A DNA stretch of 64,000 nucleotides from OCS116 cluster bacterium AG-435-F03 (lineage in GTDB: Bacteria; Pseudomonadota; Alphaproteobacteria; MED-G09). This document shows positions 1 to 64,000 of this stretch, in pieces. The DNA lies in NCBI GenBank assembly GCA_003212795.1, contig QCOV01000001.1, forward strand, positions 560,893-624,892, written 5' to 3'. Numbering within the stretch: the first letter of the stretch is position 1; every line of letters begins with the position of its first letter. Position numbers and translations under genes: made by a program. Below the pieces are notes generated by a model. The model searched no databases and was not told the origin of the DNA. It worked only from the letters and a program-made list of their open reading frames with translations.

Positions 1-69
1 AAAGATTACAATATTAGAACTTTTATCAATGTAATCTTTAAAATCCTTAATATCATCCTTACTAATCAT
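1..69 (-). CDS. 5' end of a truncated CDS (MISKDDIKDFKDYIDKSSNIVIF...), function not determinable
   Basis: Open frame from ATG (complement of 67-69) to the window edge, overlapping the end of the upstream minus-strand ORF by 8 nt; only 23 aa visible. Confidence 0.35.
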   Translation of the reverse strand, partial: MISKDDIKDFKDYIDKSSNIVIF

Positions 70-676
70 TTTTTTTATAATAAATGAAGTTGATAAAAAA
101 CCAAAGAGTGATCAGTAAAGTTATCCACCATTCGATAATATTTTCTATATATCCATAATTCTTAACGAATAAAAAAAATGGTATGGCCAATAAAAAAGCT
201 AAGAATTGTAAAAAAACAATAATATTTATTAAAAAATTTTTAAGAAAAAATTTTCTTTCTATTATCTGAGTATTTAGAGTAAAAACCCATTGAGAAATAA
301 GGGTAAAAATATAAAAAATAAAAACACCAAACCTTCTCATTAATTCATATAAAAAACCCTCCTCTCCCAAAGCTACTATATACGCGATAAGAAATAATGA
401 TCCCACTCTGCCAATTAGAATTAACATTTTATTATAATTTGGTTTAAATAATCTAGGCCACAAAAAAAATAGGGAAAAGGCAGAAATCAACATAAGTATT
501 TTGAAAATAATTATTGAAGATGGTTGTCTTGCAACTCTACTTATAGAATAACAACCATCAATATAAGGGTTACATAAAGCTAAATATTCATTTTGAACTG
601 ATAAAATGAATGATAGGTGAATAGCTATAAATGGAATGATTGATACAAGTAAAAGATGAAATTTTAACTTAAGCAT
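62..676 (-). CDS. hypothetical multi-pass membrane protein
   Basis: 204 aa ORF with several hydrophobic segments; no family recognised. Confidence 0.6.
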   Translation of the reverse strand: MLKLKFHLLLVSIIPFIAIHLSFILSVQNEYLALCNPYIDGCYSISRVARQPSSIIIFKILMLISAFSLFFLWPRLFKPNYNKMLILIGRVGSLFLIAYIVALGEEGFLYELMRRFGVFIFYIFTLISQWVFTLNTQIIERKFFLKNFLINIIVFLQFLAFLLAIPFFLFVKNYGYIENIIEWWITLLITLWFFINFIYYKKND

Positions 677-827
677 TAATAAATTTGATTAAATAATAAG
701 GAGATAAATTAAATAACTTAAAATTAACCAAGCAATAGTCCAGCCAAATAATCTTAGAAAAAACATTTTATTGTTATAACTTATATAAATGATAGAGTCA
801 TAATCAAATTTAATATGGAGTAAAAAT

Positions 828-1106
828 ATGCCTTTAGTTGGAGTGAGAGCAAAAGTGGAAAGTTCAGATAAGTGGAAAGAAGAATTTAAAACACATGGAG
901 AATTATTTAAAAGCCAAGGTGTCTCAATTGCTTATATGGGAGCGACTGATAATAATTCTGTATTAGCTATTTTTGAAACTGATGATTTAGATAAATTTAA
1001 TGAAATATTTACCTCTGAAGAAACTTCTAAAGCAATGTCAAATGATGGTATTGAAGAAAACAGTGTGGAAATGTTTGTAATTACTGATCAATTAGTAATC
1101 ATGTAA
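828..1106 (+). CDS. small DUF3764-like protein
   Basis: 92 aa ORF with upstream GGAG; pattern resembles DUF3764 proteins (ferredoxin-like fold). Confidence 0.6.
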   Translation: MPLVGVRAKVESSDKWKEEFKTHGELFKSQGVSIAYMGATDNNSVLAIFETDDLDKFNEIFTSEETSKAMSNDGIEENSVEMFVITDQLVIM

Positions 1107-1126
1107 AACAACCTATTTTTTAAAAA

Positions 1127-1921
1127 TTGATAAATAATATAAATAATCCTCTTTGGGCGATGGCAGCAGGATGTATTCCAGATGCATTACCATGGGATAT
1201 TCCATTAATAGCTCATCAAGCTGGTTTTCAATCATCAGGTATGTGGGTAGACCCAAACACTACATGGGATAAAAATGCTCTTAATAAAACTAGGGATTCT
1301 CTTAAAAAAACTGAAATTCAACTGATAGATGTTGAAGTCACATGGCTTGAAAATGATGGCAACTTAAATGATAATCATAAATTAATTATTGATGTTGGTC
1401 TTGAATTATCTGCAAAAAATATTTTAGTTGTTAATAGGCATAATGATTACGATAAAGCACTCAATCAATTTTACAAAATGTGTGAGTATGCAAATAACAA
1501 CATAAGAATTTGCTTAGAATTTGGAGAATTTACCACTGTTAAGTCTTTAAACAAAGCTATCGATTTTGTTAATACAATCAACCACCCAGTAGCTGGAATA
1601 TTAATTGATTTAATGCATATAAATAGATCTATGGAAGATATTCCTGATTTAAATAATCCTATTTTTTCATACATACAAGGTTGTGATTTCTACCAATCAT
1701 CAAAGAATTTAACAGGTGATAACTATATAACAGCTGCAATTGATGATCGATGTTGTTTAAGTCATGGTGAGGCCAAAAAAGAGGAGATAATAAAAATGTG
1801 TAAATCTAATTTAGATGTTAGCCTTGAGATAAGATCAAAAGATTTAAGAGATAAATTTCCTGACCCTTATGAGAGAGCTAGTTATATTTTTAAAAATTGT
1901 ATTCGTGAAGATTATTTATAG
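1127..1921 (+). CDS. sugar phosphate isomerase/epimerase family (xylose isomerase-like TIM barrel)
   Basis: 264 aa ORF; AP-endonuclease-2-like TIM barrel pattern; start as TTG, exact start uncertain. Confidence 0.55.
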   Translation: MINNINNPLWAMAAGCIPDALPWDIPLIAHQAGFQSSGMWVDPNTTWDKNALNKTRDSLKKTEIQLIDVEVTWLENDGNLNDNHKLIIDVGLELSAKNILVVNRHNDYDKALNQFYKMCEYANNNIRICLEFGEFTTVKSLNKAIDFVNTINHPVAGILIDLMHINRSMEDIPDLNNPIFSYIQGCDFYQSSKNLTGDNYITAAIDDRCCLSHGEAKKEEIIKMCKSNLDVSLEIRSKDLRDKFPDPYERASYIFKNCIREDYL

Positions 1922-1938
1922 ATTTTGGAGAAATAATT

Positions 1939-2199
1939 ATGGATTTATTAAATGCAGAACAAATAGTTAAGTATGGTCAATGGATAATTGTCGTTATAAG
2001 TCTTTTGGGCGTATATCTTGTAAGCTCAACTAAACCAAAATCACGCCTAAGCGGTTATATTGTTACTGCGCTTGGAAGATTTACTGGCGCAATGATGTTT
2101 ATCATTCTTGATCTCTATGCTTTTGTAATTGTGAATATAATACATACTTACATTGGATTAAGAGGGTATTATAAAAATAAAAAAGAATTATCAAATTAA
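1939..2199 (+). CDS. small membrane protein
   Basis: 86 aa ORF with hydrophobic segments, preceded by GGAG. Confidence 0.55.
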   Translation: MDLLNAEQIVKYGQWIIVVISLLGVYLVSSTKPKSRLSGYIVTALGRFTGAMMFIILDLYAFVIVNIIHTYIGLRGYYKNKKELSN

Positions 2200-2229
2200 T
2201 TTAGGGTTACTAATTTTTGTAAGAAAAAA

Positions 2230-3516
2230 ATGAAGGAAATTGAAAAGCAATATGAAAAATGGGTTTATCCAAAACCTATAGAAGATATGGAAGAATTTAT
2301 TACAAAAACAGGAGGAACAATATTATCAAACATGCAATTTTATTGGGGCTTATTTTTTCCTGAAAAAAGATTCAATAAAAAATTGGATGTACTTATCGCG
2401 GGTTGCGGAACTAATCAGGCTATAGAAATATCTTTATCTAATCCTGAATGGAATATTCAAGCTATTGATTTAAGTGATACATCAATAGATTTTGTTAAAA
2501 AACAAATTAAAAAATATAATCTTAAAAATTTATTTATTGAAAAAAAGGATATACTTAAAATAAATTACAACGCTAAATTTGATTTAGTTATATCTACAGG
2601 TGTTATTCACCACACCCAAAACCCTAAAAAAACACTAGAAAAATTAATTCATTCGGTAAAAAAAGATGGTGCTTTATATATAATGGTTTATGCGACTTAC
2701 TTAAGACAAGGAATATATTATCTCCAAAACATTTTTAAATATTTAAATATAGAACAAAATGAAGAGGGAGTTGAATTTGTTAAAGATTATATTGATAATG
2801 TGATTCCAAAAACACATTACGCTTATAGATATATTGATGGCTCTGCTCAATTAAAAAGGGAAAGTGATCTTTATTATGACTCAGGCATTGTTGATACATA
2901 TCTTAATAAAGTTGATAATGCTTATAGTGTTCGTGATTTAGAGGAATTATTATCTAATAGCGGAGGATTTTTTCAAAACTGGATTAATAACGTGTATTTT
3001 TATCCATATACTTTTCTTGATGAAAAAAGATTAAACTCCCCATTGTACAAAAATATTGATCATTTAAGTCAATTTGAGGTTGGTGACTTAACACAAAATA
3101 CAATCATTAATGCTGGAAAATTAGATTTTATTATAAGAAAACAAAAAAAATTCGAAAATATTTGGCACAACATTGATGATATTAATGATGAAACATTCAT
3201 CAGAAAGAGAATATCAGTTAATTTAACAAATGATCCAATCAGTAAGAAAAATAATGTTGGTGGCTCAGTATATAGCAGTGAAAGTAAATACCGTAATAAT
3301 TTCAATATAATTGAAAGATTAACTTGGCATGCAATAATGTCAGAAAGCGATGAAGAATCTAGAGGAATAATCCTTAGTGAAGCTTTTGAAGGCACAAAAG
3401 GGCTTCTTAAAGATAATCATCTTAATTATAACCTTAATCAAAATGACTTTAAAATAATAATTCATAAATTTTGGAAACTTGGAATAATTATATTACAAAA
3501 AAATGGCAGTCCCTAG
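2230..3516 (+). CDS. class I SAM-dependent methyltransferase
   Basis: Motif I DVLIAGCGTNQAIEIS, later DLVISTGVIHHTQNP. Confidence 0.8.
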   Translation: MKEIEKQYEKWVYPKPIEDMEEFITKTGGTILSNMQFYWGLFFPEKRFNKKLDVLIAGCGTNQAIEISLSNPEWNIQAIDLSDTSIDFVKKQIKKYNLKNLFIEKKDILKINYNAKFDLVISTGVIHHTQNPKKTLEKLIHSVKKDGALYIMVYATYLRQGIYYLQNIFKYLNIEQNEEGVEFVKDYIDNVIPKTHYAYRYIDGSAQLKRESDLYYDSGIVDTYLNKVDNAYSVRDLEELLSNSGGFFQNWINNVYFYPYTFLDEKRLNSPLYKNIDHLSQFEVGDLTQNTIINAGKLDFIIRKQKKFENIWHNIDDINDETFIRKRISVNLTNDPISKKNNVGGSVYSSESKYRNNFNIIERLTWHAIMSESDEESRGIILSEAFEGTKGLLKDNHLNYNLNQNDFKIIIHKFWKLGIIILQKNGSP

Positions 3517-3578
3517 GGGAATCGAACCCCTCTTTCCAGGTTGAAAACCTGGCGTCCTAACCGATAGACGAAGGGACC
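3504..3578 (-). tRNA. tRNA-Glu(TTC)
   Basis: Cloverleaf on minus strand GGTCCCTTCGTCTATCGG...CCAGG-TTTTCAA-CCTGG...GGTTCGATTCC...GCCA; CCA encoded. Confidence 0.93.
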
Positions 3579-3614
3579 GCGTTATATCTTTATATCGAAA
3601 AATTATTAACGAAT

Positions 3615-5399
3615 CTAGGCTATAAATGCATCAAATATTTGCAATTGTATACCTTTAAAGTCTTGCCAATCATTTTTTCTAATTACGCCAATAAAATGAA
3701 TTAAACTACCAGAATGATTTGTTATCAAGTCACCTAAAGGAGTTCCTATAGCATTAAACGCAATGCCATCTAGATTTTTATAGTTATTGCCAGAAATTTT
3801 AAGTTTTAAGTGCCCTTTCCCTACAACTTTACAAAATTCAATTTCAGCATTAGGTACAATAAATTTAGGCTCTGGGTTGCCTTGTCCGTATGGTGACGCT
3901 TTATTTATAAATTCATAAAAATTTCTATCAATTTCAACGCCATCAAGTATGTCATCATATTTTTGAGTCTTTTTTGTTAGGATATCATTATCTAATTCTA
4001 AAATTTTATGATCACAAAATTTATTAAATTCTTCTATCTTATTTTTATCTATACTGAAGCCACCTGCCATTGCATGTCCTCCACCAGACAAAAGAATTCC
4101 TTGATTTACTCCTTCTAATATTATTTTTCCAATATCAATTCCTGGCAAGGATCTAGCAGAAGCAGTACATAAATCATTATTTGAAGATATGACAAAAGAT
4201 GGTCGATGAAATTTATCTTTTAACCGACTTGCAACTATTCCCAAAACTCCTAAATGCCAATTATCATTGGAAACAAATATTGAGGTTGGGTAATCATTTA
4301 GACCATTTTCTCTCATATAATTTTCTACTTTTTCTAAAGATTGGTCTAACACCTTCCTTTCAATATTTTGTCTTTCCTTATTAAGTTCATTTAATTTATC
4401 AGCTATAGCATTCGTTTCATCGTTATTATCTGAAGTTAAAAGTCTGAAACCTAACTCAGGTGATCCTGTTCTACCAGCGGCATTAATTCTTGGCCCTAAA
4501 ATATAACCAAGTTCATAAACATCAATATTTTTAACTCCTGCAACAGAACATAAACTTTTGATTCCTATTTTATCTGTATTATTAATAATTTTTAAACCCT
4601 CTTTAACAAAAGCACGGTTTAATGATTTTAGTTGAACGACATCACAAATAGTTCCTAAAGCTACTATATCAAGATATTTTTTTAAATTTGGTTCACTGAT
4701 GTTATTAAATTCTTTTATATCTCTTAGTGCTCTTCTAAGAGCAACTATAAATAAAAATGTTAAACCTACAGCTGCCAAATGGTTTAAATTAGAATTATCA
4801 TCTTTTCTTGTTGGATTAATATGAGCAAAACATTCAGGTAAAATGTTATCAACTTTATGATGATCAATAATAATGACTTTAATGTTGTTTTTATTGGCAT
4901 ATTCTAAAGGTTTAATTGATGCAGACCCACAATCAACTGTAATTACAGTATCAATTCCTTTTTCGATAAATTGATCAAATGCAAAAATATTTGGGCCATA
5001 GCCGTCTTTAAGTCTATCTGGAATATAGACCTCAGAATTAATATTATAATGATCAAAGAAATTTTTTAACAAAGAAGAAGATGTTGTTCCATCAACATCA
5101 TAATCACCAATAATTCCAATTTTTTTATTATCGATCATTGCTGATGTAATTTCTTTTATAGCATTATCCATATCAACTAATTCGTTAGGATCTATTATTA
5201 GTTTATTTACTTTAGGATCTAAAAAATCATCAAAATCTTCTTTTTTGATATTTCTTCCATATAAAATAGTTTCCAAAATACTGTTAAGTTTTGAGTCAGT
5301 TATTTTATCGGTATCTAGACTGTCATTAATTAAACGTTTCTTCCAAAAAGTACCATTAATCGATGATCTTTTTTCAATAGTCAGAAGATTTTCATTCAT
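3615..5399 (-). CDS. recJ: single-stranded-DNA-specific exonuclease RecJ
   Basis: DHH motifs GDYDVDGTTSS, IIDHHKVD, GGGHAMAGG. Confidence 0.93.
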   Translation of the reverse strand: MNENLLTIEKRSSINGTFWKKRLINDSLDTDKITDSKLNSILETILYGRNIKKEDFDDFLDPKVNKLIIDPNELVDMDNAIKEITSAMIDNKKIGIIGDYDVDGTTSSSLLKNFFDHYNINSEVYIPDRLKDGYGPNIFAFDQFIEKGIDTVITVDCGSASIKPLEYANKNNIKVIIIDHHKVDNILPECFAHINPTRKDDNSNLNHLAAVGLTFLFIVALRRALRDIKEFNNISEPNLKKYLDIVALGTICDVVQLKSLNRAFVKEGLKIINNTDKIGIKSLCSVAGVKNIDVYELGYILGPRINAAGRTGSPELGFRLLTSDNNDETNAIADKLNELNKERQNIERKVLDQSLEKVENYMRENGLNDYPTSIFVSNDNWHLGVLGIVASRLKDKFHRPSFVISSNNDLCTASARSLPGIDIGKIILEGVNQGILLSGGGHAMAGGFSIDKNKIEEFNKFCDHKILELDNDILTKKTQKYDDILDGVEIDRNFYEFINKASPYGQGNPEPKFIVPNAEIEFCKVVGKGHLKLKISGNNYKNLDGIAFNAIGTPLGDLITNHSGSLIHFIGVIRKNDWQDFKGIQLQIFDAFIA

Positions 5400-5401
5400 T
5401 A

Positions 5402-6376
5402 TTAGTCTTGTGAATTAAATTTATCTATATTTTGATGATGAGCAGTAATCCAGCGAATAGTTTTAGAAGATGAACGCATTACAATTGTATGAGTCCATAT
5501 CCCACTATTAATTTCAATTCCTGATAATATTGAGCCATTAGTAACACCAGTTGCTGCAAATAATGCATCTCCTGTTACCATATCATCAAGATCATAAATT
5601 TTATCTAAATCTGTTATTCCTAATCTTGCTGCTCTATCTTTTTTTTCTTGATCTTCTAATACTAATTTAGTTTGCATTTGTCCGCCAATACAACGAAGAG
5701 CAGCAGCAGCTAAAACTCCTTCAGGAGCTCCTCCTATCCCCATATACATATCAATGCCAGTAGATTTTTCGGTTGTATGGATTACTCCAGCAATATCTCC
5801 ATCTTGTATTAATCTTACTTTTGCGCCTACTGATCTTAAAGATTCAATCAAATTATCATGTCTTGGTCTATCAAGAACGCAAACAGTTATTTGCTCAACA
5901 GGTTTATTAAGTGCCTTACTAAGCTCTGTAACATTTTTTTCAGGATCCTCTTCAAGCGATATAAGATTATCTGGACATCCAGGCCCAATGGCAATTTTTT
6001 GCATATAAACATCGGGGGCATTAAGTAATGAACCTTTTTCAGCCATTGCTATTGTTGTTAACGCATCAGCTTGGCCTTTTGCTGTAAGGGTCGTACCTTC
6101 CAAGGGATCAAGTGCTATATCAACTTTAGGACCTTTCCCACTCCCTACTTTTTCACCTATAAAAAGCATAGGTGCCTCATCTCTCTCGCCCTCACCTATT
6201 ACAACCTCACCATCAATATCAAGTTGGTTTAATTCTTTACGCATTGCATCAACAGCTGCTTGATCAGCATCCTTTTCATTGCCTCTTCCAACAAGATATG
6301 ATGCAGCTACAGCGGCCCGTTCTGTAACTCTAACAAGCTCAAGAGTGAGCACTCTATCTAATATTTCATCTGACAT
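5402..6376 (-). CDS. glpX: class II fructose-1,6-bisphosphatase GlpX
   Basis: GEGERDEAPMLFIGE, DPLEGTTL, GGAPEGVLAAAALRC. Confidence 0.93.
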   Translation of the reverse strand: MSDEILDRVLTLELVRVTERAAVAASYLVGRGNEKDADQAAVDAMRKELNQLDIDGEVVIGEGERDEAPMLFIGEKVGSGKGPKVDIALDPLEGTTLTAKGQADALTTIAMAEKGSLLNAPDVYMQKIAIGPGCPDNLISLEEDPEKNVTELSKALNKPVEQITVCVLDRPRHDNLIESLRSVGAKVRLIQDGDIAGVIHTTEKSTGIDMYMGIGGAPEGVLAAAALRCIGGQMQTKLVLEDQEKKDRAARLGITDLDKIYDLDDMVTGDALFAATGVTNGSILSGIEINSGIWTHTIVMRSSSKTIRWITAHHQNIDKFNSQD

Positions 6377-6380
6377 TTTT

Positions 6381-7682
6381 TTAACCCTTAATTAAAATTG
6401 GCATATGTAGTGGTTCAGAAGATACAATATCTGAGTTACTTAATATATCAATTAATGAATCAATTTCATCTTTTTTTACAGGATATGTAATCATGATAAC
6501 TGGTTTAAATTTTTTTTCATTATTAGTATTTTCATCTTTTTGAATTATCTTATCTAAAGAAATGTTACTATCACTTAGAAATTTAGTTAAACTAGACATA
6601 GAGCCTTTTTGATCCTTTAGAAAAACTCTTAAATAATATGGTCTTTCACCAGATGAAATTTTATCAATATTATTAGACAATTCAGAATGTGATTTACTAA
6701 ATAAATGTAGCTTCAAGCCTATTGCACAATCAATTAAATCAGAAATAACTGATGATGCGGTTGGGCCTTCACCTGCGCCTTGCCCTTCCAAAACAACATC
6801 CCCGCTTTCCTGGCCAATTATCTTTATTATATTGTTTGCTTCATCTACTCTTCCTAAAGAACTATCCTTATCTACCAACATAGGTGTCACTTCCTTATAA
6901 ACGCCATTATCTGTAATAACCGATAAAGCAATTAATCTTATATTATATCCAAATTCAGATGAATGATTGTGATCTATAAGTTCTATATTCTCTATTCCTC
7001 TAATATGAATGCTTTTAAAAGATGGTATTTCAGAAAAAATTATAGAATTTAAAATTGATAATTTATGGGCAGAATCCTCTCCATTAATATCAAGAGTAGG
7101 ATCGGATTCAGCATAACCCTTATCTTGTGCATTTTTAAGGGCATCATCAAAACTTATTTTTAATTTACTCATGTTAGATAAAATATAATTAGATGTACCA
7201 TTTAAAATTGCATAGATTTCTCTAATTTCATTTAAAATAAGACTTTCTTTAAGAGTTTTAATTATTGGAATTCCTCCTGCCACAGAAGCTTCAAAACCAA
7301 AAAAATTTTTATGTTTTTCAGTAAGAATTGATAACTCCTCTCCATGCTTGGAGATTAATGCCTTATTTGCAGTTATAAAATTCTTATTATTTTTTAGAGA
7401 ATTAATCGCTAAATCATAAGCCAGACCATCTTCACCACCGATTAACTCAATCACTGTATCAATATTTTTCTCATTAATAATGTCTAGAGGGTTATCAAAC
7501 CATTTATAATTTGAAACATTAAAAGATCTTTCCTTACTCTTGGAATTTGCGGATATACCTAAGATGTTAAACACAACATCATAATTATTTTTAAAATAGT
7601 CTCTGTTCTTTTCAATGCTTTTTATTACACCCGAACCTACCGTTCCTAGACCAACAATTCCAATATTCAATTCTTTCGTCAT
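6381..7682 (-). CDS. hom: homoserine dehydrogenase
   Basis: N-terminal GLGTVGSGV, ILNGTSNYIL, GYAESDPTLDINGEDSAHKL. Confidence 0.93.
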   Translation of the reverse strand: MTKELNIGIVGLGTVGSGVIKSIEKNRDYFKNNYDVVFNILGISANSKSKERSFNVSNYKWFDNPLDIINEKNIDTVIELIGGEDGLAYDLAINSLKNNKNFITANKALISKHGEELSILTEKHKNFFGFEASVAGGIPIIKTLKESLILNEIREIYAILNGTSNYILSNMSKLKISFDDALKNAQDKGYAESDPTLDINGEDSAHKLSILNSIIFSEIPSFKSIHIRGIENIELIDHNHSSEFGYNIRLIALSVITDNGVYKEVTPMLVDKDSSLGRVDEANNIIKIIGQESGDVVLEGQGAGEGPTASSVISDLIDCAIGLKLHLFSKSHSELSNNIDKISSGERPYYLRVFLKDQKGSMSSLTKFLSDSNISLDKIIQKDENTNNEKKFKPVIMITYPVKKDEIDSLIDILSNSDIVSSEPLHMPILIKG

Positions 7683-8851
7683 TTCATTAATTTTCTAAGG
7701 TTTCTTGCGGCTTGGCGTACTCTTTGTTCATTCTCTACCATTGATAATCTGACAAAACCTTCTCCATATTCGCCAAAACCTAAACCCGGTGAAACAGCAA
7801 TATCAGCTTTTTCTAAAAGCAATTTTGAAAACTCCAAAGAAGTCATTTCCTTATATTTTTCTGGAATTGGCGACCAAGCAAACATAGTTGCTTTTGGAGC
7901 AGGTATATCCCATCCAGCATTAGAAAATGATTCAATTAATATGTCTCTTCTTTCTTTGTATACCATTCTTATATCATCAATAAATTTTTCATCGCTATTC
8001 AAAGCTGTAACAGAAGCAACCTGAATAGGTGTAAAAGCTCCATAGTCAAGATAAGATTTTATTCTTGTAAGAGCTGAAATTAAATATTCATTTCCAACAG
8101 CAAAGCCCATTCTCCAACCTGGCATAGAAAAAGTTTTAGACATTGAAGTAAATTCAACAGCTACATCTTTTGCTCCATCTATCTCTAAAATGGATGTTGG
8201 TTTATCATCTTCATTAAAATAAATTTCTGAATAAGCTAGGTCAGATAGAATTATAATATCTTTTTTTATGGCATATAAAACAATTTCTTTATAAAAATCT
8301 CTACTGCAGATACGAGCGGTAGGATTTGATGGAAAGTTTATAACAATAGCTTTTACAGGAGTTTTTGATGATTCAACCTTTTCAGCTATTTCAGTCATCA
8401 AATCAATTTCTTCATTAATACGATAATGAATTAAATTTGCACCTGATATAATAAAACCAAAAGCATGAATTGGATATGCTGGGTTAGGAACTAAAAATGT
8501 GTCACTCGGGATACTTAATACTTGAGCCATATTTGCTAAGCCCTCTTTAGAACCAAGAGTGGCAACAACTTCTGTTTCATAATTTAATTTAACATTAAAC
8601 CTCCTTTCGTAATATTCTGCTTGTGCTTTTCTTAGCCCAGATATCCCCTTAGATGAAGAATAACGATGAGATTTTGGATCTTGTACAGCTTCTATTAATT
8701 TATCAACTATATGTTTAGGTGTTGGTGAGTCAGGATTACCCATGCCAAAATCAATAATATCCTTCCCCTTAGAGCGAGCGTCATCTTTAATGCGGTTGAC
8801 TTCTGCAAAAACATAAGGAGGAAGCCTATCTAATTTTTCAAGCTTTTTCAT
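7679..8851 (-). CDS. class I/II PLP aminotransferase (alanine/LL-diaminopimelate aminotransferase-like)
   Basis: FGMGNPDSPTP, SMSKTFSMPGWRMGF PLP-lysine region, C-terminal FVRLSMVENEQR; 4-nt overlap with hom. Confidence 0.88.
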   Translation of the reverse strand: MKKLEKLDRLPPYVFAEVNRIKDDARSKGKDIIDFGMGNPDSPTPKHIVDKLIEAVQDPKSHRYSSSKGISGLRKAQAEYYERRFNVKLNYETEVVATLGSKEGLANMAQVLSIPSDTFLVPNPAYPIHAFGFIISGANLIHYRINEEIDLMTEIAEKVESSKTPVKAIVINFPSNPTARICSRDFYKEIVLYAIKKDIIILSDLAYSEIYFNEDDKPTSILEIDGAKDVAVEFTSMSKTFSMPGWRMGFAVGNEYLISALTRIKSYLDYGAFTPIQVASVTALNSDEKFIDDIRMVYKERRDILIESFSNAGWDIPAPKATMFAWSPIPEKYKEMTSLEFSKLLLEKADIAVSPGLGFGEYGEGFVRLSMVENEQRVRQAARNLRKLMK

Positions 8852-8856
8852 AATAA

Positions 8857-9063
8857 TTAATTCACAAATTTTTTATCACTACTTATATAGCAGAAATTAT
8901 TATTATTACTTGGCCATTTTGCATTTTTATCAAGGTCATAATATTCTTGATCACTTAATAGCTGCATAACTGTTTCACTATATAGATACTTATTTTTTAT
9001 TGTCTCTCTTGTTCCACAAGAAATCAAAAAAATACAAAAAAATATTAAAAAAAGAGATTTCAT
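8857..9063 (-). CDS. small putative lipoprotein
   Basis: Signal/lipobox FLISCGT, 68 aa, between argC and the aminotransferase. Confidence 0.5.
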   Translation of the reverse strand: MKSLFLIFFCIFLISCGTRETIKNKYLYSETVMQLLSDQEYYDLDKNAKWPSNNNNFCYISSDKKFVN

Positions 9064-9071
9064 TTTCTTAC

Positions 9072-10118
9072 TTATGGGTACATACCAAAACTAGTTAAGC
9101 CTTCACTTTCATCAAAATCGAACATAATATTCATATTTTGAATTGCTTGACCTGCTGAACCTTTTATTAAATTATCTATTGAAGTCGAAATTATAATTCT
9201 TCCATCGATTCTATCGTCAAAAATAGAAATCAAACAATTGTTTGAACCCCTCACCTTAGAGGTTTCAGATGGGATACCTTGATTTGAAATATGAACATAA
9301 GAATCTTCTTTGTAATAAGAATTTAAACAAGAAATTGCTTCTTTTGCTTTAGATCCGTTAATTGTCTTTAAATATATGGTTACTAATTCTCCTCTATTTA
9401 TTGGAATTAAATGTGGTGTAAAATTTATTTTTATTTCTTTACCGCTTATATCACCAATAATTTGTTCAATTTCAGGCGTATGTCTATGTTTTGCAATATT
9501 GTAAGGTTTCATACTTTCTGAGATCTCTGAGAACATTAGCTCTTCTTTATTTCCCCTACCTGCACCCGAAACACCAGACTTAGCATCAACAATAATATCT
9601 TCTAGAGAAATAATATTCTCTTTAATAAGTGGTAAAATTGATAATAGAACTGCAGTAGGATAACAACCTGGGCAAGCAACAATTCTAGATTCTTTTATAG
9701 AGTCCCTAAAAATTTCTGATAAGCCATATGCGGTTTCGCTAAGCAATTCAGATGAATTATGTGAAGTTTCATAATACTGGTTGTATATATTAACATCAGA
9801 AAACCTAAAATCAGCAGACATGTCTATTACTTTACATTTGTTTGGTATATTATTGATAATATTATGTAAATTATTATGAGGTAAACCTGATATAACCAAA
9901 TCAATTTGAGTAAAATCTATTTCATCAAGACTTATAAAATCTGGTAACTGAGCATTAAATAATGAAGCATGAACATTAGAAGGATTCATACCTAATTTAG
10001 AGTTAGCGCTTAGAGCAGAAATATTAACATAATCATGATTTAATAATATTTTAATTAAATCGCCACCTGTATAACCTGATGCACCGAGAACAGCTATATT
10101 TATCTTATTTTGATTCAT
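9072..10118 (-). CDS. argC: N-acetyl-gamma-glutamyl-phosphate reductase
   Basis: GASGYTGGDLIKILL, CPGCYPTAVLL, KSGVSGAGR. Confidence 0.93.
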   Translation of the reverse strand: MNQNKINIAVLGASGYTGGDLIKILLNHDYVNISALSANSKLGMNPSNVHASLFNAQLPDFISLDEIDFTQIDLVISGLPHNNLHNIINNIPNKCKVIDMSADFRFSDVNIYNQYYETSHNSSELLSETAYGLSEIFRDSIKESRIVACPGCYPTAVLLSILPLIKENIISLEDIIVDAKSGVSGAGRGNKEELMFSEISESMKPYNIAKHRHTPEIEQIIGDISGKEIKINFTPHLIPINRGELVTIYLKTINGSKAKEAISCLNSYYKEDSYVHISNQGIPSETSKVRGSNNCLISIFDDRIDGRIIISTSIDNLIKGSAGQAIQNMNIMFDFDESEGLTSFGMYP

Positions 10119-10144
10119 TTTTATACCTTATAACTTTTTGTCAC

Positions 10145-10173
10145 ATAAAAAAAGAGCGCTTAAAAAAGCGCTC
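10145..10173 (-). terminator. Rho-independent terminator of the rplM-rpsI operon
   Basis: Minus strand GAGCGC-loop-GCGCTC followed by TTTTTTT directly after rpsI. Confidence 0.8.
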
Positions 10174-10196
10174 ATATTTTTTTATAAATAAAATTA

Positions 10197-10688
10197 TTAA
10201 CGCTTTGAGAATTGGAAACTACGTCTCGCCTTACGTCTTCCGTATTTCTTTCTTTCTACAACCCTTGAATCACGTGTTAAGAAACCACCAGATTTCAAAA
10301 CTTTCTTCAATTCTGGCTCAAATAGTACTAAAGCTTTAGAAATACCATGCCTAACAGCGCCGGCTTGTCCTGAGAGCCCTCCTCCTGTTACAGAACAAAC
10401 AACATCAAATTGTTCTTTTCTTTCTGAGGCAATAAGTGGTTGGTTAATTAACATTCTTAAAACAGGTCGTGCAAAATAATCATCAGATGATTTTCCATTA
10501 ATTGTTATATTACCTGGCCCTTGTTTAAGCCAAACCCTCGCTACAGCATCTTTTCTTTTTCCTGTTGCATAAGATCTACCAAAATCATCAACTTCTTTTT
10601 CAGGAAGTATCATGTCATTTTCATTTTTCTCAGTTTTTGATAAATCTTCAAAACTTTTTATTTCTTCTGTATTTTCTTGTTCTTCCAT
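10197..10688 (-). CDS. rpsI: 30S ribosomal protein S9 with acidic N-terminal extension
   Basis: [15 protein letters not shown]...[19 protein letters not shown]...[17 protein letters not shown]. Confidence 0.95.
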
Positions 10689-10692
10689 TTAT

Positions 10693-11154
10693 TTATCTTT
10701 TTCCATTTTTTACATTCATAGATTTAAAATCTATTAATTCAGGTTTTTGAGATTCATGAGGATGCTCAGTACCACAATAAATCTTCAAATTTTTTATTTG
10801 TTTGTTTGCTAAAGGTCCTGAAGGCATCATTCTTTCAACAGCTTTCTTTAATATTCTGTCAGGAAATTTGCTAGCTAGGATATTTTCAGGAGTTTGCATT
10901 TTAATTCCTCCTGGGTAGCCTGTGTGCTTATAATATTTTTTATCTGTTAATTTGTTACCAGTAAAATGTATCTTTTCAGCATTTATAACTACTACATGAT
11001 CACCATCATCAACATGAGGTGTAAAAGAGGCTAAATGTTTACCTCTAAGCCTATTAGCGATAAAAGAAGCCACCCTACCTACAACCACATCAGTTGCATC
11101 AATAAGTATCCACTTTTTCTCAACTTCACTTTGTTTTGTAGAAATTGTTCTCAT
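10693..11154 (-). CDS. rplM: 50S ribosomal protein L13
   Basis: [31 protein letters not shown]. Confidence 0.95.
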
Positions 11155-11252
11155 AGTTATAAATCCAAATTTAAAGTTCTTTTAAAGAATAGTTAATTTA
11201 TGTCAATACTTATAATTTAATTTAATAAAAACAATAGTTTATTTTGAGGTAA

Positions 11253-12275
11253 TTATTTACTTCGATAGATAATTGATCGATAAAATATTGAAACAGAAAA
11301 TAAAATTAGAGCAAAAAATTGATGCAATAATGCAGTTTCCCAAGGCATATAAAATAAAATTGAAACTACGCCAAAAAAGATCTGTATAAGAACAATTATT
11401 AACAAAAGATTCGAAATCTTAAAAAGACCTCTATTTTTCTTAAATATATAAATATTAATTAAAGATAAAAATAATATTAAATAAGCCAAAGTTCTGTGAT
11501 TGAATTGAATGTTAGATCTATTTTCAAAAATATTCAAAAAACCTAAATCTATACTCCAGTAGTCCAATGGTAAAAATGTGTTACCCATTAATGGCCATGT
11601 TGGGTAAATCAACCCTCCATCAAGTCCAGAGACTATTCCTCCAAGAAATATTTGTAAAAAAATAAGACTTACAAAAAAAGTAGACCACAATTTAGAAAAA
11701 GGTGAAGAAAAGTTTCCTTTTAAATTCAACATATCGAACAGCAACATAAAACTCACATAAATTATAATAAAAGCCATGGTTAAATGTGTTGCTAATCTGT
11801 ATTGGCTGACGTCAACTCTTTCAGTTAGACCGCTTTGAACCATATACCAGCCAATATATCCTTGGATACCTATTAATATAATGATTAATAATGATTTTTT
11901 TATTTGTGATTTTGATAGTTTTTTTGAAATTAAAAAATAAACAAAAGGTAATAAAGCAATTAATCCAACAACTCTAGCAAGGAAACGATGGCCCCATTCC
12001 CATAAATAAATAACCTTAAACTCAGACAAACTCATTTGATAGTTAACGAGAGTATATTCAGGGATTTTTTTATATTTCTCGAATTCTAAAGTCCAGGATT
12101 CAAGTGATAGAGGCGGAAATACCCCTATTATTGGCTCCCACTCTGTTATTGATAAACCAGAGTCAGTAACTCTTGTTGCCCCTCCAACCAACACAAGAGT
12201 AAATAACATTAATATTAATGAAGATACCCAAATAATTAATGGTTTGTTTTCTTTATTTATTGTAAAAGCTATCAA
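11253..12275 (-). CDS. ctaA: heme A synthase (COX15/CtaA)
   Basis: GGATRVTDSGLSITEWEPIIGVFPP, WGHRFLAR, GGIVSGLDGGLIYPTWPLM. Confidence 0.92.
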   Translation of the reverse strand: MIAFTINKENKPLIIWVSSLILMLFTLVLVGGATRVTDSGLSITEWEPIIGVFPPLSLESWTLEFEKYKKIPEYTLVNYQMSLSEFKVIYLWEWGHRFLARVVGLIALLPFVYFLISKKLSKSQIKKSLLIIILIGIQGYIGWYMVQSGLTERVDVSQYRLATHLTMAFIIIYVSFMLLFDMLNLKGNFSSPFSKLWSTFFVSLIFLQIFLGGIVSGLDGGLIYPTWPLMGNTFLPLDYWSIDLGFLNIFENRSNIQFNHRTLAYLILFLSLINIYIFKKNRGLFKISNLLLIIVLIQIFFGVVSILFYMPWETALLHQFFALILFSVSIFYRSIIYRSK

Positions 12276-12318
12276 AGTAAATCATCTAAATTGTTCACAT
12301 ATGTATATAGGTATAGTT

Positions 12319-12528
12319 ATGAAGATTAACAATAGAATAAAAAAATTAATTGGAACAATTATTATACCTATATGGTTGATTTTCTTTATTGGTATTGTAG
12401 CCGTTTTAGCTGAAATACTATTACCTAATTTAAATGGTTTTATGGTTTTCTTATTTTATCTTATAGCTGGTTTGATTTGGGTAGTTCCTGTATTGCCAAT
12501 AATTTCTTGGATGCAAAGAGAAAATTAA
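12319..12528 (+). CDS. DUF2842 family small membrane protein
   Basis: 69 aa from internal ATG at 12319; IWVVPVLPIISWM C-terminal pattern. Confidence 0.65.
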   Translation: MKINNRIKKLIGTIIIPIWLIFFIGIVAVLAEILLPNLNGFMVFLFYLIAGLIWVVPVLPIISWMQREN

Positions 12529-12605
12529 TCAAATCTTCCAAAAGTTATCTTATTTAAAAGAAAAATAATCAGAATAAAAATTGATATTGCTATAATTGCT
12601 ATCAT
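12525..12605 (-). CDS. candidate 26-aa hydrophobic small protein (MIAIIAISIFILIIFLLNKITFGRFD)
   Basis: Small minus-strand ORF, strongly hydrophobic; no homology evidence available. Confidence 0.25.
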   Translation of the reverse strand: MIAIIAISIFILIIFLLNKITFGRFD

Positions 12606-12659
12606 TTGTAACCTATATAAAAATAGTGATTTTTGATTTTATAAATTATATTGGTTGTT

Positions 12660-14723
12660 ATGAATAGATCTAAAAAGAAATTCTTTTTTATTATTTTAAC
12701 ATGTTTGTCTTTTATTTTTATACCTTTGTTAGTGTTAGCTGAAACAAAGAATAAAAAAAATGGAGAAATTTTATATGCAGAAAATTGTGCAGAATGCCAT
12801 TCATTATCCTTAAGGGGGTCTTCACATGGTAATGAATTAATAGGAAGAATTTTTATAGAAAAATGGCAAAATAATTTTGAATTACTTTTTTCAGTTATAG
12901 CTAACACAATGCCGCCCGGTAATAATCATAAAATTAGTAATAGTGATTACTTGGAAATTCTTTCATATATATTAGATAAAAATAATATAAAAAATATTAA
13001 CCTAACAAATATTGTTGATATTTCTGATGAAGAAGAATGGGTTTCTTTCAGTGATCCAAGTACAATTGATAGGCCTGAAGATAGAAAATCATTATTCGAA
13101 AATAAAAAATTAAAAAATTATAATAATTTATCAATTGATGCCGTAAATTATCCTAACCCTAATGACTGGACGTCATGGCGAAGAAGTCCATTATCTCATG
13201 GATTTACTCCACTTACTCAAATAAATAAAAAAAATATTAGCAATTTAAAGTTGTCATGGTCATTAACAATGTCTGAAGGAAGCAATCAGGGAACACCTTT
13301 GGTTTATGATGGCGTTATGTTTTTAACGCATCCAGATAATATAATACAGGCTATCAATGCTAAAAACGGAGAGTTGATTTGGGAATATAAATATAATTAC
13401 AAAAAAGGCTCTAAAACATTAGGTGGGCCTACTAGAAATATAGCTATTTTTCAAAATAAAATCTTTTTAGCTACTTATGATGCTCACTTAATTGCATTAG
13501 ATGCTGTGACTGGAAAATTAATATGGAAAACTAAAAAAGCTAATTATGAAGATGGTTATACACATACCAGCGGTCCAATTATTGCTGATGGAATAGTTAT
13601 ATCAGGAATTAATGGTTGCGAAAGATATATAAAAGACGGTTGCTTTATAACTGGACATGATCCAGAAACAGGGGAGGAAATATGGAGAACGTCAACTATT
13701 GCCTTACCCGATGACCCCAATAGTGAAAGCTGGGGTGATACACCTCAACTTTATAGATCAGGATCAGATATGTGGATAGCTGGTAGCTATGATCCAGTTT
13801 TAAACTTATTCTATATTGGAACCTCACAAGCAAAACCATGGGTTGCTGCGAGTAGAGGAATGACTCCTAATGAGGCAGCTTTATATACAAATTCAACATT
13901 AGCGATAAAGCCAAGAACTGGAGAAATTGTTTGGTATTTTCAACATATACCTGGTGAAACTATTGATATGGAGGTTGGGTTTGAAAGAATACTTATTGAT
14001 GAAGATGGAAAAAAATATCTTATCACAATAGGTAAAGATGGGATTGTTTGGAAATTGAATAGAGAAAGCGGAACATTTGTTAAACTAAAAGATACTATGA
14101 ACCAGGATATATATAGTAGTGTTGATAAAAAATATGGAAGAGTAAAATACCGCGAAGATATTATAAATTCTGAAATTGGTAAGGCATTTTCAGCTTGCCC
14201 AGGTATATATGGAGGCCATAACTGGCAATCAGCTTCATATGATAATATCTCTAAAATACTCATAATCCCTTTACATCAGCTTTGCTCAGATATGATAGGT
14301 AGAAAAGTGGACATGTCCGAAGGTGGTGGAGGTTATGGAGGAGATTCAAAAACATATAAAATGCCAAACAAAAAACCTGGTAAAATTATAGCTATCAATT
14401 CCCAAAATTTGGAAGAATTATGGTCTCATGAGCAAGAAGCTATGTTCTTAACATCGGCCTTAACAACAAAATCTGGGATAACATTTATTGGTGATTTAGA
14501 TAGAAAGTTTAAAGCATTTGATACTAGAAATGGTAATTTGTTATGGGAAACAACTCTAAACTCAGCAGTTCATGGTTATCCAATTAGTTATGGAGTTAAT
14601 AATAAACAATACATTGCAGTAACAACTGGCATGGGGGTTTTTAGAGCCTTAACATCAAATATAAGTCCTGATATTTATCAGCCAGAAGGCGGCAACACGA
14701 TTTATGTTTTCGAATTAGACTAA
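12660..14723 (+). CDS. PQQ-dependent dehydrogenase with N-terminal cytochrome c domain
   Basis: N-terminal signal, heme c motif CAECH, NTMPPG; then quinoprotein beta-propeller repeats (WTSWRRSPLSHGFTPLTQINKKNISNLKLSW, AVTGKLIWKT, NGNLLWETTLNSAVHGYPISY). Confidence 0.85.
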   Translation: MNRSKKKFFFIILTCLSFIFIPLLVLAETKNKKNGEILYAENCAECHSLSLRGSSHGNELIGRIFIEKWQNNFELLFSVIANTMPPGNNHKISNSDYLEILSYILDKNNIKNINLTNIVDISDEEEWVSFSDPSTIDRPEDRKSLFENKKLKNYNNLSIDAVNYPNPNDWTSWRRSPLSHGFTPLTQINKKNISNLKLSWSLTMSEGSNQGTPLVYDGVMFLTHPDNIIQAINAKNGELIWEYKYNYKKGSKTLGGPTRNIAIFQNKIFLATYDAHLIALDAVTGKLIWKTKKANYEDGYTHTSGPIIADGIVISGINGCERYIKDGCFITGHDPETGEEIWRTSTIALPDDPNSESWGDTPQLYRSGSDMWIAGSYDPVLNLFYIGTSQAKPWVAASRGMTPNEAALYTNSTLAIKPRTGEIVWYFQHIPGETIDMEVGFERILIDEDGKKYLITIGKDGIVWKLNRESGTFVKLKDTMNQDIYSSVDKKYGRVKYREDIINSEIGKAFSACPGIYGGHNWQSASYDNISKILIIPLHQLCSDMIGRKVDMSEGGGGYGGDSKTYKMPNKKPGKIIAINSQNLEELWSHEQEAMFLTSALTTKSGITFIGDLDRKFKAFDTRNGNLLWETTLNSAVHGYPISYGVNNKQYIAVTTGMGVFRALTSNISPDIYQPEGGNTIYVFELD

Positions 14724-14784
14724 TCTAATAATGGACAATATTTTTTTATGAGATAATATTTTCTTAATAATAAGAAAAATAAGA

Positions 14785-14880
14785 ATGAACAAGTTATCCG
14801 ATATAATTACCTATACTGCATTAGTAGCATTATTTATCATTGTGCCCCTTTATTTTATTTATAAAATTTTGAATAATTAA
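14785..14880 (+). CDS. candidate 31-aa single-TM small protein (MNKLSDIITYTALVALFIIVPLYFIYKILNN)
   Basis: Complete small ORF with a hydrophobic segment between the PQQ dehydrogenase and proteorhodopsin. Confidence 0.4.
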   Translation: MNKLSDIITYTALVALFIIVPLYFIYKILNN

Positions 14881-14965
14881 TTATTTATTTCAATAATAAT
14901 TTTATTATAAAATATTTATATAATTAATTTTTAATTAAAATAAAATTTTTTAAATATGCTTACAT

Positions 14966-14973
14966 AAGGAGGG
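14966..14973 (+). promoter_or_regulatory. Strong Shine-Dalgarno (AAGGAGGG) of proteorhodopsin
   Basis: AAGGAGGG followed by CTTAAT and the ATG at 14980. Confidence 0.75.
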
Positions 14974-14979
14974 CTTAAT

Positions 14980-15684
14980 ATGAATGATATATTAGCAGCC
15001 AACGACTACGTTGGAATTACATTTTGGATAGTTGCGGCAGGTATGCTTGCAGCAACTGTTTTTTTCTTTGTCGAAAGAGATAGAGTTTCTGACAAATGGA
15101 AAACATCTCTCAGCGTCGCTGGTTTGGTTACTGGTGTTGCATTTTGGCATTATCTATATATGCGAGGCGTATGGATCTCAACTGGTGAATCACCAACAGT
15201 TTATAGATATATTGATTGGGTAATAACAGTACCTCTTCAAATTGTTGAATTTTACTTAATTGTAGCTGCAGTTGCAGTTGTAAGAGCAGCATTATTTTGG
15301 AAGCTTTTAATAGCATCTTTAGTTATGTTAGTTTTTGGATATCTTGGAGAATTAGGTTTAATTAATGCTACAACTGGTTTCGTAATAGGTGTTTTTGCAT
15401 GGGCATACATTATTTATGAAATTTTCCTAGGCGAAGCTTCGAAAGCTAACGCTGGAAGTGGCAATGCAGCAAGTCAGGCGGCATTCTCTACTATTAGACT
15501 TATTGTAACATTTGGTTGGGCAATTTATCCGATTGGATATTTCTTAGGCTATATGGGTGGTGGCGTAGATTCAAATACACTAAACATTGTTTACAACCTT
15601 GCTGACTTTTTAAATAAAATTGCATTTGGTATAGCTATTTGGGCTGCAGCAGTTTCTGACTCAAGCTCAAGATCAAGCGCATAA
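14980..15684 (+). CDS. proteorhodopsin, predicted blue-absorbing proton pump
   Basis: Helix C RYIDWVITVPLQIVEFYLI (D79/Q87/E90, equivalent to D97/Q105/E108), H57 (H75 equivalent), Schiff-base lysine K213 in ADFLNKIAFG. Confidence 0.97.
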   Translation: MNDILAANDYVGITFWIVAAGMLAATVFFFVERDRVSDKWKTSLSVAGLVTGVAFWHYLYMRGVWISTGESPTVYRYIDWVITVPLQIVEFYLIVAAVAVVRAALFWKLLIASLVMLVFGYLGELGLINATTGFVIGVFAWAYIIYEIFLGEASKANAGSGNAASQAAFSTIRLIVTFGWAIYPIGYFLGYMGGGVDSNTLNIVYNLADFLNKIAFGIAIWAAAVSDSSSRSSA

Positions 15685-15706
15685 ATTTATAAATTTATAA
15701 TATTTT

Positions 15707-15739
15707 AAAACCCGGCTTATTTTAGGCCGGGTTTTTTTT
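15707..15739 (+). terminator. Rho-independent terminator after proteorhodopsin
   Basis: AAAACCCGGC-TTATTTTAG-GCCGGGTTTTTTTT. Confidence 0.9.
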
Positions 15740-16205
15740 ATATTATTGGCGATGAATGATGCACCTTTATCTTGAGGTTATCATTTGTATCTTTTACAAG
15801 CATAAAAGTGAAGGCAACTTTAGTGTTTTCATCCTTAGATAATGGAAATAATTCCAAAACACCCATACAAAAACAGTAACCATTTTCAATAATTATATTT
15901 ATATCTAATAGATCTATTTTTTCCCAAGGCTTAATAGCAAAGCCATTATCTTCTGATATATTACCCTTAACGAAGTAAGATAGAGCATCCTCTTGATTAT
16001 TCCTAAAAATTACCTCTTTTGTGAATGTCGGTTTAAATAAAACTTCACCCTCAGTAAAGTTATAATGCTTTAATATAAAATCTTTAGCTACTGAAACAAA
16101 ATCATTATTCTCAGTATATGTTTGGCCAATGCTAACCACCCCACTCTTCCAGGAATCTAAAAAAGAAATAACCTCATCTTTGTGAATAATTCTTTCTATC
16201 ATCAA
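15738..16205 (-). CDS. SnoaL/NTF2-like hypothetical protein
   Basis: 155 aa; VAFTFMLVKDTNDNLKIKVHHSS C-terminal pattern typical of SnoaL-like folds. Confidence 0.5.
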   Translation of the reverse strand: MMIERIIHKDEVISFLDSWKSGVVSIGQTYTENNDFVSVAKDFILKHYNFTEGEVLFKPTFTKEVIFRNNQEDALSYFVKGNISEDNGFAIKPWEKIDLLDINIIIENGYCFCMGVLELFPLSKDENTKVAFTFMLVKDTNDNLKIKVHHSSPII

Positions 16206-16645
16206 TCATTACCTTTAATGAAGAAATATAAACCTATAGTAAGAAGAAATAATTGCTCACTAGCAAATAATATTTTTCCTCTCTCTCCAATAAATATACT
16301 CCAATCAGAATGAGCAATAATTAAAGCACTTATCATAATTACTATTACACCTGCGCCAGATAATCTTGTTAACAAATTAGATAAAACAGGTAGTGATTTA
16401 ATTAATAATCCTCCAATAATTATGGTTATACCGGCAAGCATCTCTCCCCAAGCAACTAAATATGTCATAAGTTTTGGGTATAGAACTCCTTGAGAACCAA
16501 GAAAACTTGTAAATCCATCAATAATTTTAAATTTTCCATAACCATGTAAAAAAAAAGATATACCTAGAGTTATCCTTAAAAGAAAATGAGCATAATTATA
16601 AAGTGGAGAAAACAATCTATTTAAAAAAGAATTTATTAGCATCAT
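16202..16645 (-). CDS. DoxX family membrane protein
   Basis: LLRITLGISFFLHGYGKF...WGEMLAGITIIIGG. Confidence 0.8.
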   Translation of the reverse strand: MMLINSFLNRLFSPLYNYAHFLLRITLGISFFLHGYGKFKIIDGFTSFLGSQGVLYPKLMTYLVAWGEMLAGITIIIGGLLIKSLPVLSNLLTRLSGAGVIVIMISALIIAHSDWSIFIGERGKILFASEQLFLLTIGLYFFIKGND

Positions 16646-16783
16646 CTACTTACTCCCTAAAATTTAATTAATTTAACTAAGTGATTCCATTAATTCAGAT
16701 TAACACTTTTTTTGTGTTTTTTTTTATTTTTAAAAATTTGGCATGTTTTTTGATTATTAGAAATAGAATTATAGGAGTAATTA

Positions 16784-16861
16784 ATGTCAATTCTAAATAA
16801 CATAATGATGATAGTTTTATTTTCAGCAGTGATAATAGCTGTTCAACCACTTTTCATATAA
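16784..16861 (+). CDS. candidate 25-aa hydrophobic small protein (MSILNNIMMIVLFSAVIIAVQPLFI)
   Basis: Complete small ORF preceded by GGAG at about 7 nt. Confidence 0.35.
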   Translation: MSILNNIMMIVLFSAVIIAVQPLFI

Positions 16862-16871
16862 ATAAATTATC

Positions 16872-17072
16872 ATGTTTACGAAAAAAATTTTTATAGAGAT
16901 AACTAAACTTGCTATATGTATTCTTGGTGTTCTAACTCTTTATATATCATTGGCTTCCATTATTAATGGCCAATATGCTTTATTTAGCTATCTTCTGCCT
17001 TTTAATATTGCATTTGTAGTATGGTATCATTTTAGGCTAAATAATATTTCTTTGAGGTTCTTTAAGTATTAA
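16872..17072 (+). CDS. small membrane protein
   Basis: 66 aa hydrophobic ORF. Confidence 0.45.
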   Translation: MFTKKIFIEITKLAICILGVLTLYISLASIINGQYALFSYLLPFNIAFVVWYHFRLNNISLRFFKY

Positions 17073-17125
17073 GAAATTAATAAATAATTTTTTAATAAAA
17101 TTATGAATCGCATTAAATAATAGAT

Positions 17126-17641
17126 GTGCATAAAATATTAGAAAATACACTTGAAAAATTTATCTTTGCAAGTCGTTGGCTACTTGCTCCAATTTATGTA
17201 ATTCTCTCCATCTCACTTTTTTTCATAACTATAAAAGTTCTTGAAGAGTTTATAAGTTTTATTCCAGTGCTAGGCTCATCAGATCTTAAAGATATGATGC
17301 TCTTTATATTGCATATTATTGATTTAGCTTTAGTTGCTAATCTAACACTTATGATTATCTTTTCAGGTTATGAAAATTTTGTTTCAAGAATAAGTATCGC
17401 TGATGGAAGTGAAGATAAACCAGATTGGATGGGAACTGTCGATTTTAGTGAATTAAAATTAAAGTTGGTAGCTTCAATAGTTGCTATATCAGGGATTAAT
17501 CTTCTTGAAACTTTTATGGACATAGGAAAAAAAAGTGAAAATGAAATCTTTTGGATGATTATTATTCATGTTGTTTTTGTAGGTTCAGGTGTTTTATTAG
17601 CTTTGATGGATTATATTTCATCAAAATCAAAAAAGAATTAA
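17126..17641 (+). CDS. UPF0114/YqhA family membrane protein
   Basis: FASRWLLAPIYVILS...DLALVANLTLMIIFSGYENFVS. Confidence 0.85.
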   Translation: MHKILENTLEKFIFASRWLLAPIYVILSISLFFITIKVLEEFISFIPVLGSSDLKDMMLFILHIIDLALVANLTLMIIFSGYENFVSRISIADGSEDKPDWMGTVDFSELKLKLVASIVAISGINLLETFMDIGKKSENEIFWMIIIHVVFVGSGVLLALMDYISSKSKKN

Positions 17642-17711
17642 ATCTTATAAATCTATAAAAATAGAATATAATTAAATTTATTTAGCTTACTTAAGATTTT
17701 AAGGATTTTAA

Positions 17712-18086
17712 ATGGCACTAAAACCAGGCCCAATGAAAGTAATTCATAATTTTTTTAAAACAAAAGATGAAGTTCTTGATGATATTAAAAAATTAGATCT
17801 TTGGCCAAGTGTATATGTTTCTGATAGAATGGATGAACTTCCGCCTCATTGGCATGACTTAGATAATTGCGGGTATGTAATGCAAGGAAGTAGTTATGTT
17901 ATAGACGAGAAAGGAGAGCGAATTCCTCTTAATCCCGGAGATAAACTTCATATACCTGCAGGTGCGATTCATGCAGAAGGAAAGGTAGAAGAACAAATGA
18001 TTTATATTGTTGGGTTGTCTGAGCCAGGAAATTTATTAGAAAAACTATCGTTACTAGATCCAAAAGATAGCCCACTTAAATACTAA
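17712..18086 (+). CDS. cupin domain protein
   Basis: LPPHWHDLDNCGYVMQGSSYV...NPGDKLHIPAGAIHAE. Confidence 0.75.
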   Translation: MALKPGPMKVIHNFFKTKDEVLDDIKKLDLWPSVYVSDRMDELPPHWHDLDNCGYVMQGSSYVIDEKGERIPLNPGDKLHIPAGAIHAEGKVEEQMIYIVGLSEPGNLLEKLSLLDPKDSPLKY

Positions 18087-18094
18087 TATTTATT

Positions 18095-18171
18095 TGGTCG
18101 GAGCGGCGGGATTTGAACCCACGACCCCTTGTCCCCCAGACAAGTGCGCTACCGGGCTGCGCTACGCTCCG
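18095..18171 (-). tRNA. tRNA-Pro(GGG)
   Basis: Minus strand CGGAGCGTAGCGCAGCCCGG...CTTGT-CTGGGGG-ACAAG...GGTTCAAATCC...CGCTCCGACCA. Confidence 0.92.
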
Positions 18172-18177
18172 AAGCTT

Positions 18178-18534
18178 TTAAAGGGAAGATCGAATTTCTA
18201 TAAGTTCATTGATAATGAGCTGTTTGATATCTAATGAGTCTTTGCCATCATTTGTTTGAATTATTATTTCTTTATTCGTTAGACCTTCATTAGTATTAAT
18301 CTTTTTAAGCTGCTCAACAGCACCTTTAATGGTTAAGCCGTTATCATACAAAAGAGATTTAATAACTTTTAATTTATCAATATCAGAAGGTCTATAAAAT
18401 CGCCTTCCCCCCGATCTCTTAACTGGTCTGAGTTGAGAAAATTTGGTTTCCCAAAAACGTAATACATATGGTTCAACTCCAACTTCATTTGAAGCTTCAC
18501 CAATAGTTCTATAGGCATCGGGTCCTTTATTCAT
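18178..18534 (-). CDS. MerR family transcriptional regulator
   Basis: YRTIGEASNEVGVEPYVLRFWETKFSQLRPVKRSGGRRFYRPSDI. Confidence 0.85.
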   Translation of the reverse strand: MNKGPDAYRTIGEASNEVGVEPYVLRFWETKFSQLRPVKRSGGRRFYRPSDIDKLKVIKSLLYDNGLTIKGAVEQLKKINTNEGLTNKEIIIQTNDGKDSLDIKQLIINELIEIRSSL

Positions 18535-18541
18535 AATAATC

Positions 18542-18829
18542 TTAGCTGTTTACTCTTCTTTTTAATTCTTTACTTGCTCTAAACGAAATAACTCTTCTTG
18601 CATCAATGATCGCTTCTTCTTTTGTTTTAGGATTTCGTCCAATTCTTTCTTTTTTATGTTTAACAGAAAAAGTTCCAAATGATGTTAATTTCACTGAATT
18701 CCCATCAATTAAATCTAAAATTATTTCTTCAAAAAATTGATCAACTATTTCAGAAGCTTCTGTTTTTGAAATTCCAACTTCACTGTAAATTAATTCCGCC
18801 AGTTCTGCGCGAGTAAGTGTTTCAGACAT
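18542..18829 (-). CDS. ihfA: integration host factor subunit alpha
   Basis: HU/IHF fold: LTSFGTFSVKHKKERIGRNPKTKEEAIIDARRVISFRAS. Confidence 0.88.
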   Translation of the reverse strand: MSETLTRAELAELIYSEVGISKTEASEIVDQFFEEIILDLIDGNSVKLTSFGTFSVKHKKERIGRNPKTKEEAIIDARRVISFRASKELKRRVNS

Positions 18830-18888
18830 ATCCCCTCTCGATTTAATATCACATAAAACTATGATAATTCATTAAAATCAAGCTTTAA

Positions 18889-19866
18889 CTACCATCTAAT
18901 TAAGCTTGAGCCCCATGTAAAACCTCCGCCCATTGCTGCTAATAAAACAATATCACCTTTGCTAATATTATTATTATAAACAGCTTCATTTAAAGCCAGC
19001 GGTATAGATGCTGCAGATGTATTTGCGTGCTTGTCTACAGTTACAATAATCTTATCTTTTTCTATACCTATTTTTTTAGCAACAGCATCTAAAATTCTTG
19101 AGTTGGCTTGATGAGGTACAAACCAATCAATATCTTCAATTGTCATATCATTGGTATCAAGAGCTTCAATTATTGATGAAGAAATATTCTTTACAGCATG
19201 CTTAAAGACACCACCTCCATCCATTCTAAGAAAACCAACATTATTTGAAGTGGATGGACCTCCATCAACATAAAGCATATCTTTGTAATCACCGTCAGAA
19301 TAAAGGTGATTACTTAAAATTTGGCTAGAAGAGCTATAATCAGTAGATTTTAAAACTACAGCCCCTGAACCATCTCCAAATAGAACGCATGTTGATCTAT
19401 CATTCCAATCAAGAATTCTGCTGAATGTCTCTGAACCAATGACTAATGCGTAATTAGACTTTCCAAGCCTTATTGCATTGTCTGCAAGTTCAAGGGCATA
19501 TACAAATCCTGAACATACTGCTTGCACATCATAAGCATATCCTTTTTTTATTCCCAATCCAGATTGAATTGATGTTGCTGTTGCTGGAAAGGTGTTATCG
19601 GGAGTAGCCGTAGCTAAAATTATCAAATCTATGTCTTGCGAAGAAATTCCTGCATTTTTTATAGCATTTTTTGCAGCTTGAATTCCTAACGATGAAGTAG
19701 TTTCAGATTCATCAGCAATTCTTCTCTCTTGTATTCCAGTTCTTTCCTTAATCCATTCATCACTTGTTTCTACAGTCTTAGAAAGCTCATCATTAGTTAC
19801 AACCTTATCTGGTAAATAGCCGCCTACCCCTATAACTTTTGATCGATAAAATTTTTCGCCTGACAT
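18889..19866 (-). CDS. fabH: beta-ketoacyl-ACP synthase III
   Basis: [50 protein letters not shown]. Confidence 0.95.
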
Positions 19867-20879
19867 TAAATATTTTCCTCAATGAGATCACTTATCTTCT
19901 TTGAAACATCTGAACGAGCAAGATTTACACTAAATTGAATAGCGTTTGAAAACCCTAAAAAGTCAGTTCCACCATGACTTTTAACTACTAATCCATTAAG
20001 GCCTAAAAAGAAACCACCATTATTTCCGCGAGGATCAATTTTATCTTTTAGAGATTTAAGGGAATTTTGAGCAATAAACATTCCCAATTTTCCTGTAAGA
20101 CTAGATTTTAAGCTATCAGTTAAATAAAAAGCAATAAGTTTGGCAATTCCTTCAGCTGTTTTTAAAGCAACATTACCAGTAAAACCATCTGTAATAATTA
20201 CATCTGCAGTACCTTTTGATAAATCATCACCCTCAACAAAACCAATAAAATTATCATTAAAGATATTGTTTAATTTATCATTGGCCTCTTGAAGATTATT
20301 AGATCCCTTAATCTCTTCATGACCTATATTTAAGATTGCTATTTTTGGGTTTTCTTTTTTTAAAACACAAATAGCATATGCATACCCCATAATACCAAAT
20401 TGAATTAATTGATTTGGTGAAACATCAATATTTGCCCCTAAATCCAAAACAACTGAATTTCCTTTTGGGTTAGGCCATAAAGCTGTAATTGCAGGTCTTT
20501 CAATTCCATCAACTGTTTTTAATATTAATTTTGATAAGGCCATTAACGCACCTGTATTCCCTGCCGAGAGAACAACATCTGACTCATTATTAGCGCATGA
20601 AGCAATACTCATCCACATAGATGAGTCTTTTCCAATTCTTCTAATTGCATCAGCAGGTTTCGCATCCATTGGAACATAGTTTTCAGTATGAAAGATGGTT
20701 AATTTTTTTTCTAAAGATGGATATTTTTTTAGAACTTTATGAATTTCATTTTCATTACCAAATAAGTTTGCATGAACATTGTCTAACTGATCTAAAGCAT
20801 GATTTAAGCCTTTAACGGTTACCTCTGGCCCAAAATCACCTCCCATCATATCAATTGATATTTTTGTTATATCTGACAA
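19866..20879 (-). CDS. plsX: phosphate acyltransferase PlsX
   Basis: [42 protein letters not shown]. Confidence 0.95.
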
Positions 20880-20899
20880 GCTTTATTAATTTTAAAGAA

Positions 20900-21442
20900 T
20901 TAAAACTCCCTTTTTGATTCTTCAATTATATCTTTATAAGATTTATTGTTGTACTTATGTATTTTTTTATAAACATATTCGCTTAATTTATGAACTTTAT
21001 TAGTTAACTCTTTATCTAGAGGCCAGATATTTCTTAAAAGGGCCTCGTCAAAAGATTTCCTATCATTAATTGTATTTGAATAAATACTTAATCTTCCATA
21101 CATTGATTTAGCTGCAATTTTCATTTTCTTAGAAAAAGTATTGTCACTGATTCCCAATTCTCTATAAGTTGACTCCAATTCATCTATAAATGTTTCTAAT
21201 AGATTCTGTTTAAATAACTTATTTTCATTATTATTTTGGTCTAAAGAATTAAAAATAATGAAAATATGTAGAATGATAATTTCAAACCTTCCATTAATAT
21301 CGTTTTTAACTTCTAAGTCATTGAAAAACCAATCATTGTATGACTGAACAAGTATTTTCTTGTAAAGCGCTTCATGAGGTAAGTTATATTCTTTAAAATT
21401 TACTTTTTTATAAGAAAATAGATTTTTAAATTTTTTAAACAT
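20900..21442 (-). CDS. ubiquinol-cytochrome c chaperone family protein (CBP3/UQCC1-like)
   Basis: 180 aa; RFEIIILHIFIIFNSL, ETFIDELESTYRELGISDNTFSKKMK. Confidence 0.75.
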   Translation of the reverse strand: MFKKFKNLFSYKKVNFKEYNLPHEALYKKILVQSYNDWFFNDLEVKNDINGRFEIIILHIFIIFNSLDQNNNENKLFKQNLLETFIDELESTYRELGISDNTFSKKMKIAAKSMYGRLSIYSNTINDRKSFDEALLRNIWPLDKELTNKVHKLSEYVYKKIHKYNNKSYKDIIEESKREF

Positions 21443-21518
21443 TTAATTTTGAAATATTGACATAGTTGTAATAAAAGACCATTTCTAATAATGTTTATTT
21501 TAATGTAAATATATAGAT

Positions 21519-21968
21519 ATGAAATTAATTTTTGAAAAATTTATATTTGTTGCCCTATGTTCTACAATAATCAATTGTTCACCAATTGTAGAAAATAGAG
21601 GATATGTCTTTGATAATAAGCTTATCTCGCAAATAGAGGTGGGTAAAACAAATGCTGGACAAGTTTTAAATATATTAGGAACACCATCAACAACATCTAC
21701 TATTGATGCTAAGACTTGGTACTATATTTATAGTAAGGCCGAAACTACCGCATTTTATCAGCCAAGTGTTTCTCAGAGAAGAATAATAACTGTTGGTTTT
21801 AATGATGATAGTAGGGTTACATATTTAGAAGAATATGGATTACAAGACGGAAATATAATTGCCTTTAATTCAAATTCTACACCAACAAGAGGAAGAGAGC
21901 TTACTATTCTTCAACAATTGTTTGGTAACTTAGGAAGATTAGGAGCAGGTAATTTGCCTGGAAATTAA
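21519..21968 (+). CDS. bamE: outer membrane assembly lipoprotein BamE/SmpA-OmlA family
   Basis: Lipobox IINCS, IEVGKTNAGQVLNILGTPSTTSTIDAKTWYYI. Confidence 0.85.
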   Translation: MKLIFEKFIFVALCSTIINCSPIVENRGYVFDNKLISQIEVGKTNAGQVLNILGTPSTTSTIDAKTWYYIYSKAETTAFYQPSVSQRRIITVGFNDDSRVTYLEEYGLQDGNIIAFNSNSTPTRGRELTILQQLFGNLGRLGAGNLPGN

Positions 21969-22303
21969 TGGTAAAAGAAATTAATTTTGAGATTCTTGAT
22001 AGCGCTGCTCAGCAAATTAAGGAAATCATTAAGAATGAAAAATCAGATACTTATCTAAGAATTGAAATTCTTGGAGGTGGTTGTGCGGGCTTTTCATATA
22101 AAATCGATTTAGATAACAACATCAATGATGATGATATAGTTTTATCAAAAGATAGTGTTAAAGTTCTAATAAACAGAGCTTTTATTCCTTATCTAGATGG
22201 CTCAACAATAGAATTTGCTGATGAACTTATTGGAAAATCTTTTAAAATTAATAATCCAAATGCCACATCATCTTGTGGCTGCGGAACTTCTTTTTCAGTC
22301 TAA
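21968..22303 (+). CDS. A-type iron-sulfur cluster assembly/insertion protein (IscA/ErpA)
   Basis: GGGCAGFSYKIDLD ... NPNATSSCGCGTSFSV. Confidence 0.9.
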   Translation: MVKEINFEILDSAAQQIKEIIKNEKSDTYLRIEILGGGCAGFSYKIDLDNNINDDDIVLSKDSVKVLINRAFIPYLDGSTIEFADELIGKSFKINNPNATSSCGCGTSFSV

Positions 22304-23082
22304 TGAAGGTTGCTTCATGGAATGTAAATTCGGTTAGAACAAGGATTGATAATATTCTCGAATGGATTAAGAAAGAAAATCCAGATATTTTATGTCTTCA
22401 AGAAATTAAAGTTATTACAGAAAGCTTTCCAAGAGAGCCTTTTGAAGATTTAGGCTATAACTTAATAATCAATGGTCAAAAAAGTTATAATGGAGTAGCT
22501 ACATTATCAAAATTTTTAATAGAGGAAAATATAACAAAAATACCAAATTTTGATGATGATCAAGCAAGGTATATAGAAACAGTTCATTCCGTAAATTCAA
22601 AAGTAATTCGTATATCAAATATTTATTTACCCAATGGAAATCCCTACCCTGGTGATAAATTTGATTACAAATTAAATTGGATGAAAGCTTTAAAAGAACA
22701 CTTAATTTCACTAAATATTAGAGATGAGTCATTTGTTTTACTTGGTGACTTTAATGTTATTCCTGAAAGTATTGATGCTTATGATGCTGATAAATGGCTA
22801 AATGATGCTCTATTTACTATTGAAACGAGAAAAGAATTTAGAGAAATTGTTTCGTTAGGTTTAAATGATATGTATCGAGCATATAATCCTTTAGCAAAAG
22901 ACTTTACATTTTGGGATTATCAAAGAGGAGCATGGCAAAAAAACGAGGGAATTAGAATAGATCATATTTTGGCATCACCTATTGCGGCTGATCAAATTAG
23001 CAATATAGTTATTGATAAAGAAGAAAGAGATAAGAATAAGCCCTCAGATCATGTTCCAATAATTGCTGAAATCGATCTTTAA
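22303..23082 (+). CDS. xth: exodeoxyribonuclease III
   Basis: MKVASWNVNSVRTRI, LQEIK, GDFNVIPE, GIRIDHILAS, SDHVPI; start at ATG 22303 overlapping the upstream stop (TAATG). Confidence 0.92.
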   Translation: MKVASWNVNSVRTRIDNILEWIKKENPDILCLQEIKVITESFPREPFEDLGYNLIINGQKSYNGVATLSKFLIEENITKIPNFDDDQARYIETVHSVNSKVIRISNIYLPNGNPYPGDKFDYKLNWMKALKEHLISLNIRDESFVLLGDFNVIPESIDAYDADKWLNDALFTIETRKEFREIVSLGLNDMYRAYNPLAKDFTFWDYQRGAWQKNEGIRIDHILASPIAADQISNIVIDKEERDKNKPSDHVPIIAEIDL

Positions 23083-23084
23083 GT

Positions 23085-24809
23085 TTATATATCAGCGTAG
23101 CAATGAGTTTCTTCTTTAGCGCCTGGATGCGTTACCGCACCATATCTAGCTGGACCTACTTGACGAGAGTATTTCCATAATGTACCAGAATTATAGTCTG
23201 TTTTCGGTTTAACCCATTGTTTTTTTCTATTTGATAATTCTTCTTTAGTTAAATCAACTTCTATAGTTCCTGAGTCCGCATCTATTGATATTATATCTCC
23301 ATCTTTTATGAGAGCAATCGGTCCACCATCAGCAGCTTCGGGGCCAACATGACCTATACAAAACCCTCTAGTTCCGCCTGAAAATCTTCCATCAGTAACT
23401 AATGCAACCTTATCTCCTTTTCCCTGTCCATAAAGAGCTGCAGTAGTTGATAACATTTCTCGCATTCCTGGGCCTCCTTTTGGACCTTCATAACGTATAA
23501 CAATTACATCACCATCGTTATAATTTTTGTTTTCTACAGCAATAAAAGCATCTTCTTCACAATCAAAACATCTTGCAGGACCTGTAAATTTTAAATTATC
23601 CATTCCAGCAACTTTAACGATTGCGCCGTCAGGAGCAAAATTACCTTTCAATCCAACTACACCACCTGTCTTTGTAATAGGTTTATTTGCTGGATAAATT
23701 ACTTTTTGAGTAGCATCAAATGTTACCTCTGATATATTTTCTGCAATTGATTTACCGGTTACCGTAAGGCAATCGCCATTTATAAAACCTTCATCTAAGA
23801 GAGTTTTTAATAACATAGGTACTCCTCCAGCTTCATGCATATCTTTTGCAACATAATTACCACCGGGCTTTAAATCTGCAATATATGGAGTAGACTTAAA
23901 AATATCAGCTACATCAAATAAATCAAAATCTATACCGATTTCATTAGCCATTGCTGGTAAGTGTAGTGCTCCATTTGTTGATCCTCCTGTGGCCGCAACA
24001 ACTACTGCCGCATTTATAAATGACTCTCTTGTAACAATATCTCGAGGCCTAATATTATTTTCGAGTAAATCCATAACAGCTTTTCCAGAATCAAAGGCAT
24101 ATTTATCTCTACTTTCATCTGGCGCAGGAGGTCCAGCTGAGTAAGGTAATGCTAGTCCTATTGCTTCAGAAACACATGCCATAGTATTTGCGGTAAATTG
24201 TCCTCCACATGATCCTGCGCTTGGACATGCCACACATTCTAATTCATATAAGTCTTCCTCACTTATTTTACCTGCAGAAAATTCGCCTACTGCTTCAAAT
24301 ACATCAACAACTGTTACATCTTTTCCTTTATAGCTTCCTGGAAGGATAGAGCCTCCATATATAAATACTGATGGAACATTTAATCTTAACATTGCCATCA
24401 TCATACCAGGTAAGGATTTATCACAACCTGCTACTCCAACTAAAGCATCATAACAATGACCTCTCATAGATACCTCTATTGAGTCAGAGATTATCTCTCT
24501 ACTTACTAGAGAAGACTTCATTCCTTGGTGTCCCATAGCAATTCCATCAGTTACAGTAATAGTTGTAAATTCTCTTGGGGTTCCACCCTCTTTTGAAACA
24601 CCTTCTTTAACACTCTTAGATTGCCTCATTAGGGAAATATTACAAGGAGCTGATTCATTCCAACATGTCGCAACACCTATAAAAGGTTTATCTATATCAT
24701 CCTCATCCAAACCCATTGCATAATAATAGGATCTATGAGGGGCTTTTTCAGAGCCTACTCTGACATGCCTACTGGGTAATTTACTATGGTCAAAATTTCT
24801 TTTTTTCAT
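23085..24809 (-). CDS. ilvD: dihydroxy-acid dehydratase
   Basis: [64 protein letters not shown]. Confidence 0.95.
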
Positions 24810-24819
24810 TTTAATAATC

Positions 24820-25611
24820 TTAAATTGGTTGTGCTACCATCCACATGTTATCACTTGTAATCTGTTTATCTAAATAATTAAACTTTATAATTTTGTATCC
24901 TGCTTTTTTTACCATCTTCGTCAGAGTAAATGGTGTAAATTGATTTACATGATCAGGAAATCTATAGCCGCACCAATTTTTTCCTCTTACACTTCTATTG
25001 ACTGAAGCATAATTTGGAACCTTTATTATTATACTTCCATCACTAGTTAATGTTTCCTTAAGTTCATCTAAAACTTCAAATGGGTGATGCTCATGCTCTA
25101 GATATGACCTTAAGATTGCGCCCTTAAATTTATTCTTACCATATTCTTTCAAAACATCTGTGGCAGGGGCGCATATAGCTGTTCCCCCTCTTTTTTCAAA
25201 GTTGGTTTTTGCTTCAAAGGCTGATTTTTCTGATATATCTATTCCAAATGGGATAAATTTTTGAGGAATATCATCAAATTTAACACCTGAACCGCATCCA
25301 ATATCAAGAACTTGGCCTTCTTTTATATATTTATCTAATAAAAACAATAATTTATTTCTTTTTATTAAACCTTTAATAGATCTTCTTATTTTTTTTGATA
25401 ATTTTATATCTTTTGAAGGACTAAAGTTTTTCTCCCAGGCGAATTCTTCTTTCATCATTTCATATACTGGAACTTCAGGCATATAAACAAAAGAACATTC
25501 TGAGCATTCTACTAATTCCCAGTTATCATGCATTAAAATACTAATTTCACTATTTTCGGCATTACATAAAGGACAATTTTTCCTTTTTTTTATTTTTATA
25601 TCATTACTCAT
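24820..25611 (-). CDS. class I SAM methyltransferase with N-terminal zinc-ribbon-like CPLC motif
   Basis: CPLCNAEN ... [41 protein letters not shown]. Confidence 0.8.
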
Positions 25612-25613
25612 TA

Positions 25614-28256
25614 TTATTTAATAAGCTTCTTAATAAGCTCCTTTGACGATAATAGTCTTTCTTTATTCTGCATCATATCTTCTATTTTAATTTTATTTTC
25701 TTCAACAACTTTTTTCGGTGCTTTAACAATAAAATCCTTATTTTTAAGGCGGTTAGATATTGAGTTTATTTCTTTTTCAAGCTTCTCCTCTTCTTTGATT
25801 ACCCTGCTAAGCTCAGCTGTAAGATCAATACTAGTAGGAATAAGTAAAGAGAATCGAGAATTATTTACATTAAATTTAGCTGATTTATCAGAAAAATCTG
25901 AAACTTCAGTTATATATGAAATATTGGCAATTTTTGCTAAATAAAACTCCAAATTCTTTATTTTTAATGCTTCTGAGTTATTTATAACTTCTATTGCGAG
26001 TTTTTCTTTTGGTTTTATATTCAATTCAACTCTTATTGATCTGATATTTGAAATTATTTCTATTAAGTCATTTATTTCATCACCTAAATTATTATGACCA
26101 TCAACTAAGGATATCTCTCTCCATTTTTGAATAATCAATGGATTATCTCTCTTCTTAATATTTTGCCATATTTCTTCAGTAATGAATGGCATAAATGGAT
26201 GCAATGAGATTAGTATTGAGTCCAATATAAATGAACATGTTTCTTTAATTTCATTGGCGTATTTGTCATCTTCTTCTGAAAGATGGGGCTTAATTAACTC
26301 TATATACCAATCACAAAATGTTCCCCAAATAAATTGGTATATAATATTTGCAGCATCATTAAATCGGTATTCTGTTATATTTATTTCTAATTGAGATTGC
26401 ATTTCAACAAATTCATTTAAAATCCAGATATTTAGTGGATATTCAAGAGAATTTTTGTCAAAACTGTTGAAATTATTAATATCATTCATTTCACAAAATC
26501 TTGATGCATTCCAAATTTTAGTACCAAAATTTCTGTAACCCTGAACTCTAGATTCAGATAACCTTACATCTCTTCCTTGTGCTGCCATTGCAGTAAGAGT
26601 AAAGCGAAGTGAGTCAGCTCCATACTTATCTATAAGATCTAAGGGATCAACAATATTGCCTTTTGATTTCGACATTTTTTGACCCTTTTCATCTCTTACT
26701 AAAGCATGGATATACACTTCAGAAAAAGGTCTTTTTCCCATAAAATGAATCCCCATCATCATCATGCGGGCAACCCAAAAAAATATTATATCAAACCCTG
26801 TTACAAGCAGATTTGTAGGATAATATTTTTCAATTTCCACAGTTTCTTCTGGCCAACCTAAAGTTGAAAAAGGCCAAAGCGCAGAAGAAAACCAAGTATC
26901 AAGAACATCCTCATCTTGATAAATTTCTATATCTTTACCAAATTCTTTTTTTGCAATCGAAAAAGCCTCTTTCTCATTATGAGCAACAATTATTTTTCCA
27001 TCTTTTGTGTACCATGCAGGTATTCTGTGTCCCCACCATAACTGACGAGAAATACACCAAGGTTGAATATTTTCTAGCCATTCATAATAAGTTTTTGACC
27101 AATTAGATGGAATAAATTTCATATCACCTGATTTCACAGAATCTAGAGCTGGTTTAGCTAATGTTTTTGCATCTACATACCATTGCTCTGTCAAATAAGG
27201 TTCGATAACAACATCAGATCTATCACCATGGGGAACAGAATTATTATATTTCTCTTCTTTTTCTAAATAGCCTTCTTTAGAGAGCATTTTCAATAATTTT
27301 GATCGCGCTTCAAATCTATCAAGACCTTGCCATTCTTTATCTACATTTTGATTTAATTTACCATCTATATCCAAGATAGACAGCATTTCTAAATTATTTC
27401 TTTTTCCAACTTCGAAATCATTAAAATCATGTGCAGGTGTAATTTTTACAGCCCCACTACCTTGCTCGGGATCAGCATATTCATCAGTTATGATTTTTAT
27501 AGATCTACCGATAATAGGAATAATAACATCTTTTCCAATCAGATCTGTATATCTATTATCACTTGGATGAACAGCTATTGCTGTATCACCAAACATTGTT
27601 TCTGGTCTTGTTGTTGCAATTGTAATTGATTCCTTAGAGCCTTTGATTGGGTAATTTATGTACCATAGACAACCATCAACTTCTTTTTGAACAACTTCTA
27701 AGTCAGATATAGCTGTTCTTAACTGTGGATCCCAGTTAACAAGCCTTTTATCTTTATAGATTAAGCCTTCATTATATAAATCTACAAATACTTTATTGAC
27801 TGCAAGACTAAGACCTTCATCCATAGTAAAGCGCTCTCTACTCCAATCACATGATGCGCCTAGCCTTCGTAGTTGATTAGTAATTATGCTTCCAGATTCT
27901 TCTTTCCATTTCCAGATTTCATCAATAAATTTTTTCCTCCCAAGTTCAATCCTTGAAGGTTTATTTTCGGAATCAAGCTTTCTTTCAACAACCATTTGAG
28001 TAGCAATTCCTGCATGATCAGTTCCAGTTTGCCATAAAACATCCTCACCTAGCATTCTTTTGTATCTAACAATTATATCTTGAAGTGTATTATTTAATGC
28101 ATGCCCCATATGTAGACTACCAGTGACATTGGGTGGTGGAATTACTATTGAAAAAGGCTGGTTATTTGTTAAGCCACATTTAAAATAACCCTCAGTTTCC
28201 CAATAATTATATAGCCTAGCTTCCGCTTCTTTAGGATCATAACTCTTGTTAAGCAT
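25614..28256 (-). CDS. valS: valyl-tRNA synthetase
   Basis: PPPNVTGSLHMGHALN (HIGH), KMSKSKGN (KMSKS), C-terminal coiled coil. Confidence 0.95.
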   Translation of the reverse strand: MLNKSYDPKEAEARLYNYWETEGYFKCGLTNNQPFSIVIPPPNVTGSLHMGHALNNTLQDIIVRYKRMLGEDVLWQTGTDHAGIATQMVVERKLDSENKPSRIELGRKKFIDEIWKWKEESGSIITNQLRRLGASCDWSRERFTMDEGLSLAVNKVFVDLYNEGLIYKDKRLVNWDPQLRTAISDLEVVQKEVDGCLWYINYPIKGSKESITIATTRPETMFGDTAIAVHPSDNRYTDLIGKDVIIPIIGRSIKIITDEYADPEQGSGAVKITPAHDFNDFEVGKRNNLEMLSILDIDGKLNQNVDKEWQGLDRFEARSKLLKMLSKEGYLEKEEKYNNSVPHGDRSDVVIEPYLTEQWYVDAKTLAKPALDSVKSGDMKFIPSNWSKTYYEWLENIQPWCISRQLWWGHRIPAWYTKDGKIIVAHNEKEAFSIAKKEFGKDIEIYQDEDVLDTWFSSALWPFSTLGWPEETVEIEKYYPTNLLVTGFDIIFFWVARMMMMGIHFMGKRPFSEVYIHALVRDEKGQKMSKSKGNIVDPLDLIDKYGADSLRFTLTAMAAQGRDVRLSESRVQGYRNFGTKIWNASRFCEMNDINNFNSFDKNSLEYPLNIWILNEFVEMQSQLEINITEYRFNDAANIIYQFIWGTFCDWYIELIKPHLSEEDDKYANEIKETCSFILDSILISLHPFMPFITEEIWQNIKKRDNPLIIQKWREISLVDGHNNLGDEINDLIEIISNIRSIRVELNIKPKEKLAIEVINNSEALKIKNLEFYLAKIANISYITEVSDFSDKSAKFNVNNSRFSLLIPTSIDLTAELSRVIKEEEKLEKEINSISNRLKNKDFIVKAPKKVVEENKIKIEDMMQNKERLLSSKELIKKLIK

Positions 28257-28257
28257 T

Positions 28258-28623
28258 TTAATTACGTTTTTTAAATAGTTTTGATATTTCCTGTTTAACA
28301 GATTCTTCTACAATTGGTCTTAGATTTCTTGAAAACCAATCCTCGATAGAATCTTTTACAGCTTCCCTAATAACATTATCTATAGATATGTCTCCACCTT
28401 CAAATATATCGGCAATATTATCGTTATTATCTTGAATGTCTGTATCTTCTTCAACTTCTGTATCATCAATAATATCTGTAAGTTCAAAAACATTATCATC
28501 AACGACATCATTATCTTCTTCATTATTCGATACATCTTTATCGCTAGCAATAACATCTTTAATGGATGATAATATTTCATCTACTGATGGTTCGTCTTTT
28601 TCGTTATCTTGACTCATAAACAC
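28258..28623 (-). CDS. DUF2497/PopZ-like acidic polar organizing protein
   Basis: N-term EPSVDEILSSIKDVIASD, long acidic middle, C-term DSIEDWFSRNLRPIVEESVKQEISKLF. Confidence 0.8.
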   Translation of the reverse strand: MFMSQDNEKDEPSVDEILSSIKDVIASDKDVSNNEEDNDVVDDNVFELTDIIDDTEVEEDTDIQDNNDNIADIFEGGDISIDNVIREAVKDSIEDWFSRNLRPIVEESVKQEISKLFKKRN

Positions 28624-28647
28624 ATCTTATAGGATAGATTAATGATA

Positions 28648-30018
28648 TCAATCAACATTTCCTATTACTTTAATTCTATTAGGGCCAATTTTAATTGTCT
28701 TAACTCTTTTGTAATTTTTATTTGGATCATATTTTATTATATCCATATTAAGATTTTCTGGAGTTAATGTTCCTAAATAATAAGACAGACGAAAAAGAGA
28801 TATATTTGAATCATTTTTTGCAGTCACTAATGAAACTCTAGCATCTAAATATTCTTGCTCAGCGTCGAGTATATCTAAAGTCGTTCTTGTTCCTAATTGA
28901 AATTCCTGCTTAACACCTTCAAGCGCAATATCAGTTGCTTGTGTTTGTTTCTCGGTAGCTGAAATTCTAAGTTTTGAAGCATTATATTCAGCAAAAGATT
29001 TTTTTACAAAACCTCTGATCTTTCTTTTTCCATCAATAATTAAATATTTATCCCTTGAATTAATTTCTTGAGCCTTCCTTATATTTGACCAATTCAATCC
29101 ACCATAAAAAATAGGTATTTTTACTTGCCCTGTAATTTGATACTGGTCAATATCATCGGACATAAGAAAAGATTGGTCTTCCGCATAAATATATTCTCCT
29201 CTTAATGATAATTGAGGTGAAAGCATGCTTTTTTTAGATGAAACATTGTAGCCAGATGATTTTTCAATGCTTTCATAATATTTTAATTGAGGGTTATTTT
29301 TTAAAGCGATCGAAATTGCTTCATTTTCATTTTGTGGCAAATCAAATTCTTTATTCCATTCTTCAAGGTTATTAGGATTTAATCCAATTATTGATCTGTA
29401 ATCCGCTTCCCTAGCCTTTAATAGACTTCTAGCATCAGCTAAATTTGATTGTGCCTGAGATAACCTTGCTTCTGCTTGCGCAACATCAGTTAATGTTAAT
29501 TCGCCAACTTCAAATTGTATTTTTGTAGCTTCTAATCGTTCACTCAGCACTTCAAAGTTATTCTGCTGTAATTTCACAATCTGTTCAGTTTTCAAATAAT
29601 TAAAATAAGCTTGAGCAGCTTCAAATAAAATACTTTGCTCTGAGTCTCTAAGGCTTTGTCTTCCTGCAGCAACAAGATTTATTGCGCTTAATCTATCATT
29701 AATTAACTTACCGCCTGAAAATATTTTTTGATTAATAAGAAGTGATCCTGCTAAAGGGTTAGTTTTAATTTTATTTAATTCACCATATTCAAGTGTATTT
29801 TCACTATAACTTCCAACAACCTCAATGCTTGGAAAAAATTGTGAAGAAGCAGCACTAACATTCTCATCTAATGATCTTAATTCTGCTCTTTTAGAGTTAA
29901 TTATAGGATTATTAATATAAGCGTTTGATAGGGCTGATGATAATGTTTCTGCTTTAGTATTGCTCACACCTAAAATAACTATTAAACCTATTATTATAAA
30001 TTTATTCATTTGTAACAC
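28648..30018 (-). CDS. TolC family outer membrane efflux protein
   Basis: ETLSSALSNAYINNPIINSKRAELRSLDENV, VGELTLTDVAQAEARLSQAQSNLADARS, LGTRTTLDILDAEQEYLDARVSLV. Confidence 0.9.
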   Translation of the reverse strand: MLQMNKFIIIGLIVILGVSNTKAETLSSALSNAYINNPIINSKRAELRSLDENVSAASSQFFPSIEVVGSYSENTLEYGELNKIKTNPLAGSLLINQKIFSGGKLINDRLSAINLVAAGRQSLRDSEQSILFEAAQAYFNYLKTEQIVKLQQNNFEVLSERLEATKIQFEVGELTLTDVAQAEARLSQAQSNLADARSLLKAREADYRSIIGLNPNNLEEWNKEFDLPQNENEAISIALKNNPQLKYYESIEKSSGYNVSSKKSMLSPQLSLRGEYIYAEDQSFLMSDDIDQYQITGQVKIPIFYGGLNWSNIRKAQEINSRDKYLIIDGKRKIRGFVKKSFAEYNASKLRISATEKQTQATDIALEGVKQEFQLGTRTTLDILDAEQEYLDARVSLVTAKNDSNISLFRLSYYLGTLTPENLNMDIIKYDPNKNYKRVKTIKIGPNRIKVIGNVD

Positions 30019-30025
30019 CTTAAAA

Positions 30026-30041
30026 ATGACGCATGCGTCAT
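30026..30041. promoter_or_regulatory. perfect 16-bp palindrome ATGACGCATGCGTCAT just upstream of the tolC-like start codon
   Basis: Exact inverted repeat, 7 nt from the start codon on the minus strand. Confidence 0.6.
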
Positions 30042-30145
30042 CTTTATAAATAATTACATTATAAAGTAAAGAGAATTTCTAATTAGCCTTATTTTTACTT
30101 CAAATATGAACATTCAAATGATAACTATACATATACCACAAATGA

Positions 30146-30219
30146 GGCCACGTGGCGGAGTGGTTACGCAGCGGCCTGCAAAGCCGTGGACATCAGTTCG
30201 AATCTGATCGTGGCCTCCA
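30146..30219 (+). tRNA. tRNA-Cys(GCA)
   Basis: GGCCACGTGGCGGAGTGG...GCGGC-CTGCAAA-GCCGT...GTTCGAATC...CGTGGCCTCCA. Confidence 0.93.
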
Positions 30220-30237
30220 TTTTTAGGATTCAATAAT

Positions 30238-31314
30238 ATGAATAAATTAAATAATAGTATTGTTTTTCCCTGCGGATTAAGTATGAAAAACAGATTTATG
30301 TTAGCACCATTAACAAACACACAAAGTTTTGAAGACGGAAAATTATCAGATGACGAATTTACATGGCTTACACTCAGAGCAAAAGGTAATTTTGGTATCA
30401 CTATGTCTTGCGCTTCACATGTTCAAGAGATAGGTAAAGGTTTTCCAGGTCAGTTAGGAATATTTGATGATAAACATATAGATGGACTAAAAAGACTTAC
30501 TGATGAAATAAGAAAATATGAAAGTTTATCTGTAGCTCAACTTCATCATGCAGGCATGAGATCTCCTGAGGATATTATTGGTGATAAGCCTGTTTGCCCT
30601 TCAGCAGATGAAGAAACTAAATCAAGATCGTTATCTAATGAAGAAGTTAATTTTTTAAGAGATGATTTTATTAACGCAGCAATAAGAGCAAAAAAATCTG
30701 GATATGATGGTATAGAATTGCATGGCGCGCATGGATATATTTTATGTCAGTTTTTAAGTTCATCAATTAATAAAAGAAAAGATGAATATGGTGGGTCACT
30801 TGAAAATAGATCAAGAATAATTTTTGAAATTATTGACGGCATAAGGTCAGAATGTGGAAAAGATTTTCTTCTTGGAATAAGGCTATCTGCTGAAAGATTT
30901 GGAATTAAGCTAGCTGAAAGTAAAATACTATGTCAAAAGTTAATTGATGATGGAAAAATTGATTTTTTAGATATTTCTTTATGGGATTCATTTAAAGACC
31001 CCGTTGAAGAAGAACATAAGGGCAAAACTCTTTTACAACACTTTACTGAATTAAATAGAAAAGAAGTTCTTCTGACTGTTGCTGGTAATATAAGAACTGG
31101 AGAAGATGTTAATAAAATAATTTCATCTAATGTTGATTTTGTTACCGTAGGAAGAGCAGCTATTTTGCATCATGATTTTCCAAATAAAGTTTTAGAGAAT
31201 CAGAATTTTATTCCTATTGATACGCCCTCACCTAAAGAACATCTAAGAAAAGAAGGATTAAGCGAGAAATTTATTGAATATTTAAAGGTTTTCAAGGGTT
31301 TTGTTGAAGAATAA
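30238..31314 (+). CDS. NADH:flavin oxidoreductase (old yellow enzyme family)
   Basis: MKNRFMLAPLTNTQSFEDG, QLHHAGMRS, GYDGIELHGAHGYILCQFLSSSINKRKDEYGGSLENRSR. Confidence 0.92.
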   Translation: MNKLNNSIVFPCGLSMKNRFMLAPLTNTQSFEDGKLSDDEFTWLTLRAKGNFGITMSCASHVQEIGKGFPGQLGIFDDKHIDGLKRLTDEIRKYESLSVAQLHHAGMRSPEDIIGDKPVCPSADEETKSRSLSNEEVNFLRDDFINAAIRAKKSGYDGIELHGAHGYILCQFLSSSINKRKDEYGGSLENRSRIIFEIIDGIRSECGKDFLLGIRLSAERFGIKLAESKILCQKLIDDGKIDFLDISLWDSFKDPVEEEHKGKTLLQHFTELNRKEVLLTVAGNIRTGEDVNKIISSNVDFVTVGRAAILHHDFPNKVLENQNFIPIDTPSPKEHLRKEGLSEKFIEYLKVFKGFVEE

Positions 31315-31317
31315 GGT

Positions 31318-31434
31318 CTACTTGTTCTTAGATTTTTTTTTAAAGTAAGCTAAATCTTTTTTTAATTGTTTTTGCCTTTCTTTATCGAGTTTAACATTAT
31401 TTCTTTTTGGTTCATTGCAAACTGATATACCCAT
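31318..31434 (-). CDS. candidate 38-aa basic small protein (MGISVCNEPKRNNVKLDKERQKQLKKDLAYFKKKSKNK)
   Basis: Complete ORF immediately downstream of the FAH-family gene, same strand, very lysine rich. Confidence 0.4.
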   Translation of the reverse strand: MGISVCNEPKRNNVKLDKERQKQLKKDLAYFKKKSKNK

Positions 31435-31435
31435 G

Positions 31436-32308
31436 TTAACCCTCAAATGGTTCGTTAATTATTTTATTTTCAATGTAACCAATTTCTGAGATTGAAACCT
31501 TAACAATATCTCCATTCTTCAAAAATACATCATCAACTACACCCACGCCGCTGGGTGTTCCAGTAAGAATAAGATCTCCTGGCTCAAGTGTAAAGGCAGT
31601 AGAAAGATGCTCAATAATATCATAACAATTAAATATCAAATGCTTAGTATTTGATTTTTGACGAACTTCACCATTTACTTCTGTTATTAAATCAAGATCG
31701 TGAGGATTTTTAATCTCTTCTTTAGTCACTATTGATGGTCCGAACGGACAATGAGTATCAAATGATTTACCTATAGTAAAAGTTGGTACACGCATTTGCC
31801 AATCTCTAACACTAATATCATTTCCGATGGTGTATCCCGCAATAACATCTTCCGCATTATCCTTTTTAACATGTCGACATTTTTTTCCTATAACTATAGT
31901 AAGCTCCCCCTCATAATCTAATTTGTCTGAAACAAAAGGTTTTTGGATGTCATCATAAGGACCATTAGCTGATAATGATTGTTTATTAAAAATCATAGGA
32001 ACCTCTGGCGTTGCCATATCTCTTCCAGAAGCTCTTATTTCTTCTAGATGATCTGCATAATTTAAACCTATTGCAATAATCTTTGGCGGTCGATTAATAG
32101 GCTTTACTATTCTAATATTGTTTAATTTTATAGAGATATCAGATTCCTTATAGAGCTTTTTTGCTTTATTCAATGTTTTCGTTCCACCCTCTAAAAAATT
32201 AAGCATATTCTTCGGAATCTCTTTATCTTGAGAAAAAGGTACAACTCCACCATCCCTGAGAGCTCCTATTTGTACTTCTTCATCTGTTTTATAGGAAATA
32301 AGTTTCAT
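31436..32308 (-). CDS. fumarylacetoacetate hydrolase family protein
   Basis: IAIGLNYADHLEE, LDYEGELTIVIGKKCRHV, GYTIGNDISVRDWQ, GDLILTGTPSGVG. Confidence 0.92.
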   Translation of the reverse strand: MKLISYKTDEEVQIGALRDGGVVPFSQDKEIPKNMLNFLEGGTKTLNKAKKLYKESDISIKLNNIRIVKPINRPPKIIAIGLNYADHLEEIRASGRDMATPEVPMIFNKQSLSANGPYDDIQKPFVSDKLDYEGELTIVIGKKCRHVKKDNAEDVIAGYTIGNDISVRDWQMRVPTFTIGKSFDTHCPFGPSIVTKEEIKNPHDLDLITEVNGEVRQKSNTKHLIFNCYDIIEHLSTAFTLEPGDLILTGTPSGVGVVDDVFLKNGDIVKVSISEIGYIENKIINEPFEG

Positions 32309-32310
32309 AA

Positions 32311-33057
32311 TTATATTAACTCGATTTTAGTGCCACAAATTTCAATTTCATTTTCTTTATATTTTTGAAATATTTTATCTTTAAGTTCGGAATTATTAAT
32401 TTTTAAAGTTAGTTGTGACAGGTAATCTATCCTCTTAATATCATCATACATAAAGAAAATTTTGAAATCAGCTCCTTCAATAATGTATATGTCTCCAGAT
32501 TCATTTACAGAAAGATCAAGAAAAGATCCCCATTGATTTGCTAATTTACTTGGGTTTTTACAACTCATAGATATAGACGAAATTGAACATTGATTGTTTG
32601 TTTTCAATTGCCAATCATCGCCAGCCCATTGCCAATATGAATTTTTATCTTGCCAATCTTTTTTGTTCATTGAATCAACAGAAATAATTAATCCGCCAAT
32701 ATCTTTAGGGTGATAATGAGTAGCCTTAACTCCATTTTCTAAATCAGTTTTCCAAATACTTCTAATATTAAATTTATCTGCTTTCTGCCTATAAAGATCT
32801 GCATTTTCGCACTCAAATATCAACATGTATCCCGCGTCACCATTCATTTTAGACATAAATCTTTCAGCGGTTGTATCTTGTTTAAATGGAGAAACGACCT
32901 CAATAAAATTTCCATCAATCTCCAATAAACCATTTTCTAATCCAAAATGACTAACGCCTTCATCTCTAAAGCAAACTTCAGAACCAATAATAAAAGAAAA
33001 GTTTTTTAACGCATCTTCAAGGTCTTTTGCAACAAAACAAATTTGGCGTAATCTCAA
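32311..33057 (-). CDS. VOC/glyoxalase-like domain protein
   Basis: N-term RLRQICFVAKDLEDALKNFSFIIG and GLENGLLEIDGNFIEVVSP. Confidence 0.75.
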   Translation of the reverse strand: MRLRQICFVAKDLEDALKNFSFIIGSEVCFRDEGVSHFGLENGLLEIDGNFIEVVSPFKQDTTAERFMSKMNGDAGYMLIFECENADLYRQKADKFNIRSIWKTDLENGVKATHYHPKDIGGLIISVDSMNKKDWQDKNSYWQWAGDDWQLKTNNQCSISSISMSCKNPSKLANQWGSFLDLSVNESGDIYIIEGADFKIFFMYDDIKRIDYLSQLTLKINNSELKDKIFQKYKENEIEICGTKIELI

Positions 33058-33063
33058 TTTATT

Positions 33064-34344
33064 CTACCTTTTTGGATTTGGAGTAAACTCTATATGAAGT
33101 TCTTTAAGAGATCTCAATAGATAATGAGGATGATACTTAAAATTATTTTTTCCTTCGGCAAACCACATATCTTCAAAAGAATCTAATGCTGCTTTAAAGC
33201 CCCAATATAACTCTCTTCTTGCTAGAGGCGCTCCTAAGCAATGATGAATGCCTGAACCAAAAGCCATATGAGAGCCAGCTTTCTTTCTTTCTAAATTAAT
33301 TTCTTCTGGTTTCTCAAAGTAATTTTCATCTCTATTTGCAGCAGCATATCTAACATTAATTATTGATCCAGCTGGAATTTTTACTCCATTTAATTCTACA
33401 TCTTTATGAGTATTTCTCATCAAACTTTGAACAGGTGATTCAAGCCTTAATACCTCTTCAACAAAAACTTTCAAATATTTATCTGAATTCTCTTTGAGCA
33501 TACCCCATACATCTTTTTTCTCGATTAGCAATTTTATACCAGCAGACAAAGCATTTGTTGTGGTTTCACTTCCGCCAACAAAGGTATCCGCCATCATTTC
33601 TGCGTGTAATTCATTATCATTAAGAGTTCTACCCCATTCCTCAATTTCAGTATTAACCAACTCACTAAGTAATGTGTCATTAGGGCATTCTCTTAATTTT
33701 TCAAAAATAGGTTGAAAATAATGTTGCCCTTCTATTTCTCGCTCGATAGTTTCTAGCTCTTCTTCCTGCGACAACATCATTCCAATTCTATGAAAAAAAG
33801 CATCAGTAGATTTTTTAATTTTCCACAAATCATCTTCATTTTCTATCCCCATTTGAATGCCTATTATTTTTAAAGGAAGAGGAATAGAAAATTGTTTAAC
33901 CCAATCACAGTAGCCATCATCTAAAAATGCATCAATAAGCTCATAGGATAAGCTTTCAACATTTGGCTCTAGTTCTTTAATTTTACCCGGTCTGAATGCT
34001 TGGTCAAAAATTGATCTCATTTCTTTGTGATTTGGATCATCCCTACCAGCAAGAGTAGGTGCTGGAACCCAGCCTTTTTCTTTGAATAATTGAGTGCCTT
34101 TATTTACATGTTCCGTATTAATATTGCCTTCGGCTTTTTGCCCTGCAGCTCCATACGAGCTTTTAAAATTCTCAGTATCTTTAAGAACATTTCTAACATC
34201 TTCATAACGAGTAACAATAAAGAAACCTGTTTTTGGATCTTGATAAACAGGAGCATTATCTCTTAATTTTTTATAAGCATCATAAGGGCATTGCTGTATT
34301 TCAACATCTGTTAAATCTACCTCTTCATGGTTAATATCAGTCAT
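33064..34344 (-). CDS. cytochrome P450
   Basis: Heme-binding FGSGIHHCLGAPLARRE, I-helix GGSETTTN, ExxR in VEEVLRLESPV. Confidence 0.95.
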   Translation of the reverse strand: MTDINHEEVDLTDVEIQQCPYDAYKKLRDNAPVYQDPKTGFFIVTRYEDVRNVLKDTENFKSSYGAAGQKAEGNINTEHVNKGTQLFKEKGWVPAPTLAGRDDPNHKEMRSIFDQAFRPGKIKELEPNVESLSYELIDAFLDDGYCDWVKQFSIPLPLKIIGIQMGIENEDDLWKIKKSTDAFFHRIGMMLSQEEELETIEREIEGQHYFQPIFEKLRECPNDTLLSELVNTEIEEWGRTLNDNELHAEMMADTFVGGSETTTNALSAGIKLLIEKKDVWGMLKENSDKYLKVFVEEVLRLESPVQSLMRNTHKDVELNGVKIPAGSIINVRYAAANRDENYFEKPEEINLERKKAGSHMAFGSGIHHCLGAPLARRELYWGFKAALDSFEDMWFAEGKNNFKYHPHYLLRSLKELHIEFTPNPKR

Positions 34345-35358
34345 TTACATCCTCACCATAAGCTTTCCTTTATGACCTCCATTAAATAGCATTTGAATAG
34401 ATTTAGAAAAGGTTTCAATGCCTTCTTCATAATGAGTTGGAACAATAATATCACCATTATTATATAATTTAGTTAATTCATTTATGGCTTCTGGAAATTT
34501 TTCTGAAAAATGCATAACTGTAAAACCTTCCATTCTTGAATATCTTTCTGCAAGTTTAAGGTATGCGCTAGGGCCTAATATATTATCAAAATTATTATAC
34601 TGTGAAATTGCTCCACATATAGCAATTCTAGCTCCTGTGTTTAGATTATTAAGAACATCATTTAAAATTTCTCCGCCTACATTATCGAAAAATACATCAA
34701 TTTTATCTTTAGCTATACTTTCTAATTCTTCTCTAACATTCTGATTTTTATAATCAATGGCATAATCAACCTTTATTTCATTAAGTAGAAAGTTACTTTT
34801 TTCTTCACCTCCAGCTATTCCTATAACTTTTGCACCTTTAGTTTTTGCTAATTGACAAACAATGATACCTACACCACCTGCAGCTCCTGAGACAACAACT
34901 AATTCGTCCTTTTTAACTTTTCCAACATCAATTAATCCAAAATAAGCGGTTAATCCGGTTGTCAAACCAAGTAAGCCAATATTTAACTCGGGATCTGCAC
35001 TATTACTCTCAACCTTTTGATAGGCTGCAGAGTGCATGGTAATATGCGTTTGAGCCCCCATAGGACCGCTTACAAAATCACCTTCCTTGAATTTATCAGA
35101 TTTACTAATTAAAACTTCACCGATTCCTAAAGCACCTATTCCTTGATTTAGCTGCGATGTATCATGATAGCTACCCTCATCAAATGTTGTTCTAATCCAT
35201 GCATCAATAGCTATTGTATCAACTCTAATAAGAAGCTCATCATCATTAGGCTCGATACATTCTTCATCAATTATTTTAAACAAATCATCTGTAATTTCAT
35301 TTTCGGGTCTTTTTAATAAAATAGCTTTCTTATTTTTTGGTAAATTAGTTAATGTCAT
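34345..35358 (-). CDS. MDR-family NADP-dependent oxidoreductase (CurA/leukotriene dehydrogenase-like)
   Basis: VVSGAAGGVGIIVCQLAKTKGAKVIGIAGG, DVFFDNVGGEIL; start likely MTLTNLPKNKK (ATG at 35358) rather than the ORF track start. Confidence 0.9.
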   Translation of the reverse strand: MTLTNLPKNKKAILLKRPENEITDDLFKIIDEECIEPNDDELLIRVDTIAIDAWIRTTFDEGSYHDTSQLNQGIGALGIGEVLISKSDKFKEGDFVSGPMGAQTHITMHSAAYQKVESNSADPELNIGLLGLTTGLTAYFGLIDVGKVKKDELVVVSGAAGGVGIIVCQLAKTKGAKVIGIAGGEEKSNFLLNEIKVDYAIDYKNQNVREELESIAKDKIDVFFDNVGGEILNDVLNNLNTGARIAICGAISQYNNFDNILGPSAYLKLAERYSRMEGFTVMHFSEKFPEAINELTKLYNNGDIIVPTHYEEGIETFSKSIQMLFNGGHKGKLMVRM

Positions 35359-35372
35359 TTTAATCCTTTGTA

Positions 35373-36224
35373 TTAGATACCGCCATCGAGGACACAATTT
35401 TTCTTTTCTAATATATGTTTCATATCTCTAAATGCACTTGGTGTTTTATGTAAAGGTATTGAAGGATATAAATGATGGATTATGTGATACTCCATACCTT
35501 GTGTAAGTATAGTTCCAGTATAGGCTTTCCACCCTCGAGTATCGTTATATCTACCCTTATTTTCCATTGGTTTATGAGGTAAAAATGATAGAGTAATTTG
35601 TAAATATGCAGTACCTATTAATCTTGGTAACCACCAAATTGATAATGCTATTAATCCATAACCAGATAATGCTAAAAATGCTAATAAAGCCCAATGAAAC
35701 CAGAAAAATACAAAATGCTCTTGCAATGCCTTACTGCTTATATTTTTTTTGAAGAAATCTGATTGAAGGCCATAACCAGCATTAGGCTGTCTTTGTAAAA
35801 CACCACAAACCCACAATGAATGTATAAAGTTTTTTGATTTTGTTCCTATATCAGGATCTTTATTTGGATCATTTGTATGCTTATGATGAAGCATATGTGT
35901 TTCCTTTAGAAGCTTATATCCAGTTAAAAGAGGTATAACTGAAATATAACCTACCAGTTCATTAATCCAAAAATAAGGAGAATTCCTTTTAATGATATTA
36001 CCATGCTGCGCTTCATGCGATGGAAGATATGCCAAACAACAATTTATTGTAGCGATAATAAATATAATCCATAAAGGTAGAATATTCATAAAAGCTATTG
36101 GCCACAAAGATATCCAAATAAGAAAATTACTAATGCCCCATACCACATAAATCCATGTATCGTTAAAAAGATACTTTCTAGCTATCTCCTGTTCTTCACG
36201 TAACAAAGACTCAGTCATATCCAA
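35373..36224 (-). CDS. membrane di-iron fatty acid desaturase / carotenoid hydroxylase superfamily
   Basis: Histidine boxes SHEAQHGN, HMLHHKHTNDPNKDP, EYHIIHHLYPSIP. Confidence 0.85.
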   Translation of the reverse strand: MDMTESLLREEQEIARKYLFNDTWIYVVWGISNFLIWISLWPIAFMNILPLWIIFIIATINCCLAYLPSHEAQHGNIIKRNSPYFWINELVGYISVIPLLTGYKLLKETHMLHHKHTNDPNKDPDIGTKSKNFIHSLWVCGVLQRQPNAGYGLQSDFFKKNISSKALQEHFVFFWFHWALLAFLALSGYGLIALSIWWLPRLIGTAYLQITLSFLPHKPMENKGRYNDTRGWKAYTGTILTQGMEYHIIHHLYPSIPLHKTPSAFRDMKHILEKKNCVLDGGI

Positions 36225-36403
36225 CTTCCTCTAATAGTAGCAATAAGCCCCCAAGAAAAACCTAGAAGCAGAGCAAAGTAAATATTCGATATAATTGGAA
36301 ACGAAAAATTATATAAATTCATAATTTCAACAAGTACTGGCGCTAAAATAAACAATCCAAAAAATAATGGGCCACATTTATTTAGAAAAGAAATAAACTT
36401 CAT
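36215..36403 (-). CDS. small membrane protein
   Basis: 62 aa hydrophobic ORF overlapping the desaturase start. Confidence 0.5.
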   Translation of the reverse strand: MKFISFLNKCGPLFFGLFILAPVLVEIMNLYNFSFPIISNIYFALLLGFSWGLIATIRGSWI

Positions 36404-36520
36404 TGCTTATTATACCTTTTTTTGCATTCTTCGGTCAAATCAACGAAATGTTAAATAATAATTTTAAATAAATATAATATGGAAAAAATACAAATCATCT
36501 GCTAAAAAACATCCAACTGT

Positions 36521-36596
36521 TCCCCGGTAGCTCAGTTGGTAGAGCAAATGACTGTTAATCATTGGGTCGCTGGTTCGAGTCCGGCCCGGGGAGCCA
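36521..36596 (+). tRNA. tRNA-Asn(GTT)
   Basis: TCCCCGGTAGCTCAGTTGGTAGAGC...AATGA-CTGTTAA-TCATT...GGTTCGAGTCC...CCGGGGAGCCA. Confidence 0.95.
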
Positions 36597-36670
36597 CTTC
36601 TTCAAAAAAATTGAAAAATATCTTATAAGATGGTATTTAATGAAAATAAGAACAATAATAAGTTATTGAA

Positions 36671-37198
36671 ATGAAAAGATTAAAGTATCAAGAACAAGAT
36701 TGCGAGTTAACACTTAAACAAGGTTTAGACGAATATCTAGATCATATTGGTCCAGAAGCAAAACTTACTGGCGATGAAAATAACGGCCTAGATGAGGGAT
36801 ATCGTCAATTTCTTCTTGCGCATGATTGTCAGCATGTTATTTTTGGGATAGCGCTTTCCCTAGAAGAAGAGAGTGTTTTGGATACATATGCTATTCAGGG
36901 TACAAGTGGTATTCCTTGGAAAAAAACATTTAAGTATGCTTTTTCGGGCGGCGAACTAACTCAACTATATAAAAAATTATATAAAGAGTATGGTTTAATG
37001 AGGATCTTTTCATTAGTCTTTAGAGCTAGAAAACAAAAGATAATGGCCTGGAAAAGAGTCAAACTCATGAAAAAGAAGTGGCCTTGGCTTATCCCTGAAA
37101 ATTATTTCTCTCGAACAATTAAAGATTTAAGAGATGAATACAATATTAAAGTTTTATCTGAAGAAGAACTTTACTTTGAAGACCCAACATATATGTAA
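36671..37198 (+). CDS. Coq4-like ubiquinone biosynthesis family protein
   Basis: EGYRQFLLAHDCQHVIFGI metal-site-like HDxxH motif typical of Coq4. Confidence 0.6.
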   Translation: MKRLKYQEQDCELTLKQGLDEYLDHIGPEAKLTGDENNGLDEGYRQFLLAHDCQHVIFGIALSLEEESVLDTYAIQGTSGIPWKKTFKYAFSGGELTQLYKKLYKEYGLMRIFSLVFRARKQKIMAWKRVKLMKKKWPWLIPENYFSRTIKDLRDEYNIKVLSEEELYFEDPTYM

Positions 37199-37214
37199 TT
37201 TTATAGTATAATTT

Positions 37215-39158
37215 TTATTCTTCTAAATAACTTAATCCATGACCGTATCTAAAAATTGGATTTCTTGTGTCATCAGGAACATCCGAAAGTTGATCATTCA
37301 CTTCTTTCATAGATGAGGGGATATCAAAAGGAAGTTTTCCTGTTGGATTAAAATTACCAAAAATTACTTCTAATACAACTTCATCAAAAACACCAAAAAC
37401 ACCTATCAATCCATGGCTTAGTTTTTCAATTTCAGTAAGAATTGCTGGTCTGTTTAGGTCAACAACAATGATTAGTTTGCTCAATGAAGAATATTTTTTT
37501 AATTTAGATAAAATTTTCTCATCGTAATTCAAATCATTATTTGGAAATATAGTACTTAAAAAATTATCAATCGGCCTATCAATACCGGATGGCTGATTTC
37601 CATTAAAAACAGTTCGTAACTGAACAATGATATAATCAGAATCTTTAGGATCATTAGTAATTTCACAATATTTCTTTATTTCTTTCTTATCTAAACCATC
37701 AACAAAAATTTTAATATTTTTTTTAAGTGGTAAAATTTCTTTATTATTATCAATTTGATTTTTTAGTAACACTATTGATTTTTTTTGAGCGGTTAAACCT
37801 TTTTTTATAAAGGTCTCTGTTCCAACTCTTTTAGCAACTAAATTCTCATCAACGAAAGGATTGTCAAATAAACCTAACTCAAACTTGTTTATTAATATTT
37901 TTTTTACTGAATAATTAATCCTATCTTCAGATATTTCATTCTTTTTCACTAAATCAACAAGAAACTCAGGCGAGCTTTCGCCTCCATATTGATCTACACC
38001 TGCATCAATAGATTTCTTATATCTTTCTCTTAAGGTTAAGTCACCAACGCCCCAATGTCGTCCAGTTATTATGCCCCAATCAGTGCATATAACCCCATCA
38101 TATCCAAGTTTATCCCTTAATAAATGGGTTAAGATATCTTTATTATAAGCCATTGCAACATTTTCGGAAGTTTGATCAACTGGAATACCATAATATGGCA
38201 TAATGACCTTTAAATTATTATTAATAGCTCTCTTAAAAGGCTTTAAATGATATTCAAAATTATTTCCTGGATAGACTTGATTTTGTCCTGAGTATAGATG
38301 TGGGTCAAATCCTTCTTCCTGAGGACCTCCTCCAGGAAAATGTTTAACCATTGTTAAAACACTATTACTGTTAATCTTTTTGCCCTGAAAACCATCCATA
38401 TAAGCGATAGTAAAGTCTGAAGAAAGATCAGCATTTGAACCAAAAGTACCAAAATTTCTTGACCATCTTGGCTCAGTGGCAAGATCAGACATAGGATGCA
38501 AAGCTGTTCTTAAGCCGACAGATAGATACTCTTCTCTAGCTATTTCTGCAAATTCTTTAATTATTTCAGGTTGTCTAGTTGCAGCAAAACCTAATTGCGA
38601 TGGCCATTTTGAAAAGCCTTTTAATGAAAAAGCTGCCACACCTCCTCCTCGTGGCACCTCATGAATTGGATCAGAACTTATTGTTAAAGGAATACCTAAC
38701 CTAGATCTTTCGGCAATTTTCTGAAGTTGATTTATTTTTTTTGCTAATTGCGAAGGATTAGGTGAGCCGTATAAATTGTAATGTGTAATATTTTTGTTCA
38801 AAATTAATGATTCTGTTGTATCTCCTCTTCCGCTTGCTAGATTCATAATTTCAGAAATTGTACCACCATTAATAGAAATTGGAGGATGAAACATTTGTCC
38901 AGCCTTTTCTTCAATTGTCATTTTTTTTAATAAATCACTAGCTCTTTGTTCGGGGGTAAAATCAATGTTCTCATAAATTTCAATTTTGCCATTTTTATAG
39001 AGATCTCTATATACTTTATTATTCTTAATTATAGTTTTAGGTTTTTTATAAATTGAAAAATAAATTTTCAATTTAATATAAAATAATTTTGGAATATTTA
39101 GCGCTATCTTAAAAAGAATTTTTATTATGTCTAAAAAATTATTTCTAAATAATTTCAT
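37215..39158 (-). CDS. glycoside hydrolase family 3 (beta-glucosidase-like)
   Basis: ILTMVKHFPGGGPQEEGFDPH (KH..G motif), GYDGVICTDWG (catalytic Asp region), C-terminal GLSYLEE. Confidence 0.9.
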   Translation of the reverse strand: MKLFRNNFLDIIKILFKIALNIPKLFYIKLKIYFSIYKKPKTIIKNNKVYRDLYKNGKIEIYENIDFTPEQRASDLLKKMTIEEKAGQMFHPPISINGGTISEIMNLASGRGDTTESLILNKNITHYNLYGSPNPSQLAKKINQLQKIAERSRLGIPLTISSDPIHEVPRGGGVAAFSLKGFSKWPSQLGFAATRQPEIIKEFAEIAREEYLSVGLRTALHPMSDLATEPRWSRNFGTFGSNADLSSDFTIAYMDGFQGKKINSNSVLTMVKHFPGGGPQEEGFDPHLYSGQNQVYPGNNFEYHLKPFKRAINNNLKVIMPYYGIPVDQTSENVAMAYNKDILTHLLRDKLGYDGVICTDWGIITGRHWGVGDLTLRERYKKSIDAGVDQYGGESSPEFLVDLVKKNEISEDRINYSVKKILINKFELGLFDNPFVDENLVAKRVGTETFIKKGLTAQKKSIVLLKNQIDNNKEILPLKKNIKIFVDGLDKKEIKKYCEITNDPKDSDYIIVQLRTVFNGNQPSGIDRPIDNFLSTIFPNNDLNYDEKILSKLKKYSSLSKLIIVVDLNRPAILTEIEKLSHGLIGVFGVFDEVVLEVIFGNFNPTGKLPFDIPSSMKEVNDQLSDVPDDTRNPIFRYGHGLSYLEE

Positions 39159-40074
39159 TTTTACAAACCTCTAAAGCTCCCATATAGCCTAAATCTTTCT
39201 CGTTTATTAAGAAAACAGGAATATTTGATAAATATTTATCCATCTTTTTACTTTCTTCAAAAATATTCCTAAATTCTGAAAAATCATTATCCTTTAATAA
39301 ACTTTTACTTAAAGATCCAGCTAGGTAAACACCTCCACTTGAACCAGTTATTAAAGCTGTATATTTTGCAAAAATGGCAAAAATCTTTATCAAAAGAATT
39401 TTAGTTTCATCACAAAAAGCGTCATCTGTTATATTATTTAGAATATCTTCATTACTGTATTTATGATCATAGTCTTGAGAGAGAAAACCATAGATATATG
39501 AAATACCTTTACCTGATAACAAATCCTCAAAAGTAGCCATTCTTTTATTTTCTTTCTTAAAATCTTCTAATAAGTGTTGTATTTCATCACCCATGTTAGG
39601 AATATTAAGGTGCCCTGCTTCAGTAGCTATAGACTCCCCATTAATTAAAATTGATAACCCTAAGCCAGTTCCAGGAATAATTAATATCTTTGGTCCTTGT
39701 GGAAAATTTTTATTGCTTCCAATAAATTTTAATTTATTTTTAGGGTAATTATTAAGAGCATAACATTGCAATTGTACATCATTAAATAATCTTAAGCCTC
39801 TAGGAAAAAAACTTTTTTCCATTTCTTTTACATTAAAAGAAAAGTCTATATTAACAAAATTAATTTCATTACCAATAATTGGGGCAGCAACACCTAAAAC
39901 ACCTGAGAGATTTTCTTTAGAAATATTAAACTCATTTAAATAATGATTAAGAAGATCACCAAGGGTTTTAAAGTTACTAATTTTATATGAAGATTTATAA
40001 ACTAAATCTTTGAAATCATTTACGATTGCTAACCTTGCGTTTGTTGCACCTAGATCTGCTATTAAAGTATTAAT
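39145..40074 (-). CDS. glk: glucokinase, extended relative to the ORF track with a probable ATT start
   Basis: Translation upstream of the listed ORF continues without stops as (M)NTLIADLGATNARLAIVNDFKDLVYKSSYKISNF...LSGVLGVAAPIIGNEINFVNIDFSFNVKE-MEKSFF...; in-frame stop TAA precedes; GAGG 5 nt before ATT at 40074-40072; GTGLGLSILI and GSSGGVYLAG downstream. Confidence 0.85.
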   Translation of the reverse strand: MNTLIADLGATNARLAIVNDFKDLVYKSSYKISNFKTLGDLLNHYLNEFNISKENLSGVLGVAAPIIGNEINFVNIDFSFNVKEMEKSFFPRGLRLFNDVQLQCYALNNYPKNKLKFIGSNKNFPQGPKILIIPGTGLGLSILINGESIATEAGHLNIPNMGDEIQHLLEDFKKENKRMATFEDLLSGKGISYIYGFLSQDYDHKYSNEDILNNITDDAFCDETKILLIKIFAIFAKYTALITGSSGGVYLAGSLSKSLLKDNDFSEFRNIFEESKKMDKYLSNIPVFLINEKDLGYMGALEVCKNEII

Positions 40075-40207
40075 TTTTTCCTCAAATTGTTAGAAAATAT
40101 AATTATTTAATATTTATTATATACGAAATTGAGAGATGATATAAATAACTTATTCTTAGATTTTTTATAAGGAATCGGTATAATGGAAGAGTAATTTGGT
40201 ATTTGTT

Positions 40208-40462
40208 ATGAGAAAAATTCTATCATATTTCTTTATTATTAATTTAGTTTTATTTGGTTTAATCGCTTGCGAAACAAGTGATAATTCTACAGGATTTTAT
40301 ACAGGTGATTCACTTGCTACAAAAAAGACTAATCAGGTTGAAGAAATTTCAGTTGAACAAGAAAAAGAACAAATTACTGAAAAAGAAACATTAGCTGAAA
40401 CTAATCCTATAATAATTGAAGAATCTTCTGAAATAACCGAAGAAGAATTAGATTATAAATAA
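40208..40462 (+). CDS. small putative lipoprotein with acidic Glu-rich tail
   Basis: Lipobox LFGLIACE; 84 aa. Confidence 0.5.
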   Translation: MRKILSYFFIINLVLFGLIACETSDNSTGFYTGDSLATKKTNQVEEISVEQEKEQITEKETLAETNPIIIEESSEITEEELDYK

Positions 40463-40485
40463 TAAAATTAATTTGTGAGGTTATT

Positions 40486-41742
40486 TTGGAAATTGCCGTA
40501 ATAGGGTCTGGTATATCCGGTCTTTCAGCATCATTATTTTTATCTCAAAAGAATAATGTTACCTTATATGAAAAGAATGATTATTTAGGTGGACACACCA
40601 ATACAAAAACAATCAAATATAAGGATAAAAGAATTAATGTTGATACTGGATTTATAGTTTTTAACAAACTTAATTATCCTAACTTAATGAAATTATTTGA
40701 TTTTCATAATGTTACTTATGAATATAGCGATATGAGTTTATCTGTATCAAATATAAATAATGGTATTGAGTGGTCTGGAAAAAGTATTAATACCATTTTT
40801 GCTGATCGAAAAAGAATATTTGATATTAATTTTTTGAAATTTTTAATTGATATTTTGAAGTTTAATAAATTTGTTAAAAACAATATTGACGAATTGTCAT
40901 TAGACAAACAACCGTTGGGCGAATGGTTGAATAATAAAAATTTTAGCAAACAATTTCAAGAAAACTATATATTGCCGATGAGTGCCGCTATTTGGTCAAT
41001 GAATTTCAATGATGTTTTAAATTACCCTATTTCTAATTTATTTAGTTTTTTTAATAACCATAGACTTCTACATGAAAAAAAATTGAGACCACAATGGTTA
41101 ACGGTAAGCAATGGAAGTAAATCTTATATAGATAAAATATTGAAATCAGTTAACATCAATAAAAAATTAAACTCAAAAATTCAGAAAATAAATACTAATG
41201 ATAATAAATTTTCTTTAATTGACATAAATGGAATTCAAAAAGAATATGATAAGATAATATTTTCTATTCATCCTGAAAAAATACTAGAAATCAAAAATGA
41301 CTTCGACAGCAAAATAATTAATATCTTAGGTCTATTTAAAACAAGCAAGAATAAAGCTTACTTACATTGTGATGCATCTCTAATGCCTAAAAATAGAAAA
41401 GTATGGTCATCCTGGAATGTCTTTTCAGATAAAGAGATAAATAAAGTTTCACTAACTTATTGGATGAATAAATTGCAAAATATAGATAACAATTATCCGA
41501 TCTTTGTCACATTAAATCCCCTCCATTTACCGGATGAGAATAAAATCTTTGATGTTATAGATTATGAACATCCAATCTATGATGAAAATGTAATTAATGG
41601 TCAATTACAACTAGATAACATTCAAGGCTATAAAAATTATTGGTATTGTGGCGCATGGACAGGAAATGGTTTTCATGAAGCCGGTTTATCATCGAGTTTA
41701 ATGATATCAAAACATTTAAATGGAGTTATACCTTGGTGTTAA
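40486..41742 (+). CDS. NAD(P)/FAD-dependent oxidoreductase (amine oxidase family)
   Basis: IAVIGSGISGLSASLFLSQKNNVTLYEKNDYLGGHTNT; C-term YCGAWTGNGFHEAGLSSSL; TTG start. Confidence 0.92.
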   Translation: MEIAVIGSGISGLSASLFLSQKNNVTLYEKNDYLGGHTNTKTIKYKDKRINVDTGFIVFNKLNYPNLMKLFDFHNVTYEYSDMSLSVSNINNGIEWSGKSINTIFADRKRIFDINFLKFLIDILKFNKFVKNNIDELSLDKQPLGEWLNNKNFSKQFQENYILPMSAAIWSMNFNDVLNYPISNLFSFFNNHRLLHEKKLRPQWLTVSNGSKSYIDKILKSVNINKKLNSKIQKINTNDNKFSLIDINGIQKEYDKIIFSIHPEKILEIKNDFDSKIINILGLFKTSKNKAYLHCDASLMPKNRKVWSSWNVFSDKEINKVSLTYWMNKLQNIDNNYPIFVTLNPLHLPDENKIFDVIDYEHPIYDENVINGQLQLDNIQGYKNYWYCGAWTGNGFHEAGLSSSLMISKHLNGVIPWC

Positions 41743-42503
41743 AATCATTAATATTCGAAGGCCAGGTAAGGCATAAAAGATACCATCAAAAGAAGCATCA
41801 GTTTAAATATAATGTTTTTAATATGTTAATTGATATTGATGATTTAAAATATTTAGATAAGAAACTTAATCTCTTTTCATTCAATAAGTTTAATATTTTC
41901 TCTTTTTATGAAAAAGATCATGGATTGAAGAATGGGACCCCGGTAAAAGACTGGATTTTAAAAGTTATCTCAAAAAGTGACATTGATATCGAGGCAAATA
42001 ATTTGAAAATATATTGCTTATGTTATCCAAGAATATTGGGTTATGTATTTAATCCGATTACAGTCTGGTCAATTTACGACAAAGATGAACTTAAAATTTT
42101 AATTTATGAAGTTAGAAACACATTTGGAGAAGATCATTCTTATGTTTTTATGTTAGACAGCGAAGAACAAAAATTAAATCATAGTAGAAAAAAACTATTT
42201 CATGTTTCTCCTTTTATTAATTTAAATGCTGAGTACAATTTTTCTACAGAAATAAATAAAGATTTTACTAGTATAATTATTAAAGAGAGCACAGATAAAA
42301 AACCATTGTTGTTAGCTTCTTTTAATGGAAAGTCAGTTGAATTAAATGACCTACACTTGATAAAGGTTTTTTTTAAATACCCTCTAATGACATTAAAAGT
42401 AATATTTGGGATTCACTTTCATGCTTTATTCTTATACCTGAAAAAGGTAAAATTTGAACCACATCCAAAAAATAAAGTTGATGATATAAGTTTTAGTGAT
42501 TGA
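41733..42503 (+). CDS. DUF1365 family protein
   Basis: EGQVRHKRYHQKKHQFKYNVFNMLIDIDDL, PRILGYVFNPITVWSIYD; overlaps upstream gene by 10 nt. Confidence 0.92.
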   Translation: MVLKSLIFEGQVRHKRYHQKKHQFKYNVFNMLIDIDDLKYLDKKLNLFSFNKFNIFSFYEKDHGLKNGTPVKDWILKVISKSDIDIEANNLKIYCLCYPRILGYVFNPITVWSIYDKDELKILIYEVRNTFGEDHSYVFMLDSEEQKLNHSRKKLFHVSPFINLNAEYNFSTEINKDFTSIIIKESTDKKPLLLASFNGKSVELNDLHLIKVFFKYPLMTLKVIFGIHFHALFLYLKKVKFEPHPKNKVDDISFSD

Positions 42504-42509
42504 AAATTA

Positions 42510-43667
42510 ATGTATACAAAAAAATATATAAATAAAATTGGATCAAAAATAAAACAAGGGTCATTGAGAGTTGTATTTCCTAATAATGAAGAATTTTTAT
42601 TTAAAGGAAGGGATGGGCTTCATGGTGAATTAATATTAAAATCTTATAAACCAATATTTAGAACATTAGTAGGCGGTCATCTTGGATTTGCTGAAAGTTA
42701 TTTAAAAAATGAATGGGATAGTCCAAACCTTGAAAATCTTTTGGAATTAATGCTTCAAAATTTACCTAATGAATTTAAAGCTAAAAGCAGTTTATATAAA
42801 ACATATAATCGTTTTATTCACTTTTTGAGAGAAAATACAAAAATAAGAGCAAAAAAAAATATTGAATATCATTATGATATCGGCAATTCTTTTTATGAGA
42901 TTTGGCTTGATAAAAGCATGACATATTCAAGCGCTCTATTTAAAAACGATAGGGAAAACCTGTATGAAGCTCAGAGGAATAAATATCAAACTTTAGTTGA
43001 GCAATTAGACATTAAACCACATCATAGCGTTTTAGAAATTGGCTGTGGATGGGGTGGTATGGCAGAATACATTGGTAAAGAACTTGGTTGTAATTATACA
43101 GGAATAACAATTAGCCCAAGCCAAAAAGATTTTACAGAAGATAGGATAAAAAGAAATAGCTTAAAAAACTCAGAAGTTCATTTATGCGATTATAGAGATT
43201 TAAAAGGGTCTTTTGATAGAATAATCTCTATTGAAATGATTGAAGCTGTAGGTGAGAAATATTGGGACACATATTTTTCAAAAATAAATGAAGTGCTTAA
43301 GAAAGGTGGTTTAGCTGGTATTCAAATGATATTAATTGATAATAAACAATTCGATAGCTATCGTAAGTCTGTTGACTTTATTCAAAAATATATTTTTCCT
43401 GGCGGAATGCTTCCCTCACATGAAAAAATTAGAGAAAGCTTTAATAAAAATGGTTTAACTGAGATATCAAATAATTCTTTTGGAAAATCCTATGCTAAAA
43501 CACTAAATATATGGAAAACAAATTTTAACAACTCCATAGATAAATTACTATCAATTGGCATAGATGGAAATCTTCATAGATTATTCAATTATTATTTTTC
43601 TTATTGTGAGGCAGGGTTTTCTAATGGACAAATAGATGTTGCCCAAAAAATAATTAAAAAAAGTTAA
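42510..43667 (+). CDS. cyclopropane-fatty-acyl-phospholipid synthase family methyltransferase
   Basis: [54 protein letters not shown]. Confidence 0.93.
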
Positions 43668-44083
43668 CTTACTTCTTCAATTTCTTCACTAAGATCTGGA
43701 CCGGAGTCTTGTCCTAAAGCATCAGGGTTTCTGTCAACTAATTCAATAACTGCCATAGGTGCTGAGTCGCCATAACGAAATCCAGCTTTTAAAACACGTG
43801 TATAGCCACCATCTCTTTCTTTATATCTCTCAGAAAGTTCATCGAAAATTTTTGATGTCCATTTTTTTTCAGGAAGAATAGAGTATGCTTTTTTTCTTGA
43901 TGCTAAATCACCCTTTTTACCTAATGTAATTAGTTTATCTACAAAGGGAGATAGTTCTTTTGCTTTAGGTAAAGTTGTTTGGATTTGTTCATGCTTTATT
44001 AATGCCACAGCCATGTTACCAAGCATTGCTTTTCTATGGCTTGAAGTTTTATTCAGTTTTCTTTTTGATTTTAAGTGACGCAT
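43664..44083 (-). CDS. rplQ: 50S ribosomal protein L17
   Basis: [29 protein letters not shown]. Confidence 0.96.
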
Positions 44084-44094
44084 TTTTTTTCCAA

Positions 44095-45117
44095 TTAAAA
44101 TTTATCTGCAGCATGCTTCCTTGCTAATTCTTCAATATTTTCAGGTGGCCAATTTGGTATATCCATTCCAAGCGATAAATTCATTTCACTTAACACTTCT
44201 TTTATTTCATTGAGAGATTTTCTTCCAAAATTTGGAGTTCTTAACATTTCATTTTCAGACTTAAGAATTAAATCACCAATATATACAATATTATCATTTT
44301 TTAAGCAGTTAGCAGATCTAACTGATAGCTCAAGTTCATCAACTTTCTTAAGAAGAGATGCATTAAACTCTAATTCATCTTCGCTTTCTTCTATGACTTC
44401 TTCTTCCGGTTCATCAAAATTAATAAAAGGATTAAGTTGATCAATTAAAATTCTAGCAGAAAATGCAAGCGCATCTTCAGGTTTAACTGATCCGTCAGTT
44501 TCAATTGATAATGATAACCTATCATAATCAAGAAATTCTCCTTCTCTAGCATTATCAACTTCATATGAAACATTTGTTACTGGACTATAAATACTGTCCA
44601 CAGGAATCATACCTATCGGATCATCTTCGTTTCTATTTTCTTCAGCAGAAACATATCCATTTCCATTCCTAATATATAATTCCATTCTAAAAGAAATATT
44701 TTCATCAAGGGTACATAAGACTAAATCAGAATTCATAACTTCAATATCATCAGTTGTAGATATATCTCCAGCAACTACAACTCCGGGACCTGTTTTTTCA
44801 ATTGTGAGAATTTTACTACCATTAAAGTCAGCTCCAAATATTATTTTTTTAATATTCAATGCAATATCAATGACATCTTCTCTAACTCCGGAAATTGAAG
44901 AAAACTCATGCAATACGCCATCAATTTTAAATCCATAAACTGCAGATCCTTGAAGAGAAGATAAAAGCACTCTTCTTAGGGCATTGCCTAGAGTTATTCC
45001 ATATCCTCTTTCCAGTGGCTCAACTACTAATGTAGATTTCTTTAGAGGATCTGAGCCAGCCTCCATATTTACTACATTAGGTTTAAGTAATTCTCGCCAA
45101 TTTTTTTCAATACTCAA
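44095..45117 (-). CDS. rpoA: RNA polymerase alpha subunit
   Basis: [28 protein letters not shown]-terminal [18 protein letters not shown]. Confidence 0.97.
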
Positions 45118-45151
45118 ATCAAATCCCCTTTAAAAATATAAAATTTTATAA

Positions 45152-45541
45152 TTAAACTCTTCTTCTTTTAGGAGGCCTACACCCGTTATGAGGTATAGAT
45201 GTTACATCCTTAATAGAAGTTATAGTGAAACCAGTCGACTGAAGTGCTCTTAATGCACTTTCTCGACCTGACCCTGGTCCTTGTATTTCGACCCTTAGGG
45301 TTTTAACTCCATGCTCTAAAGCCTTTGTTCCCGCGTCTTCTGCGGCCATTTGAGCTGCATAGGGAGTAGACTTTCTAGAACCTTTAAATCCCATCAAACC
45401 AGCAGATGACCAACTAATAGTATTACCATTTTCGTCAGATATAGTAATCATAGTATTGTTAAATGTTGAATTAACATGGGCTATTCCAGAAGAAATATTT
45501 TTCTTGTTACGCCTTTTTACTCTTTTATTTTCTTCAGCCAT
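45152..45541 (-). CDS. rpsK: 30S ribosomal protein S11
   Basis: [44 protein letters not shown]. Confidence 0.97.
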
Positions 45542-45551
45542 TATTTATTCC

Positions 45552-45926
45552 CTAAGCCGTTTTCTTTTTACCAGCTATAGCTTTAGCAGGGCCTTTGCGT
45601 GTTCTGGCGTTAGTATGAGTTCTTTGCCCTCTAACAGGAAGACCTCTTCTATGTCTTAAACCTCTATAATTTCCTAAATCCATAAGTCTTTTAATATTTG
45701 TTGAAATATCTCTTCTAAGCTCACCCTCAACTCTGTATGAGCCATCAATAATTTCTCTTATCTGAATTACTTCGGTCTCAAGAAGTTCATTAACTCTTTT
45801 ATCTTTATCAATTCCTGCTTTTTCACATATATCTGATGCTGATTTATCACCTATACCGTGTATATAGGTTAATCCTATGGAAACCTTTTTATTTGTGGGT
45901 ATATTTACACCTGAGATACGAGCCAA
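45552..45926 (-). CDS. rpsM: 30S ribosomal protein S13
   Basis: [28 protein letters not shown] start with GGAGG SD. Confidence 0.97.
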
Positions 45927-45972
45927 TTAAGCCTCCGCTAAATAATATTCATAAAAACTGATGAATTTGCGG

Positions 45973-46000
45973 ATTATAGTCCTCAAATCCTTACAGTCAA
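45973..46000 (-). promoter_or_regulatory. candidate sigma70 promoter TTGACT-N16-TATAAT upstream of rpsM
   Basis: Complement of 45995-46000 is TTGACT and of 45973-45978 is TATAAT, in the adk-rpsM spacer. Confidence 0.75.
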
Positions 46001-46004
46001 CCAA

Positions 46005-46583
46005 CTAAATACCATTATTCAAAAAATTTTCAATATCAAGTGAAACTTCACTTATAGATTTCATCCCATTGATTTTCTTGAATTTTTTATTATTACTGTA
46101 ATACTCTCCTAAAGGAGCTGTTTGAATTTTATACTCCTCCAGTCTTTTAATTAGAACCTCAGATGTATCATCAGCTCTCTTTTCTTCATTATTTTCCTTA
46201 GTTCTTGACTCGATTCTTGACTCAAGAACTTCAAAATCAACATCTAAAAATAAAATTCTATCTATATTTCGATCAATATCTTTTAAAACTATATTTAACG
46301 ATTCAGCCTGAGTAATATTTCTTGGATAACCATCTAAAATAAAACCTAGATTACAATCACTTTGTGAAACTCTTTCCTTAATTACATCTAAAACTAAATC
46401 ATCTGATACTAATTCCCCTTTAGCCATTATATTTTTTACTTTATTCCCTAGATCGGTTTCATTCTTAACTGATTGCCTCAAAATATCGCCAGTTGATAAA
46501 TGAGGTATTGAAAGTTTGTTTTGAATAAAATTAGCTTGTGTGCCTTTTCCAGAGCCTGGTGGTCCTAATAAAATAATTATCAT
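46005..46583 (-). CDS. adk: adenylate kinase
   Basis: IILLGPPGSGKGTQANFI, LSTGDILR, GFILDGYPRN. Confidence 0.95.
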   Translation of the reverse strand: MIIILLGPPGSGKGTQANFIQNKLSIPHLSTGDILRQSVKNETDLGNKVKNIMAKGELVSDDLVLDVIKERVSQSDCNLGFILDGYPRNITQAESLNIVLKDIDRNIDRILFLDVDFEVLESRIESRTKENNEEKRADDTSEVLIKRLEEYKIQTAPLGEYYSNNKKFKKINGMKSISEVSLDIENFLNNGI

Positions 46584-47917
46584 GATCTTCTTCTTGAGGC
46601 TAACCTAGATTTTTTTAAAAGACCTTCATATTGATGGGCAAACAAATATCCTTGAAATTGTGTCATTGTATCCATTGCAACATTAACAATAATTAAAATT
46701 GAAGTTCCTCCAAAGTAAAAAGGAACAGAATATCTTGAGATTAAAAATTCTGGAAGCAAACAGACAAGAACAAGATATGTTGCGCCAACAACGGTAAGTC
46801 TACTTAAAATAAAATCAATATACTCTGCTGTTTTTTCTCCTGGTCTTATACCCGGTATAAAACCGCCCTGCTTTTTTAAATTATCTGCAGTATCTGATGG
46901 ATTAAAAACAATAGCAGTATAAAAATAACAAAAGAAAATTATTAAACCTGCATAAAGAAGCATATACAAGGTCTGACCTCTTCCAAGCATAGCGGTAATT
47001 GTATTCAGCCAGCCTTGCCCTTCTCCAGTTGAAAAATTTGCAATTGTTATTGGCATTAAAAGCAAAGATGATGCAAAAATAGGCGGAATAACGCCAGCAG
47101 TATTAAGCTTTAAAGGTAGGTGAGAATTATCACCACCAAACATTTTATTTCCAACTTGTCTTTTTGGATACTGAACAATTAGTCTTCTTTGAGCTCTTTC
47201 CATAAAAACCACAAAAGTAAGAATAATAATTACTAAAAAAACCAGGCCTATAATCAAGGCGCCTGAAAGTGCACCTTGTCTACCTAACTGAAGAGTTCCA
47301 AATAAGGCAGCCGGTAATTCGGCGATAATACCAGCAAATATAAGAAGGGAAATACCATTTCCTAATCCTCTAGATGTAATTTGCTCACCTAACCACATTA
47401 AAAAAATTGTCCCGCCGACTAATGTTATTACAGCTGAGATTTTAAAGAAAAGACCTGGATCAATAACAACACCTGATGCACCTTCTAAACCTACAGCTAT
47501 TCCCCACGCCTGAATTGTTGCTAAAAAAACAGTACCATATCTAGTATATTGATTTATTTGTCTTCTTCCTTGTTCTCCACCTTCTTTTTTTAAATAATTA
47601 AGCCTTGGAACGACAGGCACAACAAGCTGTATTATGATTGATGAGGTTATGTATGGCATAATACCAAGTGACAAAATCGCCATTCTACCGACAGCGCCGC
47701 CAGCAAACATATTAAATATTCCAATAATACCTGATTGGTTTTGTTCAAAAATTTGTCTTAAAGTATCAATATTAATACCAGGTAAGGGCAAATATGTCCC
47801 TAAGCGATAGACCAAAAGAGCCAATAACGTAAACCAAATTCTTTTCTTTAATTCAGTTGCATTTCTAAATGCAGAAAAACTTATATTTGAAGCTAGCTGC
47901 TCAGCGACAGAGGCCAT
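46580..47917 (-). CDS. secY: Sec translocon subunit SecY
   Basis: RIWFTLLALLVYRLGTYLPLPGI, FNMFAGGAVGRMAILSLGIMPYITSSII. Confidence 0.97.
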   Translation of the reverse strand: MASVAEQLASNISFSAFRNATELKKRIWFTLLALLVYRLGTYLPLPGINIDTLRQIFEQNQSGIIGIFNMFAGGAVGRMAILSLGIMPYITSSIIIQLVVPVVPRLNYLKKEGGEQGRRQINQYTRYGTVFLATIQAWGIAVGLEGASGVVIDPGLFFKISAVITLVGGTIFLMWLGEQITSRGLGNGISLLIFAGIIAELPAALFGTLQLGRQGALSGALIIGLVFLVIIILTFVVFMERAQRRLIVQYPKRQVGNKMFGGDNSHLPLKLNTAGVIPPIFASSLLLMPITIANFSTGEGQGWLNTITAMLGRGQTLYMLLYAGLIIFFCYFYTAIVFNPSDTADNLKKQGGFIPGIRPGEKTAEYIDFILSRLTVVGATYLVLVCLLPEFLISRYSVPFYFGGTSILIIVNVAMDTMTQFQGYLFAHQYEGLLKKSRLASRRRS

Positions 47918-48547
47918 CTATGTTCCCTCCGAATCCTCAGTTACATTATCTTCATCTTGAGATTCAGTTTCATCTTCTGAATTATCATCAGAATCATTTT
48001 CAACAACCTTATTATCCTCTAAAATATCTTCTTCCTGTTTGGTTTTGTTAGCTTTTTTTGTAACTTTTCTATTTCTTTTTGTTTTAGGTGTTTCAAGAAT
48101 ATTAATGGTACCGCCTAACGATTGAATTAACTCAATTGAAGATTTTGTAGCTTTAGAAATTGATATATTAATTTTAGATTTTAGATCACCCTTATTTAAC
48201 AATTTAAAACCATTTGGACTTTTTTTTATAGCGCAAGATGAAATAAAATCATCTTCAGTTATTTCCTTATCAATTTTTAAAAGCCCATTATCAATATATG
48301 ATTGAAGCTTACCTGTAGTAATTTCTGTATATTTCTTTTTAGTAAAATTATTAAACCCTCTTTTTGGTAAACGCATATGAATAGGCATTTGTCCACCCTC
48401 AAAGCCTTTAATTGCAACTCCAGATCTTGATTTTTGACCTTTATGACCTCTACCTGCTGTTTTTCCTTTACCCGAACCTATACCTCTTCCAACTCTAGTT
48501 CTTGATCGTCTTGATCCAGGGTTATCTTTTAATTCATTTAATCTCAT
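47918..48547 (-). CDS. rplO: 50S ribosomal protein L15 with long C-terminal basic-then-acidic extension
   Basis: [43 protein letters not shown]; 209 aa. Confidence 0.95.
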
Positions 48548-48549
48548 GA

Positions 48550-48732
48550 TTAATCCTCTGAAATAACTTCAACCAAATGGCTAACTTTATTTATCATACC
48601 TCTAATTGATGGCGTATCATCTAATTCTACTGTCTTATGAAGTTTATTTAGACCCAACCCTACTAAATTTTTTTTCTGATAAGGCTTTCTTCTAACTGAA
48701 CTAGCAATTTGTTTAACTTTTATTTTTTTCAT
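48550..48732 (-). CDS. rpmD: 50S ribosomal protein L30
   Basis: [47 protein letters not shown]. Confidence 0.95.
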
Positions 48733-49284
48733 TTACGCCCCGTCAGTAACTTCTTCCTGATTTTCAGATTTAGACACAACTTCACTTACTTTTTTATTTC
48801 TCCTAGCCGCAACTTGTCTTGGGCTATCTATTTTTGAAAGAGCGTCAATAGTAGCCCTAACCATATTATATGGATTAGATGAACCAATAGATTTTGCAAC
48901 CACATCCTGTACACCTAAAACTTCAAAAACAGCTCTCATTGGACCACCAGATATTATTCCCGTTCCAGGAGGTGCAGTCCTTAAAATAACCTTACCTGCC
49001 CCATGGCGTCCTTCAATATCATGATGAAGGGTTCTACCCTCTTTTAAAGGAACTTTAATTAATGTATTTTTAGCAGAATCGGTAGCTTTCTTCACAGCTT
49101 CTGGAACTTCTCTAGCTTTGCCATGACCAAAACCAACATAACCTTTTTGATTTCCAGCTACAACTAATGCGGCAAAACTGAATCTTCTTCCGCCCTTAAC
49201 AACGGTTGCAACCCTATTAATAAAAACTAGTTTATCAATAAATTCATTATCATTATCTTGAAAATTTTTATCTTCTAAAGCCAA
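48733..49284 (-). CDS. rpsE: 30S ribosomal protein S5
   Basis: [26 protein letters not shown]. Confidence 0.97.
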
Positions 49285-49293
49285 AATATTCTC

Positions 49294-49644
49294 CTAAAAA
49301 ATTAGTCCTGCTTCTCTAGCTCCTTCAGCTAAAGCTTTTACTCTTCCATGATATCTATACTTACCTCTATCAAAGAAAATTTCTTTAATACCTGCATTAA
49401 TAGCTTTTTCACCTATCATAGCGCCTACTTTAGAAGCACCGTTTATATCACTTCCCTTTTCCTTAAAGTCTTTATTTAGAGATGAAGCGGAAGCAATGGT
49501 CTTTCCTGAAGTATCATCAATAATTTGTGCATAAATATGTTTTGAAGATCTAAAGACTGTTAATCTGCATTTATCCGCAGCTTTTTCTTTAAGATCTTTC
49601 CTAACACGGTTTTGTCTTCTTATATCTCTACTTAACTTTGCCAT
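49294..49644 (-). CDS. rplR: 50S ribosomal protein L18
   Basis: [44 protein letters not shown]. Confidence 0.97.
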
Positions 49645-49648
49645 TTAA

Positions 49649-50182
49649 TTATTTCTTCTTACCTTCTTTCCTAAAGATGTATTCATCCTCGTATCTTACA
49701 CCTTTACCTTTGTAAGGTTCAGGTGGCCTAAAAGATCTTATTTCAGCAGCTACTTGACCAACTTTTTGTTTATCTATACCACTAATTATAATTTCAGTTT
49801 GTGTTGGTGTTTCGATTTTAATTCCATCAGGTGTTTCATAATTAACATCATGACTAAAACCAAGTGATAATTGAATATTATTGCCTTTCATTTGAGCCCT
49901 ATAACCAACACCAGTAATCTCAAGTTTTTTTGAATAACCTTCACTCACCCCTATAACACTATTCGATATAAGAGTTCTTTGCAGGCCCCAATTTTTTGAA
50001 AAACCTTGATTATCTGCACCTTTATTAACAGTTATTGTTTTATCAGCGATCTCAATGTTTGCCCCCTCAAATATTGGAGCAGAAAGTTCACCTTTAGGAC
50101 CAGTCAGCTTTATTTCATCTTGACCTAGATTAGCTTCGACATTATCTGGAATTTCTATAATCTTTTGACCTATTCTCGACAT
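49649..50182 (-). CDS. rplF: 50S ribosomal protein L6
   Basis: MSRIGQKIIEIPDNVEA; RSFRPPEPYKGKGVRYEDE. Confidence 0.97.
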   Translation of the reverse strand: MSRIGQKIIEIPDNVEANLGQDEIKLTGPKGELSAPIFEGANIEIADKTITVNKGADNQGFSKNWGLQRTLISNSVIGVSEGYSKKLEITGVGYRAQMKGNNIQLSLGFSHDVNYETPDGIKIETPTQTEIIISGIDKQKVGQVAAEIRSFRPPEPYKGKGVRYEDEYIFRKEGKKK

Positions 50183-50200
50183 AACAACACACCAATTAAA

Positions 50201-50599
50201 TTAAAAAACAGTACACAAAACTTCACCACCAACATTATTATTTCTTGCTGATTTATCTGACATAACTCCTTTTGGAGTTGATAAAATTGAAATACCTAAA
50301 CCATTACGAACAAGGTTCATTCCGCTTACTGAAGAATATACGCGCCTACCAGGCTTTGAAACTCTAGTGATCTCTCTAATTACTGGCTCACCCTCATGAT
50401 ATTTTAAATCGATTTGGACTTCAGATTTACCATTTTCATAATCAGTAGTTGAAAAACCTCTAATAAAGCCTTCATCCTTTAAAACCTCTAAGATGTTAAT
50501 TCTTAGATTTGAACTTGGAGAATCTACAGTATCCTTACCTCGTAAATGTGCATTACGAATTCTAGTAATCATATCTCCTATTGGATCATTTATATTCAT
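50201..50599 (-). CDS. rpsH: 30S ribosomal protein S8
   Basis: [37 protein letters not shown]. Confidence 0.97.
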
Positions 50600-50606
50600 T
50601 AGTACC

Positions 50607-50912
50607 TCACCAACTTGACTTCACTACACCAGGTAGCTTTCCATGAGAAGCTAACTCTCTTAGAGCTATTCTTGATAAACCAAATTTCCTATAAACTGCT
50701 CTTGGTCTTCCAGTTAAAGAACATCTATTCCTTATGCGTGATTTAGAGGAATTTCTAGGTAGCTTTGATAACTTTAATCTTGCTTCAAATCTCTCCTCAG
50801 CAGAAGATGACTTATCATTTGCTATAGCCAAAAGACTTGCTCTTTTTTCTTTATACTTATTCCAAAGTTTTCTTCTCTTTAAATCTCTTTGAACTAAACT
50901 AACTTTTGCCAT
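50607..50912 (-). CDS. rpsN: 30S ribosomal protein S14
   Basis: [41 protein letters not shown]. Confidence 0.97.
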
Positions 50913-50926
50913 ATTTACCTCTTTTT

Positions 50927-51481
50927 TTAGTTTCCAAATGGAAAGTTAAAACCCTTTAATAATGCTAAAGCTTCTTCATCAGTATTGGCAGATGTAGAAA
51001 TAATAACATCCATTCCCCATATATCAGTAACGGATTCATAGTTGATCTCAGGAAAGATTATGTGCTCTTTAATACCAAAAGCATAATTTCCATTTCCATC
51101 AAAGCTTTTATTATTTAATCCTCTAAAATCTCTAACCCTTGGCAGAGCAATATTAATTAATCTATCTATAAACTCATACATAATTTTTTTTCTTAAAGTA
51201 ACCTTAACACCTACAGGCAAGCCCTCTCTTAGCTTAAATCCAGCTATAGCTTTTTTTGCAATAGTTTTAACTGGCTTTTGGCCAGAGATCAGCTCTAAAG
51301 CATCAACAGCAGAGTTAATCTTTTTACTGTCACTAACATTCTCACCAATACCCATATTCAGTACTACTTTATTGATCTTCGGTACTTCTAATCGATTTTG
51401 ATAAGAAAAAGCGTCAATTAAGTCCGTTATACCTTTATCATTATAAAGTTTTTGTAATCTTGGAATTTCAATTTCAGTCAT
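50927..51481 (-). CDS. rplE: 50S ribosomal protein L5
   Basis: [36 protein letters not shown]. Confidence 0.97.
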
Positions 51482-51788
51482 TGATTAATTCTCCTGATTT
51501 CTTTGCAAATCTAGTAATTATGCCTTTTTTGTTTTGTTTAAAGCCAATTTTAGTAGGTTTTTTGCTTTTTGGATCTATGAGCATCAGATTGGATTTATGT
51601 ATTGGTTTTTCTTGATCAACAATACCTCCTTCATCTTCCTGTGAAGGTTTTTTGTGTTTTTTTACTAGATTAATTCCTTGAACAATAGCTTTATCAGATC
51701 CTAAAATTTGTACAATTTCGCCTTCTTTACCTTTGTCTTTTCCAGCTAAAATAAAGACCTTGTCTCCTTTTTTTAGTTTTGAAGCCAT
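51474..51788 (-). CDS. rplX: 50S ribosomal protein L24
   Basis: [22 protein letters not shown]. Confidence 0.96.
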
Positions 51789-52156
51789 TATATTACCTCC
51801 GGAGCCAGGGAAACAATTTTCATAAGATTCTTAGAACGTAACTCTCTTGTTACTGGACCAAAAATTCTTGTGCCAATTGGCTCTCCTTGAGCATTAACTA
51901 GAACAGCAGCATTGGTATCAAAACGAATAGCACTACCATCCTGTCTTCTTATCTCTTTTTTTGTTCTTACAATAACAGCTTTAAGAACTTCACCTTTTTT
52001 AACTCTACCTCTAGGAATAGCTTCTTTGACTGAAACAACAATAATGTCTCCTACACCAGCAGTACGTCTCTTAGATCCACCAAGCACTTTTATGCACTGC
52101 ACAAGTTTTGCTCCAGAGTTATCGGCTACATCTAATTTTGATTGCATTTGAATCAT
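51788..52156 (-). CDS. rplN: 50S ribosomal protein L14
   Basis: [31 protein letters not shown]. Confidence 0.97.
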
Positions 52157-52172
52157 TGTTTATTCCTTAATA

Positions 52173-52403
52173 CTAATCCTCTAACACTATCCAAGATTTT
52201 GTTTTAGAAATCGGACGGCATTCTTGAATTCTAACAGAATCACCGACTTTAAATTTATTATTCTCATCATGTGTTTTATATTTTTTTGAGCTTCTTACAG
52301 TTTTTTTGAAAAAAGGATCAGAAAATCTTCTTTCCACTTTAACGGTAAGTGTTTTATCAGCCTTATCACTAATTACTACTCCTTTAAGAATTCTTCTAGG
52401 CAT
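52173..52403 (-). CDS. rpsQ: 30S ribosomal protein S17
   Basis: [29 protein letters not shown]. Confidence 0.96.
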
Positions 52404-52611
52404 TTGATGACTCCACTTCTTTACTTTGAATATTGATAAAGGTTTTTGCCCTAGCTATGTCTTTTTTAATTTTAGAGATATTTGAAGTATTGTTGTTTTG
52501 ACCAGACATAATCTCAATTTTCAGATTAAATAATTCCTTTTTTAGAATTTCAATATGATCAATTAGTTGATCTTTGCTCATATCTCTTATTTCTTTTTTC
52601 TTTTTTGCCAT
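52396..52611 (-). CDS. rpmC: 50S ribosomal protein L29
   Basis: [27 protein letters not shown]. Confidence 0.93.
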
Positions 52612-53033
52612 TATTTATTACCTTCACCAGGTCTCTTAATAATTTTTGTCTGAAGAGGTAATTTTGAGGAACCAAGATTCAATGCTGTATGAGCTATATC
52701 AGAAGGCACACCATCAATTTCAAACATTACTCTTCCTGGTTTAACCCTTGCAGCCCAGTATTCTGGAGTTCCTTTACCCTTACCCATTCTTACTTCTGTA
52801 GGTTTTTTTGAAACAGGAACATCAGGAAAAATCCTTATCCAAACTTTACCAGCTCTCTTCATATGTCTTGTTATAGCTCTTCTCGCAGCTTCAATTTGAC
52901 GAGATGTTACTCTTTCAGCTGTCAATGCTTTTAATCCATAAGAGCCAAAATTAAGAGTTGTACCACCTTTTGCTTTACCTCTAATTCTGCCTTTGTGCGC
53001 TTTTCTATATTTTGTCTTTTTAGGTTGTAGCAT
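52611..53033 (-). CDS. rplP: 50S ribosomal protein L16
   Basis: [24 protein letters not shown]. Confidence 0.97.
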
Positions 53034-53038
53034 TTAAC

Positions 53039-53731
53039 TTATAACCCCTTACCTTGCTCAAGAGCTTTATCTTCAGATTTTTTATCTTTTGCAAATGGAT
53101 TGTGTTCCATGATATCGCCAAGATAAATCCAAACTTTAATTCCGCAGATACCGTATGTTGTATGAGCAGAAGCAACGCCATAATCAACATCTGATCTTAG
53201 GGTATGTAGAGGAACTCTCCCTTCTCTATACCATTCAGTTCTAGCAATCTCTGCACCGCCAAGTCTTCCACCACAATTAATTCTAATTCCTTGCGCTCCC
53301 AATCTCATTGCTGATTGAACAGCTCTTTTCATAGCTTTTCTAAAACCTACACGTCTCTCTAATTGTTGGGCAATATTCTCGGCAACTAAAGTAGCATTTA
53401 TTTCGGGTTTTCTAACTTCAACAATATTAACTACAACATCGGATGATGTTAATTTCTGAAGTTTTTTTCTTAAACTTTCTATTTCAGAGCCTTTTTTTCC
53501 AATAATAAGACCTGGTCTACCTGAATGAATAGTTACTAAACATTTTTTGTGTGGTCTCTCAATAACAACTCTTGATATCGCAGCATTCTTTAAATCTTTA
53601 AAGATCATTTTTCTCATATTCAAATCTTCCTTTAAGAGGATTGAATATTCATTTTTTCCTGCATACCAAGTAGAGTCCCATGTTCTATTGATACCCAATC
53701 TCATACTTATAGGATTAACTTTTTGACCCAT
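53039..53731 (-). CDS. rpsC: 30S ribosomal protein S3
   Basis: [38 protein letters not shown]. Confidence 0.97.
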
Positions 53732-54111
53732 TATTTTGTATCCTCAATATTTTGTTCTTTTAAAATGATAGTAAGCTGACTAAATGGTTTTAATATTTTT
53801 GCAGCTCTACCTCTAGCTCTAGCTCTCCATCTTTTCATGACCATATTTTTTCCAACAAAAGCTTCATCTACATATAATTTATCTATATCAAGAGCGTGAT
53901 TATTTTCTGCATTTGCTATAGCGCTCTCTAAAGTATCTTTTACCGTATTTGATATTCTCTTTTTTGAAAACTCTAGGTAAGAAAGAGCATCATCAACCTT
54001 TTTCCCCCTTATAGATTTAGCTTCTAGGTTAAGTTTATATGGACTAATTCTTATCATTTTACCTATAGCTCTTGATGTTGGTTTACTTATTTCTTTAGTT
54101 TTTTTATTCAT
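53731..54111 (-). CDS. rplV: 50S ribosomal protein L22
   Basis: [37 protein letters not shown]. Confidence 0.95.
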
Positions 54112-54390
54112 TTAAGTTCTCTTCGCTGATTTGTCAGCAGTATGTCCATAATAAGTTCTAGTAGGAGCAAATTCACCAAACTTATGCCCTACCATATCTT
54201 CAGTAACTAGAACTGGAATAAACTTTTGTCCGTTGTGAACTCCAAAATTTAAACCAACAAACTGAGGAAGGATAGTTGATCGTCTACTCCAAATTTTTAT
54301 AATATCTTTTCTTCCAGACTCCCTTGCAGCCTCAGCCTTTTTTAATACGTAACTTTCTACAAATGGTCCTTTCCAAACTGATCTAGCCAT
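54112..54390 (-). CDS. rpsS: 30S ribosomal protein S19
   Basis: [38 protein letters not shown]. Confidence 0.97.
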
Positions 54391-54392
54391 AA

Positions 54393-55229
54393 TTACTTTC
54401 TCTTCCTTCTTTGATGTCTACTTCTAACTATATATTTATCAGAACTCTTGTTTGATCTTGTCTTTTTACCCTTAGTAGGAACCCCCCATGGAGTTACAGG
54501 ATGACGTCCACCAGAAGTTTTACCCTCACCACCTCCGTGAGGATGATCAACTGGGTTCATTACAACACCTCTGACTGAAGGTCTTTTACCTTTCCATCTA
54601 TTTCTACCGGCCTTAGCTAGTTTTTGATTAGAATTATCTGGATTTGAAACAGCTCCAATTGTTGCATAACATTCTGCAGGAATAAGTCTTTGCTCACCAG
54701 AGGTCAGCCGAATAATTGCCATACCCTGATCTCTACCGACTAATTGGGCAAAAGTACCTGCTGATCTTATTAATTGACCACCTTTACCCGGTTTCATTTC
54801 AATATTATGAATAATTGTACCTATAGGAATTTTAGTCATAGGTAAGGCATTTCCTGGCTTTATATCTGAATTAGGTCCTGATGAAATTTTATCGCCAATT
54901 GATAATCTTTGAGGGGCTATAATGTACCTATGCTCATCTTCATACTTAATAAGTGCAATAAAAGCTGTTCTATTGGGGTCATATTCAAGTTTCTCTACAA
55001 CTCCGACTGAATCAATTTTATCTCTTTTAAAATCAATTTTTCTATATAATCTTTTATGTCCACCACCTCGTCTTCTTGATGTAATTCTTCCATTATTGTT
55101 TCTACCAGATTTTGAGGGTAAACCTTCAGTAAGTTTTTTTATTGGCCTGTCTTTTGATAAAGAAGATTTATCTACTAAAACTAGACCTCTTTGTCCCGGA
55201 CTTGTTGGTTTATATTGCTTTAATGCCAT
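54393..55229 (-). CDS. rplB: 50S ribosomal protein L2
   Basis: [47 protein letters not shown]. Confidence 0.97.
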
Positions 55230-55235
55230 AATCGA

Positions 55236-55532
55236 TTAAACAGAACCCATTGTATCAATGGTCTGACCTTCCTCTAAAGTAATAATTGCGTGTTTAAAAT
55301 CTTTTCGTTTACCTTTGATATTTCTAAAGTTGGTGGATTTACCTTTTCTTCTCAGAGTATTTATAGATTTCACCTTAACTTTAAAAATTTCTTCAACGCT
55401 CTTTTTGATTTGCTTTTTATTTGATTTAATAGCTACTTTAAAAACAACTTTATTTGACTCTGACAATAGAGTTGATTTTTCAGTAACGACAGGACTTAAT
55501 AATATATCGTAATTACTTACACTCATTGACAT
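55236..55532 (-). CDS. rplW: 50S ribosomal protein L23
   Basis: DILLSPVVTEKSTLLSESNKVVFKVA. Confidence 0.96.
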   Translation of the reverse strand: MSMSVSNYDILLSPVVTEKSTLLSESNKVVFKVAIKSNKKQIKKSVEEIFKVKVKSINTLRRKGKSTNFRNIKGKRKDFKHAIITLEEGQTIDTMGSV

Positions 55533-56143
55533 CTCTCCACAATATTATTTAAGGAGTCCTTAGTTATAATAAGTTTTTGATTATTTAGAATATCGTAAAC
55601 ATTAATTCCATCAACTTTTATGAATTCAATGTTTTTAATATTTTTTGCAGCCTTAACAAAAGGATTATCACTATCAAAATTATTAACAATCAAAGAATTA
55701 TTTAAATCAAGTTTTTCAATCTTGTCTTTTATAGACTTAGTTTTAGATAGATCAGAAAAATTTCCATCAACAAGTATTAGTTCATTATTTTTAGCCTTTG
55801 CTGATAAAGCATGTCTTAATCCCAATTTTCTAATCTTCTTAGGTAATTTAGTGGAATGATCTCTTACTTTTGGACCAAAGGCTGTGCCCCCGCCTCTAAA
55901 GAGATTAACTTTTTTAGTTCTATGTCTTGCACCACCTGAACCTTTTTGACGCATAATCTTTTTGGTGCTTCCAGTAATTTCTCCTCTACTCTTAGTTTTC
56001 CTTGTACCTAACCTCTTTCTTGATAATTGCCAAGTTACAACTCTATGTAAAATATCTTTTCTTGGATCAAGTCCGAAAAACTCATCTTGTAGATTTTCTG
56101 AAGTTGTTTTTTCAGTTTCTATATTAATAAGATTAACTTTCAT
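55523..56143 (-). CDS. rplD: 50S ribosomal protein L4
   Basis: [47 protein letters not shown]; start most likely MKVNLINIE. Confidence 0.95.
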
Positions 56144-56963
56144 CTTTAACCTCATCATCTGCTGGAGCTTCTTCTGCTGGAGCTTCTTCTGCTGGAGCTT
56201 CTTCTGCTGGAGATTCTTCTGCTGGAGCTTCTTCTGCTGGAGATTCTTCTGCTGGAGATTCTTCTGCTGGAGCTTCTTCGTTTACATCATGACCCTTAAT
56301 ACCAGCTGGCAAAGGCAAGTCCTCTCTTAAAGGAATTTTTTTTGCATCATTTAAAATAACCCAGCCACCTTTTGATCCAGGAACAGACCCCTTTACGAAA
56401 ATAAAACCACTTTCTGAGTCTGTTTTAACAATTTCAAGGTTTTGAGTTGTAACGGTAGATGCTCCCATATGCCCGGCCATTTTTTTACCTTTAAATACTT
56501 TACCAGGATCTTGGCATTGACCAGTTGAACCATGACTTCTGTGACTTATTGAAACACCATGCGATGCACGAAGCCCACCAAAGTTATGTCTTTTCATAGC
56601 GCCGGCAAATCCTTTGCCTATTGAAGTTCCAGTAGCATCAACAAGTTGGCCATTTATAAAGTGAGAGGCCACAATTTCGGTTCCATTATCCATCAAATTA
56701 TCAGGGGTGACTCTAAATTCAGAAAGTTTTAGCTTTGGTTCAACCTTGTTTTTCTTAAAATGACCTTTCATGGATTTAGATAATTTTTTGTCTTTAATTT
56801 TACCCACTCCAATCTGTACGGCAGAATAACCGTTCTTTTCTTCAGTCATAGATGAAATAACATGACAGTTATCTAGGTGAAGAACTGTTACTGGAACATG
56901 AGAGCCATTCGAGTCGAATATTCTACTCATTCCTAATTTTTTACAAATTAAACCTGTTCTCAT
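56133..56963 (-). CDS. rplC: 50S ribosomal protein L3 with repetitive acidic C-terminal tail
   Basis: [53 protein letters not shown]-terminal (EE[AS]PA)n. Confidence 0.96.
56161..56280. repeat. eight tandem 15-bp units (GCTGGAGMTTCTTCT) inside the 3' end of rplC
   Basis: Units at 56161, 56176, 56191, 56206, 56221, 56236, 56251 and 56266, differing mainly at one base (agctt/agatt); encode [10 protein letters not shown]. Confidence 0.97.
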
Positions 56964-56972
56964 AACTAAAAC

Positions 56973-57281
56973 CTATAACTTTATCTCAACATCAACACCA
57001 GCAGCCAAATCTAGCTTCATTAGAGCATCAACTGTTTGAGGTGTAGGATCAATGATATCCATTAATCTCTTGTGAGTTCTAATTTCGAATTGTTCACGAC
57101 TTTTCTTATCAATATGAGGGCTTCTAAGAACTGTAAATTTTTCTATTCTTGTTGGCAGTGGAATAGGGCCCACTACATCAGCACCTGTTCTTTTAGCGGT
57201 CTCTAATATTTCTTTAGCTGAAGTATCAAGCACCCTATGATCATAGGCCTTTAATCTTATTCTTATATTTTGTTCTTTCAC
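56973..57281 (-). CDS. rpsJ: 30S ribosomal protein S10
   Basis: [49 protein letters not shown]. Confidence 0.97.
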
Positions 57282-57295
57282 TCTACCCTCTTAAT

Positions 57296-59371
57296 TTAAG
57301 CTAATTTTGAAATTATTTCTTCAGATACAGCTTTTGGAACTTCTTGATAATGATCAAATTGCATAGTAAAAACTGCTCTTCCTTGAGACATAGATCTTAA
57401 GTTATTTACATAGCCAAACATATTTGCTAAAGGAACCATACTATTAATTACAGTTGAAGGGCCTCTAGTTTCAGTTCCTGACACTTGACCTCTTCTGCTA
57501 TTTAAATCACCAATAATATCTCCCAAATACTCTTCTGGAGTAACAACTTCAACACTCATGATTGGTTCTAATAACTTTATCCCAGCATCCTTACAAACTT
57601 CTCTGAAAGCTGCACGAGCAGCTATTTCAAATGCCATTACACTTGAATCAACATCATGGTATGCGCCATCAATTAATCTCACTTTAAAATCAATTATAGG
57701 GAAACCAGCTAACGCACCAGTCTCCTTAATGCTTTCTATCCCTTTAGAAACTCCAGGAATATACTCTTTAGGAATATTTCCACCAACAATTTCACTTTCA
57801 AACGAGTATCCTTCACCAGGATCAACTGGGCTTACAACTATTTTTAATCTAGCAAACTGTCCGGCTCCTCCAGATTGTTTCTTATGAGTATAATCAATTT
57901 CAGCTTCTTTAGATAATGTCTCTCTATAAGCAACTTGAGGAGCTCCAACATTTGCCTCAACCTTAAATTCTCTTTTCATACGGTCTACAAGAATATCTAA
58001 ATGAAGCTCACCCATACCGCTTATGACTGTTTGTCCAGATTCATCATCTGAAGCAACTCTAAAAGATGGATCTTCTTTTGCTAATCTTTGAAGTGCAATA
58101 CCCATTTTTTCTTGGTCTGCTTTTGTTTTTGGTTCTACAGCTACTTCAATAACTGGATCGGGAAACTCCATTCGCTCTAAAATAACCTGATCGTCAGCAT
58201 GGCACAAAGTATCTCCAGTTGTGGTATCTTTTAATCCAACTAAAGCAACAATATCTCCAGCATATGCTTCTTTAATTTCTTCTCTAGAATTAGCATGCAT
58301 AAGTAGCATTCTTCCAATTCTTTCTTTTTTGCCCTTTACAGTATTAATGAGGGTTTCACCAGATTTAATAACTCCTGAATAAATTCTAGCGAATGTCAGA
58401 TTGCCGACAAAAGAGTCATTCATTACCTTAAAAGCTAATAGTGATAATGGTTCTTCATCTGATGATTTTCTTGTTATTTCATCTTCAGTATCAGGGTTAA
58501 TACCTTTAATAGCCTCGACATCAGTAGGAGAAGGCATAAAATCAACAACAGCATCTAATAAAGGTTGTACACCTTTATTTTTAAAAGCAGTACCATTTAA
58601 AACAGGAACAAAAGATTGATTTAAAACACCAAGACGAATGCACTCTTTAAGGGATTCTTCTGATGGTTCATTTCCCTCAAGATATTGCTCCATAACATTA
58701 TCATCTTGTTCAACTGCCATTTCAACTAATGAAGTTCTATATTTCTCAGCCTCTTCTTTAAGCTCATCTCTAATATCTTTATATTCAAATTCAGCTCCAA
58801 GGCTTTCTTCTTTCCAAATAATTTCCTTCATAGTAATAAGATCAATTAACCCCTCATAATTACTTTCAGCTCCTATAGGGAGTTGAATTACTAGAGGATT
58901 AGAACCTAATCTATCTTCAATCATTTCAACGCATCTATAAAAATCAGCGCCAATTCTATCCATTTTATTTACAAAACACATTCGTGGAACACTATATTTA
59001 TTTGCTTGTCTCCATACAGTTTCAGATTGCGGCTCAACACCTGCGACTGAATCAAAAACAGCTACTGCTCCATCAAGAACCCTTAAAGATCTTTCAACTT
59101 CTATAGTAAAGTCAACATGGCCAGGTGTATCAATAATATTAATTCTTTTATCTCTCCAGTAACATGTAGTAGCAGCAGAAGTAATTGTAATACCTCTTTC
59201 CTGCTCTTGCTCCATCCAGTCCATAGTTGCAGCTCCATCATGAACTTCGCCAATTTTGTAACTTTTACCAGTATAATATAGGATACGCTCCGTAGTTGTC
59301 GTCTTGCCAGCATCAATATGGGCCATAATTCCAATATTTCTATAATCATTTAATGGTGTTGAACGACTCAT
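57296..59371 (-). CDS. fusA: elongation factor G
   Basis: [47 protein letters not shown]. Confidence 0.97.
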
Positions 59372-59383
59372 AAATTACCTCTT

Positions 59384-59854
<471 letters not shown>

Positions 59855-59875
59855 CTATTCCTTCTCCCAAATAAT

Positions 59876-60247
59876 TTATTTAGGTCTTTTTGTTCCATAT
59901 TTAGATCTTCTTTGTTTTCGATCAGCAACACCTTGGGTATCTAAAACACCCCTTAATATATGATATCGAACACCAGGAAGGTCTTTTACTCTTCCACCGC
60001 GAATCAGGACAACTGAGTGTTCTTGTAAATTATGTCCTTCTCCCGGAATATAGCTAGTAACCTCAAAACCATTAGATAATCTTACCCTGGCTACTTTTCT
60101 TAATGCAGAATTAGGTTTTTTTGGAGTTGTTGTATAAACCCTAGTACAAACACCTCTTTTTTGAGGACATGACTCCATTGCAGGGACTTTATTTAATTTT
60201 TCAACTTTAGCCCTTCTTTTACGTACTAATTGATTAATAGTTGGCAT
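59876..60247 (-). CDS. rpsL: 30S ribosomal protein S12
   Basis: [33 protein letters not shown]. Confidence 0.97.
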
Positions 60248-60259
60248 AACAAAACCTCA

Positions 60260-60357
60260 ATATCCATATCAGGATATAATTAACAAATAAAAAGCGAATG
60301 GCGACAGTGTTTAGGAAACCTACGACCTGCCATAAGCAGTGCTTTAGTAGCTTTCCT
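60260..60357 (-). promoter_or_regulatory. candidate structured leader between rpoC and rpsL
   Basis: Hairpin 1: AGGAAA-x-CTAC ... CTGC/GCAG ... GTAG-x-TTTCCT (60313-60357); hairpin 2: ATATCC/GGATAT (60260-60277) adjacent to the rpsL SD. Confidence 0.5.
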
Positions 60358-60387
60358 CAGGTAATCAGTCAACAAAAAAATTAATTT

Positions 60388-63300
60388 TTAAGAGGCCTCT
60401 TCTTCAATTAACTCTGAGCCTTCAGGTCTTTTATCAATTAACTCCTGATCTCTTGCTCCAGCTTCGTTTTCCAGCCTTCTAATTGAACTACCAGTACCAG
60501 CAGGAATTAATCTTCCGACTATGACATTTTCCTTTAAACCAATCAAATGATCTGATTTTCTATTCACGGCAGCATCTGTTAAAACTCTTGTTGTTTCTTG
60601 GAAGGAAGCTGCTGAGATAAATGACCTTGTATGCAATGATGCTTTAGTTATACCTAAAAGTAATGGCTTATATTGTACTAGCTCTTTTTTCTCTTCCAGA
60701 AGCCTTTCATTGATTTCTTCTACTTCAATTTTATCAAGTTGTTCACCTTCAAGATAAGCACTATCACCAGATTCTAAAACCTCGACTTTTTGAAGCATTT
60801 GCCTAGTAATAACCTCAATATGTTTATCATTAATTGTTACGCCTTGAAGTCGATATACATTTTGAACCTCATCCACAAGATAACTTGCAAGTGCCTCAAG
60901 GCCAAGAATTGATAAAATGTCATGTGGAGCAGGATTACCATCAATTAAATAATCACCTTTTTCAATAATATCTCCATCTTGTACTGATATATGTTTGCCC
61001 TTAGGTATCAAATAACTTGCTTCATTTTCATCTTCATTTGTTGGATGAATAACGATTCTTCTTTTGTTCTTATAATCTCTTGCAAATTCAACTGTTCCTG
61101 TAACTTCAGCAATTACAGCATGGTCTTTTGGTCTCCTTGCCTCAAACAATTCTGCCACCCTTGGTAGACCACCAGTAATATCTCTAGTTTTTGCTCCCTC
61201 AGTGGGAATTCTAGCAATAACATCTCCGGCATTTACTTTTTTACCATCGTTAGCAGAAATAATAGCATCTACAGACATAAGATATCTTGCTTCCCTGCCA
61301 GTGGCGTTAGAGGCAATATTTCCTTTTTCATCTTTAATGAGTATTGATGGTTTTAAAGATGCTGATTTTGACGAATTTTTCCAATCAACTACGACTTTTT
61401 GTTTAATACCAGTTGATTCATCTGAAATTTCGCTCAAGCTTATGCCCTCAGTTAAATCTTCAAATTGAATAATACCAGAAGACTCAGTTATAATTGGAAT
61501 CGTATAGGGATCCCATTGAGCTAATCTATCGCCTTTTTTGATGTCTTGTCCTTCTTCTACAAGTAATTCACTACCATATGTAAGCTTATGTTTTGATCGC
61601 TCGTTTCCAAACTCGTCAATGACTGAAATATTAGTAGTTCTTCCAATAATAATTTTTCTTTTTTCAGAGTCTTCTAACATGTTTAAATCGTCAATCTTGA
61701 TCTTACCATCAACAGTTGCTTCTACATAAGATTGGTCCATAACCTGAGCTGTACCACCAATATGGAAGGTTCTCATTGTTAGCTGAGTACCTGGTTCACC
61801 AATAGACTGAGCAGCAATAACTCCAACAGCTTCACCAATATTAACTGGTGTTCCTCTAGCTAAATCACGACCATAACACTTTGCGCATACGCCATTTTTT
61901 GTTTCACATGTTAAAACTGATCGAATTTTAATTTCTAAAAGATTAGCATTATCAATTAATGGTAGATGTTTTTCTTCAATAATCTCACCCTTTTTAACTA
62001 TTGTTTCATTTGTTGCTGGATCAACAACATCATCGCAAGGAACTCTTCCTAAAACTCTATCTGATAAAGAAACCATTTCTTCACCAGATTCTATGACTGG
62101 TTTAATTATTAAGCCTTCTGAAGTTTTACAATCCTCTTCAACTATTATGCAATCCTGTGCAACATCAACAAGCCTTCTTGTTAAGTATCCTGAGTTAGCA
62201 GTTTTTAATGCCGTATCTGCAAGGCCTTTTCTAGCACCATGAGTAGAGTTAAAATACTCAAGCACATTCAAGCCCTCTTTAAAATTAGAAATAATGGGTG
62301 TTTCGATAATTTCACCTGATGGTTTCGCCATAAGTCCACGCATACCAGATAATTGTTTCATTTGCGCTGCTGAGCCTCTGGCGCCTGAATGAGCCATCAT
62401 ATATATTGAATTAATTGGCTCCTCTCTTTCAGTATCGTCATTAATTTGAGACGAAGAAATGATATTCATCATTTTATCCTCGACCTTATCAGTACATTTC
62501 GCCCATGCATCAACAACTTTATTATATTTTTCGCCTCTAGTTATAAATCCATCAATATATTGTTGTTCAAACTCTTTAACTAACTCATTAGTATCATTAA
62601 TTAGACTAACTTTATCTTCAGGAATAATCATATCATCTTTACCAAAAGAGATTCCAGCGTTACATGCGTGTTTAAAACCTAATTTCATAATATGATCACA
62701 AAAAATAACAGTTTCTTTCTGACCACAATGCCTATAAACATCATCTATCATTCTAGAAATTTCTTTTTTTGTTAGAAGTTTATTCACAATTTCAAATGAA
62801 ATATTTTCATTGCTAGGTAACTCTTTTGAAATTAAAACTCTACCAGGCGTTGTATCGAATTTCTTATAACCATCTTCTGTATTAAATCTAAAACTTATCT
62901 TTGTATGAAGAGTTATATTTCTATTATCTAAAGCAAATTCAATTTCATTTATATCATCAAAATGTCTTCCTTCTCCTGGTTCATTTTGTTTCATTTGAGA
63001 CAAATAGTATAATCCTAAAATAATATCTTGACTGGGAACAATAATTGGATCTCCATTTGCAGGATGTAAAATATTATTTGTAGACATCATCAAAACTCTT
63101 GCTTCAAGCTGAGCTTCTAATGATAAAGGTACGTGCACAGCCATTTGATCTCCATCAAAATCAGCATTAAAAGCCGCACAAACAAGGGGGTGTAACTGTA
63201 TTGCTTTACCTTCGATAAGAACTGGTTCGAAAGCTTGAATTCCGAGCCTATGAAGAGTTGGCGCGCGATTAAGTAAAACTGGATGCTCCCTAATGACTTC

Positions 63301-64000
63301 TTCTAAAATATCCCAAACTTCAGGGGTTTGTTTTTCTACCATTCTTTTAGCTTGTTTGACTGTTGATGAAATTCCCATAGATTCAAGTCTTGAATAAATA
63401 AAAGGTTTAAAAAGCTCTAGAGCCAATTTTTTGGGTAACCCACATTGGTGTAACTTTAGCTCCGGTCCGACTACAATTACAGACCTTCCTGAATAATCTA
63501 CTCTTTTACCTAATAAATTTTGTCTAAATCTACCCTGCTTACCTTTTAACATATCTGAAAGTGACTTTAGCGGCCTTTTGTTAGATCCAGTTATTACTCT
63601 GCCTCTACGTCCATTATCAAATAATGCATCCACAGATTCTTGAAGCATTCTTTTTTCGTTTCTTATAATGATATCTGGTGCTCTTAAATCCATTAATCTT
63701 CTTAATCTATTATTTCTATTAATAACTCTTCTATAAAGATCGTTTAAATCAGAGGTGGCAAATCTTCCTCCATCTAGAGGAACAAGCGGTCTAAGCTCAG
63801 GTGGAATTACTGGAATGACTTTCAAAATCATCCATTCAGGTTTATTTCCTGAAACTTTAAATGCTTCGACTACTTTTAATCTCTTTGCCAATTTTTTTGG
63901 TTTTAATTCACTGGTAGTTTCTTTTATTTCTTTTCTGATTGATTCACTCAATTCTTCTAAATCAAGCTCTTCGAGAAGCAATCTAATTGCTTCAGCGCCT
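60388..64000 (-). CDS. rpoC: RNA polymerase beta' subunit, partial (N-terminus outside window)
   Basis: [42 protein letters not shown]; reading frame open to the window edge ([12 protein letters not shown]). Confidence 0.97.

Follow-up and report, generated by a model that had tools for sequence, protein, structure and literature searches.

The glk gene of the window, i.e. of the whole 64,000-nucleotide stretch of DNA from OCS116 cluster bacterium AG-435-F03 analysed here, is in all probability an intact glucokinase gene that truly starts at an ATT codon, replaced by ATA in a second genus, with initiation being weak and a low or IF3-tuned output being selected. The following features of the locus are relevant:

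39145..40074, minus strand: coding frame of glk (PF02685), 309 codons plus TAG when read from ATT; based on translation, Pfam, structure alignment and dN/dS
39147-39145, minus strand: TAG stop codon closing the glk frame; read from the sequence
40072..40074, minus strand: ATT, proposed start codon of glk (ATA in the ortholog L006); based on the comparison of six genomes
40080..40083, minus strand: GAGG, Shine-Dalgarno-like, 5 nt upstream of ATT; invariant in six genomes and at the commonest GAGG spacing
40090..40092, minus strand: in-frame TAA, six codons upstream of ATT; from sequence and translation
40116..40145, minus strand: promoter-like TTTATA-18-TATAAT, 10/12 in a consensus scan, which would give a leader of ~35 nt; a weak candidate, as such hits occur in near chance number

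Starting from the upstream stop codon, the frame reads TAA (40092-40090) CAA TTT GAG GAA AAA ATT (40074-40072) AAT ACT TTA, and its first canonical start codon is the ATG at 39822, which is located 84 codons past ATT. Between the upstream TAA and the glucokinase core, ATT is the sole near-cognate codon in the window. The coordinates and codons of glk, the upstream TAA, the ATT, the GAGG at 5 nt distance and the 84-codon extension are all as described in the original prediction. Its statement that no ATG, GTG or TTG is available holds for the glk frame; in addition, a different frame contains a TTG at 40085-40083. The product matches the Pfam Glucokinase profile with an E value of 6e-51 over positions 1-310 of 314, scoring 173.7 bits on PF02685 at a curated cut-off of 22.1, and it aligns from residue 4 with solved glucokinase structures of the E. 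coli type. In contrast, its scores are below the NCBIfam equivalog cut-offs (141.6 vs 225 bits for TIGR00749; 163.9 vs 383 for NF001416). Judged by these profile scores, the product has diverged within its fold family, and the equivalog cut-offs do not certify its exact substrate. Predicted RNA structure around the glk start revealed nothing unusual (z -0.91).

To assess conservation, we compared glk within a family of PS1-clade alphaproteobacteria. A first search of 61 genomes yielded close orthologs in five other genomes of this family, four from the same genus (95, 88, 83 and 70% identity) and one from another genus (L006; 54%), giving six genomes from two genera with the source included. 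The motif GAGGAAAAA-AT is invariant across the six genomes and GAGGAAAAAAT is identical in all of them, the start codon being ATT in the five genomes of one genus and ATA in the single genome of the other. That is, the box composed of GAGG, five A residues and ATT or ATA varies exclusively at the third base of the start codon. The 51 bases upstream of this box have an ungapped identity to the window of 47% in L005 and 39% in L006, the two most distant orthologs, and both of them retain the box, L006 deviating solely in the last base of its start codon. As five of the six genomes belong to one genus, in which four of five are 92-96% identical to each other just upstream of glk, independent evidence is provided mainly by L005 and L006. 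In none of the six genomes is an in-frame ATG, GTG or TTG present upstream of the conserved DLGATNAR motif. Alignment of the orthologs, suggested originally as a check, thus uncovers none with a nearby in-frame ATG, and the objection that a conserved ATG might exist fails. Of the more distant glucokinases examined from alphaproteobacteria, nearly all possess a canonical start codon in frame and shortly upstream of their matched core; the weak glk start is hence derived in the PS1-clade lineage.

The same comparison bears on the idea that a local mutation, an assembly error or pseudogene formation is responsible, the true start having been lost or mis-sequenced. ATT is one substitution away from ATG, and MAGs and single-cell genomes do contain errors. 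However, the same sequence is present in five same-genus genomes, which were assembled separately and comprise both MAG and single-cell-type records, and ATA occupies the position in the other genus; the frame itself is intact and under purifying selection. On the basis of the orthologs and the dN/dS values, we rejected an error or a pseudogene, including the read-level indel considered originally, and regard this as the least probable of all readings.

A standard ORF finder reports the form starting at 39822, which raises the question whether a truncated protein of 225 amino acids, made from this internal canonical start, represents the real product. This protein would lose the N-terminal phosphate-binding motif DLGATNAR, which is found in homologs. 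Moreover, codons 2-88 are under purifying selection, with dN/dS values of 0.18-0.30 as compared to 0.17-0.29 for the other 221 codons, and this similarity indicates that translation and selection also extend to the part of glk that precedes the listed ORF. The first canonical codon after the upstream stop is located at frame codon 89 in the window, whereas the genomes compared with it have theirs at codons 63, 64, 23 and 33. Since these positions differ between genomes, no internal glk start is conserved. The dN/dS values and the unshared positions led us to reject the internal start at 39822, which is very improbable.

For the spacing and strength of the putative ribosome binding site, 343 start codons of the source genome served as reference. 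They were anchored by comparison with G007, a cross-genus comparison that spans roughly half of G007, and comprise 302 ATG, 28 TTG and 13 GTG codons. A four-base Shine-Dalgarno sequence precedes 32% of them, and GAGG is most often positioned 5 nt from the start, as it is in glk. The Shine-Dalgarno sequence of glk consists of four bases only and is not extended, which speaks against the best explanation. Taken together, conservation among orthologs, a conserved and well-spaced Shine-Dalgarno sequence, purifying selection reaching up to the codon and the lack of a canonical in-frame alternative lend good support to the original proposal of an ATT start.

A further scenario makes use of an out-of-frame start codon. 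Two additional features have to be considered here:

40083..40085, minus strand: out-of-frame TTG; the 80 nt preceding ATT contain no other ATG, GTG or TTG, whatever the frame
40074..40079, minus strand: run of six A residues (A6) overlapping the glk start codon, a possible slippage site; read from the sequence

In this case, translation would begin at an out-of-frame canonical codon and, a few codons later, enter the glk frame through a -1 frameshift at G_AAA_AAA or through transcript slippage on the A6 run. The reading frame of the TTG (40085-40083) continues with AGG AAA AAA TTA ATA CTT TAA; TTG AGG AAA AAA, with TTG at -11, occurs in each of the five same-genus genomes, and the A6 run does not vary among the glk genomes. 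L006 has an ATG at -41 instead, from which this frame stays open as far as AGG AAA AAA TAA. However, TTG is replaced in L006, and neither the TTG nor the L006 ATG is preceded by a Shine-Dalgarno sequence, whereas GAGG overlaps or follows the TTG and is placed for ATT. A6 runs are found in 657 of 731 genes and total 2478 as compared to 1865 after codon shuffling, i.e. they are not avoided; the same holds for in-frame G_AAA_AAA (136 against 124). With such sites being this common, efficient slippage at them would harm most genes. In the -1 frameshift of dnaX, the stimulatory Shine-Dalgarno sequence lies ~10 nt from the slip site, and GAGG is too near the slip site in glk to match this spacing. 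We therefore consider a shifted entry into glk improbable. The two routes would differ in their products: direct initiation at ATT would generate the N-terminus (M)NTLIADLGATNAR, whereas slippage would yield MRKKINTL.

How exceptional is the ATT start of glk in its genome? A genome-wide homology scan returned an excess of shadow and antisense ORFs; it was filtered and then replaced by a coding-potential scan for ORFs whose codon-usage signal runs well upstream of the first ATG, GTG or TTG, which covered 1,434,853 of 1,444,043 bases. Seven ORFs passed, three of which run off contig ends. The remaining four are glk, which obtained the top score, infC (ATA start), prfB (frameshift) and an ORF following rpmG (ATA start). 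As infC is the textbook case of a non-canonical start and prfB that of a programmed +1 frameshift, their recovery indicates that the scan works. The top score genome-wide, together with recurrence in six genomes, places the glk feature beyond chance, and the count shows such starts to be very rare in the source genome. The prfB gene, which served as positive control (own genome, C1:298720 region, plus strand), displays the usual frameshift arrangement with a GGIFDWD frame lacking a start. In the source genus, infC begins with GGAGATAAATCT-ATA (own locus L046), and its start is ATA throughout the family as well as in most other alphaproteobacteria examined (loci L036-L049). Thus, the translation machinery of the PS1 family uses AUH starts.

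The fourth hit is located outside the window:

G000:C1:422072-422743, minus strand: ORF directly after rpmG (L227; relatives L228-L240)

In the five same-genus genomes holding this ORF, ~65 codons lack a canonical start, and likewise in the other genus. In the same genus, its ATA resides within AAAATAAG and overlaps the rpmG stop codon as ATAA. The ATAA overlap recurs in similar form in several genomes of genus g2, whereas other g2 genomes have ATG. Judged by this overlap, the arrangement looks like termination-reinitiation at ATA. Inspection by eye revealed motifs reminiscent of HAD phosphatases (ADADEV, LTN, IDD); no Pfam family was retrieved for this ORF, even at an E value of 10.

Downstream, glk is adjoined in all six genomes by a gene of glycoside hydrolase family 3:

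37215..39158, minus strand: GH family 3 gene (beta-glucosidase-like; Pfam Glyco_hydro_3, 3e-43), whose start overlaps the end of glk by 14 nt

The overlap amounts to 14-20 nt across the genus, and the two genes are 5 nt apart in L006. We infer from this arrangement that translation of the glucosidase gene may be coupled to that of glk. Neither gene was found in those genomes of the sister genus g2 that were searched, and the pair is likewise absent from two same-genus genomes, which are incomplete. Throughout the family genomes searched, glk and the GH3 gene thus occur jointly or not at all, which suggests a small cassette for the use of beta-glucosides.

Mechanistically, a start at ATT or ATA could operate as follows. 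The 30S subunit would be positioned through pairing of GAGG with the anti-Shine-Dalgarno sequence, and the initiator tRNA (anticodon CAU, fMet) would pair with AUU or AUA at the first two bases, leaving a mismatch at the third. Owing to this mismatch, initiation would be weak and filtered by IF3, and glucokinase levels would be kept low, as perhaps would those of the GH3 beta-glucosidase via coupling to glk. In a survey of codon-anticodon pairs, IF3 was found to tolerate only Watson-Crick pairs at codon positions 1 and 2 and to select against weak pairing at position 3, AUU:CAU included (PMC10158994). That the start codon is one substitution away from ATG and yet is kept as ATT or ATA across two genera suggests selection for a low or IF3-tuned output. 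By analogy with AUU and AUA starts elsewhere, glk expression should be low. The idea of a low-expression start, voiced originally, holds up to the extent that it fits the efficiencies measured for these codons in other bacteria. The IF3 sensitivity considered originally follows from what is generally established for such codons and, indirectly, from the ATA start of infC in this clade; for glk, control by IF3 is plausible. A broader possibility, to which we assign a small chance, is that the PS1 clade employs initiation stringency as a regulatory channel comprising infC, glk (together with the GH3 gene) and the ORF after rpmG, with their ATA and ATT starts. If so, glucose phosphorylation would be matched to translational capacity through the ratio of IF3 to ribosomes.

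To our knowledge, few bacterial genes besides infC keep an AUU or AUA start by selection, and enzymes are fewer still. Within the limited collection of literature searched, no non-canonical start codon has been reported for any glucokinase. The glk start is conserved between genera with an exchange of ATT for ATA, and standard ORF calling misses it and lists a truncated glucokinase. For a streamlined bacterium of the ocean, it offers a directly testable connection of initiation fidelity with the use of sugars.

The paradigm for such starts is infC, encoding IF3, which starts with AUU in E. coli and with AUA in S. aureus; these codons are discriminated by IF3, weak initiation being their function. 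Like infC, glk has a conserved AUH start; however, infC autoregulates, whereas glk encodes an enzyme without direct feedback on IF3. In the pcnB gene of E. coli, an AUU start limits expression (Binns and Masters 2002, as cited in PMC13009471). The pcnB gene resembles glk in carrying AUU on a gene other than infC and differs in gene, lineage and experimental proof. In S. aureus, ribosome profiling and reporters identified AUH starts for ccpN (AUA), cvfC1 (AUU) and citZ (AUA); AUU and AUA reach ~10% of AUG in poor medium, and ccpN up to 30% in rich medium (PMC13009471). The starts of ccpN and cvfC1 are conserved among staphylococci, and ccpN and citZ act in central carbon metabolism (PMC13009471). 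These genes share the AUH start with glk but possess an extended Shine-Dalgarno sequence, whereas glk has GAGG only. The sigR gene of Streptomyces, whose GTC start was demonstrated to be repressed by IF3, parallels glk in its genus-wide non-canonical start with a variant third base (GTC/GTT), its conserved Shine-Dalgarno sequence and its misannotation (PMC5472188). It differs in that its start is GTC rather than ATH and in that IF3 control is demonstrated, whereas such control is a plausible prediction for glk. A metabolic enzyme is also encoded by pncA (BBE22) of Borrelia burgdorferi, for which an AUU start was proven biochemically and by crystal structure and for which, as for glk, an N-terminally truncated form was listed (PMC13398362). 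The pncA start was proven on the protein, whereas that of glk is deduced from genome comparison. By every sequence criterion tested, glk belongs with the genes that have a conserved AUH start.
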